40,465 nucleotides of DNA from the NCBI GenBank assembly GCA_944322825.1, contig CALUQD010000009.1, positions 1 to 40,465 of the forward strand, in the 5' to 3' direction. The notes under the pieces were generated by a model. It saw only the letters and a list, made by a program, of their open reading frames with translations, ran no database searches and was not told the DNA's origin. The stretch is from Candidatus Avelusimicrobium pullicaecorum. GTDB lineage: Bacteria; Elusimicrobiota; Elusimicrobia; Elusimicrobiales; Elusimicrobiaceae. Positions within the stretch are counted from its first letter, which is position 1. Each line of letters starts with the position of its first letter. Positions 1 through 40,465 of this stretch are shown here, piece after piece. The translations under genes were made by a program, and so were the position numbers.

Positions 1-27
1 GATCCACAAAAATCACTCATTTTATAT

Positions 28-53
28 GTACTTTTTCCGGCGGGAAAAAGTAC
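28..53. repeat. Poly-T/poly-A hairpin (GTAC-T5 type)
   Basis: GTACTTTTTCC at 28-38 pairs exactly with GGAAAAAGTAC at 43-53 across a 4-base loop. Relatives lie at 34052-34077, 34257-34282, 34511-34536, 39732-39753 and 40193-40218, with stem sequences that vary while staying paired. It is a REP-like palindrome; its function is unknown. Confidence 0.7.
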
Positions 54-77
54 CAAAAAGCGCCCGGCCCAGGGCCC

Positions 78-169
78 ATAAAAATCACTTCCAAGCGGGA
101 AATTTTATAACTCGTGCGGTTCCCGCACTCAAACAATAAAATTTCTAATCCGCTTGGAAGGCTTTTTAT
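78..169 (+). repeat. Nested hairpin element, copy E1
   Basis: There are four stacked stems. ATAAAAA (78-84) pairs with TTTTTAT (163-169). CTTCCAAGCGG (88-98) pairs with CCGCTTGGAAG (150-160). GAAATTTTAT (99-108) pairs with ATAAAATTTC (136-145). GTGCGG (114-119) pairs with CCGCAC (123-128). A TAAT bulge (146-149) interrupts the 3' side. Other copies are at 34310, 39872 and, inverted, 40073. It could act as a structured RNA, a terminator-like element (stem followed by T5) or a DNA cruciform; the sequence does not decide. Confidence 0.8.
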
Positions 170-310
170 AGACGGGGCAAAAGGGCCGGATAAACGGCAA
201 CAACCCCAACCACCACAACCACAAGCGGAAAATAACTTCCTTTTTGAATAGCGCGGCATTGCGGAAACAGTGTGGCCCCACTAATCGTGCTAACGGGCCT
301 AGAGAGGGGA

Positions 311-361
311 GCCCCGGCTCGGGGCCCTTGATTTGTTTTTTTTTTTTGATAAATTTTGCGT
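311..361 (+). promoter_or_regulatory. Promoter of pilin P1 with 12-T spacer tract
   Basis: A GC hairpin GCCCCG-GCT-CGGGGC (311-325) is followed by a -35-like TTGATT (328-333), a 16-base spacer holding 12 consecutive T (336-347), and an extended -10 TGA-TAAATT (347-355). The ATG begins 6 bases after the -10, so transcription would start at or next to the start codon. The hairpin plus T-run also resembles an intrinsic terminator for upstream transcripts. The layout is seen directly; promoter activity is inferred. Confidence 0.65.
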
Positions 362-382
362 ATGAGCAAAATTTATCAAAAA
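343..382. repeat. 15-bp palindrome around the P1 start codon
   Basis: TTTTTGATAAATTTT (343-357) is the exact reverse complement of AAAATTTATCAAAAA (368-382). The 10-base loop contains the ATG (362-364). P6 has the same perfect palindrome (40286-40325) and P5 a copy with two mismatches. Its left arm contains the -10 hexamer. Confidence 0.8.
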
Positions 383-889
383 CCCTACCCGGCGGGGAAA
401 AACGCCGGATTCACGCTAATAGAGCTATTAGTGGTCGTTTTAATCATCGGCATTTTAGCGGCGGTAGCGTTGCCGCAATACGAGCAAGCGGTTGCCAAAT
501 CGCGTACGATGCGGGTGCTCCCTTTGCTTCGGTCTATATCAGACGCGGAAAATGTCTATTATATGGCCAACGGGACCTATTCGCTGGATTTCAGCGAGTT
601 GGACATCAGTATGCCGCCCGGGGCAAAAACAGTATCCGCGAGCCGAGTGGAATACGAAGATTTTTATTGTATTTTAAGAAAAGGAACGACCGGTGACAAT
701 GAAGCATCCACCCAGTGCATTAGCACCAAAAATCAATTTCCCAACTTAGAAAAGTATTTTGTGCGTTCGTATTTTATTTGTTGGCCGAGAACAAGCCGGG
801 ATACAAAAATTTGCCAGAATCTTTCTGGTCGTAAGACTGGGAATATGGTAAGTGGCGTTGGTGCAAGTCCTGGATATAGTTTCCAATAA
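362..889 (+). CDS. Type IV prepilin (P1)
   Basis: A 175-residue prepilin-type protein, the structural subunit of a type IV pilus or a pseudopilin, processed at the inner membrane by a PilD-like peptidase. The leader MSKIYQKPYPAGKNAG ends in Gly before the cleavage site and the mature N-terminus [10 protein letters not shown] carries the conserved Glu at position 5; the first 25 or so mature residues form the hydrophobic helix. A YYMANG motif follows, shared with P2, P3 and P5, while the C-terminal half is unlike theirs. ATG at 362 is preferred over the in-frame TTG at 356 because P5 and P6 start at the same place. There is no Shine-Dalgarno sequence; the promoter suggests a leaderless message. 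A second hairpin (CCGGCG/CGCCGG, about 389-408) lies in the leader codons. Whether it is a major pilin or a minor one cannot be told. Confidence 0.9.
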   Translation: MSKIYQKPYPAGKNAGFTLIELLVVVLIIGILAAVALPQYEQAVAKSRTMRVLPLLRSISDAENVYYMANGTYSLDFSELDISMPPGAKTVSASRVEYEDFYCILRKGTTGDNEASTQCISTKNQFPNLEKYFVRSYFICWPRTSRDTKICQNLSGRKTGNMVSGVGASPGYSFQ

Positions 890-900
890 ATTAAATTAAT

Positions 901-933
901 AAAAAACGCCCCGGAGTAATCCGGGGCGTTTTT
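901..933. terminator. Bidirectional terminator between P1 and malQ
   Basis: AAAAACGCCCCGG and CCGGGGCGTTTTT form a 13-bp stem with a short AGTAAT loop, with A and T runs on both sides, placed between the convergent ends of P1 and malQ. Confidence 0.9.
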
Positions 934-944
934 GTATGCAAGCT

Positions 945-3617
945 TCAGCGGTGGGCTTCCGCCAGCATTTGGCGGATTTTGTCGTTAAAGGCTGTTTCCT
1001 TTAACAATTTTTCCAACGAGATGGGCATCCGGTAGCGCCAATAGTGATTTGGATTGGCCGGAACGTTGATGCGTTCTTCATCCGGGTTTGGTGCGCGGAG
1101 TGTTTCGTCCATCGAGGACCAATCCTGCCACGAAATCAGCGCCAGCATAGATGGGCTTTGCAGGTGCAGGCGCAGGATTTGTTCGCACGCAGCGGCATCG
1201 GCTTCGGCCGGTGCCTGTCCGGGGCGTTGGAGCACTTCGTTCCAAAACCGTTGGGTAAGCGCCGGGTTTTCCTTCCACCAGCCGCGCAGGACGGACATAT
1301 CGTGGGTGGAGGGCGTAGCTACCGATAAATACGGGTAAGTTCGCGCGTCGGCGAAAGTTTCGCCCAGGCGCTTGGGCATACGCTGTATTTCCAGCGACAG
1401 CATTTGCAGCTGCGCCATTACGCCGGGCACGCAATCGGGCACCATTCCCAAGTCCTCCGCGCAGGCGAGCATTCGGGTAGCTTGCGTAAGGGCGGGGAGC
1501 TTTTTCATCGCTTCGTCTTGCCAGAACTGGTTGTGCCGACGGTAGAAATAATCGTTATACAAACGGGTGAAGGCCTCTTTGTCCCGCCCGTTTAAGGCGC
1601 GGAAGGCCGAATCTGTCAGTGCGGCAATCCGCGGATGATATTTGGCGGGGTCCGTTCGGTCCGCTACGAACAGCACATTGGACACCAGCGCATACAGTCC
1701 GTTTTTGAGGCGGGTTGATTTTTCGTCCGTTTTGCCGGCGAAGGCGGCCTCTATTTTGCGTTGGGTGTTATAATCCGGCCGCAGGTCGTATAAGCCGTCC
1801 GGGGCGGGGGAGAGAAATTTCTTTTTGGCGTCGGGGGCCAAGTCGCCCAGCTTTTCAAACAATACTTGCTCCGAGATATACGGGCGCAGAAAATCCGGGT
1901 TAAACGTCAGGCCGTAATTTTCAATTTCCGCCGTATCCAAAGGCAGTGCGGGGGAAAATTGCCCCAGCAACCCTTGCACGCTGTGGGATGGAATTTCCCA
2001 AATGCGGAAGAATCCCAGCACGTGGTCGATGCGATAAGCGTCAAAATACTGGGCCATATGCGTAAAACGCCGCTCCCACCAGCGGTAGCCGTCGCGTGCC
2101 ATTACGTCCCAATTATAAGTGGGGAATCCCCAATTTTGCCCCGTGGCGGAAAAATCATCCGGCGGGGCGCCGGCTTGGGCGTTTAGGTAAAACAAGGAAG
2201 GTTCCGTCCAGGCTTCCACGCTGTGGGGCGAAACGCCGATAGGAATATCCCCTTTTAAAAGGACTCCTTTTCCCCGCGCGTACTGCGAGGCCTGCACCAA
2301 TTGGGTATGCAGCAAGTACTGCACATAATACCAGAAACAGACGAGGGGATAATCGGGCGCATTAGGGGCGCAGAAGGCGTCTAAATCCGCCTGAGAAAAA
2401 CGGGTATACTTCGGCCAGGAAGCAAAATCGGACGTGTGGTATCTGTCGCGCAGTACGCAGAACATTGCATAGGGGGAAAGCCAATGTTTGTTTTCTTGGT
2501 AGAAGTGTAAAAAGGCCGAAGAAGACAACACCTTTTGCCCTTCTTGTTTAAAGGCTTCCTGCAAGCGTTCGGTTTTTAACTGGAGGACTTGTTCGTAATC
2601 TATTTGGGGCAATTGGTTTAATTGCCGGCGGCGCTTTTCAAAAGATTTCTCCTTTTTCTTGTCCAGCGCAGGCAGGCGGCGCACATCGGCAAACAACGGA
2701 TGAAGCGCATAAATGGAAATGGCTTTGTAGGGATACGAATCCTGCCAGGTGCGGGTGAGGGTGGTATCGTTGACGGGCAGCAATTGCAGCACGTGTTGGC
2801 CGGTTTGCTGGGCCCAGTTGGACAGTTTTTCCAAATCGCCAAAATCACCCACGCCCCAGCCGTCCTCGCTGCGCAGGGAAAACACGGGCAGGACGGTTCC
2901 CGCCGCACGCAAAAAATCCATCGCGCCAAAGTGTGGGCGCAAATCGTTTTCCACCCATACTTCGCCCTTTTTTAGGGGAGGCGCTTCCAGGCGGCGGTTG
3001 GGGCCTTGTTCCCACAGCACGTGGTTTCCCGTTTTAAGGATAAACTTATATTCGCGTGGATATTCGGCCCAAACCGGGAGCGGCAGGCTCCATACATTGG
3101 GTTCTTCTTCCGTCATTTGCAGGGCGTAGTCCGGGTTCCAGTGGCCCAGTTCGCTTCCGGCCCCGCACACGAATAACTGGCTGCCGGGGGGAACCGGCGT
3201 TTGCGCGCGCAGCAGAAGGGTGCGGGGAAACAATTTAAGCGGCGTCTGTGCACTAGGCGCGCGGCACAGCAATACGTCCGTCGCGGCTGAGGTATACAGC
3301 CACGAATGGGCGGGCAAGTCGCGCCAGTAGTCCCGCAGGAAATAGTGGCTGGCGGAAGGATCGGCAGACAGAATGCGCGGCACGGCGCGCCATTCGGTGC
3401 GTACGGTGTGAGGGCCGCGGCGCACTTCGTAGTGGTACGAAAGCTGTGCCGGTTGTTTGAGCAGCAATTGTATTTCGCCGGACCACGTCTTGCCGTCTTG
3501 GGTGGAAAGCGGAATGTTTATTTTCCGCTCCTTGGGGGCTGCGCCAGCGCGGTAGAGCAGGGCGTGCAGCGTTTCTCCCCAAGCCGTTTGATACGGAAGA
3601 TGAAACGAAATTTTCAT
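945..3617 (-). CDS. malQ: 4-alpha-glucanotransferase, DPE2/CBM20 type
   Basis: Amylomaltase of family GH77, 890 residues: it transfers alpha-1,4-glucan segments between malto-oligosaccharides in the cytoplasm. The first 270 or so residues hold two starch-binding (CBM20-like) modules, the second with a GSELGHWNPD motif; this makes it the long DPE2-like form known from Bacteroidetes and plants rather than the short E. coli form. Catalytic residues are visible: nucleophile Asp in YRIDHVLGFF (about 531), acid/base Glu in CAEDLGMV (about 721) and Asp in STHDMS (about 773). The start at 3617 (MKISFHLPYQ, preceded by AGGA) is chosen over an upstream frame extension that overlaps the transporter gene. 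It starts 2 bases after the stop of the MFS gene, so the two form an operon for uptake and use of maltose-type sugars. Confidence 0.93.
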   Translation of the reverse strand: MKISFHLPYQTAWGETLHALLYRAGAAPKERKINIPLSTQDGKTWSGEIQLLLKQPAQLSYHYEVRRGPHTVRTEWRAVPRILSADPSASHYFLRDYWRDLPAHSWLYTSAATDVLLCRAPSAQTPLKLFPRTLLLRAQTPVPPGSQLFVCGAGSELGHWNPDYALQMTEEEPNVWSLPLPVWAEYPREYKFILKTGNHVLWEQGPNRRLEAPPLKKGEVWVENDLRPHFGAMDFLRAAGTVLPVFSLRSEDGWGVGDFGDLEKLSNWAQQTGQHVLQLLPVNDTTLTRTWQDSYPYKAISIYALHPLFADVRRLPALDKKKEKSFEKRRRQLNQLPQIDYEQVLQLKTERLQEAFKQEGQKVLSSSAFLHFYQENKHWLSPYAMFCVLRDRYHTSDFASWPKYTRFSQADLDAFCAPNAPDYPLVCFWYYVQYLLHTQLVQASQYARGKGVLLKGDIPIGVSPHSVEAWTEPSLFYLNAQAGAPPDDFSATGQNWGFPTYNWDVMARDGYRWWERRFTHMAQYFDAYRIDHVLGFFRIWEIPSHSVQGLLGQFSPALPLDTAEIENYGLTFNPDFLRPYISEQVLFEKLGDLAPDAKKKFLSPAPDGLYDLRPDYNTQRKIEAAFAGKTDEKSTRLKNGLYALVSNVLFVADRTDPAKYHPRIAALTDSAFRALNGRDKEAFTRLYNDYFYRRHNQFWQDEAMKKLPALTQATRMLACAEDLGMVPDCVPGVMAQLQMLSLEIQRMPKRLGETFADARTYPYLSVATPSTHDMSVLRGWWKENPALTQRFWNEVLQRPGQAPAEADAAACEQILRLHLQSPSMLALISWQDWSSMDETLRAPNPDEERINVPANPNHYWRYRMPISLEKLLKETAFNDKIRQMLAEAHR

Positions 3618-3619
3618 AA

Positions 3620-4945
3620 CTATTCCTGTATGGCTTTTTGGTCGCGCACCCAACACGTAAACGCGGCTGCCACCAGCAAGCTCAACCCGCCTACCCCTAC
3701 GGCCGCAATGGCGCTGCCGCCTAAGCAGTGCTTCATAATCGGGCCGAAGAACAGGTTCACACAAATTTGCGGGATAACGATAAAGAAATTAAATACCCCC
3801 ATATAGAAACCCATTTTTTCGGCGGGCAGCGCGTTGGAAAGCATTGCATAAGGCATCGACAAAATACTGCTCCACGCAATGCCAATGCATACCATCGGTA
3901 TAATTAATCCCATCTTGCTAAATTCTACGCCTACCAGCGTCAGGCCCAGCGAGCCCAAGCCTAATCCGCCGATAACCAAACAAACGATGTGAATCATTTT
4001 GGCGGAAAATTTGGTTGTCAGCCACAGCAGGGCGAATGCAAATACAAACGCTACGCCGTTATATATACCGAAGCAGGAGCTGCCCCAGTTGGCGGCCGTT
4101 TCGTATTCCGGCGTGCCCGGCACCGCGTGAAATACGCCCGAAGCAATCCCCGGCGTGAAGTATACCCACATCACCATAAACGCCGCCCAGGTAAAAAATT
4201 GTACCACCGCCAGCCGGCGCATCGTGGAGGGCATCGTCATCATCGCGCTGTACATTTCGTGCAATGTTTTTTTGAAGCTGACGGTTTGTTTTTGCAGTTG
4301 TTTGAAGGCTTCCATATCGGCGGGGGGATATTCGGGCGTCGTTTTGATGGTGGCTAAAATGGCCGCCAGCAGGACGGCGGCCCCAATGTAGAACGAGTAG
4401 CGCACCGTAGCCGGGATATGGCCCAGCGGGGCTTCGGTGCTGACGCCTAAGGACGTTAAAATCTGTGGCAGAAACGACGCAATTACCGCGCCGGCGCCAA
4501 TCATTACGCTTTGCATTGCGTAACCCGTTTTGCGTTGTTCTTCGGGCAAAATATCACCCACAAACGCGCGGAACGGCTCCATACTTACGTTGACCGACGT
4601 ATCCAGCACCCACAGCGCAATAACGGCCATCCACACGGCCGAGGCCTGCGGCATTAAAATAAGCGCAATCACCGAGAAAATTGCTCCGCCCAAAAAATAG
4701 GGGCGTCTTCTGCCCAGGCGGCACCAGGTGCGGTCGCTAAAATACCCCACCAACGGCTGGACTAATAAACCCGTCACCGGGGCGGCCAGCCACAAGAGCG
4801 GAATCTGGTCCTCCCGCGCGCCCAGACGGGAATAAATCGCACTCATATTGCCCATTTGCAGCGCCCAGCCAAACTGGATGCCGAAAAAGCCTAAACACAT
4901 ATACATAATTTGCAGAAATGTTTTTTGCGGACGGTCGGTAGTCAT
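3620..4945 (-). CDS. MFS sugar transporter (SUT/GPH-like)
   Basis: An inner-membrane transporter of 441 residues with about 12 hydrophobic segments. Motifs typical of the major facilitator superfamily are visible, such as GYFSDRTWCRLGRRRPY after the second segment (the D-R-x(5)-G-R-R-R-P loop) and a second conserved acidic/arginine loop around PFRAFVGDILPEEQRKTGYA. The pattern resembles the sucrose/maltose transporter group (SUT, SLC45). The adjacent malQ, 2 bases downstream, suggests that maltose or malto-oligosaccharides are imported by proton symport and then disproportionated. The start has a strong AGGAGG site 5 bases or so upstream. Substrate identity is inferred from context only. Confidence 0.85.
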   Translation of the reverse strand: MTTDRPQKTFLQIMYMCLGFFGIQFGWALQMGNMSAIYSRLGAREDQIPLLWLAAPVTGLLVQPLVGYFSDRTWCRLGRRRPYFLGGAIFSVIALILMPQASAVWMAVIALWVLDTSVNVSMEPFRAFVGDILPEEQRKTGYAMQSVMIGAGAVIASFLPQILTSLGVSTEAPLGHIPATVRYSFYIGAAVLLAAILATIKTTPEYPPADMEAFKQLQKQTVSFKKTLHEMYSAMMTMPSTMRRLAVVQFFTWAAFMVMWVYFTPGIASGVFHAVPGTPEYETAANWGSSCFGIYNGVAFVFAFALLWLTTKFSAKMIHIVCLVIGGLGLGSLGLTLVGVEFSKMGLIIPMVCIGIAWSSILSMPYAMLSNALPAEKMGFYMGVFNFFIVIPQICVNLFFGPIMKHCLGGSAIAAVGVGGLSLLVAAAFTCWVRDQKAIQE

Positions 4946-4975
4946 AACGCCTCCTAAATTAAAAGCCTACTTCCC

Positions 4976-4984
4976 ATTATAACA
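4976..4984 (-). promoter_or_regulatory. Promoter of the MFS-malQ operon
   Basis: Read on the minus strand, TGT-TATAAT is a perfect -10 with an extended TGN. The predicted transcript start lies about 24 bases before the ATG, leaving room for the AGGAGG ribosome site. No good -35 is seen, as expected for an extended -10. Confidence 0.7.
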
Positions 4985-5064
4985 CTATTTTTGCGCGGTG
5001 TAGGCGGCGGATTTTATGTTATGCGTTTGTGTTAGAAAACGGACTGGAGCGCAAGCAAAAAGTT

Positions 5065-5079
5065 TGATATTATGTATGT
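5065..5079 (+). promoter_or_regulatory. Leaderless-type promoter of the sigma factor gene
   Basis: TGA-TATTAT (5065-5073) is followed by 6 bases and then the ATG at 5080. There is no Shine-Dalgarno sequence. The same extended -10, six bases, ATG pattern occurs before tgt, ruvA, the cation transporter and pilins P1, P5 and P6. Confidence 0.6.
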
Positions 5080-6279
5080 ATGGAAAACGATTCCTTAGAC
5101 AGTGTAAACGAGTATTTTAAGCACTTAGGCAAAATCACGCAAGAAATTGACCGTGAGGAAATGTCCCGCTTGTGGAAGCTGGTAAAAAAAGGGGATAAGG
5201 ACGCCAAAAATAAAATTATGGAGATGAATTTGCGGTTGGTTATTCCGACGGCAAAACGTTTCCAGCGCCCCGGTATGGAATTAATGGACTTGATTGAAGA
5301 AGGCAATCTGGGCCTGCTGCAAGCCATTGATAAATTCGAGCCCGAAAAAGGATACCGCTTTTCTACATACGCCGTCTATTGGATTGAACAATACATCCGC
5401 AAATATATCGAAGAACAATCTGGCTCCATTAAAATTCCGTCGCACGCGTGGGGTAATTTGAAAAGATGGTTCCGCGCGTGGAACGAGCTCAAAGAAGCCA
5501 ACGGGCGCGACCCGTCCTTAAACGAAATGGCCGCCGAACTGAATTTAACTGCGCGGCAGGTAAAGTCGATTATGGACACCCTCAGCGCCGCCAAAGGCGT
5601 CGATTCGCTGACCACCCTCGTGCACGAAGAAGACGAAACCACCTTGGAAGATTTAATCAGCGATGACGGAAAAGGCAACCCGCACGATGTGTTTTTGAAA
5701 AACGAAAACCAGAACACCATCAAAAAAAGTATGGAAGATTTAAACGACCGCGACCGCCAGGTGGTCATTATGCGCTATGGGTTGGATGATAATGAACCCA
5801 AAACGTTGGGGGAAGTGGCCGAAATTTTGGGCCTCTCGCGCGAGCGGGTGCGCCAGATAGAAGAACGCGCGGTCAATACGCTTCGCAAAGAAGCGCAGAA
5901 AGCGGGTATTTTGGAAATCGCCGAAATGAATTTGCGTACGCGCAAACTGCACAGCGCTATGCGCCCCCGCTTAAAAACCAACATTTTGGGGCAGACGGTG
6001 GATAACAGCCCGTTGGCCCGCCTGCTGAAAAAACGGATGGCGTTGGCTGAACAGCAGGAAAAAGCAACCTCCCGCCGCAGCCCAAAAAAGGCTAAACCGG
6101 CCCCGAAAGCCGTCGCCCGCCGGAAGCCGGCTTCCAAAGCGGTTTCCAACAAGGTTAAACCCGCGGTGAAAAAAACGAAGCCTACTCATCAAGCCGTTTC
6201 CAAAAAAGCGAAAGCGGTTGCAAAAAAATCGAACACCGCCCGCCAAGCGGCTTCTAAAAAAACACGTTCCCGCAAGTAA
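5080..6279 (+). CDS. Sigma-70 family RNA polymerase sigma factor with basic tail
   Basis: A promoter-recognition subunit of RNA polymerase, 399 residues. Regions 1.2-2 (NEYFKHLGKITQ to FSTYAVYWIEQYIRKYI), region 3 and region 4 (LGLSRERVRQIEERA, the helix-turn-helix that reads -35) are complete by about residue 285. Region 1.1 is absent. In region 2.4 the usual W-W-I-R-Q-A-I-T pattern is Y-W-I-E-Q-Y-I-R, so this may be a RpoS-like or alternative factor rather than the primary RpoD. After residue 320 or so comes a histone H1-like tail of K, A, P and S (repeats of KKAK, KKTKP, SKKA) with no homologous part in standard sigma factors; it may bind nucleic acid. tRNA-Arg follows 8 bases after the stop and may be co-transcribed. 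Confidence 0.9.
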   Translation: MENDSLDSVNEYFKHLGKITQEIDREEMSRLWKLVKKGDKDAKNKIMEMNLRLVIPTAKRFQRPGMELMDLIEEGNLGLLQAIDKFEPEKGYRFSTYAVYWIEQYIRKYIEEQSGSIKIPSHAWGNLKRWFRAWNELKEANGRDPSLNEMAAELNLTARQVKSIMDTLSAAKGVDSLTTLVHEEDETTLEDLISDDGKGNPHDVFLKNENQNTIKKSMEDLNDRDRQVVIMRYGLDDNEPKTLGEVAEILGLSRERVRQIEERAVNTLRKEAQKAGILEIAEMNLRTRKLHSAMRPRLKTNILGQTVDNSPLARLLKKRMALAEQQEKATSRRSPKKAKPAPKAVARRKPASKAVSNKVKPAVKKTKPTHQAVSKKAKAVAKKSNTARQAASKKTRSRK

Positions 6280-6287
6280 ATTTTATT

Positions 6288-6361
6288 GCCCCCGTAGCTC
6301 AAATGGATAGAGCGGCTCCGTCCTAAGGAGAAGGTTGCGAGTTCAACTCCCGCCGGGGGTA
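6288..6361 (+). tRNA. tRNA-Arg (CCT anticodon)
   Basis: A cloverleaf can be drawn: acceptor GCCCCCG with CGGGGGT (first pair G-U), D arm GCTC...GAGC, anticodon stem CTCC/GGAG around loop GTCCTAA giving anticodon CCT, and T arm around TTCAACT with one mismatch. It reads AGG codons. The CCA end is not encoded. It lies between the sigma gene and a terminator at 6471. Confidence 0.9.
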
Positions 6362-6622
6362 AAACTTTCCGGCCACACGCCGACAAAACTGCTGACATTT
6401 TATTTAAGGGCCTTTTATGGCGGCAGACAAATCAACCAAAGCGGCAACAGATGCGCGTAATTTTAAAAATCCCGGGTTTGCCCGGGGTTTTCTTTTTATG
6501 CGGAAAAATCCATTCGCTTCGGCCGTAAAGCGCAAAACCGGCGCGCGGGAAAAAACCTAACCCAAAAAAGCTTTTGCTTTTGTGGCGCAAACAAGTTAAG
6601 GTAAATAACAAAGGGGGAAATT
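6362..6622. other. Intergenic region after tRNA-Arg
   Basis: The region holds a terminator (6471-6497) and an unconvincing 47-codon frame (6417-6560) that runs through that terminator. No clear promoter was found before the nitroreductase gene, although one must lie between 6497 and 6610. Confidence 0.5.
6471..6497 (+). terminator. Terminator after the sigma gene and tRNA-Arg
   Basis: CCCGGG-TTTG-CCCGGG (6471-6486) is followed by a T-rich run to 6497, the usual intrinsic form. Confidence 0.8.
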
Positions 6623-7231
6623 ATGGAAAAAACAAACGGCTTTTTAAATGCACTCATCCGGCGCCGCACCCGTTATGCGCTGACGAACAAAAGCACTATT
6701 CCCGACGAAGAAATTATCCGCACCGTACAAACGTCCGTGCGATATGCGCCCAGCGCTTTTAATTCGCAAGGGACGCGTGCCGTCGTGTTGTTGGGGCCGC
6801 GTCACGCGCAATTTTGGCGTTTGACGCTGGACGCCTTGCGGCGCGTGGTACCCGCGGACAAATTCGCACCGACGGAAAAAAAGATTACTTCGTTTGCGGC
6901 GGCGTATGGAACGGTGCTGTTTTTTGAAGACTGGACTACCGTCCAATCGCTGCAGGAAAAGTTCCCGGCGTACCGGGACAATTTCCCGCTGTGGGCCTAT
7001 CAAGCCAACGTGATGGCGGAACTGGCGGTATGGACGGCGTTTAATGAAGCGGGCCTGGGGGCCAGTTTGCAGCATTATAATCCTTTGGTGGATGAGGCGG
7101 TACAAAAGGCGTTTGGCGTTCCGTACGCGTGGAAGATGATCGCACAGATGCCGTTTGGCGTGCCATATGCGCCGGCGGAGGAGAAAAGTTTTTTGCCGCT
7201 TGACGAACGGGTGAAAGTGTTGGGGCAGTAG
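6623..7231 (+). CDS. Nitroreductase family protein
   Basis: A 202-residue FMN-dependent oxidoreductase of the nitroreductase fold, of the short cytoplasmic type related to Frm2/Hbn1 and the YdgI-like group. The pattern RRRTRYAL near residue 15 (FMN phosphate contact), SVRYAPSAFNSQGTRAVVL at about 38-56 and GLGASLQHYNP at about 150 are typical. The natural electron acceptor cannot be read from sequence; members reduce nitro compounds, quinones or act in lipid-signal responses. It stands alone between terminators. The start is supported by a strong AAGGGGG site 5 bases upstream. Confidence 0.85.
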   Translation: MEKTNGFLNALIRRRTRYALTNKSTIPDEEIIRTVQTSVRYAPSAFNSQGTRAVVLLGPRHAQFWRLTLDALRRVVPADKFAPTEKKITSFAAAYGTVLFFEDWTTVQSLQEKFPAYRDNFPLWAYQANVMAELAVWTAFNEAGLGASLQHYNPLVDEAVQKAFGVPYAWKMIAQMPFGVPYAPAEEKSFLPLDERVKVLGQ

Positions 7232-7260
7232 CGGCATGGGGCAACGCCTTTATGCCATAA

Positions 7261-7287
7261 AAAGGCGCTTTGAAAAGCGCCTTTTTT
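7261..7287 (+). terminator. Terminator after the nitroreductase gene
   Basis: AAGGCGCTT-TGAA-AAGCGCCTT (7262-7283) is followed by further T residues. It also separates the gene from tRNA-Gln on the other strand. Confidence 0.9.
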
Positions 7288-7312
7288 GTAAGTTATACTC
7301 GGTTTACAAGAG

Positions 7313-7383
7313 TTTCCGGACTAGGACTCGAACCTAGAATGACTGGACCAAAACCAGTAGTGATACCATTTCACCATCCGGAA
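7313..7383 (-). tRNA. tRNA-Gln (TTG anticodon)
   Basis: Read on the minus strand: acceptor TTCCGGA with TCCGGAA (perfect), D arm GTG...CAC, anticodon stem ACTGG/CCAGT with loop TTTTGGT, giving anticodon TTG, and T arm CTAGG-TTCGAGT-CCTAG. The CCA end is not encoded. spoVG ends 61 bases upstream, so the tRNA may be read through from that operon or from its own promoter. Confidence 0.93.
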
Positions 7384-7443
7384 GTAAATTGTTTCATCAC
7401 AGCTAGAGCGAGATGAATAACGGAAAATCTGTGCTGAACACCC

Positions 7444-7782
7444 TTATTGTACGTCTTTGCCGCTGTCTGCCGCGGCGTTAAAGTCATAGTTGGAAGTTTC
7501 GGTTGTTTTGGCTGTACCCATTGGATTATTTTTAAGTTCTTCCTCGTAAGCTTTCAAAACATTGGTTTCCAAGTATTCCCGAAATTCCTGATTGATTGGG
7601 TGGACCATATCTTTATGCGTCCCGTCGGGTAATTTTCGGGAAGGCATACAGAGAAAAACGCCCTTGGTTCCTTCCACAACTTTCATATTCCGAACTACGA
7701 AAGAATCGTCAAACGTTACGCTCGCAAACGCTTTGAGGCGATCCTCCCCCATAAGATGTATCCTTATTTCCGTTATTTTCAT
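7444..7782 (-). CDS. spoVG: Septation/regulatory protein SpoVG
   Basis: A 112-residue RNA/DNA-binding regulator. The N-terminus MKITEIRIHLMG, the SVTFDDSFVVRNMKVVEGTKG-like strand pattern and the MPSRKLPDGTHKDMVHPINQE stretch match SpoVG along most of its length; the last 20 residues or so form a non-conserved tail. In firmicutes SpoVG affects septation and virulence genes; here, in a probable non-sporulating organism, it is likely a general post-transcriptional regulator. The AGGAG site is 8 bases before the ATG. Its first 74 bases overlap the end of ispE, so the two must be co-transcribed; ispE next to spoVG is a known arrangement in firmicutes. Confidence 0.95.
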   Translation of the reverse strand: MKITEIRIHLMGEDRLKAFASVTFDDSFVVRNMKVVEGTKGVFLCMPSRKLPDGTHKDMVHPINQEFREYLETNVLKAYEEELKNNPMGTAKTTETSNYDFNAAADSGKDVQ

Positions 7783-8674
7783 CCTTTAAGCTCCTATGAA
7801 ATGTCGTAAAGAAAACTATCCGTTCCTTGTTTTGTAATTTATTTACCAAATTTTTTGCATCCTTTTCAGTTTCAACTAAAGCAAAAACCGTGGAGCCGGA
7901 ACCGGACATTAAAACTGCATCTGTATTTGTTTTCCTCAAATCGAGCAGCACATTTCGTACAGAGTTTGTAAAAGGAACAACACACTCCTCCAGCCGGTTG
8001 AACAACAAATGTTTCCATCCGGCTAGGGGACTGGCACATCTTATGTATGTAATTAATTTATCTAAATTAGAGGCGTTTGTCAAGGAGGTTTCTTTAGCGG
8101 GCAGTTTCAGCCGGGCAAAAACCTCTTTGGTGGGAATGACGGTTTTGGGGTACACCAGCACCAGCCACGGCAAAGGCCCGCCGGCTGGGATGGGGGTAAG
8201 TTTTTCGCCGATGCCTTCCCCTTTTAGGAAGGTATCCTCGTACATAAAAAGCGGTACGTCCGCCCCTAGTTTAGCGGCGGCGGGGAGCAGTTCGGATTTG
8301 TCTTTCTTAAAAATTTCGCACAGGGCCAGCAGTACCCCGGCCGCGTCGGAGGAGCCTCCTCCCAGGCCGGCGCCGGTGGGGGTATGCTTTTCCAGCGTCA
8401 TCGTAATGTGCGCAGAGAGCTGAAAATGCTCCAAAAAAGCCCGTGCGGCCCGGCAGGCCAAGTTGCTCTGGTCCGCTTTTAGCATAGGACCAATCGGGCC
8501 GGTAAGCGTGAGGGATATTTCCGTTTGTTCGGCGGGGACGGCCTGTACGGTCAGCGTATCGCCTAGGTTGATTTTGGCAAACAGCGTGGCCAGCTCGTGG
8601 TATCCGTTGGGGCGTTTGCCTGTTACTTCTAAGAACAGGTTTACTTTGGCCGGACAAAAACGAGTTACTTTCAT
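7709..8674 (-). CDS. ispE: 4-diphosphocytidyl-2-C-methyl-D-erythritol kinase
   Basis: Cytoplasmic GHMP kinase of the MEP isoprenoid pathway; it phosphorylates CDP-methylerythritol at the 2-hydroxyl. It has 321 residues, longer than the usual 280-300. PAKVNLFLEV near the start, the ATP-binding loop PTGAGLGGGSSDAAGVL at about 95-111 and MSGSGSTVFAL near 270 are diagnostic. The start at 8674 (MKVTRFCPAK) overlaps the MORN gene stop as ATGA, so translation is probably coupled. A longer upstream frame was rejected because it lies inside the MORN gene. The 3' end overlaps spoVG by 74 bases; the last 25 residues or so (rich in G, S, N and K) look non-conserved and are a by-product of this overlap. 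Confidence 0.95.
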   Translation of the reverse strand: MKVTRFCPAKVNLFLEVTGKRPNGYHELATLFAKINLGDTLTVQAVPAEQTEISLTLTGPIGPMLKADQSNLACRAARAFLEHFQLSAHITMTLEKHTPTGAGLGGGSSDAAGVLLALCEIFKKDKSELLPAAAKLGADVPLFMYEDTFLKGEGIGEKLTPIPAGGPLPWLVLVYPKTVIPTKEVFARLKLPAKETSLTNASNLDKLITYIRCASPLAGWKHLLFNRLEECVVPFTNSVRNVLLDLRKTNTDAVLMSGSGSTVFALVETEKDAKNLVNKLQNKERIVFFTTFHRSLKDENNGNKDTSYGGGSPQSVCERNV

Positions 8675-9741
8675 TTGTTTTTCCTGTCCGTGTTGTGTAC
8701 CAAAGAACCCCAGTGGTATTCTTCTGAGGAGAGAAGTTCCCCGTTTTCGGCATAGATGTTGCGTTTCCCTTCCAGCATCCCTTCCGAGTAAAATTCTTCC
8801 AAATGTATTTTCCCCGAAGCAAAATAGCCGAAACGCTCCCCGTCCAAGCGGCCGTTGTTGTAATTTTCGCGGTACCATAATTCACCGGTGGGGAAATAAA
8901 GCAGTCGTTCTCCGTGCAGTTTCCCCGCGGAGAAAAGCGCCTCGCTTTCTTTGCAGCCGTTGGGGTAGTAACAGGTGCGTTTCCCGTCCAGGCGGCCGCG
9001 TTTGTATGTTTCTTCTTGGCGCAGGGTGCCGTCTTTTTGTTTGATGATCCGTTTGCCTTCCAGCAAAGAATTCTTATACGTACATTGGGCGTGCAAGGTG
9101 TCGTGCTTGAGGGAGGTGAAGTATTCCGCCGGTCCCTGCAAAATGCCGTTTACATATTCTTCTCGCGAAAGCAGTACGCCGTTGTCGTCGTAGCGCAGAA
9201 CGGGGCCGTTTAATTTGTTGGCTTTATAATGGGCTTCTGTTTTGACGAGGCCGTTTTCGCCAAATTCTTTTACTTCTCCGTCCGGGATTTGCCCCAAAAT
9301 TTCCAGCGTTACCCCGTTGGAGGACAGCGTTTCTTCGGCCACTTCTTTTCCGTTGATGTAAAAAGAATTGGTGTTTTTGTTGCTTTTTAATATGGTGCCG
9401 GGATAGAGGCGGACGGCTTTTTCTTCCTTGTTTTCTTTAGGTGTATTTTTGAGAATGTTTCGTTCGGTAATGCTGACAAGGTGGCCGTTTTCGTATTGTT
9501 CGCTGTAAGTAACGGTATTGTTTGTTAGGTTGATGACTTCAAATTTGCCGTGCAATTTGCCGCCTTTTACGTTTTTAATCGTGGCGGAGGAAACGCTTAA
9601 TTCGGTAATTTCTCCATCCGGCAGGGCTCCCGTGGTATTGACGATGTTTTGTTCTCTATCCAAAAATTCCTTTGCCAAAGGAATGGCCCGATAATAGGTG
9701 CGGCCGGAAGGAGTGGAAATGCAAATAAATTTTTCTTTCAT
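8671..9741 (-). CDS. MORN-repeat variant protein
   Basis: A 356-residue protein with no signal peptide. From about residue 150 on it consists of repeats of about 22-23 residues of the form E-x-Y-x-x-G-x-L-x-G-x-R-x-x-Y-x-x-N-G (for example YKRGRLDGKRTCYYPNG and YNNGRLDGERFGYFASG), the MORN/YwqK-type beta-hairpin repeat. The N-terminal 130 residues (MKEKFICISTPSGRTYY) are less regular. YwqK-like proteins are sometimes annotated as antitoxins, but no toxin partner is present, so that label is not justified. It heads an operon with ispE and spoVG, with a stop/start overlap. The start is supported by AGGAG 7 bases upstream; an in-frame extension to 10275 runs through the repeat block and is not real. 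Confidence 0.85.
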   Translation of the reverse strand: MKEKFICISTPSGRTYYRAIPLAKEFLDREQNIVNTTGALPDGEITELSVSSATIKNVKGGKLHGKFEVINLTNNTVTYSEQYENGHLVSITERNILKNTPKENKEEKAVRLYPGTILKSNKNTNSFYINGKEVAEETLSSNGVTLEILGQIPDGEVKEFGENGLVKTEAHYKANKLNGPVLRYDDNGVLLSREEYVNGILQGPAEYFTSLKHDTLHAQCTYKNSLLEGKRIIKQKDGTLRQEETYKRGRLDGKRTCYYPNGCKESEALFSAGKLHGERLLYFPTGELWYRENYNNGRLDGERFGYFASGKIHLEEFYSEGMLEGKRNIYAENGELLSSEEYHWGSLVHNTDRKNK

Positions 9742-10248
9742 ACATAGGCTCCTGTTCTTTGAAGTCATTGTACAATACTTTTTAAAGCGTGTGTGATAAT
9801 CTCTGTCTGCGTGGGGTTTGGGGCGGTTGCGCAAAAGTCGGCTTGGAAAGAACAGTGCGGCCCGGCTCGGGGCCGTTTTTGTAGGGCGCGACATTGCGGA
9901 AACAGTGTGGCTTAAACTAGTCGTGCTAACGGGTAAAGAGTGGGGAGCCCCGGCTCGGGGCCGTTTTTGTAGGGCGCGACACCACAGAAACAGTGTGGCT
10001 CCAGGAGTCGTGTTACCGGGGCAAGGTAAGGGAGGGGCGGCTCGCCTTTTGCGAGAACGTCCCCAACTTGTTGTTCCTTTTTGCGTTAGCACCGTATTTT
10101 GCAAAACCCTGTCCGAGGCAGAGCACCGCGGCCTGGAAGGTCCTGCCCCCGGCAAGGGGCCGTTTCGTTGGAGCGCGGTATTCCAAAAACAGTGTGGCTC
10201 AACCAGTCGTGTTAGCGGGCAAAGAGTGGGGAGCCCAGGCTCTGGGCC
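9742..10248. repeat. Repeat block in front of pilin P2
   Basis: From 9742 to about 9820 the block carries the promoter region of the MORN operon (a TACAAT hexamer on the minus strand at about 9770-9775 is a weak candidate). From about 9850 come GTGTGGC/GAGCCC modules: two units 87 bases apart share CCCGGCTCGGGGCCG (9861 and 9948). From 9988 the block is the first copy of a long direct repeat with 11050 on. A 108-residue open frame at 9993-10319 is present in both copies of the repeat, but has no start signals and is taken as non-coding. Confidence 0.7.
9861..10034. repeat. Tandem pair of 87-bp units
   Basis: The stretch CCCGGCTCGGGGCCG-TTTTTGTAGGGCGCGAC occurs at 9861 and again at 9948, each followed by a variant of GAAACAGTGTGGC. 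Between them lies the GTCGTG...GGGTAAAGAG part of the dispersed module. Only the second unit continues into the long duplicated leader. Confidence 0.65.
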
Positions 10249-10276
10249 TTGATTTGTTTTTTTTTTTTGATACACT
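10229..10276 (+). promoter_or_regulatory. Promoter of pilin P2 with 12-T spacer tract
   Basis: The layout is as in P1: hairpin GCCCAG-GCT-CTGGGC (10233-10247), TTGATT (10249-10254), a 16-base spacer with 12 T (10257-10268), and extended -10 TGA-TACACT (10268-10276). Here the -10 lies about 80 bases before the ATG, so a leader of about 70 bases is expected. Confidence 0.6.
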
Positions 10277-10285
10277 GGGCCTAGC

Positions 10286-10337
10286 GTTGATTTTTGGGCT
10301 GTTAATTATTAGACTGTAATTAAGCACTAAAATCAAC
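10286..10337 (+). promoter_or_regulatory. Nested 5'-leader hairpin of pilin P2
   Basis: GTTGATTTT (10286-10294) pairs with AAAATCAAC (10329-10337) and, inside, TTAATTA (10302-10308) pairs with TAATTAA (10317-10323). It begins within a few bases of the predicted transcript start and ends 5 bases before the AAGGAG site. It may stabilise the message or affect translation. P3 has the same structure. Confidence 0.65.
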
Positions 10338-10354
10338 TTGCTAAGGAGTATTTG

Positions 10355-10849
10355 ATGAAAAAGGGTTTTACTTTAATCGAACTGCTCGTTGTCGTCCTAA
10401 TTATTGGTATCCTGGCGGCGGTAGCCTTGCCGCAATACGAAATGGCGGTGCTCAAATCCCGTTTTGCGGCTATTCGTACGGTGGGGGAGAATCTAAAAAG
10501 AGCTGAAGAAGTATATTATATGGCCAATGGCCATTACACATCCACCACGGAGGACCTAGATATTGATTTTAAAGGCGCTTGTAAAGGAACGGGCGTTCTA
10601 CAATGCGAAAATTTCTTTCGGGTGGATATCATCAACGGAGCCGGAATTGTGACGGATCCCGGCAAATTGTATATTAGTATCATCTATTATCCGCAAGGAT
10701 ATGACCTGAGCGCGGATTCTGAGAGAGGGACGGGGGCCTTTTTCTATACCATTTGGCTTGATAACTCCTCTTACCCTGGAGAACGACGTTGTACCGGCTA
10801 TACAGACCTGGGAAAGAAATTTTGCAAAATGATGAATGCCGCACAGTAA
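10355..10849 (+). CDS. Type IV prepilin (P2)
   Basis: A 164-residue prepilin with a very short leader, MKKG, before [14 protein letters not shown] with Glu at mature position 5. The hydrophobic helix ends at PQYEMAVLKSR, then a YYMANG motif (about residue 52) and a variable C-terminal domain with four Cys (CKGTGVLQC and later RRC/FCK), likely paired as in other pilins. ATG at 10355, not TTG at 10352, is used because AAGGAG lies 6 bases before it. Unlike P1, P5 and P6 it has a Shine-Dalgarno site and a leader hairpin, so it belongs to a second pilin class together with P3. Its role as major or minor pilin is open. Confidence 0.9.
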   Translation: MKKGFTLIELLVVVLIIGILAAVALPQYEMAVLKSRFAAIRTVGENLKRAEEVYYMANGHYTSTTEDLDIDFKGACKGTGVLQCENFFRVDIINGAGIVTDPGKLYISIIYYPQGYDLSADSERGTGAFFYTIWLDNSSYPGERRCTGYTDLGKKFCKMMNAAQ

Positions 10850-10862
10850 GTAACCCGTCAAT

Positions 10863-10895
10863 AAAAAACCCCGGGAATAATCCCGGGGTTTTTTG
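10863..10895 (+). terminator. Terminator after pilin P2
   Basis: AAAAAACCCCGGGA and TCCCGGGGTTTTTT form a 14-bp stem with an ATAA loop, 13 bases after the P2 stop. Confidence 0.92.
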
Positions 10896-11310
10896 TATAT
10901 AGGAATAAATAGTCAACTTTTTTACAGAACAACAAGTTTTTTCCTATTACATAAGCATCATATTTCACGGGACTCTGTTCCAGGCAGAGTTCCATTCCCT
11001 GGAAGGGGCCCCAGCCTCTGAGATGTTTCGCAAGAGTGCAACATCTCTAAAACAGTGTGGCTCCAGGAGTCGTGTTACCGGGGCAAGGTAAGGGAGGGGC
11101 GGCTCGCCTTTTGCGAGAACGTCCCCAACTTGTTGTTCCTTTTTGCGTTAGCACCGTATTTTGCAAAACCCTGTCCGAGGCAGAGCACCGCGGCCTGGAA
11201 GGTCCTGCCCCCGGCAAGGGGCCGTTTCGTTGGAGCGCGGTATTCCAAAAACAGTGTGGCTCAACCAGTCGTGTTAGCGGGCAAAGAGTGGGGAGCCCAG
11301 GCTCTGGGCC
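10896..11310. repeat. Repeat block in front of pilin P3
   Basis: The first 150 bases hold degraded relatives of the dispersed modules: a CTGTTCCAGGCAGAG stretch and GAGATGT...ACATCTC, a hairpin around a diverged GCGCAAGAGCGCGACATTG. From 11050 the second copy of the long direct repeat begins. No gene is supported; the open frame at 11055-11366 duplicates the one before P2. Confidence 0.65.
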
Positions 11311-11411
11311 TTGATTTGTTTTTTTTTTTTGATACACTGGGCCTAGCGTTGATTTTTGGCTGTTAATTATTAGACTGTAATTAAGCCTTAAAATCAACTT
11401 GCTAAGGAGTT
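11050..11411 (+). repeat. Long direct repeat, copy 2 (pilin P3 leader)
   Basis: This is the second copy of the repeat at 9988-10350, offset by 1062 bases. The copies flank gene P2, so homologous recombination between them could delete or amplify P2. Confidence 0.9.
11291..11338 (+). promoter_or_regulatory. Promoter of pilin P3 with 12-T spacer tract
   Basis: Hairpin GCCCAG-GCT-CTGGGC (11295-11309), TTGATT (11311-11316), 12 T (11319-11330) in a 16-base spacer, and TGA-TACACT (11330-11338). It is identical to the P2 promoter. A nested leader hairpin follows (GTTGATTTT/AAAATCAAC). Confidence 0.6.
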
Positions 11412-11415
11412 TTTA

Positions 11416-11883
11416 ATGGAAAAAGGTTTTACTTTAATCGAACTGCTGGTTGTCGTCCTAATTATTGGCATATTGGCGGCGGTGGCGTTGCCGCAATACC
11501 AAAAAGCGGTGGCAAAAAGCCGCTTGACGCAAGCGGTGACCAGTCTAAAGTCCATTACCGATGCCCAGGAAGTATATTATATGGCGAACGGCCAATATAC
11601 CAACGATTTGGAAGATTTGGACATTGCTGTTGAAAATACGGATACTTGGTCATTTGATTGTTTTGATTCCCGGACATGCCAAGCGAGGCCCAGCGCCTAC
11701 AATTTACCTAGTTTGGAATTTCATTTAATTAACTTGCCTGCGGATAGTACCGCTCCCGCTTCTTACAGCGGAAAAAGATGGTGCCGGGCTAATCCGTCGG
11801 ATTCTTTTCAAAATAATTTATGCAAAAGTTTTGGGCCTTTGGCAATGACATCGAACAGTAGGAATTATTATTCAATGAATTAA
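11416..11883 (+). CDS. Type IV prepilin (P3)
   Basis: A 155-residue prepilin with short leader MEKG and mature [14 protein letters not shown]. The helix ends at [17 protein letters not shown] is at about 53 and then NDLEDLDIA, the same arrangement as in P2. The C-terminal domain differs from P2 in sequence but keeps four Cys ([19 protein letters not shown]). The start has AAGGAG 6 bases upstream. With P2 it looks like a tandem duplication in which the leader DNA stayed nearly identical (recent copy or gene conversion) while the variable domain differs. Confidence 0.9.
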
Positions 11884-11904
11884 AGCGTTTTGCTCGTCTG
11901 CCCG

Positions 11905-11930
11905 CCCGGTGCCGATGCGCCGGGCTTTTT
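11905..11930 (+). terminator. Terminator after pilin P3
   Basis: GCCCGGTGC and GCGCCGGGC (one G-U pair) form a stem across a short loop, followed by T5. Confidence 0.85.
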
Positions 11931-11977
11931 AAATGGAGCGTTTGGCCGTATTTTGTATCCGCGCTTAGGGGGCCGGC

Positions 11978-12008
11978 TTGACAATCGGGTTTTCGTTTAT
12001 AGTATACT
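11978..12008 (+). promoter_or_regulatory. Promoter of trxA
   Basis: TTGACA (11978-11983) is a perfect -35. TATACT (12003-12008) lies 19 bases further on; an overlapping TATAGT (11998-12003) would give a spacing of 14. AAGGGG precedes the ATG by 7 bases. Confidence 0.65.
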
Positions 12009-12048
12009 GTGGATATACGCAGGATTTTATTTATAAAGGGGATATCAG

Positions 12049-12369
12049 ATGAGCGAAGTAATTTTGAACGATGCCAATTTTGAAGCCGAAGTGCTTAAGA
12101 ACGAAGGGCCGGTAATGGTGGATTTTTGGGCCACGTGGTGCGGTCCGTGCCGTATGTTGGGCCCGGTGGTGGAAGAACTGGCCGGCGAATATGCGGGCAA
12201 AGTGAAAGTCTGCAAATTAAATGTGGACGAAGCCCCCGATACGAGCGCCAAATACCGCATTACCTCCATTCCTACCATTATTTTCTTTAAAAATGGCGAA
12301 GTAGCCGGCCAAACGGTGGGTTTGCAATCCAAATCGGCGTTACAGGAAAAACTCAACGCCTTGTTATAA
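12049..12369 (+). CDS. trxA: Thioredoxin
   Basis: A 106-residue cytoplasmic disulfide reductase with the active site WCGPC (Cys31 and Cys34) in FWATWCGPCRML, the cis-Pro region SIPTIIFFKNGE, and the normal length. It reduces ribonucleotide reductase, peroxiredoxins and other proteins using electrons from thioredoxin reductase. The start is supported by AAGGGG 7 bases upstream. A second, exported thioredoxin-fold protein follows 8 bases later, so both are likely co-transcribed; this could supply cytoplasmic and periplasmic thiol chemistry together. Confidence 0.97.
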   Translation: MSEVILNDANFEAEVLKNEGPVMVDFWATWCGPCRMLGPVVEELAGEYAGKVKVCKLNVDEAPDTSAKYRITSIPTIIFFKNGEVAGQTVGLQSKSALQEKLNALL

Positions 12370-12377
12370 GGTGTCTT

Positions 12378-12809
12378 ATGAAAAAACTTCTTTTTGCACT
12401 GGTCGCGTGTGCGGTGTTGTTGGGCGCTGGGCAGTTGTCTTGGGCTCAACAGGCACCTGCTTTGGCGAGTGTAACCAGCAAAGCTTATTCGTCTATGAAA
12501 AAGGACGACGTGTACGTCATTATGTTCACGGCGGCTTATTGCGGCCCGTGCCGGGTGGCCAAGCGGGAACTGTTCCCGCCGATGCTGGAAAAATATGCCG
12601 CTTTTGCAAACGTACATTTTTATGAGCTGGACGTGGAAAAGGATCAGCCCGCCCCGGACGGTACTTTTTTAAAGGACCGCTGGGCGGTTAACGGCTTGCC
12701 GACGTTTGTGGTGATTTATAACGATACGGTGATGTTTTCTTCCACGGGGTATTCCCGCAAGAACACCCTGCAACACTCTATTGAAAATAAAATCAACGCT
12801 TTAAAATAG
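12378..12809 (+). CDS. Exported thioredoxin-like protein
   Basis: A 143-residue protein with a signal peptide (MKKLLFALVACAVLLGAGQLSWA, cleavage near AWA-QQ) and a thioredoxin fold. The motif YCGPC is at Cys55-Cys58, followed by LDVEKDQ and the cis-Pro element GLPTFVVIYN. It is likely a periplasmic thiol-disulfide protein of the thioredoxin_7/TlpA-like type; whether it reduces or oxidises its targets is unknown. It lies 8 bases behind trxA, with AAGGTG as ribosome site, and a terminator follows. Confidence 0.88.
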   Translation: MKKLLFALVACAVLLGAGQLSWAQQAPALASVTSKAYSSMKKDDVYVIMFTAAYCGPCRVAKRELFPPMLEKYAAFANVHFYELDVEKDQPAPDGTFLKDRWAVNGLPTFVVIYNDTVMFSSTGYSRKNTLQHSIENKINALK

Positions 12810-12815
12810 CGGTTT

Positions 12816-12846
12816 CCTCCCGCTGGAACCGGCGGGAGGGCTTTTT
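12816..12846 (+). terminator. Terminator after the thioredoxin pair
   Basis: CCTCCCGC (12816-12823) pairs with GCGGGAGG (12832-12839), followed by GCT5. Confidence 0.88.
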
Positions 12847-12868
12847 CTCTCCGTTGTTTCTATAACTT

Positions 12869-15448
12869 ATGACCAAACCAGTACCCCAATTCTTTCTAAT
12901 TGACGCGCATAATTTTCTGCACCGCAACTACCACGCGTTGCCGAAGCTGTCCACCTCGTCCGGGCAGGAAGTGGGGGCGCTGTTTGGCTTTGCCCGGTGG
13001 CTGATTAAAATGCTGCGCGAGCATAATCCGGCCTATGTGGCGGTTTGTTTTGATTCGCCCGGCGGCTGTGCGCGGCGCAAAGCGCTGTACCCGGCCTATA
13101 AAGGTACGCGCAAAAAGCCGGATGATGCCCTTATCAGCCAACTTGATTTGGCGCGGGAATTGGTGGATACGCTGGGGCTTCGCGTTGTGGCTCAGCCGGG
13201 CATCGAAGCGGACGATTTAATGGCTTTTTTGGCCAAAAGCGCGGCAAAGGAACACGTCCCCAGTGTGCTGGTGACGACGGACAAAGACGTCTATCAATTT
13301 TTAAACGATTACATTTCCATCTGGCCGGCCGGCGGGAAGGACGGTTTTAAAGGGCCGGAAGCCGCCAAGGAAAAATTTGGCGTGGACGTACCGTTTTTGC
13401 CGGATTATTTTTCCATCGTGGGCGATGCGGCCGACAATGTGCCCGGCGTGATGGGCGTAGGCCCCAAAAGCGCGGTGGATTTAATTAACAAATTCGGCCA
13501 TTTGGAAGATATCATCCGCGCGGCCCAAAACGACAGCCCGGATATGAAACCGGCCGTGGCTAAAAAAATTCTTACCCACGAAGGGGAGGCGCTCCTCTCC
13601 AAGCAGTTGGTGGTGCTGGACCCCAATTTGCAAATGCCTTTTTCGCTGGCGGATTACCGCGTACGCACGCCGGAAAAATCCAAGCTGACGGAATTGTTTG
13701 AACGGTACGAATTTAAAAATTTATTGGATTTTTACCAAGCGCCGCGTCCGGCGGCTTCTTCGTCTGCCGCGCAAACGGTTCAGCCCAAGCTGACCGTACA
13801 GCAAGTGCTGGAACGGGCTGTAGAGAATGGAAAAATCTTCTTGCACGCGCAGGAAGAACTCCTTACGCTGGGGCTCAACGAAACGGAATTTGCCATCGCG
13901 CCGCTGGCCGAGGTGCAGCCGTGGGAACTGGATACGCTTAAGAAACTGGTGGAAAACGACGCGGTGGAAAAAATCGGCTACGACTTAAAACTTACCTTGC
14001 GCGAATTGGACATCAATGTACACGGGCAGTTTATTACGTGTTTTGACGGCCGTTTGGCCCGCTATTTGTTGGACCCGTCGGGGGATTTAAGTTTTGCGGG
14101 CGCGTGTTTGGATTATTTTTCGGCCACCGTCAGCGAGGAAGACCCCCGCGCCTTAATGGCCGAATACAACCGCTTTATCTGGCCGATGAAGGATATTTTA
14201 ATCCAAAAGTTGCGAGAAAGCGGTCAGTACGATTTGTTCCTCCACTTGGAATTGCCGTTGATGATGATATTGTCGGATATGGAATTTGCGGGCTTTCGGG
14301 TGGACCCGGGCTGGCTGGAAAGTTTCAAGGCGCTTTTGGAGCAGGAAATCGCCCGCCTGCAAAAAGATATCGACGCCCGCGCCGGTTACCCCGTCAACAT
14401 TAATTCCACCAAACAGCTGGGAACGCTGTTGTTTGAGGAAATGAAAATTCCGCCCGTCAAAAAAACCAAAACCGGTTATTCTACGGACGAAGAAGTACTG
14501 GAGCAAATCGCTCAAACGCACCCCATTGCGCGTGCCATTTTGGAATACCGCGCCAGCAATAAATTAAAGACCACGTATGTGGATAACTTGCTGCTGATGG
14601 CCGACGAAAACGACAAAGTTCATTCTTACTTGGACCAGACGGGAACCGTTACGGGGCGTCTGTCCAGCTCCACGCCGAACTTGCAAAACATTCCCGTCCG
14701 TACGGAAAAAGGACGCCTCTTGCGCAAGGCTTTTTGCGCGGCGCCGGGCAATGTGCTGCTGAGCGTGGATTACTCTCAGATTGACTTGCGCGTCTTGGCC
14801 CACGAAAGCCAGGACCCGGTGCTCGTGCAGGCATTTTTGGACGGGGGGGACATCCATACCCAAACCGCTGCGCAGATTTTTGGCGTAATGCCTTTGATGG
14901 TGAGCGAACAAATGCGCTCTAGTGCAAAGGCAATTAATTTTGGTATCATTTATGGACAGGGCCCTATGGGCCTTTCCCAATCGCTCGGCATTTCTCTGCG
15001 CGAGGCAAAAGAATACATAGACAATTATTTTAAGAATTTCCGCGTCGTGCGCGAATGGATTGATAAAAACATTGCGCTGGCCCGCCAAAATGGATACGTC
15101 AAAACAATGTTGGGCCATGTGCGCTACCTGCCCGAGTTTAATATGGGCGTGGGTTCTATGGCTTCTTTTGCGCAGCGGGCCGCCATTAATACGATTGTGC
15201 AGGGCGGCTCGGCCGATATTATTAAAAAAGCGATGATAGACGTGTTCCGCGTTTACCGCGGCACGCCCGTGCAGATGACGATGCAAGTGCACGACGAATT
15301 GATTTTTGAATTGCCGCAGGACCGCCTGGGCGAAACGGCCGCCCGCATCAAGGAATTAATGCAAAACGCCGTGCGCCTGCGGGTGCCGCTTTTGGCCAGT
15401 GCAAAAGCCGGCAAAAACTGGTACGAACTGGAAAAACTGCCTTTATGA
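12869..15448 (+). CDS. polA: DNA polymerase I
   Basis: An 859-residue repair and Okazaki-fragment polymerase. The N-terminal 5'-3' exonuclease (residues 1-290; IEADDLMAFLA, TTDKDVYQFL, GDAADNVPGVMGVGPKSA) is complete. The polymerase domain has motif A LLSVDYSQIDLRVLAH (Asp634), motif B RSSAKAINFGIIYG and motif C QVHDELIFEL (Asp809). The middle 3'-5' exonuclease region is present in size but lacks the catalytic D-x-E (here IFLHAQEE) and the later Asp (YDLKLTL instead of NLKYD), so proofreading is probably lost, as in Bacillus and Thermus enzymes. There is no clear Shine-Dalgarno sequence; a TATAAC lies just before the start. coaE overlaps the stop by 4 bases (ATGA). Confidence 0.97.
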   Translation: MTKPVPQFFLIDAHNFLHRNYHALPKLSTSSGQEVGALFGFARWLIKMLREHNPAYVAVCFDSPGGCARRKALYPAYKGTRKKPDDALISQLDLARELVDTLGLRVVAQPGIEADDLMAFLAKSAAKEHVPSVLVTTDKDVYQFLNDYISIWPAGGKDGFKGPEAAKEKFGVDVPFLPDYFSIVGDAADNVPGVMGVGPKSAVDLINKFGHLEDIIRAAQNDSPDMKPAVAKKILTHEGEALLSKQLVVLDPNLQMPFSLADYRVRTPEKSKLTELFERYEFKNLLDFYQAPRPAASSSAAQTVQPKLTVQQVLERAVENGKIFLHAQEELLTLGLNETEFAIAPLAEVQPWELDTLKKLVENDAVEKIGYDLKLTLRELDINVHGQFITCFDGRLARYLLDPSGDLSFAGACLDYFSATVSEEDPRALMAEYNRFIWPMKDILIQKLRESGQYDLFLHLELPLMMILSDMEFAGFRVDPGWLESFKALLEQEIARLQKDIDARAGYPVNINSTKQLGTLLFEEMKIPPVKKTKTGYSTDEEVLEQIAQTHPIARAILEYRASNKLKTTYVDNLLLMADENDKVHSYLDQTGTVTGRLSSSTPNLQNIPVRTEKGRLLRKAFCAAPGNVLLSVDYSQIDLRVLAHESQDPVLVQAFLDGGDIHTQTAAQIFGVMPLMVSEQMRSSAKAINFGIIYGQGPMGLSQSLGISLREAKEYIDNYFKNFRVVREWIDKNIALARQNGYVKTMLGHVRYLPEFNMGVGSMASFAQRAAINTIVQGGSADIIKKAMIDVFRVYRGTPVQMTMQVHDELIFELPQDRLGETAARIKELMQNAVRLRVPLLASAKAGKNWYELEKLPL

Positions 15449-16035
15449 TTCTACGCGCTAAAGATAAGTTGGTAGTGGGGCTTACCGGTAGTATGTTAAG
15501 CGGCAAGAGCACCGCCTTGTCGTTTTTTTCCAAAAACGGGGCCGATGTTCTATCGGCCGACGAACTGGTGCGCCAACTGTACCAAGTGCCAACTGTGCAA
15601 AAGCGGTTGTTGTCCTGGTTCGGTTCCTGGGAGCCGGCCCAAGTGGCCCGGTGTATATTCGCCCGGCCGCAGGACCGCCAAAAACTGGAAAAATACCTCC
15701 ACCCGCAAGTGCTCAAACGGGCGGCGGAATATATCAAGCAATCTCCCCACAAACTGGTTGTGTTTGAAGTACCTCTTTTGTTTGAGGCCGGGTGGAATAA
15801 ATTAACGGATTTGAATATCGTTGTATTAGGGGACGAGCGGACCTTGCCGTCCCGCTTAAAAGCCCGGGGGATAACCGCGGCCGAATACAAGCGCCGTTTG
15901 GCCGGGCAGCTGCCGGAGGCGGAAAAAGCCCGCCGCGCCGACATCGTGTTGGCCAACCGCGGCAGCAAAACCGATTTGGGGTTAAAAATAAAACGCCTTT
16001 GCCGGGCGTTTGAAGCTATTTACGAAGCAAAGTAA
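15445..16035 (+). CDS. coaE: Dephospho-CoA kinase
   Basis: A 196-residue P-loop kinase that makes the last step of coenzyme A synthesis: ATP-dependent phosphorylation of the 3'-hydroxyl of dephospho-CoA. The P-loop GSMLSGKS is at 15-22, followed by DVLSADELVRQLY, LHPQV and VFEVPLLFEAGW, all typical. ATGA overlap with polA implies coupled translation. polA, coaE and rho form one unit, an arrangement often seen in bacteria. Confidence 0.96.
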   Translation: MILRAKDKLVVGLTGSMLSGKSTALSFFSKNGADVLSADELVRQLYQVPTVQKRLLSWFGSWEPAQVARCIFARPQDRQKLEKYLHPQVLKRAAEYIKQSPHKLVVFEVPLLFEAGWNKLTDLNIVVLGDERTLPSRLKARGITAAEYKRRLAGQLPEAEKARRADIVLANRGSKTDLGLKIKRLCRAFEAIYEAK

Positions 16036-16044
16036 GGAGAAACA

Positions 16045-17472
16045 ATGGAAGAAATTATCCCGCAGGAAAAAACCGAAAAACCTGCCAAAGAAACCAAGCC
16101 GGCCAAAACGGCCGTGCCCGAAGACATCAAAAACCAACGTGCCGCCCGTGCGGTGCGCCCTATGCCCAAAAACACTGCACAGCCGGCCCCGCGCCAGCCC
16201 AACGGCGCCAAGCCGATGGACGCGCGCGCCCTTAATAAACTGAGTATGCCAGAGCTGACGAAACTGGCCGTCAATTACAATTTGGAAGACATTTCCGGCC
16301 TGCGCAAGCAGGAACTCATCGGCCGTATTATTGCCGTGCAGGCCAAGCAGAACGGTTCGGTGTACGGCGGCGGCGTGTTGGAAATCCTGCCCGATGGTTT
16401 TGGCTTTTTGCGCTCCGAAGAAAACAACTACCTTGCCGGAGCGGAAGATATTTATGTTTCTCCTTCCCAAATCAAGCGTTTCGGCTTGCGCAAAGGCGAT
16501 ACGATTGAAGGCTTAATCCGCCCGCCCAAAGATAACGAACGCTTTTTTGCGATGCTGCAAGTGCAGAAAGTAAACGGAATGGACTCGGATAAAGTCTACA
16601 ACCGCCCGTTGTTTGAAAACCTCACCCCGCTGCACCCCAACGAACGCTTTACGCTGGAGCTGGATAAATCCTCGCTTACCCAGCGCGTGATTGATTTGAT
16701 TGCGCCTATCGGCAAGGGCCAGCGCGCGCTGATCGTGGCGCCGCCCAAAAGCGGTAAAACGATGATTTTGCAGGCCATTGCCCACTCCATCGCCGAAAAT
16801 TACAAAGACGCCGTTTTGATGGTGCTTTTGATTGATGAACGCCCCGAAGAAGTAACCGATATGAGCCGCAGTGTAAAAGGCGAAGTGGTTGCCTCTACCT
16901 TTGACGAACCGGCCGACCGCCACGTCCAAGTGGCCGAAATGGTGCTGGAAAAAGCCAAACGTATGGCCGAGCAAGGCAAAGACGTGGTGATTTTGCTGGA
17001 CTCCATTACCCGCCTGGCCCGTGCGTACAACACGGTGGCGCCGTCGTCCGGCCGCGTGCTGACCGGCGGTTTGGAAGCCACTTCTTTGCAAAAGCCCAAA
17101 CGCTTTTTGGGCGCCGCACGCAATATAGAAGAAGGCGGCTCGCTGACGATTATCGCTACCGCGATGATTGAAACGGGCAGCCGGATGGACGAAGTCATTT
17201 TCGAAGAGTTCAAAGGCACCGGCAACAGCGAACTGTGCCTGGACCGCAAACTTTCCGAACGGCGCATTTTCCCGGCGGTGGACATCAACCGCAGCTCTAC
17301 CCGCAAGGAAAACCTCCTGCTTAGCGAAGACGAGCTGAACAAAGTGTGGATTATGCGTAAAGTGTTGGCGCCCTTAAGCTCGGTGGACGCAATGACGCTT
17401 TTGTTGGAAAAGCTGTCTTCCACCAAGTCGAACAAGGACTTTTTTAAACAAATGGAAGTAAATGCGTTCTAG
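16045..17472 (+). CDS. rho: Transcription termination factor Rho
   Basis: A 475-residue hexameric RNA helicase that ends transcription at unstructured C-rich RNA. The first 65 residues are an extra basic/Pro-Ala-rich segment, then the N-terminal helix bundle ([13 protein letters not shown]), the cold-shock RNA-binding domain ([15 protein letters not shown]), Walker A PPKSGKTM (Lys238), Walker [17 protein letters not shown] and the [12 protein letters not shown]-type region (here [13 protein letters not shown]). An AAGGAG site is 6 bases before the ATG. It lies 9 bases after coaE. Confidence 0.97.
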
Positions 17473-17516
17473 CTTAGGCGGGGGAAAGAAAAACCTTTCC
17501 CAAAGGCCAAAATATA

Positions 17517-17525
17517 TGATAAAAT
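17517..17525 (+). promoter_or_regulatory. Promoter of rpmE
   Basis: TGA-TAAAAT is an extended -10. The transcript would start near 17532 and leave a leader of about 24 bases that holds AAAGGA, so this one is not leaderless. No strong -35 is seen. Confidence 0.6.
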
Positions 17526-17555
17526 AAACTATAAGATTTTCAAAGGAAGACTAAA

Positions 17556-17900
17556 ATGAAAGAAAAAATACACCCTACTTACGAATTCGTAGAAGCCGTC
17601 TGCGCGTGCGGTAATAAATTTATGACCCGCTCTACGGCCAAAACTTTAAAGCTCGACATCTGCTCCGCCTGCCACCCCTTCTTCACCGGCAAACAGAAAT
17701 TACTGGACACCGAAGGTATGGTGGAAAAATTCAACAAACGCTTTGCTAAGACCGAAGGCAAAACGATGGTCCGCAAACCGAAAACCGAAGTAAAAGCCAA
17801 GGCCAAACTCGTTAAAAAGCCGGCCGTTGCCAAAAAAGCGGCGGTAAAAAAACCGGCCAAAAAAGCCGCGGCCAAAAAGACGGAAGCGGAAGCCAAATAG
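17556..17900 (+). CDS. rpmE: 50S ribosomal protein L31 with basic tail
   Basis: L31 of the zinc-binding (C+) type, 114 residues instead of the usual 65-75. The core is in the first 70: [17 protein letters not shown] and [20 protein letters not shown], with the four zinc Cys as C-x-C and C-x2-C. The last 40 residues or so are a Lys/Ala-rich tail ([22 protein letters not shown]) like that of the sigma factor, probably an extra rRNA contact. It lies 83 bases after rho with its own promoter and a terminator. Confidence 0.95.
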
Positions 17901-17915
17901 CAACCGTTTTACCAA

Positions 17916-17951
17916 AGAGCAGACTGTCCGAAAGGGGGTCTGCTCTTTTTC
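17916..17951 (+). terminator. Terminator after rpmE
   Basis: AGAGCAGAC (17916-17924) pairs with GTCTGCTCT (17938-17946), followed by a T-run. Confidence 0.9.
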
Positions 17952-17960
17952 TTTGTAGGT

Positions 17961-17990
17961 CCGCCGAAGGGCAAGAGTCCTTCGGTGCGG
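17961..17990 (+). promoter_or_regulatory. Hairpin in the prfA leader
   Basis: CCGC-CGAAGG (17961-17970) pairs with CCTTCG-GT-GCGG (17979-17990) across GCAAGAGT. It lies just before the A-rich stretch and ribosome site of prfA. No T-run follows, so it is not a plain terminator. Its role is unclear. Confidence 0.45.
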
Positions 17991-18020
17991 AAATAAAAAA
18001 TTTTGCAGCAAGGATGTTTT

Positions 18021-19079
18021 ATGGACACTTCTAAATACGTAGCCGAATACAAACAGTTGGAAGAAGAACTTTCTTCCGGCAATTTATCCAGCCAGGAACT
18101 CGCCCAAAAGGCCAAGCGCCACGCGTTTTTAAAACCGATTATTGATAAAGAATTGGAAATTAACGCCACGCAAAAAGCCATCGCCGACGACCGCGCGATG
18201 ATTGAAGCGGGCGAAGATAAAGAACTCGTCAAAATGGCAGCGGACGAATTGGCCGAGCTGGAAGCCAAACTGCCCCAGCTGCAGAAAGAACTGCGTATTT
18301 TGGTTATTCCGCCCGATCCAAACGATTCCAAAAACATCTACCTGGAAATCCGCCCCGGCGCCGGGGGGGACGAATCGGCCCTGTTTGCGGCGGAACTTTT
18401 GCGCGTGTACCAGCATTTTGCCCAAACCAAAGGCTGGACCACCGAAATTTTGGAATATACCCCTACCGGCTTAAAAGGCTGCAAATACGTCAGTATGTTC
18501 ATTAAAGGCGATGGGGCCTACTCGTGGCTTCGCAACGAGGCAGGCACGCACCGCGTGCAGCGCGTACCGGATACCGAAACCGCCGGCCGCGTGCACACGT
18601 CCACCGTTACGGTGGCCATTATGCCCGAAGCCGAAGAAATTGACATTGAAATCCGCCCCGAAGATTTGGAAATGGAAACCTGCCGTTCCGGCGGTGCGGG
18701 CGGCCAGAACGTCAACAAGGTGGAAACGGCCGTACGCATTATCCACAAACCGACGGGTATCGTCGTTTCCTGCCGCGAGGAACGCCACCAGGGCAAAAAC
18801 CGCGAAAAAGCGATGGCTATGCTGCGCGCCAAACTGTACCAGATAGAAGAAGAAAAACGCAATAAAGAAATTTACGACGAACGCAAAGCGCAGGTAGGCA
18901 CGGGGGACCGCTCGGAAAAAATCCGCACCTACAACTTTCCGCAAAGCCGCGTGACCGACCACCGCACCGACAAATCGTACCATAACTTAATGGAAATTAT
19001 GGAAGGCAACATCGAGCCCATTTTGGAAGATTTGCGCGCCTATCGCGTGGAACAGAAACTCAAAAACCTGCAAATTTAA
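18021..19079 (+). CDS. prfA: Peptide chain release factor 1
   Basis: A 352-residue factor that reads UAA and UAG and releases the peptide. The GGQ motif is at 227-229 in [15 protein letters not shown]. The PxT-type stop-reading region ([16 protein letters not shown]) marks RF1 rather than RF2. The start ATG at 18021 with AAGGA 6 bases upstream is used; a TTG further upstream (18003) gives a short, unconserved extension. It is the first of five closely packed genes (prfA, GT9, prmC, murA, folC). PrmC, encoded two genes on, methylates the Gln of this GGQ, a familiar pairing. Confidence 0.97.
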
Positions 19080-19081
19080 CT

Positions 19082-20050
19082 ATGCAACAGTTGCCTACGG
19101 TACAAGAACTGAAAAATGTGCTAGTTGTACGCGGGGAAGGTTCGCTGGGGGACGCTATCTTGTCCTCCGTTTGTTACCGTGCGCTCAAAAAATCCAATCC
19201 GCAGCTGCGCATTACCGTGGCGGCGTTTGCCTCGGCGGTACCTTATTTGCAGGCCCTGCCGACGGTGGACGAAGTATACCGCCTGCCCATTAAAAACGTC
19301 CTGCGCCCCAACCAACGCTGGCCCAGCCTGTTGTGGCACGCTTTTAAATTGCGCCGCCGACGGTTTGATTTGGTGCTGGATTCTTCCTGCAAAAATTTTT
19401 ATAACTGGCGTTTATTTAAATGGATTATCGGGGGAAACCGCGTGTTTGACCCGTTTACCCGCCCGGGCGATTTTACGCCCGAGGTACACGTCAGTGCGCG
19501 CGAAAAAGAAATGGCCTGCCGTTTGGGCGCCCACGATGCAGACAACTCCTACGATTTGCCCGTTCCGCCCGCCGCCCAAGCCCGCTGGGAATCCTTTGCC
19601 AAAACCCATTTGAACCAAGGGCATATTTTGCTAAATCCGTTCGGCTCCGTTCCGCAGCGTTGTTTGGATAAAGACGCCTTGCAAACGGTGCTCGACGCCC
19701 TTTCGGCCCACGGCATTACGCTGCCGGCGGTGGTCCCGTTTGTGCAGTCACGCCGCCCGGAAGCGGAAGCGTTGCTTGAAGGCCTTTCCTATCCGGTGTT
19801 TGGATACGAAACACCATCCGTTTTTGATTTGTTTGCGGCGGTCCAGTCGGCCCGCTTGGTATTTTCGCCGGATACGGCGGCGGTACATATTGCCGCGGGG
19901 TTCGGCCGCAAAACAATTGCGTTTTACAACAATTATACGGTCTATTACGGGCCGAACAATCCGCTGGCGGTTTCTATTCTTACGGACCGCGCTTGCGTCA
20001 GCCGGTTTAACCCGCAGGACGTGGCGGCCGCTTTGGAAAAATTATGGTAA
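19082..20050 (+). CDS. Glycosyltransferase family 9 protein
   Basis: A 322-residue GT-B enzyme of the heptosyltransferase family. Near the start VVRGEGSLGDAILSSVCYRAL fits the GDxxLSSPxxRAL pattern; FSPDTAAVHIAAGFG at about 262-276 is the nucleotide-sugar site. Members add heptose or related sugars to lipopolysaccharide core in Gram-negative cells; the sugar here is unknown. It starts 2 bases after prfA without a Shine-Dalgarno site (probably coupled translation) and overlaps prmC by 7 bases. Its presence between prfA and prmC is unusual and looks like an insertion into that pair. Confidence 0.88.
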   Translation: MQQLPTVQELKNVLVVRGEGSLGDAILSSVCYRALKKSNPQLRITVAAFASAVPYLQALPTVDEVYRLPIKNVLRPNQRWPSLLWHAFKLRRRRFDLVLDSSCKNFYNWRLFKWIIGGNRVFDPFTRPGDFTPEVHVSAREKEMACRLGAHDADNSYDLPVPPAAQARWESFAKTHLNQGHILLNPFGSVPQRCLDKDALQTVLDALSAHGITLPAVVPFVQSRRPEAEALLEGLSYPVFGYETPSVFDLFAAVQSARLVFSPDTAAVHIAAGFGRKTIAFYNNYTVYYGPNNPLAVSILTDRACVSRFNPQDVAAALEKLW

Positions 20051-20892
20051 AAAACAATTTAGTCCAGCAGGTGTTGTGCGAAGCCCAAACACGTTTGGAA
20101 AATGCCGGCTCCGACGAGCCCCAAGCCAATGCGCAGTGGCTCCTGGCGTGCGCGCTGGGGGTCAGCCGCACGTGGGTATTAGCAAACGGGATGGCCGAAA
20201 TACCCGCCGATACGTACGAACAATTTCAACAAATGCTGGCCCGCAAGGAGGCGGGGGAGCCGCTTTCGCATATCGTAGGCACGCAGCCTTTTTGCGGGTT
20301 GGATATCCGCGTGACGCCCGATGTTTTAACGCCGCGCCCAGAAACGGAAGAACTGGTGGAGCTGGCTGCCGCCTCCTTTGAGCGCCGCGGCCGGTATGAA
20401 TTTGTGGATATGTGCACGGGAAGCGGCTGTATCGCCGTAGCCTTGGCGCATAAATTCCCCAATGCGGTGGTGCTGGCGGCGGACAAATCCGAGGCGGCTT
20501 TGAAAGTGGCGCAGGAAAATATCCGCGCACACCGGCTGGAAAACCGCATCCAGCTGTTGCAGAGCGATATTTGGGAAAACGTAATGGGCACCTTCGATTT
20601 GATTATCTCCAATCCGCCTTATATTCCGACGGCGGATTTGGCAGGCCTCACGCGCGAGGTGCAGCACGAGCCGCGTTTGGCCCTGGACGGAGGGGAAGAC
20701 GGCTATGCAGTCACCCGCCCGCTGTGTGCGGCGGCCGACGGCTATTTAAAGCCGGGCGGCCTTTTGGCGTTGGAACTGTGCGACGGGCAGGCCTGGCCGC
20801 TGGCGCGGGGGCTGGCGGAAATCGGGTGGAAGGCCGAAGTAAAAAAAGATATATTTAACATAGAACGGTTTGTGTTGGCCCGAAAGAACTGA
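20044..20892 (+). CDS. prmC: Peptide chain release factor N5-glutamine methyltransferase
   Basis: A 282-residue SAM-dependent enzyme that methylates the Gln of the GGQ motif in release factors. The SAM loop FVDMCTGSGCIAVALA at about 119-134 and the NPPY motif (residues 190-193, ISNPPYIPTADL) are diagnostic. The N-terminal helical domain carries the substrate contacts. It overlaps the GT9 gene by 7 bases. It belongs with prfA two genes upstream. Confidence 0.96.
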   Translation: MVKNNLVQQVLCEAQTRLENAGSDEPQANAQWLLACALGVSRTWVLANGMAEIPADTYEQFQQMLARKEAGEPLSHIVGTQPFCGLDIRVTPDVLTPRPETEELVELAAASFERRGRYEFVDMCTGSGCIAVALAHKFPNAVVLAADKSEAALKVAQENIRAHRLENRIQLLQSDIWENVMGTFDLIISNPPYIPTADLAGLTREVQHEPRLALDGGEDGYAVTRPLCAAADGYLKPGGLLALELCDGQAWPLARGLAEIGWKAEVKKDIFNIERFVLARKN

Positions 20893-20914
20893 TTTTATTT
20901 TTAGGAGCTTGGTT

Positions 20915-22180
20915 ATGGACAGATTTATCATTCACGGCGGTAAAAAATTAAACGGTACGGTGCACATCAGCGGCAGCAAAAATGCGGCCCTTCCCATTTT
21001 GGTGGCTACGTTGTTGACGGACGAACCGTGCGTGCTGCACCGCGTTCCCAATTTGCGCGATGTGCGCACGACGCTTAAAATTTTGGAATATCTGGGCAAA
21101 AAAGTGGAGTATAAGGACAATACCGTCACCGTTACGGCCGACGGCGTTTTAAAAAATACGCTGCCGTACGAGCTCGTCAAACAAATGCGTGCCAGCTTTT
21201 GGGTGGCGGGGCCGCTGTTGGCGCGGTTTAAAACGGCCGAAATTCCGCTGCCCGGCGGGTGCGCCATCGGCGTGCGTCCGGTGGATATCCATTTAAAAGG
21301 GTTTGAAAAACTCGGCGCCCAGTGCGAAACGAAGGCCGGCAACGTCATTATCCACGCGCAAGAATTAGTGCCGGCTAAAATTGTGCTGCGCTTTCCCAGC
21401 GTGGGGGCTACGCAGAACTTGCTGATGTGCGCGTGCTTAATCCCCGGCGAAACCGTGCTGGAAAACGTAGCCAAAGAGCCGGAAGTGGACGATGTAATTG
21501 CTTTCCTGCAAAAAATGGGGGCGGATATCCGCGTGGGCGATAAGGGCCAGATTACCGTGCACGGCAAAACCGCACTGCACGGTGCGGCGCATACGGTGGT
21601 GGCCGACCGCATTGAAACAGGTTCCTACATTTTGGCCGCCTGCGCCACCCGCGGGGACGTAACCGTTACGGGGTGCGTGCCGGAGCACAATTCTATTTTG
21701 TTGGAAGATTTGCAGGAAGCGGGTTTTACGCTGGATGTAACCCCGGATTCCGTGCGTGTACACGCCTACGGCGGCGTCATCAAGCCCGTGCGCGTGCGCA
21801 CGGCGCCGTACCCGGGTTTTGCAACCGACTTGCAGGCCCCGTGGATGACGCTGATGACGCTGTGCGAAGGCACGGCGGAAGTAGACGAAGATATTTTTGA
21901 AAACCGCTTTATGCACGCGCCGGAGCTTGTGCGTATGGGGGCGAACATTGTAACGGAAAAGAGCGTCGCCCGCGTGACGGGCGTAAAAGAACTGTCCGCG
22001 GCGCACGTGCAAGCTTCGGATTTGCGCGGCGGGATGGCGCTCGTAATCGCCGGCCTGTGCGCCAAAGGCGAAACCGAAGTGGAACGCGTGTATCATATTG
22101 ACCGCGGATACGAAAATTTGGAACGAAAATTAACCGCTTTGGGCGCGGATATCCGCCGGTATAACCCCGAAAAACAATGA
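20915..22180 (+). CDS. murA: UDP-N-acetylglucosamine 1-carboxyvinyltransferase
   Basis: A 421-residue enzyme for the first committed step of peptidoglycan synthesis: it transfers enolpyruvate from PEP to UDP-GlcNAc. Conserved: GGKKLNGTVHISGSKNAALP at the start, catalytic Cys116 in PGGCAIGVRPVDIH (Cys form, so fosfomycin-sensitive in principle), and the GFATDLQAPWM-type loop near 305. The start at 20915 (MDRFIIHGG) has AGGAG 7 bases upstream; an upstream in-frame ATG at 20870 lies inside prmC and is rejected. It overlaps folC by 4 bases. Confidence 0.97.
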   Translation: MDRFIIHGGKKLNGTVHISGSKNAALPILVATLLTDEPCVLHRVPNLRDVRTTLKILEYLGKKVEYKDNTVTVTADGVLKNTLPYELVKQMRASFWVAGPLLARFKTAEIPLPGGCAIGVRPVDIHLKGFEKLGAQCETKAGNVIIHAQELVPAKIVLRFPSVGATQNLLMCACLIPGETVLENVAKEPEVDDVIAFLQKMGADIRVGDKGQITVHGKTALHGAAHTVVADRIETGSYILAACATRGDVTVTGCVPEHNSILLEDLQEAGFTLDVTPDSVRVHAYGGVIKPVRVRTAPYPGFATDLQAPWMTLMTLCEGTAEVDEDIFENRFMHAPELVRMGANIVTEKSVARVTGVKELSAAHVQASDLRGGMALVIAGLCAKGETEVERVYHIDRGYENLERKLTALGADIRRYNPEKQ

Positions 22181-23412
22181 GCTTTGATATTGTATTTAAT
22201 TATATTTTAAGACGTTCCGGCATCGGCTGCGGCGCCGGGCCGGACGGCTTTCGCGAACTTTTGGAACGGTTGGGAAACCCGCAAAACCAATACAAAATTA
22301 TCCACGTAGCCGGCACCAACGGCAAAGGGTCCGTCTGTACGCTTACCGCGCGTATTTTGACGTGCGCCGGGTACAAAACGGGGCTGTTTGTGTCGCCGCA
22401 TTTGGTGTCGCCCACCGAGCGCATTCAAATTGACGGGGAAGCCATTTCCAAAAAACAGTTTTCGCAAGCGGTGCTGGAGGTATTCCAGGAAGAGGAGGAA
22501 GAACTTAACTTTTTTGAAATCCTCACCGCCGCCGCCTTGGTATACTTCGCCCGCCAAAAAGTACAATACGCCGTGTTGGAAACCGGCCTGGGCGGCCGTA
22601 AAGACCCCACCAACTCCTGCGTGCCAGTATTGAGTTTGATTACGTCTATCGGCCTGGACCATATGCAGTATTTGGGCTCCAGCCTGACGCAAATTGCGCG
22701 GGAAAAAGCCGGCATCATTAAGCCCGGCGTGCCCGTGATCAGCGGCACGGTGAACCCTGCGGCGCGCGATGTGATCCGCCAAACGGCCAAAAAGCAAAAG
22801 GCGCCTCTGCGCTTTGTGGGGGAGGGGGAGCCGTTTTTTGAATACGCTTATGATTTTGTAAACAATCAGACCGTTTTGCACACGCGCGACGGCGAAGAAT
22901 GGCTGCTCCACGCGTTGGGCCGGCGGCAGGCGATTAATGCCTGCGTGGCGTATCAGGCGGCACGGTTGTTGGGCGTGCCGGACCAAGCTGTTGCACAAGC
23001 GTTTGAAACGGTATCCCTTCCCGGCCGGTTTGAAGTCGCCCGTGCGGGTAAAAATCTGTTTGTGTTAGACGGCGCCCATAATCCGCAAGCCGTGGAACTT
23101 TTAGTGGAATTTTGGCAAAAAACGCCTTTTACGCACGACACCGCTTTGCTGTGCGGCTTTATGCGGGATAAAGATTATAAAAAAATGCTCGCGCTTTTAT
23201 GCCCGCATTTCGAACGGATTATCTTAACGGTGCCGCCTTCTCCCCGCGGCGCGGCCGAAGCAGATTTGCGCAGCGCTTTGCCTAAAAAGGCAAACATCGT
23301 GTTTGAACCCGATTGGAAAAAAGCCCTCCAGCTGGCTAAAAAATCGCCGCGCGTATTGTGCACCGGGTCTTTTTATTTGGTGGGGGCCGTGCGCGGAAAA
23401 TTGCGTTTGTAA
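22177..23412 (+). CDS. folC: Folylpolyglutamate/dihydrofolate synthase
   Basis: A 411-residue Mur-ligase-like ATP enzyme that adds glutamate to folates. The P-loop GTNGKGS is at 46-52, followed by FVSPHLVSPTERIQI and LETGLGGRKDPTN; the C-terminal domain has the LDGAHNPQAVE motif. It starts as ATGA with the murA stop and ends the prfA group. Downstream there is only a weak hairpin. Confidence 0.95.
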   Translation: MSFDIVFNYILRRSGIGCGAGPDGFRELLERLGNPQNQYKIIHVAGTNGKGSVCTLTARILTCAGYKTGLFVSPHLVSPTERIQIDGEAISKKQFSQAVLEVFQEEEEELNFFEILTAAALVYFARQKVQYAVLETGLGGRKDPTNSCVPVLSLITSIGLDHMQYLGSSLTQIAREKAGIIKPGVPVISGTVNPAARDVIRQTAKKQKAPLRFVGEGEPFFEYAYDFVNNQTVLHTRDGEEWLLHALGRRQAINACVAYQAARLLGVPDQAVAQAFETVSLPGRFEVARAGKNLFVLDGAHNPQAVELLVEFWQKTPFTHDTALLCGFMRDKDYKKMLALLCPHFERIILTVPPSPRGAAEADLRSALPKKANIVFEPDWKKALQLAKKSPRVLCTGSFYLVGAVRGKLRL

Positions 23413-23441
23413 ATACAGCTTTTTCCCGTCAGAAAACGGGG

Positions 23442-23471
23442 TTGACAGTAACGGCGTGTTTGTGGTTAAAT
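23442..23471 (+). promoter_or_regulatory. Promoter of the coiled-coil gene
   Basis: TTGACA (23442-23447) is a perfect -35; TTAAAT (23466-23471) after 18 bases is a modest -10. The predicted leader is about 25 bases. Confidence 0.55.
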
Positions 23472-23504
23472 TAAATGTAAGCATCTTTTGGACGGGGAAC
23501 AGCC

Positions 23505-25754
23505 ATGGCGTTAGATAACAATCAATTCGACGGACACGGGGATATAGCTCATTTTTTGGAAAAATTTAAAGAGCAATCTTTTTCGGATTCCAACTCAACT
23601 GAAAAAGGTTATGCCCCGCGTGAAGGCACCCCCCCTGCCAAATCTTCCCAGTACGAACGTTCCCTGGAAAAATTGGAACAGAAAATTTTGGAATTGGAAG
23701 AGCGGTTCGAAGCATCCTCCAGCCAAAACCAGCTGATCCTTTCCGAGCTGGCCCGCACCCGCGAGGCGATGGAACGCCAAAAAGACAAAGACGCTTTTTT
23801 GGAACATTTATCCCGCACGATTGCCAATTTAAAAGCCAGCGTGGAAAACCTTTCCCGCGCCCAGCAGACCTACCGCGAACCGGACGTGCAGCGCAGTTTT
23901 GACCCGGTCCCTTCGGCCTTTCAAACGGGGGAAACGGAACATACCGCCGTCTATCATTACCAGGCCGGTGCGGCGTCTTTTGCGCACCCGGACCGCGAAG
24001 AAAAAGAACGTATTATTTCCAGCTTGCGTCAAAAGGCCTCGCAGCTTAAAGCCGTTAACAGCGCGCTGGACCGCGAAATTAAAAAAGTGCAGCAGGAAAA
24101 AATGGAAGCGCTTAAAAAATCCGCGGAACAGGCCAAAGAAATCCTTTCCTTGCGCGACCAGCTGACCGCCGCCGAAGAACGGTTTAAATCGTTTAATTTC
24201 GAAGGGCGTATCATTTCCATCAAGCAAGAATACCAGCAGAAAGTTTCCAGCCTGGAAAGCCAGCTGCAGGAAATTTCCGATACGTGTATGAAGCAGGTGG
24301 AAGAAATCGAATCGCTCAAGGCCGAGAATTTAAAACTCCACAAAGCCGCCGCCGAGAAGGAAGAAGCCCTGTCCCGCTTGGAAGCGAAAGAACGCGAACT
24401 GCTTACCCTTAAGGCGGAAATGGCGGCCTTGCAGGAAAGCCACACCCAAGACGCTCAAAAACAGTTGGCGGAATTTTCCCAGCGGCTGCGCACGCTTGAA
24501 GGCCAGCGCGAAGGGCTGGCGGTGGAATTGGAGCAGGCCCAAGCCTCGCTCGATGCCGTGCGGCAGGAAAAAGAAATGCTGGAGAAGAACTTCAAGGAAT
24601 TACTGGAAAAAATCAATAATAACGATGCCGTTATTGAACAGCTCAAACGCAAAATTGAGGTACTCGGCCAGCAAAACACAGAACTCACCCAGCATAATGC
24701 GGCGCTGCAAACGGAAAACGATACCCTTTCGCGCGAAAAGGCGGAACTTTCTGCTAATACCGAGCATTTAGCGCGGGAGAAGGAGGTTCTTTCTACCCGC
24801 ACCGCCGACTTAACCCGGGAAAATGAGGAACTTTCTTCCCGTGCCGAAACGTTGGCGCAGGAAAAAGAAGTCCTTGCCGATCGTACGGCCGATTTAACCC
24901 GGGAAAATGAAGCACTGGTTGCCCGGGCGGAAAATTTAGCTCAGGAAAAAGAAAATCTGTCTGTTCAAGCCGCCTATTTAAGCCGCGAAAGAGAGGAACT
25001 TTCTGTTCATACCAAAAATTTAGCCCGCGAAAAGGATGAGCTCGCTGTCCGCGCTGAAACGTTGGCGCGCGAAAAAGAGGAACTTTCTTCCCGTGCGGAG
25101 CATTTAGCTTTAGAAAAAGAAGAAATTGCTGCACAGGCCGAACATTTAGCGCGCGAAAAAGAAGCGCTGGACCAAAAAACCCGCCAGTTGGGTTCGGAGA
25201 AAGAGGCTTTATCCAAAAATGTAGACGATTTGCATATGGAAAAAGAATCCTTGGAGCGGGAAAAAGCCTCTTTGTCCGAACAAAGCCGCGCGTTAAAACA
25301 GCGAGCGGAAAAACTGGAAAGCGAAACCAAAGAATTAACCAAAGAAAACCAACAGCTGCGCAACCAGAGTGCCGCGTTGTTGGCGGCCCGGTTGGTGCAG
25401 GAAAAAGAACGCGCCGCCAAAGAAAAAACATTGCATAAGGCGGCCGCTTATTCCGCGGCGGCGCAGCCGCCGCATAAACCGGCTGTGGTCCCGCCGGCGC
25501 CGGTGGCGGAATCTGCCCAGCTTAAGGCGGAAGCGAAAGCCGCGGAGGAACAAGAATCCTCCTTTGCGGACAAGCCGGTAGAAGTCAAACGACCGGCCGA
25601 CGCTAAGGTAATGACCGAAGCCGATTTGCCCGAAATTAAAGTAGCCGACCCGGTTCCCCAGCCGGAGCCGCTGTTTGACGGGGAAGACTTCTTGGAGAAA
25701 ACAGACAGTTTTATCGGGCGAATGAAATGGTCCATCTTCCGGGAAGACAAATAA
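23505..25754 (+). CDS. Long coiled-coil protein with 14-residue repeats
   Basis: A 749-residue protein of unknown function, without signal peptide or membrane segment. Residues 40-395 are ordinary coiled coil (Leu-rich heptads with E, K and Q). Residues 394-631 are a series of 17 repeats, each exactly 14 residues, of the form L-A-R-E-K-E-E-L-S-S-R-A-E-T, equal to two heptads and to a 42-bp DNA unit (24684-25397). The tail (640-749) is Ala/Pro-rich and then acidic, ending in GRMKWSIFREDK. It could be a cytoskeletal filament or a tether, as for other long bacterial coiled coils, but no family was recognised. It lies between folC and ddl, has its own promoter and a terminator, and is probably monocistronic. 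Confidence 0.85.
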   Translation: MALDNNQFDGHGDIAHFLEKFKEQSFSDSNSTEKGYAPREGTPPAKSSQYERSLEKLEQKILELEERFEASSSQNQLILSELARTREAMERQKDKDAFLEHLSRTIANLKASVENLSRAQQTYREPDVQRSFDPVPSAFQTGETEHTAVYHYQAGAASFAHPDREEKERIISSLRQKASQLKAVNSALDREIKKVQQEKMEALKKSAEQAKEILSLRDQLTAAEERFKSFNFEGRIISIKQEYQQKVSSLESQLQEISDTCMKQVEEIESLKAENLKLHKAAAEKEEALSRLEAKERELLTLKAEMAALQESHTQDAQKQLAEFSQRLRTLEGQREGLAVELEQAQASLDAVRQEKEMLEKNFKELLEKINNNDAVIEQLKRKIEVLGQQNTELTQHNAALQTENDTLSREKAELSANTEHLAREKEVLSTRTADLTRENEELSSRAETLAQEKEVLADRTADLTRENEALVARAENLAQEKENLSVQAAYLSREREELSVHTKNLAREKDELAVRAETLAREKEELSSRAEHLALEKEEIAAQAEHLAREKEALDQKTRQLGSEKEALSKNVDDLHMEKESLEREKASLSEQSRALKQRAEKLESETKELTKENQQLRNQSAALLAARLVQEKERAAKEKTLHKAAAYSAAAQPPHKPAVVPPAPVAESAQLKAEAKAAEEQESSFADKPVEVKRPADAKVMTEADLPEIKVADPVPQPEPLFDGEDFLEKTDSFIGRMKWSIFREDK
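24684..25397 (+). repeat. 17 tandem 42-bp coding repeats
   Basis: The 42-bp unit keeps the 14-residue phase without any indel through all 17 units, from residue 394 to 631 of the coiled-coil protein. Adjacent units differ in nucleotides but several share long strings, so unit gain or loss by recombination is possible. Confidence 0.85.
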
Positions 25755-25767
25755 AAATTTAGAGTTG

Positions 25768-25795
25768 GGCCTGATGATTTTTCATCAGGCCTTTT
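25768..25795 (+). terminator. Terminator after the coiled-coil gene
   Basis: GGCCTGATGA and TCATCAGGCC form a 10-bp stem around TTTT, followed by T4. Confidence 0.93.
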
Positions 25796-25817
25796 AAACA
25801 GAAGGAACAAAAAACGT

Positions 25818-26891
25818 ATGTCATTGTTAAAAGTAGTTGTGTTGTACGGCGGTAAATCTACCGAACACGAAGTATCTGTCCACAGTGCGCAAACCGTTTG
25901 CCAGATGTTGGAAGCAAAAGCAGACAAATATCAAATTTATCCTATTTTTATCAGCAAGCAAGGCCGTTGGTTCTTGCAGCAAAAATGCGGGCCGCAAACG
26001 CCGCAGGATTTGCCCGTTACGCCCGTATTGCGCGACGATGCCCACCTAGCCGCGTTGGATGGTTCCTGGACGTTGCAGGCGGATGTGGTGTTCCCGGTGT
26101 TGCACGGAACAAACTGCGAAGACGGCACGATGCAGGGATTTTTGGAAACATTGGATGTTCCGTATGTCGGGTGCGGGGTGTTGGCCTCGGCGATGGGGAT
26201 GGACAAAGAAATCTCCAAATTAATGGCCCGCCAAGCGGGTGCGCCGGTGCTGCCGTATCGGATAGTATCTCAGTTTAAACCGTATGACCGTGCTGACTTG
26301 GAAAGTTGGACGCAAAAAACGGGTCTGCCGGTATTTGTTAAACCGGTGCGGCTGGGTTCTTCGGTGGGGGTGCGCAAAGTAAAAGAGCTGGCGCAGCTGC
26401 ACGAAGCGGTGTCGTTTGCCCTGCAATTCGATACGGATGTGATGATTGAAAAAGGGGTGGACCACGCACGGGAAATTTTTTGCGCTATATACGGTGATGA
26501 AACCCGGGTGGTTTCTTCCGCGTGCGGGGAATTGCGCACCTTGGCAGGTGAATTTTTTGACTATAATGCCAAGTATATCGTAGCGGGCGGATGCGAAACC
26601 AAGGTGCCGGCTGATATCCTGCCCCAAACGGCCCAAAAAATGCGCCAGGACAGCGAGCGGATTTTCCGCGCCCTGCGCGGCAGCGGGTTGGCGCGGGTGG
26701 ACTTTTTGATGGACAAGGACGGCGCGTATTATTTTTCCGAAATCAATACTTTGCCGGGTATGAGCCAAACGAGCCTTTTCCCGCAGCTGTTTGAAGCCTG
26801 CGGCGAAGATTACGGCCAAATTTTGGACCGGCTGATTGAACTGGCGCGGGAAAGACACGCGCGCAAGGCGGCGCTGTCGCTTTCCAGGTGA
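25818..26891 (+). CDS. ddl: D-alanine--D-alanine ligase
   Basis: A 357-residue ATP-grasp enzyme that joins two D-Ala for peptidoglycan. Typical motifs: LYGGKSTEHEVSVHSA at 10-25, FPVLHGTNCEDGTMQGFLE near 95, PVFVKPVRLGSSVGV near 175 and the metal site INTLPGMSQTSLFP near 312. The start has AAGGA about 10 bases upstream. The next gene overlaps or follows directly (GTGA/ATG), so both are one operon. ddl near murA and cell-wall genes is common. Confidence 0.96.
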   Translation: MSLLKVVVLYGGKSTEHEVSVHSAQTVCQMLEAKADKYQIYPIFISKQGRWFLQQKCGPQTPQDLPVTPVLRDDAHLAALDGSWTLQADVVFPVLHGTNCEDGTMQGFLETLDVPYVGCGVLASAMGMDKEISKLMARQAGAPVLPYRIVSQFKPYDRADLESWTQKTGLPVFVKPVRLGSSVGVRKVKELAQLHEAVSFALQFDTDVMIEKGVDHAREIFCAIYGDETRVVSSACGELRTLAGEFFDYNAKYIVAGGCETKVPADILPQTAQKMRQDSERIFRALRGSGLARVDFLMDKDGAYYFSEINTLPGMSQTSLFPQLFEACGEDYGQILDRLIELARERHARKAALSLSR

Positions 26892-26893
26892 GT

Positions 26894-27352
26894 ATGGACA
26901 AACTGATAAACCGTTTTTTGAGCTTAAACATTTGGGTTAAAATCATTTTTGTATTTTGCCTGTTTGGCTCGTGCGTGAGTACGCTGTTGGTGGCGCGGGA
27001 TATTTTATCCGATGGTATTTTGCTGCGGCTGCATATGGGCTTTTGGCTGTTGTATGTGTCGCAGGTGGTGTTTATCCTGCTCAAAGAACGGTATGTGTGG
27101 ATTTTGGCGGCCCTGCAAGGGGTGCTGGCGTTGCTGACCAATGCGGATTTTACGTTTGTGCCGCTGCTGCGGGTGTTGGGGGGCGTGTACGTGGCGGTGG
27201 GGCCGGAAATTTCGGTAGAAGGGCTGACGGTGTATAAGTATGTATTTACGTCGGCGGCGTTTACGTTGCAGATGTTAAGCGCGTATGCTTTGTTTTCGCT
27301 CCTGCCCAAGCCGGAACCCAAAAAGAAAGCCCCGCAAAGCACCTCGGACTAG
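26894..27352 (+). CDS. Small hypothetical membrane protein
   Basis: A 152-residue protein not recognised. It has about four hydrophobic stretches: IIFVFCLFGSCVSTLLV, FWLLYVSQVVFILL, WILAALQGVLALLTN with the following LRVLGGVYVAV, and the last, FTLQMLSAYALFSLL, then a short charged tail PKPEPKKKAPQ. It follows ddl with no gap (a GTG at 26888 overlaps the ddl stop as GTGA; ATG at 26894 is the alternative start used here). A cell-envelope role is guessed from the neighbour only. Confidence 0.75.
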   Translation: MDKLINRFLSLNIWVKIIFVFCLFGSCVSTLLVARDILSDGILLRLHMGFWLLYVSQVVFILLKERYVWILAALQGVLALLTNADFTFVPLLRVLGGVYVAVGPEISVEGLTVYKYVFTSAAFTLQMLSAYALFSLLPKPEPKKKAPQSTSD

Positions 27353-27379
27353 AAAACACAGATTCCCAAGCAGTTGTCT

Positions 27380-27405
27380 ATCCCCTCTTTTGCAGAGGGG
27401 ATTTT
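27380..27405 (+). terminator. Terminator after the ddl operon
   Basis: ATCCCCTCT and AGAGGGGAT form a 9-bp stem with a TTTGC loop, followed by T residues. Confidence 0.88.
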
Positions 27406-27420
27406 TATGGTTTAGCGCAT

Positions 27421-27455
27421 AAAAAGCCGGAACGGTTATCCGTTCCGGCTTTTTG
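27421..27455 (-). terminator. Terminator after tgt (bidirectional)
   Basis: AAAAAGCCGGAACGG and CCGTTCCGGCTTTTT form a 15-bp stem around TTAT. It serves tgt, which ends at 27469 on the minus strand. Confidence 0.92.
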
Positions 27456-27468
27456 ATAAGCGACTTGT

Positions 27469-28653
<1,185 letters not shown>

Positions 28654-28763
28654 TATCTGCTTTTTGGCTTTTGGTGTGCGGGAAGGCCTAACGTGGCACA
28701 CACGCCCCTCCCGGAGTGCTTGCCCGGAAAGAAAAAAGAGGGCAATTGCGTGACCTGTATTTC

Positions 28764-28792
28764 TTGATTTTATAAAGTTTTTTTAGTATATT
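28764..28792 (+). promoter_or_regulatory. Promoter of pilin-like P4
   Basis: TTGATT (28764-28769), a 17-base spacer and TATATT (28787-28792). The spacer has T7 rather than T12. The leader of about 70 bases ends with an AGGAGG site 5 bases before the ATG. The cassette repeats seen before the other pilins are absent here. Confidence 0.65.
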
Positions 28793-28868
28793 TTAAAAAA
28801 ATTATAATGCCAAATAATGTTTTTCACATTCAGCTATATTTGGCGGGGCCTTACGGCAGGAGGGGCGG

Positions 28869-29951
28869 ATGACTTTCAAAAAGAAAAAAGCCTTTACTTT
28901 AACCGAATTGTTGGTGGTGGTTGTGGTAATAGGCGTATTGGCGGCGGTAGTATTGCCTAAATTTAATAAAGTGGTGGAAACCCGCAAGACAACGGAAGCC
29001 GAGGAGTTGATGGCGGCCATTCGTACCGAACAGGAAAAACGCTGTGCTTTGGATAAAAATTATTTAACCGATCTGGCCAAAATGTCGGATATTATCCCGC
29101 ATACGGATACAAAGAACTTTACGTACATAGCTACCTCTACTGGTATTAAAGCGCAGAGCAAAGGGAAATACAGCTACACCCTGGAAATGCCTTCGTACCG
29201 CGACGGGCGCCTTTGCTGCGAAAGCGCTGAAGAATGTGCCAAATTAAATAAAGATTATCCGCTGTGCTCGGAATTGACCGCGTTTGGGGATTACCAAAGC
29301 GGCATTGAATGCGCGGGAACGGTCGCTTCGCAAGGATGCAGCGGCGCAAAGCCTGTATCCAGCCAGGCTTGTTCCAACGGGTGCGGCACGCAGACGCGTT
29401 CCGTATCGTGCAATACAACAACGGGCCAGTGGGAAACGGGCATTTGGACGGGGGATTGCACCTGCTCTTGTACCGGAACGAAACCGGAAAGCCAACAGAC
29501 TTGTAATGGCTGCGGCGTCCAGACCCGTACGGTAGCGTGTGATACGTCAACCGGTGCATGGACAAGCGGCGAGTGGGGCTCCTGCAGCAAAACGGCCGAA
29601 GAATGTGGGGAAAAAACTGAGCACTATGAGTGTCATTGGACTCTTGTGGAGTGTTATGATAAGTTCCCTACCCCGAGGGAAAATATGGATTATTTGAGAA
29701 ATAAGTGGGTGTCTTCTGATGATATATACCATGAAGTGTCCGCTTGGGGCCCGGGACCAGACCTTAACACTTGTGGTTCTTTACAAGAATATGCTGCACA
29801 GGCGCAAGCGTCAGCCGATAAAAATGCTGCAGGAATTGAAGATGAAATGCCTACTCACTATTGCCTCTACTATGCCCCAGATGGAAAGGCAACCGTAACT
29901 GCTAATATGGGTTGTATTGAAGAACTCTATTGTAATAGAGTAAAAGATTGA
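28869..29951 (+). CDS. Prepilin-like protein with TSP1-like repeats (P4)
   Basis: A 360-residue prepilin-type protein, twice the size of the other pilins here. MTFKKKKA-FTLTELLVVVVVIGVLAAVVLP keeps mature Glu5, but the residue before the cleavage site is Ala rather than the usual Gly, so processing may be weaker. Residues 157-199 and 201-239 are two thrombospondin type 1-like repeats (CSNGCGTQTRSVSC, CNGCGVQTRTVAC) rich in Cys and Trp; such modules often bind glycans or proteins in eukaryotes. The C-terminal part (250-360) has further Cys but no recognised domain. A candidate tip or adhesin pilin. It lies opposite to tgt and queA and splits them. Confidence 0.85.
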   Translation: MTFKKKKAFTLTELLVVVVVIGVLAAVVLPKFNKVVETRKTTEAEELMAAIRTEQEKRCALDKNYLTDLAKMSDIIPHTDTKNFTYIATSTGIKAQSKGKYSYTLEMPSYRDGRLCCESAEECAKLNKDYPLCSELTAFGDYQSGIECAGTVASQGCSGAKPVSSQACSNGCGTQTRSVSCNTTTGQWETGIWTGDCTCSCTGTKPESQQTCNGCGVQTRTVACDTSTGAWTSGEWGSCSKTAEECGEKTEHYECHWTLVECYDKFPTPRENMDYLRNKWVSSDDIYHEVSAWGPGPDLNTCGSLQEYAAQAQASADKNAAGIEDEMPTHYCLYYAPDGKATVTANMGCIEELYCNRVKD

Positions 29952-30035
29952 AATCAGTATCAAGGTTTATTTAAAATATTTCTAAAAGAAGAAAGTTTTG
30001 CTTGTAAAGGCAGCAATTCTGTTTGTATGGCAATC

Positions 30036-30065
30036 AAAACGCCCCGGCGAAAGCCGGGGCGTTTT
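30036..30065. terminator. Bidirectional terminator between P4 and queA
   Basis: AAAACGCCCCGGC and GCCGGGGCGTTTT form a 13-bp stem with a GAAA tetraloop between two converging genes. Confidence 0.93.
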
Positions 30066-30083
30066 ATTTTTGTTCGGCAAAAA

Positions 30084-31121
30084 CTACAAAATCATCATAC
30101 TGTCGCCAAACGAGTAGAAGCGGTATTTCTTTTCCACCGCTTGCAGGTAGGCTTCGTAGATGAAATCTTCTCCGGCAAACGCGGACGTCATACACAAAGG
30201 CGTCGAGTCCGGGAAGTGAAAATTCGTAATCAAACAATCAATTCCTTTAAACTTATAGCCGGGGTAGATAAACAAATCCGTCCACTTTTTGCCGGGGTGG
30301 GTGATGTGGTTTTCGTCGGTAAAACTTTCTAGGGTGCGCGTGCTGGTGGTTCCGCACGAAAACACCCGCTTGCCCGCCGCGCGTACGGCGTTTAGGGTTT
30401 CGGCCGTTTCGGGGGACACTTCTCCCAGTTCGGCCAACATATGGTGCTGTTCGGGTTCGCCGCGCAAGGGTTTAAACGTACCCCAGCCGACGTGCAAAGT
30501 AATGTAACAGATTTTTACGCCCTTGTCTTTTAATTTTTGCAGCAGTTCCGGCGTAAAGTGAAAACCCGCCGTAGGCGCCGCAATAGAACCCGTATATTTG
30601 GCATAGACTGTTTGGTAGCGGGCCTTGTCCGTAGCGATGCTGGGGGTCATTCCGTCGTGCTTGCGGGCTTTTTCGATATATTGCGGCAGGGGCATTAGGC
30701 CGTGGGCGTTGCAGAAGGGCAAAATGTCGTCTTGGTTAAATTCCAAAATGGCTTCGTTGTTTTCCGTTTTGCCTTTGACGAGGGCGGTCAGCCCATCGCC
30801 AAAGTCCAGCGTGATGCCGTCTTTATAGTCGCGCGTCAGCACGGCCCAGAGGTTTGGTTTTTCCAGCGGGCGCACCAAGAGCACTTCCACTTTTCCGCCG
30901 GTGGGCTTGTGGGCGAACAATTTGGCCGGAAATACTTTGGTGTTGTTAATCACCAACGCGTCGCCGGGGTTGAAATACTCGTGGATATCGCGGAAGATGC
31001 GGTGCTCGATGGTATGCGTATCGCGGTGAAGCACCATTTGGCGCGAGCTGTCGCGCGGGGTGGCTGGTTGTTTGGCAATCAGCGGGTCTAAGTTTAGTTT
31101 TTTAAAGCGTTCAAATGCCAT
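30084..31121 (-). CDS. queA: S-adenosylmethionine:tRNA ribosyltransferase-isomerase
   Basis: A 345-residue enzyme that adds the ribosyl part of SAM to preQ1-tRNA to make epoxyqueuosine. RDSSRQMVLHRDTHTIEHRIF near the start, LINNTKVFPAKLFAHKPTGGKVEVLLV-like parts (here VINNTKVFPAKLF), AAPTAGFHFTPELL near 180 and the LHVGWGTFKPLR motif are diagnostic. It starts 1 base after the spoIID stop, with translation probably coupled. In other bacteria this gene adjoins tgt; here pilin P4 lies between them. Confidence 0.97.
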   Translation of the reverse strand: MAFERFKKLNLDPLIAKQPATPRDSSRQMVLHRDTHTIEHRIFRDIHEYFNPGDALVINNTKVFPAKLFAHKPTGGKVEVLLVRPLEKPNLWAVLTRDYKDGITLDFGDGLTALVKGKTENNEAILEFNQDDILPFCNAHGLMPLPQYIEKARKHDGMTPSIATDKARYQTVYAKYTGSIAAPTAGFHFTPELLQKLKDKGVKICYITLHVGWGTFKPLRGEPEQHHMLAELGEVSPETAETLNAVRAAGKRVFSCGTTSTRTLESFTDENHITHPGKKWTDLFIYPGYKFKGIDCLITNFHFPDSTPLCMTSAFAGEDFIYEAYLQAVEKKYRFYSFGDSMMIL

Positions 31122-31122
31122 A

Positions 31123-32358
31123 TTATTGAATTTTTTGTATTTCGGAACCGGGGTAATAATTTTTTAAAATCTTTTTGTAATTTTTACCGTCTTTGGCCAT
31201 TCCGTGGGCGCCGTCCTGGCACATCCCAATGCCGTGGCCGTAGCCTTTTCCTTTGAAGTGTACGTCTTTCTTGCGGACGGATAATTTAGTAATTTTGCAG
31301 CTGCGTATGCCGGTGGCCAGGCGGAACGTGCCGCAGGGAACCGTTTTGGAGCCTTTGGACGTGCGAATAGTTAAATTGGTGGCGCGGCCGGTGCCGGTTT
31401 TACGGGCGATTTTGATACTTTTTAACGTGCCCGACAGACCGACGTTTTTGGCGTAAGTTTCCACCTTGGAGCGGGGGAGGTTCATTTCCCATTTGTAGCT
31501 TTTGGAATGGTCGTCCGTTTTGCACGACGCGCCCGAAAGCGGTTTGATGGACGTTAAGCCCGGGTTCCAGCTGCGCACGTCGTCCGTTCCGCCGCCGCAG
31601 TTGGCGTGGTAGTAGGTAAAAAACAGTTTATCTTGGTAAGTTAGCACTTCGCCGCGGGTTTGGTCCACGGCTTTTTTGACGGAGTCGTACTGTTTGCCGC
31701 CGCCTTTGTACATCTGGCTGCGCACATCGGAATACAAATCGAAATGTTGGTTTTTGACGTTTTCCAACGTCTTAAGCGTATACGTGCGGGCCGCCACGGC
31801 TTGGGCTTTTAGCGCTTCCAGCGGCCAGGTGTAGTTCATTTCGTACGGGAGCACGCCGTAGAGATACGTTTCCAGCGGCACATATTCCACCAGGTGGAAG
31901 GTTTTGCCGGCGGGAATGATGAAAATTTTGCCGGAGTAGGAATTGTTGTTCCAGGTGAGCAAGGTGTTGACGGCCGGTTCCAGCACGACGGTCTTGGCCG
32001 ATTGCAGCGTGCCCACCTGCACTTTGCCGCCGCCCAAGGCTTTTACGGCCAGCGTGCCGGAGGAAGAAATTTTGTATTTTTTATCCAAATTCATCGTGTA
32101 GATGTACACCTTGCCGGAGTGTTTGATACGGGCGGATTTTTGGTTTTCCGCCAAGAGCACGCGCACGGTGACGTCTTTGGGGCGGGATTTGGCTTGCGGG
32201 TCCTGCGATTGGGGCGCCTCCACCCGGTTGAGCAGTTCCGGGGTGGCTTGGCCTTTGGCGGCTTGGGCCGTCAGCGCGGCGCGTTTGGAGGGCGCGGCGC
32301 AGGCGCAGAGCACTAGAGCGCCTAAAACGAGCAGAAAAAAACGATTGGCGTGTTTCAT
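31123..32358 (-). CDS. SpoIID/LytB-domain lipoprotein
   Basis: A 411-residue envelope protein. The lipoprotein signal ends at LCAC (Cys20). The SpoIID/LytB domain spans about 140-400 and includes EVPLETYLYGVLPYEMNYTWPLEALKAQAVAARTYTL-like motifs (seen here as VPLETYLYGVLPYEM and LKAQAVAARTYTL), HANCGGGTDDV and GYGHGIGMCQDGAHGMA near the end. Family members are lytic transglycosylases acting on peptidoglycan without stem peptides; the name reflects spores but the family is wide-spread. It lies between ruvB (12 bases) and queA (1 base), an arrangement also known from clostridia. Confidence 0.92.
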   Translation of the reverse strand: MKHANRFFLLVLGALVLCACAAPSKRAALTAQAAKGQATPELLNRVEAPQSQDPQAKSRPKDVTVRVLLAENQKSARIKHSGKVYIYTMNLDKKYKISSSGTLAVKALGGGKVQVGTLQSAKTVVLEPAVNTLLTWNNNSYSGKIFIIPAGKTFHLVEYVPLETYLYGVLPYEMNYTWPLEALKAQAVAARTYTLKTLENVKNQHFDLYSDVRSQMYKGGGKQYDSVKKAVDQTRGEVLTYQDKLFFTYYHANCGGGTDDVRSWNPGLTSIKPLSGASCKTDDHSKSYKWEMNLPRSKVETYAKNVGLSGTLKSIKIARKTGTGRATNLTIRTSKGSKTVPCGTFRLATGIRSCKITKLSVRKKDVHFKGKGYGHGIGMCQDGAHGMAKDGKNYKKILKNYYPGSEIQKIQ

Positions 32359-32370
32359 TGTATCTCCGGG

Positions 32371-33393
32371 TTAGAAAAGTAAATCGGTATGTTGTTTGCG
32401 GCCCATATGTTCGTAGGCTTTGCGGGTGGCTACGCGTCCGCGCGGGGTGCGCGCAATAAAACCGGCTTTGATGAGGAACGGTTCTATGACGTCGGTCAGC
32501 GTGTCTACCGCTTCGGACACGGCAATCGCCAGATTGTCCACACCCACCGGTCCGCCGGAAAAGCGGTCGATGAGGGCTTCCAAAATCCGTTTGTCCACAC
32601 TGTCCAGGCCTTCGCCGTCGATATCCAGCGAGTCCATCGCCGTGTTGGCGATATCGTGCGTGATGACGCCGTTTCCCTTTACTTGGGCAAAATCCCGTGC
32701 GCGGCGCAGCAAGCGGTTGGCGATGCGCGGCGTGCCGCGGGAACGTTTGGCCAGCTCCGTAAGGCCCGCGCGGTCCGCCTGAATATTCAGCAGGCGGGCG
32801 GAGCGTTCCAAAATATCGGTAATTTCGGGGATTTCGTAAAACCCGAGGTTAAATACAATGCCAAAGCGGTCGCGCAGGGGGCCGGTCAGCAGGCCGGAGC
32901 GGGTCGTCGCGCCGACGAGCGTAAAGCGCGGCACGGCCAGTTTTAAGGTGGTGGAGCCGGCGCCTTTGCCGGTGTTGATAAAAAAGGTGAAATCTTCCAT
33001 TGCCGGGTAGAGGGCTTCTTCCACGGCGGGGTTTAGGCGGTGGATTTCGTCAATAAACAAGATATCCCCGTCGGACAGTTCGGTGGTCAGCATAGCGGCC
33101 AAGTCGCCGGGGCGGGCCAGCACGGGGCCGGAAGTGACTTTGATGTTCACGCCCATTTCCCGCGCCAAGATGTTAGCCAGCGTGGTTTTGCCCAGGCCGG
33201 GCGGCGCGTAAAAAAGGCAGTGGTCCAACGCTTCTTTGCGGGATTTGGCGGCCGCAATAAAAATGCGTAAATTTTCTTTTAGTTTTTCCTGGCCGACAAA
33301 TTCGTCCAAGGTGGTGGGGCGCAAAGCGGCTTCCAGCCCGGCGTTTTCGTCGGGCAGTTGGGAAACGTTTAAAATTTCGTTTTGGTTGCTCAT
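32371..33393 (-). CDS. ruvB: Holliday junction branch-migration helicase RuvB
   Basis: A 340-residue AAA+ motor that with RuvA drives branch migration. Walker A is in [13 protein letters not shown]; Walker B is in [15 protein letters not shown]; the arginine finger region lies in [10 protein letters not shown], and the C-terminal winged helix has [12 protein letters not shown]. It overlaps ruvA by 4 bases. Its partner ruvC lies beyond pilin P5. Confidence 0.98.
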
Positions 33394-34001
33394 TTTTTCA
33401 GTACCCGCAGGGCCTCTTTGATGATGTTTTCAATTTTGTCGTTGGGGTTGATGCCTTCGGCATACAGTTTTTCCATTGCGCGGCGCGCTTCCGCCGCCGA
33501 ATACCCCAGCGCGGACAAGGCTTCCAGCACGCCGCTCATATACGGCGCTTCGTCCATCACTTTTATTTTGCTTTCGCCCTGGACGGTGACGGCGTCCATC
33601 TTGTCCTTTAAGGAGTTGATGAGTTTTTCCGCCGTTTTGGATGTAAAACCAAAAATGCCCGTCAAAATTTTCGGGTCGCGTTTTAAAATGGCGTTGTGGA
33701 AATCGGCCACTGAACGCAAGGCTTTGTTCAAAAATTCCATTGCTTTTTTGGGGCCGGTGTTGGGAATGGCGGTTTTAAACAGGAGCCAAAGGTCTTTGTC
33801 CTCTTTGTTTAAAAATCCGTACAGGACGGTTCCGTCGTAGGGGGAAATGGATTCGGCCACATACAGCGCGGCTTCGGTTCCCGCCGTCAGCTCCAAAGCG
33901 GAGCTGTGGGCCAGGTTCACTTCATACCCTACCCCGCCGCAGACGATAACGACGCCGTCCTCTTTCACTTCCAGCACTTCGCCTTTTAAATACGCTATCA
34001 T
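33390..34001 (-). CDS. ruvA: Holliday junction DNA-binding protein RuvA
   Basis: A 203-residue tetramer-forming protein that holds the junction. The OB-fold start [12 protein letters not shown], a helix-hairpin-helix region with [13 protein letters not shown] and [10 protein letters not shown], and the C-terminal three-helix domain that binds RuvB ([16 protein letters not shown]) are all present. No Shine-Dalgarno site; the ATG is 6 bases after an extended -10 (34008-34016), so the message may be leaderless. It is the first gene of ruvA-ruvB-spoIID-queA. Confidence 0.95.
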
Positions 34002-34007
34002 ACCTAC

Positions 34008-34016
34008 ATTTTAGCA
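34008..34016 (-). promoter_or_regulatory. Leaderless-type promoter of ruvA
   Basis: Minus strand TGC-TAAAAT lies 6 bases before the ruvA ATG. The promoter sits at the edge of the pilin P5 cassette, which separates ruvA from ruvC. Confidence 0.6.
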
Positions 34017-34309
34017 TATTATCCGGCCGGAGCCCGGCCGAGGCCAAGGGAGTACTTTTTGGGGCGGGAAAAAGTACCAAAAAACGCCCGGTGCCGTTGC
34101 GCAAGAGCGCGACATTGCAGGAACAGTGTGGCGTGCTAGCGGGTAAAGAGAGGGGGGCACCGGCTCTAGGCTGTTGCGTATGGTGCAACAGTGCGGAAAC
34201 AGTGTGGCGTAAACTAATCGCGCTAATGGGTATAGAGTTCCACCCCCTGGAAGGGGCCCTTTTTCTGACGCCAGAAAAAGGGCGAAAAAGAGCGCCGCCC
34301 CAGGGAGCC

Positions 34310-34406
34310 ACAAAAATCACTTTCAAACGGGAAATTTTATAACTTGCGCGGGCTTTGCCCGCGCTCAAACAATAAAATTTTCTAATCCGTTTGAAAGGCT
34401 TTTTGT
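34310..34406 (+). repeat. Nested hairpin element, copy E2
   Basis: ACAAAAA (34310-34316) pairs with TTTTTGT (34400-34406). CTTTCAAACGG (34320-34330) pairs with CCGTTTGAAAG (34387-34397). GAAATTTTAT (34331-34340) pairs with ATAAAATTTTC (34372-34382, one extra T). GCGCGGGC (34346-34353) pairs with GCCCGCGC (34357-34364). Compared with E1, the changed bases in the stems are matched by changed partners. Confidence 0.85.
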
Positions 34407-34510
34407 AGACGGCTCTAAAGGGGGCGGATAAACGACACCAGCAACGATAATGACAGAAGCGGAAACAACGACCACAGTAACGACAGAAGAGAAAAGGGCC
34501 CGCATTTTGG

Positions 34511-34536
34511 GTACTTTTTGGTGCCCTAAAAAGTAC
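34511..34536. repeat. Poly-T/poly-A hairpin
   Basis: GTACTTTTT (34511-34519) pairs with AAAAAGTAC (34528-34536). The same hairpin follows the nested hairpin elements near P6 (40193-40218). Confidence 0.65.
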
Positions 34537-34649
34537 AGGTAAGAGCAATTGTGTTAACGGATATAGAAACAGGAGGTTTCCTCAAGAACGCGATATTGCA
34601 GGGACCGTGTGGCTTGAATTAGTCGTGTTGGTGCGCATAGAGTTGGGAG

Positions 34650-34699
34650 CCCCGGCGCGGGGGCCTTGACTCGTTTTTTTTTTTTGATAAATTTTGTCT
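34650..34699 (+). promoter_or_regulatory. Promoter of pilin P5 with 12-T spacer tract
   Basis: A GC hairpin (GCCCC...GGGGC, 34649-34664), a -35 of TTGACT (34666-34671, the best match to TTGACA among the pilins), 12 T (34674-34685) in a 16-base spacer, extended -10 TGA-TAAATT (34685-34693) and the ATG 6 bases later at 34700. Confidence 0.7.
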
Positions 34700-35266
34700 A
34701 TGAGCACAACTTATCAAAAAACCTTCCCGGCGGGGAAAAACGCCGGATTTACGCTTATAGAGCTTCTTGTGGTGGTTTTAATTATCGGTATTCTGTCGGC
34801 GATTGCGCTGCCGCAGTATACCAAAGCGGTGGAAAAATCCCGCGCGGCGCAGGCATTGGCGGTTTTGAAATCCTTTGGGCAAGCGTATCAAGCCTATTAT
34901 ATGGCCAATGGGGAATATCCGACTTCGTTTGACCAGCTGGATTTGGATATGAAAGGTTGGACGGGAAAGGAAAAGTGGTACACTTATAATAATACGGACA
35001 CGCGTTCTAATGGAGATTGGTCTTTGCAGCTTTTAAATAAAACAGATACCGCTGGAATATACATTGGTCGACTTACCGGGGAATATAAAGGCGTTGGCTT
35101 TGGCTTTTTTGGAAAGGCACTGTATGATACGGATACGATTTTGTGCTTGGAGCGGACAAGCGGTGGAGTTGTTTTTGAAAAAAATGCCGGGGATTACTGT
35201 ACCAAACTTTTTCATGCACCGTTTCTTAACGCTGTAGGCGGAACGCGGGCCTATCGTATGCCGTAA
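34700..35266 (+). CDS. Type IV prepilin (P5)
   Basis: A 188-residue prepilin with leader MSTTYQKTFPAGKNAG, mature [23 protein letters not shown] and Glu5. YYMANGEYPTSFDQLDLDM follows, then a variable region that differs from the others. ATG at 34700 is taken over the in-frame TTG at 34694 by analogy with P1 and P6. Its stop codon touches the ruvC stop on the other strand (35266/35267), with no room for a terminator. It lies within the yebC-ruvC-ruvA-ruvB order on the opposite strand, a sign of insertion. Confidence 0.9.
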   Translation: MSTTYQKTFPAGKNAGFTLIELLVVVLIIGILSAIALPQYTKAVEKSRAAQALAVLKSFGQAYQAYYMANGEYPTSFDQLDLDMKGWTGKEKWYTYNNTDTRSNGDWSLQLLNKTDTAGIYIGRLTGEYKGVGFGFFGKALYDTDTILCLERTSGGVVFEKNAGDYCTKLFHAPFLNAVGGTRAYRMP

Positions 35267-35839
35267 TTATTTAATTACCTTTTTGATTTGCGCTTTTTGG
35301 GCGGCCTTCAGCTTGGCTAAGAAGGCCGTTTTTACGTTTAGCATGGCATTTAGCGGGGCGGTTTTGGCGTGGCAGACGGCAATGGCCACGGCGTCTGCCG
35401 TGTCATCGGGCGAGGGGGCTTTGTCCAACCGCAGCGTTAGTTGCACCATCCGCTGGACCTGTTTTTTGTCCGCGGTGCCCGTGCCGCAAATCATCATTTT
35501 CACGCGTTTGGGGGGATAAAAAGAAATGGCTTTGCCCGCCAGCTGGCAGGCCAGGATAATCACGCCGCGGGTCATCACGGTGTTGGCCATGGTAACGGCG
35601 CGTTTTAAAAAGTAGTTCTGCTCCATCGCCACTTGGTCCGGCTGATACGTGGCCAGCAGTTTTTGCAATTCGTTAAAAATATATTCCAACCGTTCGGGCA
35701 GTTCCTGTTCGGCCCCGGTGTGGATGAGGCCGCACGCCTGTAAAGACAAAACGGAACGGGCGTCCCTTGTAAGGATGGCCCATCCCGTTCTGTCTAAACC
35801 AGGGTCTATACCTAAAACGGTGGTTGTTTGCTTGTTCAA
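35267..35839 (-). CDS. ruvC: Holliday junction endonuclease RuvC
   Basis: A 190-residue resolvase. Catalytic acids: Asp12 in VLGIDPGLDRTG, Glu in VAMEQNYFLKR and the C-terminal DDTADAVAIAVCH. It starts with TTG (35837-35839, minus strand), preceded by AGAGGA. The usual length is 160-190; the C-terminal 20 residues are basic. It lies 12 bases after yebC, as in many bacteria, but its partners ruvAB are cut off by the pilin P5 cassette. Confidence 0.95.
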   Translation of the reverse strand: MNKQTTTVLGIDPGLDRTGWAILTRDARSVLSLQACGLIHTGAEQELPERLEYIFNELQKLLATYQPDQVAMEQNYFLKRAVTMANTVMTRGVIILACQLAGKAISFYPPKRVKMMICGTGTADKKQVQRMVQLTLRLDKAPSPDDTADAVAIAVCHAKTAPLNAMLNVKTAFLAKLKAAQKAQIKKVIK

Positions 35840-35851
35840 GCGTCCTCTGTG

Positions 35852-36610
35852 TTAGGCGTTGAGTTTGGCCGCTACGGCTTCGTCGATGTTGGAGTTGTCG
35901 TAGACGTTTTTGGTATCGTCGTGATCGTCCAAGGCTTCCAGCATTTTCATCAACGTTTCGGCAGTGTGTTCGTCCGTGATGGTTACTTCCGTATCCGGCA
36001 GCATCGTCAAATCGGCTGATTCGGGCGTAATGCCCTTGGCTTCAATGGCTTTCTTCACGGCGTCCAATTCCGCCATATCCGGGTTGGTGATGACTTCGTA
36101 CACATCGCCTTCGGTGCGTACGTCTTCGGCGCCGGCTTCCAGCGCGAGGTTCATCAAGTCGTCTTCGGAAATATCTTCTTTCTTTACGACGATAAGCCCT
36201 TTGCCTTTAAACATATAGGACACGCAGCCCGCCGTGCCGATAGAACCGCCGTGGCTGGTGAAAATTTTGCGGATTTCCGAGAAAGTACGGTTTTTGTTGT
36301 CCGTCGTGCATTCCACGATGACCGCCACGGAACCGGGGCCGTAGCCTTCGTACGTGATTTCTTCGTACGACACGCCCGGCAGCTGGCCGGTACCTTTCAT
36401 AATGGCGCGTTTGACGTTGTCCGACGGCATATTGGCCGCACGGGCGTCATCAATGGCTTTGCGCAAGCGGGGGTTTTGATCCGGGTTGCCGCCGCTCATC
36501 TTGGCGGCGATGGTGATTTCTCTTAAAATTTTGGTAAATACTTTACCTTTTTTGGCGTCTACGAGGGCCTTTTTGTGTTTAATACCGGCCCAGTGCGAAT
36601 GTCCACCCAT
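35852..36610 (-). CDS. YebC/PmpR family transcriptional regulator
   Basis: A 252-residue protein. The start MGGHSHWAGIKHKKALVDAKKGK, the middle KAIDDARAANMPSDNVKRAI and EITYEGYGPGSVAVIVECTTDN, and the acidic C-terminal domains match YebC along the whole length. Some members are DNA-binding regulators and others help ribosomes at proline runs; the role here cannot be decided. An AAGGAG site is 7 bases before the ATG. It leads the yebC-ruvC pair; the promoter is at 36645-36653. Confidence 0.95.
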   Translation of the reverse strand: MGGHSHWAGIKHKKALVDAKKGKVFTKILREITIAAKMSGGNPDQNPRLRKAIDDARAANMPSDNVKRAIMKGTGQLPGVSYEEITYEGYGPGSVAVIVECTTDNKNRTFSEIRKIFTSHGGSIGTAGCVSYMFKGKGLIVVKKEDISEDDLMNLALEAGAEDVRTEGDVYEVITNPDMAELDAVKKAIEAKGITPESADLTMLPDTEVTITDEHTAETLMKMLEALDDHDDTKNVYDNSNIDEAVAAKLNA

Positions 36611-36644
36611 AGGTATACTCCTTACTGCAAATTTAGATACTTCT

Positions 36645-36653
36645 ATTTTAGCA
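36645..36653 (-). promoter_or_regulatory. Promoter of yebC-ruvC
   Basis: Minus strand TGC-TAAAAT is an extended -10; the predicted leader is about 28 bases and holds the AAGGAG site, so this message is not leaderless. Confidence 0.6.
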
Positions 36654-36700
36654 AATTTTGGTTCCCTCGGCAGAGGGTCTGCCGGCAGGAAAATAAAATC

Positions 36701-36773
36701 TGCCCCGTACAGGACTTGAACCTGTACCACCGGTTCCGAAGACCGGGACTCTATCCAATTGAGCTAACGGGGC
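36701..36773 (-). tRNA. tRNA-Arg (TCG anticodon)
   Basis: On the minus strand: acceptor GCCCCGT with ACGGGGC (perfect), D arm GCTC...GAGT, anticodon stem CCGGT/ACCGG around CTTCGGA giving TCG, and T arm CAGG-TTCAAGT-CCTG. The CCA end is not encoded. A promoter lies at 36816-36824. Confidence 0.93.
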
Positions 36774-36815
36774 GATTGTTACGGGTGCCGTTTCCCTTTG
36801 GCGGGCGGCGCTTTT

Positions 36816-36824
36816 ATTGTAGCA
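36816..36824 (-). promoter_or_regulatory. Promoter of tRNA-Arg(TCG)
   Basis: Minus strand TGC-TACAAT is an extended -10 about 45 bases before the mature tRNA end. It lies just after the cation transporter gene. Confidence 0.55.
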
Positions 36825-36837
36825 AACTTTGCCCGGC

Positions 36838-37758
36838 TTATTTGGCCGGCGCGTGGGCGTGGTCCAGCGAGGACGGCTCCGGATGGATGGTGACCAGCGT
36901 CTGCGGGCCGAAGGCCTGCTGCAGGGCTTGCTCCATTTTGTCCGTGGCGTTGTGCACGCGTTTTAAGTTCCACTCGTCCGGCAAATAAACGTGAAATTCC
37001 AAGCAGGCATATCCGCCGATTTTGCGCGTTTTGATGTTGTGTGCGCACGCGGCCGGTTCGGCCTGGCGGCAGATTTTTACGATGTTCTTTTCCGCCTGGG
37101 CGCCCAGCGATTTATCCAGTAGTTCCTGCGTGGCGGATTTTAAAATGTTCCAGGCGACTTCAAAAATAAAGAAGCTGACGATGACCGCGGCCAGCGGGTC
37201 CAGCACCGTCCATTTGTTGCCCAAAAAATACGCCCCGCCGATACCCAGCAGGGTGCCGATGGAGCTCATCGCGTCCGAGCGGTGGTGCCAGGCGTTGGCT
37301 TCCAGTGCGGAACTGCCGATTTGCTTGGCAGCTTTGAGGGTGTAGCGGTACAGCCATTCCTTTACAATAATGGACAGCACGGCCGTCCACAGCGCTACGG
37401 CGTGCGGGCGGGCGATGGTGCCGCCTTCGGCCAGGCGGACGATGTCCGTCACGCCGTTGTACAAAATTTTGGCTCCCACCGCCAGCAACGCTACGGCAAT
37501 CACCAGCGCGGCCATGGTTTCAAAACGGCCGTGGCCGTAGGCGTGGTCCTGGTCGGCCGGGCGGGCCGAAAATTTTAAACTCACCAGCACCACAATGTCC
37601 GTCAGCGAGTCGGACAGCGAATGCACCGCGTCCGCCACCATGGCGGAGCTGCGCCCCCAGATACCGGCCGCAAACTTGGCCGCGCAGAGGAGCGTGTTGA
37701 TAATCATACCCTTGACGGTAATGTCCCGGGCAAAAGCAGAACGCGTTTGTAAATCCAT
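36838..37758 (-). CDS. Cation diffusion facilitator transporter
   Basis: An inner-membrane exporter of 306 residues that moves divalent metals (Zn, Fe, Mn or Co) out in exchange for protons. Six hydrophobic segments are seen in residues 15-215. Metal ligands are the H-x3-D pairs His46/Asp50 (DAVHSLSD) and His158/Asp162 (HHRSDAMSS). The C-terminal cytoplasmic domain (about 215-306) has His and Asp. Specificity is not predictable from this alone. A leaderless-type promoter precedes it. It runs opposite to the CpXC gene. Confidence 0.92.
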   Translation of the reverse strand: MDLQTRSAFARDITVKGMIINTLLCAAKFAAGIWGRSSAMVADAVHSLSDSLTDIVVLVSLKFSARPADQDHAYGHGRFETMAALVIAVALLAVGAKILYNGVTDIVRLAEGGTIARPHAVALWTAVLSIIVKEWLYRYTLKAAKQIGSSALEANAWHHRSDAMSSIGTLLGIGGAYFLGNKWTVLDPLAAVIVSFFIFEVAWNILKSATQELLDKSLGAQAEKNIVKICRQAEPAACAHNIKTRKIGGYACLEFHVYLPDEWNLKRVHNATDKMEQALQQAFGPQTLVTIHPEPSSLDHAHAPAK

Positions 37759-37764
37759 ATCTAT

Positions 37765-37773
37765 ATTTTATCA
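37765..37773 (-). promoter_or_regulatory. Leaderless-type promoter of the cation transporter
   Basis: Minus strand TGA-TAAAAT lies 6 bases before the ATG, with no Shine-Dalgarno site. Confidence 0.6.
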
Positions 37774-37819
37774 TTTCTGCATGGGCGGCAGGAAAGCAGT
37801 AGTCAAACTAATGTTTTTT

Positions 37820-37828
37820 TGCTATAAC
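37820..37828 (+). promoter_or_regulatory. Promoter of the CpXC gene
   Basis: TGC-TATAAC is an extended -10; the ATG at 37837 is 8 bases downstream and no ribosome site is seen, so the message is near-leaderless. TAGTCA at 37800-37805 is a weak -35. Confidence 0.5.
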
Positions 37829-37836
37829 TAATACAT

Positions 37837-38478
37837 ATGAAATCCATTAAAAACGAAGCAGCCGCACGCTGCCCCAACCATTGTGAACCTTTTGATGTGG
37901 AGTATTGGTCGTTCATCAGTGCCGAACAAGACCCCGATTTGAAAACCGCCATTTTGGGCGGCGAACTCAATTTAGTACAGTGCCCCGAGTGCAAGACGTT
38001 TTTTCACCACGACGGGGATTTGATTTATTTTGACGCGCCTTCAGAGCTGCTTGTCTTTGTGTTCTCGGAGAAAGACCGTCAGCGCGAGCCGGAGCTGGTG
38101 GCTCGTATGCACAAGGATTATAACCTAATCAAAAACACTTTGCTAAAGCAGTTAAATATGGACTACCCGCCCATATGCGTATTTGGGCTGGAAGCCCTAA
38201 AGGGGGTTTTGCAGGGGGAAGAGGAAGCGTCTTATGAATCGGAAGCGGTGGCTGCTTCGGCAGCGGCCGCCGGCCTGCGCGTGGTGCGGTTGAAACCGTC
38301 TTATGCGCGGGAGCACCATTTCCCGTTCTATGTGCCCGCACCGGAAAAGGACCAAACGCCCAACGGTTATGCCGTGGCGGCAAGCAAAGTCCTTAAAACC
38401 GGCTTGCAGAGCAAAATGCTGCGCAACTTTTTGGACCAAATGAGCCAAGACAAAGCCTTGCCCCCGCAAGTGCTATGA
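37837..38478 (+). CDS. CpXC domain protein
   Basis: A 213-residue protein. The N-terminal 100 residues fit the CpXC domain: Cys at RCPNHC and at QCPECKTFF form a likely zinc site, with LIYFDAPSELLVFVFSE between strands. The function of this family is unknown. The rest has no recognised motif, apart from an Ala-rich stretch near 140. It overlaps the nucleotidyltransferase gene by 4 bases (ATGA), so they are translated together; a link to tRNA maturation is only a guess from this. Confidence 0.8.
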   Translation: MKSIKNEAAARCPNHCEPFDVEYWSFISAEQDPDLKTAILGGELNLVQCPECKTFFHHDGDLIYFDAPSELLVFVFSEKDRQREPELVARMHKDYNLIKNTLLKQLNMDYPPICVFGLEALKGVLQGEEEASYESEAVAASAAAAGLRVVRLKPSYAREHHFPFYVPAPEKDQTPNGYAVAASKVLKTGLQSKMLRNFLDQMSQDKALPPQVL

Positions 38479-39587
38479 TTGCCAACATACCAAAACAATA
38501 TAGGGATCAACTCTACGCCATTGGTGCGTATGCCCAAAAACTGGGTTTAAAAGCCTGGGTGGTGGGCGGCGCCGTGCGCGATTTTTACCTTAAAAAAAAT
38601 ACGCTGGATATTGATTTGACTTTTGACGGAAATCAAGAGTCCGTAGCCGGTTTTTGCATCAAACAGTGGGGGGGCGGAAAGAAAAAGTTTTCCCAATTTG
38701 GCACGTTTCGCGTAAACTTGGATAACGGCCTAAAACTGGATATGGTCCGCGCCCGCAAAGAAACCTATCCCTACCCCGGTTCCTTGCCGGTGGTGGCTTT
38801 TTCCAAAGAAATGAAGGACGATTTGTTTCGGCGTGATTTTACGACCAACGCCTGGTGCTTTTCCATTTTGCCGCAAAACTTCGGCCAACCGTACGACCCG
38901 TTCGGCGCGCAGAAAGATATTGATGCCGGCATTGTGCGCATTTTGCACGACAAAAGTTTTTTGGACGATCCTACCCGCATGTTCCGCGCCGTGCGGTTTG
39001 CGGGGCGGTTCGGCTGGCGGCTGGCCCCCAAGACGGAGCGGCTGCTGGTGGAAGCGGTGGAAGGGGAATACCCGCTGCTTTTAACGCGGGAACGCTTTTG
39101 CCACGAATTTATAAAGGTGTTGGAAGAAGCACGCGTAAAAGAAATTTTTGCCCTGATGGAAAAATACGACCTGCTTAAATTTGCCTGGCCCGGCCTGCAT
39201 TGGGACGATAAATTGCTTCAAACGCAAGATCCCATGGTGCGGGTGGGCATTTTGGCGTGTTCGCTGGGGCCCAGCGGCGAGGATTTTTTGCGTACGCTGC
39301 ACTTGCCCAAAGAACCTGCCCAGGCCATTTTGGGTGCGTGGAAAATTGCACAGGAAAAAATGAGCCCGCAAACGCGGCTGCTGCCCTTGCAACGGGATAT
39401 TTTGCAGGCGGTCTTGCCGGGCTTGCCTCCGGCTGCGTTGGAGCCGTGTTTTGTGCGCGGGGGCGAACTGAAAGACTTGGGGTTGGCCGGCCGCCGGATT
39501 TCCGGCGCGCTGGACCGCGTGCGCAAAGCCCAGTTTTCCGGCGAAATAAAAAACCGCGAGGAAGCGTTGGCCTTTTTAAAAAAGTAG
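38475..39587 (+). CDS. tRNA nucleotidyltransferase / poly(A) polymerase family
   Basis: A 370-residue class II nucleotidyltransferase. The active site is GGAVRDFYLKKNTLDIDLTF (Asp45 and Asp47), followed by RRDFTTNAW and the neck motif DPTRMFRAVRFAGRFGW near 165. It most likely adds CCA to tRNA 3' ends: neither tRNA-Arg nor tRNA-Gln in this window encodes CCA, so such an enzyme is required. A poly(A) polymerase or A-adding subtype is possible. It overlaps the CpXC gene and ends with a terminator. Confidence 0.9.
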   Translation: MIANIPKQYRDQLYAIGAYAQKLGLKAWVVGGAVRDFYLKKNTLDIDLTFDGNQESVAGFCIKQWGGGKKKFSQFGTFRVNLDNGLKLDMVRARKETYPYPGSLPVVAFSKEMKDDLFRRDFTTNAWCFSILPQNFGQPYDPFGAQKDIDAGIVRILHDKSFLDDPTRMFRAVRFAGRFGWRLAPKTERLLVEAVEGEYPLLLTRERFCHEFIKVLEEARVKEIFALMEKYDLLKFAWPGLHWDDKLLQTQDPMVRVGILACSLGPSGEDFLRTLHLPKEPAQAILGAWKIAQEKMSPQTRLLPLQRDILQAVLPGLPPAALEPCFVRGGELKDLGLAGRRISGALDRVRKAQFSGEIKNREEALAFLKK

Positions 39588-39605
39588 GTTATCTTTGTTT
39601 ATGAC

Positions 39606-39634
39606 AAAACCCCGCTCTTTGGAGCGGGGTTTTT
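39606..39634 (+). terminator. Terminator after the nucleotidyltransferase gene
   Basis: AAAACCCCGCTC and GAGCGGGGTTTT form a 12-bp stem around TTTG. Confidence 0.93.
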
Positions 39635-39731
39635 ATTTGGGGCAGACGGATAAATTGGCACAGCATAGGGAAACGGTACGTTGTGCTAGTCGTGCTAGCG
39701 AACATAGAGCGGGGAGGCCAAGCTTTGGCCC

Positions 39732-39753
39732 CTTTTTCTGGTGCCAGAAAAAG
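39732..39753. repeat. Poly-T/poly-A hairpin
   Basis: CTTTTTCTGG (39732-39741) pairs with CCAGAAAAAG (39744-39753), a perfect 10-bp stem with a 2-base loop. Confidence 0.7.
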
Positions 39754-39871
39754 TACCAAAAAGCGCCCGGTGCCGTTGCGCAAGAGCGCGACATTGCAGG
39801 AACAGTGTGGCCCAACCAGTCGTGTTAACGGGTGAAGGAAAGGGGGCACCGGCTCGGTGCCCCAGGGCCCC

Positions 39872-39968
39872 ATAAAAATCACTTCCAAGCGGGAAATTTT
39901 ATAACTCGCGCGGGCTTTGCCCCGCGCTCAAAAAATAAAATTTCTAATCCGCTTGGAAGGCTTTTTAT
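39872..39968 (+). repeat. Nested hairpin element, copy E3
   Basis: ATAAAAA/TTTTTAT (39872-39878 and 39962-39968), CTTCCAAGCGG/CCGCTTGGAAG (39882-39892 and 39949-39959), GAAATTTTAT/ATAAAATTTC (39893-39902 and 39935-39944) and GCGCGGG/CCCGCGC (39908-39914 and 39921-39927). The outer stems match E1; the top hairpin matches E2 more closely. Confidence 0.85.
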
Positions 39969-40072
39969 AGACGGGGCGAAAGGGCCGGATAAACGGCAAC
40001 AAGCACGGCCACGGCAAAAGCGGAAACGGCTTTCCTTTTTGCCGTTGTTTTTGGGGCCCTTTAGAGCCGCTT

Positions 40073-40167
40073 ATAAAATACGCTTTCGGGCGAAAAAGGC
40101 GTTTTATCTGTCTGAGCGCGGGGGACCCGCGCGAGTTATAAACGCCCGCCCGAAAGGTGTATTTTAT
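40073..40167 (-). repeat. Nested hairpin element, inverted diverged copy E4
   Basis: ATAAAATA (40073-40080) pairs with TATTTTAT (40160-40167). CTTTCGGGCG (40083-40092) pairs with CGCCCGAAAG (40147-40156). GGCGTTTTAT (40098-40107) pairs with ATAAACGCC (40138-40146, one base short). GCGCGGG (40116-40122) pairs with CCCGCGC (40126-40132). Read on the minus strand it has the same parts as E1 in the same order, including the unpaired AACTC before the top hairpin and the bulge on the 3' side. Its stems share few bases with E1. Confidence 0.75.
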
Positions 40168-40192
40168 GGCTCCCCGGGCCCCGCATTTTTTG

Positions 40193-40218
40193 GTACTTTT
40201 TTGTGCCCAAAAAAGTAC
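40193..40218. repeat. Poly-T/poly-A hairpin
   Basis: GTACTTTTTT (40193-40202) pairs with AAAAAAGTAC (40209-40218). It follows E4 as the one at 34511 follows E2. Confidence 0.65.
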
Positions 40219-40256
40219 AGAGGCAATTCATCGTGTTAACGGGTATAGAGAGGGGA

Positions 40257-40304
40257 GCCCAGGCTCTGGGCCTTGATTTGTTTTTTTTTTGATAAATTTT
40301 GGCT
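40257..40304 (+). promoter_or_regulatory. Promoter of pilin P6 with 10-T spacer tract
   Basis: Hairpin GCCCAG-GCT-CTGGGC (40257-40271), TTGATT (40273-40278), 10 T (40281-40290), extended -10 TGA-TAAATT (40290-40298) and ATG at 40305 after 6 bases. The spacer is 14 bases instead of the 16 in the other pilins because the T-run is two shorter. Confidence 0.65.
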
Positions 40305-40465
40305 ATGAACAAAATTTATCAAAAACCCTTCTCGGCGGGGAAAAACGCCGGATTTACGCTAATAGAGCTATTAGTAGTGGTTTTAATCATTGGTATCCTG
40401 GCGGCGGTGGCGTTGCCGCAATATACCAAAGCGGTGGAAAAATCCCGTTTAATGAAATGGGCTCC
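40305..40465 (+). CDS. Type IV prepilin (P6), 5' part
   Basis: The first 53 codons of a prepilin, cut by the window end. The leader [16 protein letters not shown] precedes [19 protein letters not shown], with Glu5 and the KAVEKSR end of the helix. The leader and start-codon palindrome match P1. The variable domain lies outside the window. The promoter has a shorter T-run than the other copies. Confidence 0.88.

What the first reader, a model, noticed from the sequence alone, without database searches (positions are those of the whole stretch)
5065..5082. Common extended -10 promoters that suggest leaderless mRNAs
An extended -10 lies exactly 6 bases before the ATG for the sigma factor (5065-5073), tgt (28645-28653), ruvA (34008-34016), the cation transporter (37765-37773) and pilins P1, P5 and P6; the CpXC gene is close to this (8 bases). 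None of these starts has a Shine-Dalgarno site, while genes with a longer leader (malQ operon, rpmE, yebC) have one. That regular spacing would put the transcript start at the A of ATG.
Basis: partly seen in the sequence, partly recalled or inferred. Interest (0 to 1): 0.65.

Follow-up and report, generated by a model that had tools for sequence, protein, structure and literature searches.

The report
Leaderless promoters and repeated pilin cassettes
In this gut bacterium some genes appear to be transcribed starting exactly at their start codon, a known but minority habit, and about forty near-copies of a pilus-protein gene do it with one shared, palindromic, slippage-prone switch-like promoter.

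Summary
The window is contig 9 of a 1.52-Mb Elusimicrobiaceae genome. Upstream of coding starts, an (extended) -10 peaks sharply 6 nt, and less at 7 nt, before ATG: TGNTANANT-N6-ATG has 86 matches against 3 for the reversed pattern. Short-ORF ATGs show no peak. These genes lack Shine-Dalgarno sites, start almost only with ATG, are almost never operon-internal, and have T at -1. In ruvA orthologues the 6-nt spacing is kept in 24 of 25. Leaderless mRNA is the best reading, not yet measured; it is a known mode in a phylum where I found no published report of it.

About half of the genome's matches are one thing: a pilin cassette. It has -35 TTGATT/TTGACT, a T-tract (usually T12) as spacer, TGATAAATT, six bases, ATG, and no SD, with the ATG in the centre of a palindrome whose arms covary between paralogues. 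Sixteen sister pilin genes carry the same T12 promoter, but with an SD and ATG 77-78 nt downstream of the -10. This natural control supports a transcription start at the ATG in the first class. All 63 T-tracts of 10 or more in the sequence examined lie in such cassettes. Tract length varies between copies and genomes, suggesting, but not proving, phase variation.

The parts
5065..5082 (+). extended -10 TGA-TATTAT (5065-5073), 6-nt spacer, ATG 5080 of sigma-70-family gene 5080-6279
   Evidence: motif at N6-N9 in 37 of 41 orthologues
28636..28653 (-). extended -10 TGG-TAAAAT (28653-28645), 6 nt, ATG of tgt (27469-28638)
33999..34016 (-). extended -10 TGC-TAAAAT (34016-34008), 6 nt, ATG of ruvA (33390-34001)
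   Evidence: exactly 6 nt in 24 of 25 readable orthologous starts
37756..37773 (-). extended -10 TGA-TAAAAT (37773-37765), 6 nt, ATG of cation-efflux gene (36838-37758)
37820..37839 (+). weaker case: TGC-TATAAC, 8 nt, ATG 37837 of CpXC gene; no SD found
328..364 (+). pilin P1 cassette promoter: -35 TTGATT 328-333, T12 336-347, -10 TAAATT 350-355, 6 nt, ATG 362
343..382 (.). palindrome (arms 343-359 and 366-382) with the P1 ATG in the 6-nt loop
   Evidence: covariation
362..889 (+). pilin P1 (N_methyl)
34666..34702 (+). pilin P5 cassette promoter: -35 TTGACT 34666-34671, T12 34674-34685, -10 TAAATT 34688-34693, ATG 34700; palindrome arms imperfect here
34700..35266 (+). pilin P5 (N_methyl)
40273..40307 (+). 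pilin P6 cassette promoter: -35 TTGATT 40273-40278, T10 40281-40290, -10 TAAATT 40293-40298, ATG 40305 (spacer 14)
10249..10357 (+). contrast: same poly-T promoter (TTGATT 10249-10254, T12 10257-10268, TACACT 10271-10276) before an SD-led pilin (AAGGAG 10343-10348, ATG 10355)
11311..11418 (+). second such SD-led pilin promoter (T12 11319-11330), ATG 11416

Best explanation
A sigma-70-type holoenzyme recognises a (usually TG-extended) -10 whose last T lies six, sometimes seven, bases before the ATG. Transcription starts at or within a base or two of the A of ATG, so the mRNA has no leader and no Shine-Dalgarno site and is translated as a leaderless message; most other genes use Shine-Dalgarno initiation. 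In the pilin class the same logic is packaged as a repeated cassette: -35 (TTGA[CT]), a poly-T spacer normally giving 16 bp, a TGATAAATT -10, ATG at +1, and a palindrome centred on +1. Shown by computation: the motif statistics, spacing, SD exclusion, orthologue conservation, and the shared promoter of leadered and leaderless pilins. Inferred: the transcript start, leaderless translation, and any regulatory role of palindrome and poly-T.
For: 86 vs 3 reversed-pattern matches. Peak at N6/N7 only, independent of start calls (25 of 2084 vs 1 of 10576). SD of 4 or more in 16 of 95 non-operon TA genes vs 408 of 617 others, p 6e-20; control spacing 18-19: 17 of 23. 97 of 98 TA starts are ATG; TA sites in 3 of 496 genes with under 25 nt to a same-strand upstream gene vs 59 of 333 divergent/first genes. 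T at -1 in 66 of 68 N6 genes vs 289 of 456 SD-led. ruvA 24 of 25 at exactly 6; sigma factor 37 of 41 at 6-9. Reversed-control excess in all 30 tallied other genomes of the genus, 1877 vs 212. Pilin classes A (ATG six bases after the -10, no SD) and B (same T12 promoter, SD, ATG 77-78 nt after the -10). 16S tail keeps the anti-SD CCTCC.
Against: No transcript data. 14 of 68 N6 genes have an SD-like match of 4 or more, close to what chance -10 matches (about 12 expected) would give. Four of 41 sigma-factor orthologues lack the motif and five have 8-9 nt spacing, which would leave 2-3 nt leaders. T at -1 is also common in SD-led genes (63%). My gene caller is home-made and starts are not curated.
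Confidence: 0.9

Rival explanations
1. Pilin transcripts start further upstream, and the palindrome acts as an RNA hairpin (AUG in the loop) that controls translation, for example as a thermosensor or attenuator; the N6 spacing there is incidental.
For: The longer RNA would fold very stably (-23.2 and -19.6 kcal/mol, z -5.2 and -4.3 for P1 and P6; -16.2, z -3.0 for P5). The arms covary. 27 of 43 cassettes have a same-strand upstream gene.
Against: A -35 and -10 with 16-bp spacing sit within and beside the 5' arm (31 of 42 copies). The same promoter is used by SD-led sister pilins without the palindrome. Some poly-T pilin cassettes in other genomes lack the palindrome (L319, L325, L327, L332). 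8 of 43 cassettes have a divergent upstream gene.
Confidence: 0.12
2. The palindrome covaries only because quasi-palindromes are corrected to perfect palindromes by template switching in replication, plus gene conversion among copies; it has no function.
For: Copies are near-identical, and palindrome arms can template each other (template switching is established knowledge, recalled). Only one position (-10/+11) shows extensive covariation.
Against: The varying position is the one base of TANANT that the promoter leaves free, so the other arm positions are expected to be fixed. Three alternative pair types occur (C-G 19, G-C 6, T-A 4 of 175), with amino-acid change I to M in the C-G type. SD-led pilins have the short leader [20 protein letters not shown] instead of KIYQK.
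Confidence: 0.3
3. The spacing peak reflects AT-rich composition or weak coding-start artefacts and not promoters.
For: Upstream regions are AT-rich; TANNNT alone is common.
Against: Reversed control 3 vs 86; peak absent at short-ORF ATGs; orthologue footprints.
Confidence: 0.02

Closest known systems
TA-led leaderless genes of bacteria (Zheng et al. 2011, PMC3160421; passages and section 7 read)
   Same: -10-like TANNNT about 10-12 bp before the start codon, replacing the SD; a TG peak before it is reported for some low-GC genomes
   Different: Elusimicrobia are not in that paper's list of groups with leaderless genes (207 of 953 genomes); here the -10 is often TG-extended in a 52% GC genome
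-10 region adjacent to ORFs in Deinococcus-Thermus (PMC12340547; abstract and outline seen only)
   Same: -10 directly before the ORF, expression by leaderless mRNA
   Different: reported there as a common mode, here a minority; no repeated pilin cassette was noted in what I saw
Homopolymer-spacer phase-variable promoters (Bordetella fim poly-C, Mycoplasma vlp poly-A; recalled, from no call)
   Same: homopolymer between -35 and -10 of surface-protein genes, present at many paralogous loci
   Different: poly-T, about 60 pilin loci per genome, ATG at the presumed +1 in most; switching not shown here
Multiple pilE-like genes of Elusimicrobium minutum (about 60, function unknown; recalled from the 2009 genome paper, not seen in a call)
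   Same: many dispersed type IV pilin-like genes in the same family
   Different: the exact cassette pattern occurs only in the window's genus, 22 of 340 phylum genomes

Membership tests
Bacterial leaderless (TA-led) genes | -10-like hexamer at fixed short distance (about 10-12 bp from its first T) from the start codon, above background | tested here: met
Bacterial leaderless (TA-led) genes | no Shine-Dalgarno site | tested here: met
   16 of 95 with SD of 4 or more vs 408 of 617
Bacterial leaderless (TA-led) genes | AUG start codon | tested here: met
   97 of 98
Bacterial leaderless (TA-led) genes | transcription start at the start codon | not testable with these tools
   needs 5'-end RNA sequencing
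Homopolymer-spacer phase-variable promoters | homopolymer lies between -35 and -10 | tested here: met
   spacer 14-17 with T10-T13 in 41 of 42 G000 copies; the 42nd has no T-tract and no -35
Homopolymer-spacer phase-variable promoters | tract length varies between copies or strains | tested here: met
   T6-T17, mode T12 (131 of 175); T12 vs T10 at a 98.6%-identical locus; assembly error not excluded
Homopolymer-spacer phase-variable promoters | length changes within one population and alters expression | not testable with these tools
   no reads or expression data
Type IV pilins | class III prepilin N-terminus (N_methyl, GFTLIELL) | tested here: met
   PF07963 above cut-off for P1, P5 and 10355-10849
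Type IV pilins | assembly into a pilus | not tested
   -

The most novel reading that the evidence does not exclude
Some 60 pilin genes per genome are driven by copies of one poly-T-spacer promoter, each an independent slippage switch set 'on' at T12. In most, the start codon is fixed at +1 in the middle of a covarying palindrome, so that only messages begun at that promoter (lacking the 5' arm) are translatable, while read-through messages fold the AUG into a hairpin. The sister class reads the same switch through an SD leader. The result would be a combinatorial, leak-proof pilin repertoire in gut Elusimicrobiaceae.
Probability: 0.22. Interest if true: 0.78.

Novelty: new variant of a known kind. 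Interest (0 to 1): 0.55.

Why it matters
It adds Elusimicrobiaceae to the groups with predicted leaderless expression. It also gives a natural experiment in which one promoter is joined to a leaderless start in about 43 pilins and to a Shine-Dalgarno leader in 16 sisters. And it turns the open question of why these bacteria carry dozens of pilE-like genes into a testable one: are they a slippage-switched repertoire?

Tried and rejected
A paper search containing '-35' was rejected as a bad term. Rfam on the window gave only three tRNAs, so no known riboregulator explains the pilin starts. I considered a GC-rich hairpin before TTGATTTG as an essential cassette part: it is usual in the window's genome but was not evident in most cassettes I looked at from other genomes, so I treat it as local, possibly a terminator. 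I considered the palindrome as part of the core promoter and rejected that: poly-T pilin promoters without it exist. Literature: 'leaderless' with 'Elusimicrobi' gave 2 papers. In one I saw passages, on anti-SD types; the other I saw only in the listing. Searches on Elusimicrobi + pilin, E. minutum or pilE-like, Avelusimicrobium and Elusimicrobi + type IV pili/pilE listed nothing on such promoters; I read listings, plus passages of PMC8035907. The library holds open-licence papers only. One search tallied 98 of the 149 genomes, typed from its table; 51 (G000 itself and 50 more distant ones) were left out.

Full report
What was checked. The window is contig 9 (all 40,465 bases) of a 1,516,778-base genome in 80 contigs. 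Orthologues of its sigma factor come from Elusimicrobiaceae, 'uncultured Elusimicrobium' and Candidatus Avelusimicrobium gut genomes, so the organism is a gut Elusimicrobiaceae member. I held 95.4% of the genome (1,446,615 bases, 52% GC) and called 1299 genes with a simple dicodon caller.

The sites.

Chance. TGNTANANT-N6-ATG: 86 matches, 3 for the pattern read backwards. Among 1234 called starts outside the pilin cassette, TGNTANANT counts are 25 at N6 and 16 at N7, with 0-8 at every other distance from 0 to 44. For TANANT: 68 and 30 against a mean of 12.4, of 1209 genes. A count that does not use my start calls gives 25 (N6) and 15 (N7) before 2084 first ATGs of long ORFs, against 1 and 6 before 10,576 ATGs of short ORFs.

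Are they leaderless? Genes with TANANT at N6-7 seldom have an SD (16 of 95 non-operon genes, against 408 of 617 without the motif; p 6e-20), while the same motif at N18-19 goes with SDs normally (17 of 23). They start with ATG (97 of 98) and are almost absent where a same-strand gene ends less than 25 nt upstream (3 of 496). The base before ATG is T in 66 of 68 N6 genes against 289 of 456 SD-led ones; a pyrimidine at -1 and purine at +1 is a usual start preference (recalled). The 16S tail carries CCTCC, so SD initiation coexists. The excess over background is about 73 of 1209 genes, plus 43 pilin cassettes.

Conservation. In 28 ruvA loci of the genus (own included) 25 starts could be read; 24 have TG[CG]TA[AC]AAT exactly 6 nt before ATG and one has 8, although flanks and most of the six spacer bases differ (two fragmentary matches were left out). 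In 41 sigma-factor loci, 37 have TGNTANNNT at N6 (22), N7 (10), N8 (1) or N9 (4); four do not (the 12 more distant loci were not examined). Phylum-wide, the pattern exceeds its reversed control in 30 of 30 tallied other genomes of the genus (1877 vs 212), 13 of 13 others of the family, 14 of 14 others of the order, and 13 of 13 others of the class; in 28 tallied genomes of the largest distant family it is only 677 vs 390.

The pilin cassette. In the 95% of the genome held, an exact pattern finds 43 copies of T10-13 followed by GATAAATTTTG-NNN-ATG. Those long enough to judge encode prepilin-type proteins, mostly starting MxKIYQK. The -35 is TTGATT, TTGACT or TTGACG in 41 of 42 copies, and the spacer is 16 in 31 of 42 (14 in 5, 15 in 4, 17 in 1; one copy lacks tract and -35). 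The ATG sits in the middle of a palindrome: 38 of 40 copies with a readable pilin have perfect 13-bp arms. In 175 distinct cassettes (40 from this genome, 135 from others of the genus) the pair at -10/+11 is A-T 129, C-G 19, G-C 6, T-A 4 and unpaired 17; 10,000 shuffles reached at most 123 pairs against 158 observed. Caveats: the copies are related; most were fetched with the upstream arm fixed elsewhere, and sought non-A variants on purpose, but the downstream arm was never part of a search. Position -10 is the one free base of the hexamer TANATT, so the data fit a double constraint, promoter and dyad. 52 of 175 do not have perfect 13-bp arms.

A natural control. Sixteen other pilin genes of this genome, two of them in the window (ATG 10355 and 11416), carry the same TTGATTTG or TTGACTCG, T12, TGATA[CAG]ACT, but with the ATG 77-78 nt downstream of the -10, an AAGGAG-type SD, the short leader [13 protein letters not shown], and no palindrome. 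Where the ATG is six bases from the -10 there is no SD; where it is 77-78 bases away there is one. Of 67 T-runs of 9 or more (both strands), all 63 of length 10 or more lie in pilin cassettes of these types (two of them degenerate forms); the four other runs, all T9, do not.

Distribution and variation. The exact cassette pattern is in 22 of 340 phylum genomes, all in the window's genus (22 of 66). T-tract length ranges from 6 to 17, mode 12 (131 of 175). At one locus 98.6% identical to G160, this genome has T10 and G160 T12. At other syntenic places lengths mostly agree but differ by one in several (L400, L402, L406, L409). Single-gene orthology was not proven there, and homopolymer errors in assemblies are possible. 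At four places a 0.66-1.0 kb gap around a cassette in another genome faces almost none here (L364, L377, L403, L410), so units are gained or lost.

Mechanism. Most likely: promoter with TSS at ATG, leaderless mRNA. For pilins, RNA begun upstream would hold the AUG in a hairpin loop (P1 -23.2 kcal/mol, z -5.2; P6 -19.6, z -4.3; P5 -16.2, z -3.0), while RNA begun at the AUG leaves the first 27 nt of P1 and 25 nt of P6 unpaired, and P5 only weakly paired. This suggests, but does not show, that only the cassette's own transcript is translatable. The dyad could equally be an operator for a common regulator, or an evolutionary by-product.

Literature. Leaderless genes signalled by TANNNT about 10-12 bp upstream are known in many bacteria (PMC3160421: passages, section 7); Elusimicrobia are not in its list. 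PMC12340547 (outline and abstract) reports the same for Deinococcus-Thermus. One search found no paper on leaderless genes in Elusimicrobiota in the held library. Hence 'new variant of a known kind': the leaderless part is a new member, and the poly-T, palindromic, two-format pilin promoter is the variant.

Noticed in passing
10249-10357 and 11311-11418 (+); 16 copies in the genome: SD-led pilins use the same T12 promoter as the leaderless ones; their leader holds a GTTGATTTT...AAAATCAAC inverted repeat just before the SD.
   Followed up: partly
44-196, 34056-34470, 39734-40250: The roughly 700-bp gaps upstream of pilins are mosaics of dispersed repeats with nested inverted repeats (e.g. GAAATTTTATAACTTGCGCGGGC...), shared among many contigs.
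   Followed up: no
L364:965-1621, L377:1148-1807, L403, L410: Pilin units present in relatives but absent at the matching place here, within otherwise syntenic DNA.
   Followed up: partly
5030-5062 upstream of the sigma factor: A CTGGAG-containing element upstream of the -10 is kept in the closer sigma-factor orthologues (e.g. L161-L172) and lost in distant ones; possibly a -35 or activator site.
   Followed up: no
5080-6279: The sigma factor scores best to RpoS/RpoD models but below every curated NCBIfam cut-off shown, and its last ~120 residues match nothing in those tables.
   Followed up: no
388-408 and the same place in P5 and P6: A GC hairpin CCGGCG-GGGAAAAA-CGCCGG (TCGGCG in P6) lies in the coding sequence before GFTLIELL in this genome's pilins.
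   Followed up: no
genome-wide: 209 of 712 non-operon, non-cassette genes have neither an SD of 4 or more nor a TANANT at N6-7, for example polA at 12869.
   Followed up: no

What the first reader, a model, noticed from the sequence alone, without database searches (positions are those of the whole stretch)
34310..34406. Nested hairpin element conserved by compensatory changes
Three forward copies (78-169, 34310-34406, 39872-39968) lie upstream of pilins P1, P5 and P6. Between the first two, stem bases change in pairs: CTTCCAAGCGG/CCGCTTGGAAG becomes CTTTCAAACGG/CCGTTTGAAAG (two pairs) and ATAAAAA/TTTTTAT becomes ACAAAAA/TTTTTGT (one pair). The top hairpin also changes (GTGCGG/CCGCAC to GCGCGGGC/GCCCGCGC) and stays paired. 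The unpaired AACT and CTCAAA around the top hairpin stay the same. Such covariation implies selection on structure, in RNA or in single-stranded DNA. I do not recognise the element from any family.
Basis: partly seen in the sequence, partly recalled or inferred. Interest (0 to 1): 0.9.

Follow-up and report, generated by a model that had tools for sequence, protein, structure and literature searches.

The report
Cross-phylum nested DNA hairpin near pilins
A roughly 125-base non-coding sequence that folds into nested hairpins is scattered through this gut bacterium's genome upstream of its pilus genes, and relatives with the same unpaired loops but different stem letters occur in Clostridium, Bacteroidota, Fusobacteriota, Pasteurellaceae and their prophages, which points to an unnamed structured DNA element that is conserved by shape.

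Summary
The window holds four copies (65-188, 34296-34425 and 39858-39987 on +; a divergent 40054-40181 on -). The genome has about 45, and 36 of 66 genomes of the genus have some. Covariation is very strong, also in copies not used to build the model: 35 of 40 pairs change on both sides, 392 cells against 123 in shuffles and at most 93 in slid versions. Unpaired AACTCG and CTCAAACA stay constant.

New points: (1) Relatives with unrelated stems but the same loops occur in Clostridium, Aureibacter, Ilyobacter, and prophage contigs including Pasteurellaceae P2-like phages. (2) Stems are Watson-Crick on both strands: G.T and A.C mismatches are equally rare (18 v 22), unlike tRNA (25 v 1; p=1e-5). 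This favours a DNA structure over an RNA. (3) In this clade the copies lie in one orientation upstream of pilins; whole leader-plus-pilin cassettes come and go between terminators. (4) No Rfam match, no Y1 transposase in this genome, only two Xer-like recombinases.

Best reading: a non-autonomous DNA hairpin element, recognised when folded, hitch-hiking with pilin cassettes. Haemophilus 'intergenic dyad sequences', linked to pilus-cluster mobility, may be relatives; untested. Mechanism unproven.

The parts
65..188 (+). Copy 1 of the nested hairpin element (GCCCC/CTTCCAAGCGG subfamily), upstream of pilin P1
   Evidence: R1 match 143.9 bits; fold z -8.8
34296..34425 (+). Copy 2, the finding (GAGCC/CTTTCAAACGG subfamily), upstream of pilin P5
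   Evidence: R1 match 133.4 bits; fold z -7.6 RNA, about -8 DNA on both strands
34341..34345 (+). 5' side of conserved apical internal loop (AACTT here; AACTCG in nearly all other copies)
34364..34371 (+). 3' side of conserved apical internal loop (CTCAAACA)
   Evidence: same in Clostridium, Aureibacter and Ilyobacter (CTCARACA)
34383..34386 (+). 3'-side bulge TNNT (NN highly variable between near-identical copies); counterpart of CTTAACG in the relatives of other phyla
39858..39987 (+). Copy 3, upstream of pilin P6
   Evidence: R1 match 143.3 bits; fold z -7.8
40054..40181 (-). Copy 4, divergent type, inverted, about 70 bp downstream of copy 3; similar facing A/B pairs recur in G007, G081, G085 and elsewhere in G000
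   Evidence: R1 match 102 bits; covaries with A type
34254..34293 (+). Preceding palindrome GGGCCCTTTTTCTGACGCCAGAAAAAGGGC-GAAAAAGAGC; a similar hairpin precedes the element in Elusimicrobiota, Bacteroidota, Fusobacteriota and Pasteurellaceae copies
27..60 (+). Same preceding hairpin at copy 1 (GTACTTTTTCCGGCGGGAAAAAGTACCAAAAAG)
   Evidence: repeat family D14
362..889 (+). Type IV pilin gene P1 (ATG at 362)
34700..35266 (+). Type IV pilin gene P5 (ATG at 34700), between ruvA and ruvC
40305..40465 (+). Start of pilin P6, cut by the contig end

Best explanation
It is a non-coding DNA element whose folded strand (hairpin or cruciform) is the conserved object. Long stems of almost free sequence hold two small internal loops in place: AACTCG/CTCARACA near the tip and CTAA/CTTAACG (or a bulge such as TCTNNTCC) lower down. 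Most likely some protein recognises the loops when the strand is folded, and the element spreads passively as a non-autonomous, recombinogenic extragenic element. In this Elusimicrobiota clade it has been amplified as part of a pilin cassette (mosaic leader, promoter, pilin, terminator) that is gained and lost between the terminators of ordinary genes. Shown: structure, covariation, loop conservation, cross-phylum distribution, pairing kept on both strands, pilin association in this clade, cassette presence/absence. Inferred: protein recognition of the folded strand, and that the element (not only homologous recombination of its repeats) contributes to movement.
For: Covariation in training and held-out sets. 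Watson-Crick 1532 of 1617 cells; G.T 18 against A.C 22, while tRNA stems from the same genomes give 25 against 1 (Fisher p 1e-5): an RNA stem should tolerate G.U, a DNA one should not. Loops stay unpaired and constant while stems change, so simple palindrome repair is not enough. Multi-copy and patchy: 45 in G000, 0 in many sister species. Cassette absent in G021 at the L003, L018 and L022 sites; the ruvC-ruvA slot shows element plus pilin, pilin only, element only, or neither. Relatives in Clostridium, including species reached by the model alone, Aureibacter and Ilyobacter plasmids, prophage contigs; mixed orientation relative to phage genes.
Against: No autonomous partner was found: Y1_Tnp is absent in G000, G007 and G011 and G000 has only two tyrosine recombinases, like genomes with no copies. 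No target-site duplication or clean insertion of the element alone was demonstrated. In Pasteurellaceae P2-like phages it sits at the same M-L junction in diverged phages, which looks like retention for a function. The strand-specific loops are also compatible with an RNA.
Confidence: 0.45

Rival explanations
1. It is a structured RNA: a small RNA or part of a long pilin leader transcript.
For: Strong RNA fold and covariation; constant orientation and 150-830 bp upstream of pilins in this clade.
Against: No G.U excess. The pilin promoter-like sequence lies directly at the ATG, downstream of the element, so the element would not be in that mRNA. Mixed orientation elsewhere. No Rfam match.
Confidence: 0.2
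2. It is an elaborate two-way transcription terminator or insulator that separates scattered pilin genes from their neighbours.
For: A-run/T-run flanks on both strands (AAAAA..TTTTT), a preceding terminator-like hairpin, intergenic location.
Against: A terminator needs no invariant internal loops conserved across phyla; simple terminators already lie beside it; in P2-like prophages it lies inside the late operon between M and L.
Confidence: 0.2
3. Stem pairing is a by-product of mutation: quasi-palindromes are corrected by template switching during replication, giving paired changes without selection.
For: Pairing is Watson-Crick on both strands, as such repair would leave it; inner-deleted short forms in Clostridium suggest replication slippage on these hairpins.
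Against: The same process would also turn the internal loops into paired stem, yet AACTCG/CTCARACA and CTAA/CTTAACG stay mismatched from phylum to phylum.
Confidence: 0.1
4. It is a REP/REPIN-like or IS200/IS605-derived element moved by a Y1 HUH transposase.
For: Multi-copy extragenic imperfect palindrome, as in those systems.
Against: Y1_Tnp in only 12 of 66 genus genomes, and absent from most genomes with many copies (G000, G007, G011, G019, G024).
Confidence: 0.05

Closest known systems
Haemophilus influenzae intergenic dyad sequences (Read & Farley 1997; Read et al. 2000, as cited in PMC4144887)
   Same: Intergenic dyad elements in multiple places, thought to matter for mobility of specific loci, notably a pilus cluster. 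Members of the present family occur in Pasteurellaceae-like prophages carrying AAAGTGCGGT signals.
   Different: The dyad sequence itself could not be read, so identity is untested; the cited work concerns one species and, from own knowledge, chaperone-usher pili, not type IV pilins.
ERIC, BOX, NEMIS/Correia type extragenic repeats (own knowledge)
   Same: About 100-150 bp, extragenic, imperfect palindromes, many copies, no coding capacity, sometimes near surface genes.
   Different: Those are limited to one order or genus and keep their sequence; here stems are almost free in sequence and the loops are shared across phyla.
REP/REPIN with RAYT, IS200/IS605 ends
   Same: DNA hairpins recognised as folded single strands.
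   Different: No Y1 transposase in most genomes with many copies; the unit is three to five times longer.
Integron attC sites
   Same: Folded single-stranded DNA, variable-length apical stem, conserved unpaired bases.
   Different: Free stem sequence, scattered singly rather than in arrays, no extra tyrosine recombinase.

Membership tests
Any Rfam 15 RNA family | Covariance-model match above the gathering score | tested here: not met
   no match at gathering; only chance-level matches at permissive thresholds
REP/RAYT or IS200/IS605 elements | Y1 HUH transposase in the genome or adjacent | tested here: not met
   PF01797 absent in G000, G007, G011, G019, G024
Integron attC | Dedicated integron integrase in the genome | tested here: not met
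   PF00589: only 2 hits in G000 and 3 in G011, as in zero-copy genomes
Integron attC | Conserved R-box pair GTTRRRY / RYYYAAC in the stem | tested here: not met
   stems vary freely in alignment A5
H. influenzae intergenic dyad sequences | Extragenic dyad repeated in the genome | tested here: met
   shape only
H. influenzae intergenic dyad sequences | Published dyad consensus sequence | not testable with these tools
   papers not held
H. influenzae intergenic dyad sequences | Association with mobility of a pilus gene locus | tested here: inconclusive
   pilin cassettes with the element are gained and lost, but the element is not shown to cause it
MITE (non-autonomous transposon) | Target-site duplications at a clean empty site | tested here: inconclusive
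   empty sites found only for whole pilin cassettes; no duplication recognised

The most novel reading that the evidence does not exclude
A DNA element conserved by shape rather than sequence across at least five bacterial phyla and their prophages: two internal loops held in freely evolving stems, read as folded single-stranded DNA by an unidentified conserved protein, and able to help neighbouring gene cassettes (here type IV pilins) move.
Probability: 0.3. Interest if true: 0.85.

Novelty: new variant of a known kind. Interest (0 to 1): 0.68.

Why it matters
Most extragenic repeats of bacteria are confined to a genus and keep their sequence. A structure whose loops are shared by Elusimicrobiota, Bacillota, Bacteroidota, Fusobacteriota and Pasteurellaceae prophages while its stems change freely implies either wide horizontal spread with a common reader, or a very old structural signal. 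The G.T/A.C symmetry gives a simple comparative test of DNA against RNA that could be used on other structured repeats. For Elusimicrobiota it also offers a handle on how some genomes come to carry 60-150 scattered pilin genes.

Tried and rejected
Rfam at gathering and permissive thresholds: nothing credible. Y1 transposase and extra tyrosine recombinases as movers: not correlated with copy number. Tandem tyrosine recombinases beside the Aureibacter copy: suggestive, but a single locus in an 8.2 kb tandem duplication. Literature for the core sequence: no relevant paper. Viral-contig scan: most of the 79 exact core matches are chance (61 have flanking stems of 5 bp or less); only 18 have stems of 8 bp or more. 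Plasmid and phage BLAST with the Elusimicrobiota, Clostridium and Haemophilus-type units: few distant hits. A Xer/dif-like reading of the Clostridium outer arms was considered and dropped, because stems are free in sequence and copies are scattered. Clostridium and Pasteurellaceae copies may be under-counted because the search model was trained on Elusimicrobiota only.

Full report
WHAT IS THERE. The window is one whole contig (G000:C9) of a 1.5 Mb draft genome; related named records are uncultured Elusimicrobiales. An outer helix extends the unit: GCCCC-ATAAAAA...TTTTTAT-AGAC-GGGGC in copies 1 and 3, and GAGCC-ACAAAAA...TTTTTGT-AGAC-GGCTC in copy 2, another compensatory difference. A fourth, divergent copy lies inverted at 40054-40181.

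FAMILY AND COVARIATION. blastn finds about 40 copies in this genome and copies in 11 of 61 genomes searched, all of the same genus. A covariance model (R1, 18 sequences) finds 45 in this genome and matches in 36 of 66 genus genomes, plus two in one genome of another family (G109). On the training set 15 pairs change on both sides. On 49 matches not used for training (47 distinct), from other clades, 35 of 40 pairs do, 95.9% of cells stay paired, and the covariation score is 0.541 against 0.147 shuffled and at most 0.137 slid. The unpaired AACTCG and GCTCAAACA are nearly invariant, while helix 3, constant within this genome, changes freely with its partner. The apical hairpin ranges from a three-base loop on a two-base-pair stem to a seven- or eight-pair stem.

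DNA OR RNA. Leaving out one junction pair (columns 43/102), the held-out alignment has 1532 Watson-Crick cells of 1617, 18 G.T and 22 A.C. A G.T on one strand is A.C on the other, so a structure used as RNA should show many more of one than of the other. tRNA stems from the same genomes give 25 G.T and 1 A.C. The difference is significant (p about 1e-5; 6e-4 if the junction pair is kept), although cells from related copies are not fully independent. This favours pairing maintained at the DNA level. Template-switch repair of palindromes could also produce it, but would be expected to close the internal loops as well, and those are kept open.

CROSS-PHYLUM RELATIVES. An exact pattern (TTTATAACTCG, gap, CTCAAACAATAAA) in 84,980 species genomes gave 61 loci: all are Elusimicrobiota-type gut MAGs except five in Clostridium. 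The Clostridium copies are 193 bp nested palindromes with different stems. R1, trained on Elusimicrobiota alone, then found 7 of 68 Clostridium genomes, including copies with wholly different stems but the same loops. Further relatives are on an Aureibacter tunicatorum plasmid (Bacteroidota) and an Ilyobacter polytropus plasmid (Fusobacteriota). A core-only scan of viral contigs is bimodal: 18 of 79 have flanking stems of at least 8 bp, against about 2 expected when flanks are re-paired, and the rest are chance. The real ones include P2-like prophages of Pasteurellaceae type, where the element lies between M and L, a gap of only 111 bp in Mannheimia phage PHL101. A second internal loop, CTAA opposite CTTAACG, is shared by Clostridium and the Bacteroidota-type copies, and is placed on swapped sides in the Haemophilus-type copies. 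Most non-Clostridium copies are preceded by a hairpin of the form TTACTTTT...AAAAGTAACCAAAAA.

CONTEXT IN THE GENUS. In G000 every copy with enough downstream sequence is followed, in the same orientation and 150-830 bp away, by a type IV pilin (18 of 18). The genome has 98 N_methyl matches; relatives have 59 to 150. In other clades 21 of 48 copies lie upstream of a pilin within about 650 bp, roughly half in the same and half in the opposite orientation; most of the rest have no pilin nearby. So pilin leaders are a favoured place but not the only one. Against the close relative G021, whole leader-plus-pilin cassettes are absent at three sites, with flanking terminators intact (L003, L018, L022). 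At the ruvC-ruvA slot, related genomes show element plus pilin (G000, G012), pilin only (G021), element only (G014), neither (G002), or unrelated pilins (G024, G029).

MECHANISM. The strongest inference is negative: the pairing does not behave like an RNA stem, and the pilin promoter-like sequence sits at the ATG, downstream of the element. I commit to a DNA element whose folded strand is recognised through its loops and which travels with gene cassettes. No mover was found, so movement may depend on a host protein or on homologous recombination between the repeats; this step is inferred. A two-way terminator and an RNA remain real rivals.

KNOWN OR NEW. No Rfam family matches. [quoted passage not shown] Its sequence could not be read here, so I do not file the element under it. 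Kind: extragenic structured repeat. Variant: conserved by loops across phyla, with free stems.

Noticed in passing
window 333-364, 34663-34702, 40273-40307; other G000 loci: Pilin starts have TTGA[CT]T, a poly-T run of 10-13, then GATAAATTTTGNNTATG with no Shine-Dalgarno: a candidate leaderless promoter whose spacer length could vary by slippage (phase variation). The ATG lies inside a palindrome GATAAATTTTG..TATGANCAAAATTTATC.
   Followed up: partly
window 9870-11310, 34100-34240, 34583-34669, 39769-39861: A second repeated module of the pilin leaders (GCGACATTGCNGAAACAGTGTGGC..TAGTCGTGTTAACGGGTATAGAG) followed by a hairpin whose stem varies around a GGCTC loop; the element-bearing insert in G012 relative to G021 begins and ends at such modules.
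   Followed up: partly
L024/L025 (G000:C4:39942-40480): Two element copies in tandem, 441 bp apart, with repeated leader sequence between them, absent in G021.
   Followed up: no
L003, L009, L030, L117 and window 1-60: Truncated 5' half-copies (CCACAAAAATCACTT then GTTTTAGATGTACTTTTT) next to full copies, as if the 3' arm had been lost.
   Followed up: no
window 39858-40181; also G007, G081, G085: Type A and divergent type B copies face each other about 30-250 bp apart in several genomes.
   Followed up: no
L203/L212 (Aureibacter plasmid pAT2 165000-182000): The Bacteroidota copy lies beside two overlapping tyrosine recombinase genes in an 8.2 kb tandem duplication with Rhs and polymorphic-toxin genes nearby.
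   Followed up: no
Clostridium loci L220-L247: The 193 bp Clostridium dyad also occurs as inner-deleted forms of 41-89 bp that keep only the outer arms.
   Followed up: no
G029 locus L102 near ruvA: A fragment of a pilin start (promoter plus [21 protein letters not shown] then stop) lies just upstream of an intact pilin of another type.
   Followed up: no

Follow-up and report, generated by a model that had tools for sequence, protein, structure and literature searches.

In the 40,465-nucleotide stretch of Candidatus Avelusimicrobium pullicaecorum DNA analysed here (the window), two nested-hairpin elements, E3 and E4, face each other before the type IV pilin gene P6. They are copies of one element (E) of about 130 bp with one-sided bulges. 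We consider them probably to be two convergent copies of a non-autonomous intergenic repeat of the MITE or IDS kind that is old, forms hairpins and travels with pilin cassettes. The finding is larger than first noted: E is a cross-phylum repeat with a conserved DNA fold, and not a pilin device.

Results

E3 and E4 are copies of one nested-hairpin element

E is accompanied in the window by a shorter hairpin, H1, a palindrome of the type TACTTT..AAAGTA followed by CAAAAAG and located 5' of E. The features of the window are the following.

39732..39765, plus strand: H1-type hairpin with degenerate left side (CTTTTTCTGG/CCAGAAAAAG, then GTACCAAAAAG), upstream of E3, first part of an H1+E composite (by reading)
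39766..39856, no strand assigned: a stretch of about 90 bp from a different dispersed repeat (..AACAGTGTGGC..GTCGTGTTAACGGG..), between H1 and E3 (by reading)
39859..39987, plus strand: E3, nested-hairpin element, co-directional with pilin gene P6 (fold, model match, covariation)
39988..40054, no strand assigned: E3-E4 spacer (..GGATAAACGGCAAC..GCGGAAACGGC..)
40055..40180, minus strand: E4, nested-hairpin element of a different stem subtype, reversed and pilin-proximal (fold, model match, covariation)
40186..40218, minus strand: H1 hairpin of E4 (GTACTTTTTT/AAAAAAGTAC), intact, reversed (by reading)
40271..40304, plus strand: promoter-like TTGATTTG-T10-GATAAATTTTG, immediately 5' of the pilin start
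40305..40465, plus strand: type IV pilin gene P6, truncated by the contig end
64..191, plus strand: further E3-type copy (probably the E1 of the initial annotation), 5' of the pilin at 356 (model match)
34295..34428, plus strand: further copy, stem subtype B, 5' of the pilin at 34694 (model match)

The initial annotation had placed E3 and E4 on opposite strands before P6, and this was borne out, with a distance of 60-70 bp and with each element slightly longer than noted. A covariance model (22 copies) matches E3 at 39857-39990 (+) and E4 at 40051-40182 (-). In single-stranded DNA folding, the two strands of E3 reached z scores of -6.6 and -7.3 and those of E4 -6.7 and -6.6, and 0 of 200 shuffles folded as well in each case; with RNA parameters, E3 and E4 fold at z -6.4 to -6.6. 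At the foot of the element is an outer G/C stem, set off by an internal loop from a second G/C stem of 5 bp. Next come a 3' bulge of 4 bases, an A/T-rich stem, a mixed stem, another 3' bulge of 4-5 bases and an inner stem ending in TTTAT. AACTC and TCA(A/G)ACA form the two sides of the internal loop that follows, and the tip is a hairpin whose length varies. The fixed core of the element is AACTCGC..GCTCAAACA. It had been proposed that E4, read on the minus strand, keeps the plan of E1 and E3 (outer A/T stem, G/C stem, 3' bulge, inner stem ending TTTAT, AACTC, GC hairpin). This proved correct, and one more outer stem as well as the loop TCA(A/G)ACA have to be added to that plan.

Three stem types were found: E3-type copies have either CTTCCAAGCGG or CTTTCAAACGG, each with its matching partner, and E4 represents the third. 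Where the stems of E4 depart from those of E3, the changes compensate each other. Covariation was measured in 22 aligned copies, with the structure taken from E3's own fold and with 500 shuffles. In these copies 94.3% of cells were paired, against 87.0% in shuffles, and both sides had changed in 19 of 45 pairs, a number reached by 0 of 500 shuffles (mean 7.8). The covariation score was 0.209 against 0.087 in shuffles, again reached by 0 of 500, and sliding the partner by 1-3 columns reduced pairing to 36-58%. Stem letters are largely free, pairing is not, and loop letters are fixed.

The palindrome is maintained without strand bias. The 173 primary copies contain 7118 stem cells, of which 6684 are Watson-Crick, 101 G-T and 85 A-C; after dereplication at 85% identity (65 copies) there were 41 G-T and 37 A-C. 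When two junction pairs, selected after the counts were seen, were omitted, the dereplicated set held 26 G-T and 31 A-C in 2359 cells. By comparison, 40 tRNA acceptor stems from the same loci held 13 G-T and 0 A-C in 280 cells (Fisher p 0.0003 for 26:31, with the junction pairs omitted, versus 13:0). A conserved RNA is expected to tolerate G-U on its own strand. Since G-T and A-C are about equally rare in E, so that no strand is favoured, unlike in tRNA, the palindrome is kept as DNA and not as RNA.

Close copies are usually convergent. Primary matches less than 500 bp apart form 19 pairs, 15 of them convergent, 4 tandem and 0 divergent. The model matches of the convergent pairs are separated by 29-240 bp. 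For 12 of these 15 pairs a pilin could be located, and the pilin-proximal member is necessarily reversed. The E3-E4 interval is alike in the organism's own genome (G000, 60 bp) and in another genome of the genus (G007, 65 bp). The initial annotation had considered that two related families might be paired, and had advised a search for such pairs elsewhere and for intervals that vary or are missing. The convergent arrangement of 15 of the 19 close pairs and its presence in a Haemophilus chromosome support the pairing; the search brought the 15 convergent pairs, with intervals varying over the range given, and a block that is missing in seven relatives. The second element of one locus (L027:2374-2508) is a chimera of the E4 outer arm, the other E4 arm and the right half of E3, a composition that suggests exchange or template switching at the palindromes. 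The convergent pair is probably the two-copy form of the repeat, as in Haemophilus, and not a pilin-specific device.

The 90 bp repeat at 39766-39856 has CGGTGCC on both edges, as if inserted, and recurs upstream of other pilins. In the copy at 64, H1 and E are not separated by it.

Core and stem recur in other phyla

The pattern AACTCGCTNCGCTCAAACA, scanned over genome_contigs, matches at least 116 stretches. Ralstonia, Variovorax, Flavobacterium, Parabacteroides, Clostridium and Haemophilus are among the matches listed, whose record titles include Proteobacteria, Bacteroidota, Clostridia, Patescibacteria, Desulfobacula, Nitrospirales and others. Of the 122 listed matches with sufficient flanking sequence, 82 are Watson-Crick paired at 8 or 9 of the next 9 positions (best of 12 offsets); in the control with one flank shuffled, 1 of 122 reaches this level. 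The listed cross-phylum instances in which 6 or more pairs form contain 11 G-T and 16 A-C among 1008 cells, and the 3' bulge is visible by eye in many of the 86 cross-phylum instances displayed. The structure had been suggested to be old and strongly kept; the recurrence of core, flanking stem and 3' bulge in other phyla bears this out.

H1 accompanies E in part of this range. In 855 kb of listed cross-phylum loci there are 20 strict H1 hairpins, 16 of which lie within 160 bp of an E core, and 15 of these 16 are on the core's 5' side. As a strict H1 lies near only 16 of the 124 core matches listed from other bacteria, H1 is part of the unit in some lineages and not always. The chromosome of Haemophilus aegyptius carries H1+E as a convergent pair at two places, besides a single copy and a further, weaker single match, and the pairs have the same core and arrangement as the window. 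The Haemophilus copies that were read adjoin other genes and not pilus genes. The Haemophilus pilus is of another class than these pilins.

A phage search with the window pair as query gave no match. The plasmid search with the Haemophilus pair as query returned three Pasteurella records, which match over only 52 bases (12% of the query). ORFs lying up to 4 kb from the core were compared all-versus-all in the listed cross-phylum loci; none of the 12 largest clusters, each represented by one member, looked like a transposase, and the largest cluster was a mix of broad families and repeat-overlapping ORFs.

Most judged copies in the genus lie upstream of pilin genes

The organism's own genome is a 1.52 Mb draft in 80 contigs, 87% complete, with 43 model matches. 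At least one E match at E 0.001 or better was found in 37 of 66 genus genomes, own included. Of 294 genomes sampled evenly over the phylum (Elusimicrobiota), 34 have a match at E 0.0001, and 33 of these belong to the genus; both scans used stricter filters by which weak matches are lost. The sole match outside the genus in the phylum sample is a one-contig genome of another family (G101), with matches at 294175, at 9032 and a third in the fetched locus, none of which adjoins a pilin. Five of the own contigs (C29, C44, C60, C61, C74) stop inside an element and two (C24, C62) start 16 bases before one. As contigs break inside E, the number of E-pilin units is probably underestimated.

Loci were sampled from score-ranked matches and do not include all of them (for example, 22 of the 33 matches in G011). 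The fetched loci hold 170 copies matched over at least 86 bases, 24 of which were left unjudged by a contig or locus end less than 1 kb away. Of the 146 judged copies, 121 lie within 1 kb upstream of a pilin, 86 in the same direction and 35 reversed, and beyond 25 there is no pilin start within 1 kb. All 30 judged copies of the own genome are pilin-linked (27 same direction, 3 reversed; 11 unjudged), and in G011 all 17 judged copies run opposite to the pilin. One of the 11 unjudged copies, an E4 at a contig start (L015), has no pilin in the 2.8 kb to its right: the promoter-like stretch and the pilin are missing after sequence that precedes them in the window. Six genomes (G001, G020, G022, G057, G079, G081) carry E without a pilin between genes that we interpret from their proteins as phosphorylase-like and trmL-like. 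According to the initial annotation, E4-like sequences standing alone, with no link to pilins or to E1-type elements, would speak against its reading. This was seen in part (25 of 146, and L015), beside the 121 of 146 that are pilin-linked; since 25 judged copies are without a pilin, the link is strong in some species and not intrinsic.

At the site between the phosphorylase-like and trmL-like genes, the pilin-less E is seen in loci L084, L081, L083, L080, L076 and L113. In G067, G053 and G043, the same site has an ordinary terminator-like hairpin instead of E.

Across genomes with and without E, copy number of E does not follow the number of pilins. Over 30 genomes, the rank correlation between E copies and pilin-type N-terminal matches was 0.10 (p 0.58), and the median number of such matches was 72 in the 12 genomes without E versus 63 in those with E (the values for G011 and G054 being at least 150 each). 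Within the 18 E-bearing genomes it does, with a rank correlation of 0.69 (p 0.0014, uncorrected for kinship). As E-less genomes are equally rich in pilins and some pilins follow cca without E (see below), E is dispensable for the number and placement of pilins.

Many pilins have their own promoter-like stretch adjoining the start codon. E-linked pilins begin directly after TTGA(T/C)..T(n)-GATAAATTTTG (window 40271-40325 and many others). The T-run before the pilin start measures 10-13 in 27 cases of the own genome, 8-14 in 10 cases of G070 and 16 in one case of G014. Since it occupies the would-be promoter spacer, a change in its length could switch pilin expression. The start codon of P6 lies in the loop of a perfect 16 bp hairpin (40286-40325). 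Elsewhere in the window, the pilins at 10352 and 11416 have near-identical upstream blocks (9985-10345 and 11050-11405), and the model scan matched no E upstream of either; judged by these blocks, they represent a different type of pilin unit that was duplicated in tandem.

Gain and loss between relatives

The E-bearing block is present in some relatives and absent from others at two sites. The first follows cca, where we compared 30 genus loci by model search (some of them end soon after cca, such as those of G041 and G062 after 148 and 126 bases). E was found in 2 of the 30, those of G000 and G007. Seven genomes (G012, G014, G021, G002, G071, G024, G045) have no E and no pilin in about 1.49 kb after cca, and one of them, G012, is the nearest relative by cca protein (99% identical). 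A pilin without E follows cca in 5 of 24 loci examined (G051, G046, G015, G011, G076). The block of G007 comprises repeats, E3, E4, H1, the pilin and a terminator-like hairpin, and is bounded by the cca terminator-like hairpin and by conserved sequence that lies closely 3' of cca in G012. The ends of the block-free sites are too diverged to show a target-site duplication, and the block could be ancestral and lost several times.

The conserved hairpin-rich sequence 3' of cca (CGGCCGGCTGG..GCCGGCCGTCGGTTCCTCA..) was seen in L344, L345, L346, L348, L351, L353, L354 and, in G007, L145. It is possibly an unannotated RNA.

At the second, an lpxK/deacetylase-like site, G007 (L152) and G014 (L055) have one E and no pilin. 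In G021 (L170) the arrangement is E-pilin-E, and the two direct repeats agree at 427 of 482 aligned bases. Such a pair of states is expected if recombination between repeats adds or removes a pilin; a tandem duplication minus one pilin could look identical. E3 and E4 had been named as possible ends of a mobile or recombining unit. This is plausible in so far as related genomes differ in having the block, but no case was seen in which a unit had moved with E3 and E4 as its termini, nor did the search of two enzyme families bring up a mobilising enzyme.

E could also have been carried along as a passenger in segmental duplication or gene conversion of pilin genes with a long upstream region, while replication template switching between the arms keeps the palindrome perfect. 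We judge this unlikely, although several observations fit: homology in the own genome extends past E into the tail (many matches to query 1-170), template switching could give the L027 chimera, and pilins are equally many in E-less genomes. Nevertheless, the one-sided bulges and the unpaired core letters are kept across phyla, where arm correction alone would erase them, and in other species E stands alone at non-pilin sites.

Searches for a mobilising enzyme and other readings

In the two families searched, Y1 transposases and integron integrases, no mobilising enzyme was linked to E. The integrase model (TIGR02249) matches 0 of the 66 genus genomes above cut-off; sub-threshold matches occur in 66 of 66, and also in 14 of 14 control genomes. 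An attC site is used on one strand, and has one-sided extrahelical bases and a variable tip. E might be an attC-like folded site, and pilin plus E a cassette moved by a tyrosine recombinase such as the host Xer. As in attC cassettes, there is one gene plus a single structured site, which at the lpxK/deacetylase-like locus occurs in an empty (E) and a filled (E-pilin-E) state, and the one-sided bulges and variable tip resemble those of attC. Unlike attC cassettes, E comes without an integrase above cut-off, its units are dispersed and not arrayed, and it has no strand bias. R boxes of the consensus GTTRRRY / RYYYAAC were not found by eye at the foot of E. On balance, a cassette of this kind is improbable.

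We give even less credit to E as an RNA element, acting in the pilin leader or as a small RNA that controls pilin expression. The strong RNA folds would suit it, as would the location of most judged copies (121 of 146) upstream of a pilin and within 1 kb of it. However, G-U is no commoner than A-C, all 17 judged copies of G011 are reversed to the pilin, many pilins have a promoter-like stretch next to the start codon, and E matches no Rfam family. At gathering level, the Rfam scan of the window found three tRNAs only, and at 39700-40300 there was one chance-level match (E 0.94, 18.6 bits versus a cut-off of 70). On the parity of G-T and A-C, the reversal in G011 and the lack of an Rfam match, we rejected an RNA regulator as the main reading.

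The Y1 transposase family (PF01797) has matches in 13 of the 66 genus genomes, 12 above cut-off, and some genomes with such an enzyme bear E (G070, G074, G062, G002, G001, G020, G068). None was found in G000, G011 and G007, the three most E-rich, nor in G024; as the own genome is 87% complete, the absence there is not firm. E was found in 0 of 12 Y1 loci of about 1.9-3.4 kb each, searched at E-values up to 1. The least credible reading takes the convergent pairs as REP doublets (REPIN/BIME) mobilised by a REP-associated Y1 transposase (RAYT/TIRYT): REP, REPIN and BIME likewise form convergent palindrome pairs in intergenic DNA and several E-bearing genomes have the enzyme, yet the PF01797 search and the 12 Y1 loci disfavour it, E measures about 130 bp and not 20-40, and it has no constant GTAG/CGTC tag, its foot being, by eye, GTAG in subtype B and ATAG in subtype A.

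Discussion

The closest known counterparts of E may be the IDS, or conserved extragenic elements, of Haemophilus influenzae, as Haemophilus aegyptius holds convergent H1+E with the same core. A citing paper (PMC4144887) attributes IDS to Read et al. 2000, whose title concerns pilus gene clusters, and to Read and Farley 1997, and the likeness to E is to the description in the citing paper. As described there, IDS is an extragenic dyad linked to mobility of pilus loci, whereas the Haemophilus E copies that were read are not at pilus genes. ERIC, YPAL, NEMIS and other MITEs are described as intergenic, dispersed inverted repeats of 70-300 bp with no coding capacity (PMC3733652). E shares their traits, being non-coding, dispersed and an inverted repeat over its whole length. 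MITEs of the ERIC, YPAL and NEMIS type are, to our knowledge, known from narrow groups; unlike them, E has a core and stem layout that cross phyla, and a second hairpin can join the unit. No description of the core or of the element was found in the titles and abstracts searched, which is weak evidence that E is undescribed, most subscription papers lying outside that search.

We favour a non-autonomous repeat whose unit would be the short hairpin H1 followed by the nested hairpin of about 130 bp with its fixed core. Its DNA is predicted to fold or extrude as a hairpin or cruciform, and it would spread by means of a putative trans-acting enzyme and also through being copied along with pilin genes. 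Pilin cassettes of this genus may be gained, lost and exchanged through the homology that the repeats share, which amounts to about 480 bp at one site. The constant core, the free and well-paired stems, the cross-phylum occurrence and the absence of a G-U excess point to a protein or process by which hairpin DNA is read in many bacteria. Should E and the Haemophilus dyads prove to be the same, an old and little studied observation would become general and testable.

It is tempting, though rather speculative, to propose that H1+E are undescribed folded-DNA recombination sites shared across phyla, at which a host or mobile recombinase would read a cruciform with fixed loops and move single genes. 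If so, a pool of pilin cassettes would circulate through dozens of docking sites, in an integron-like manner without IntI. In this genus, E marks the places where surface pilin genes are gained and lost, and could thus provide a handle on the shuffling of this gene family.
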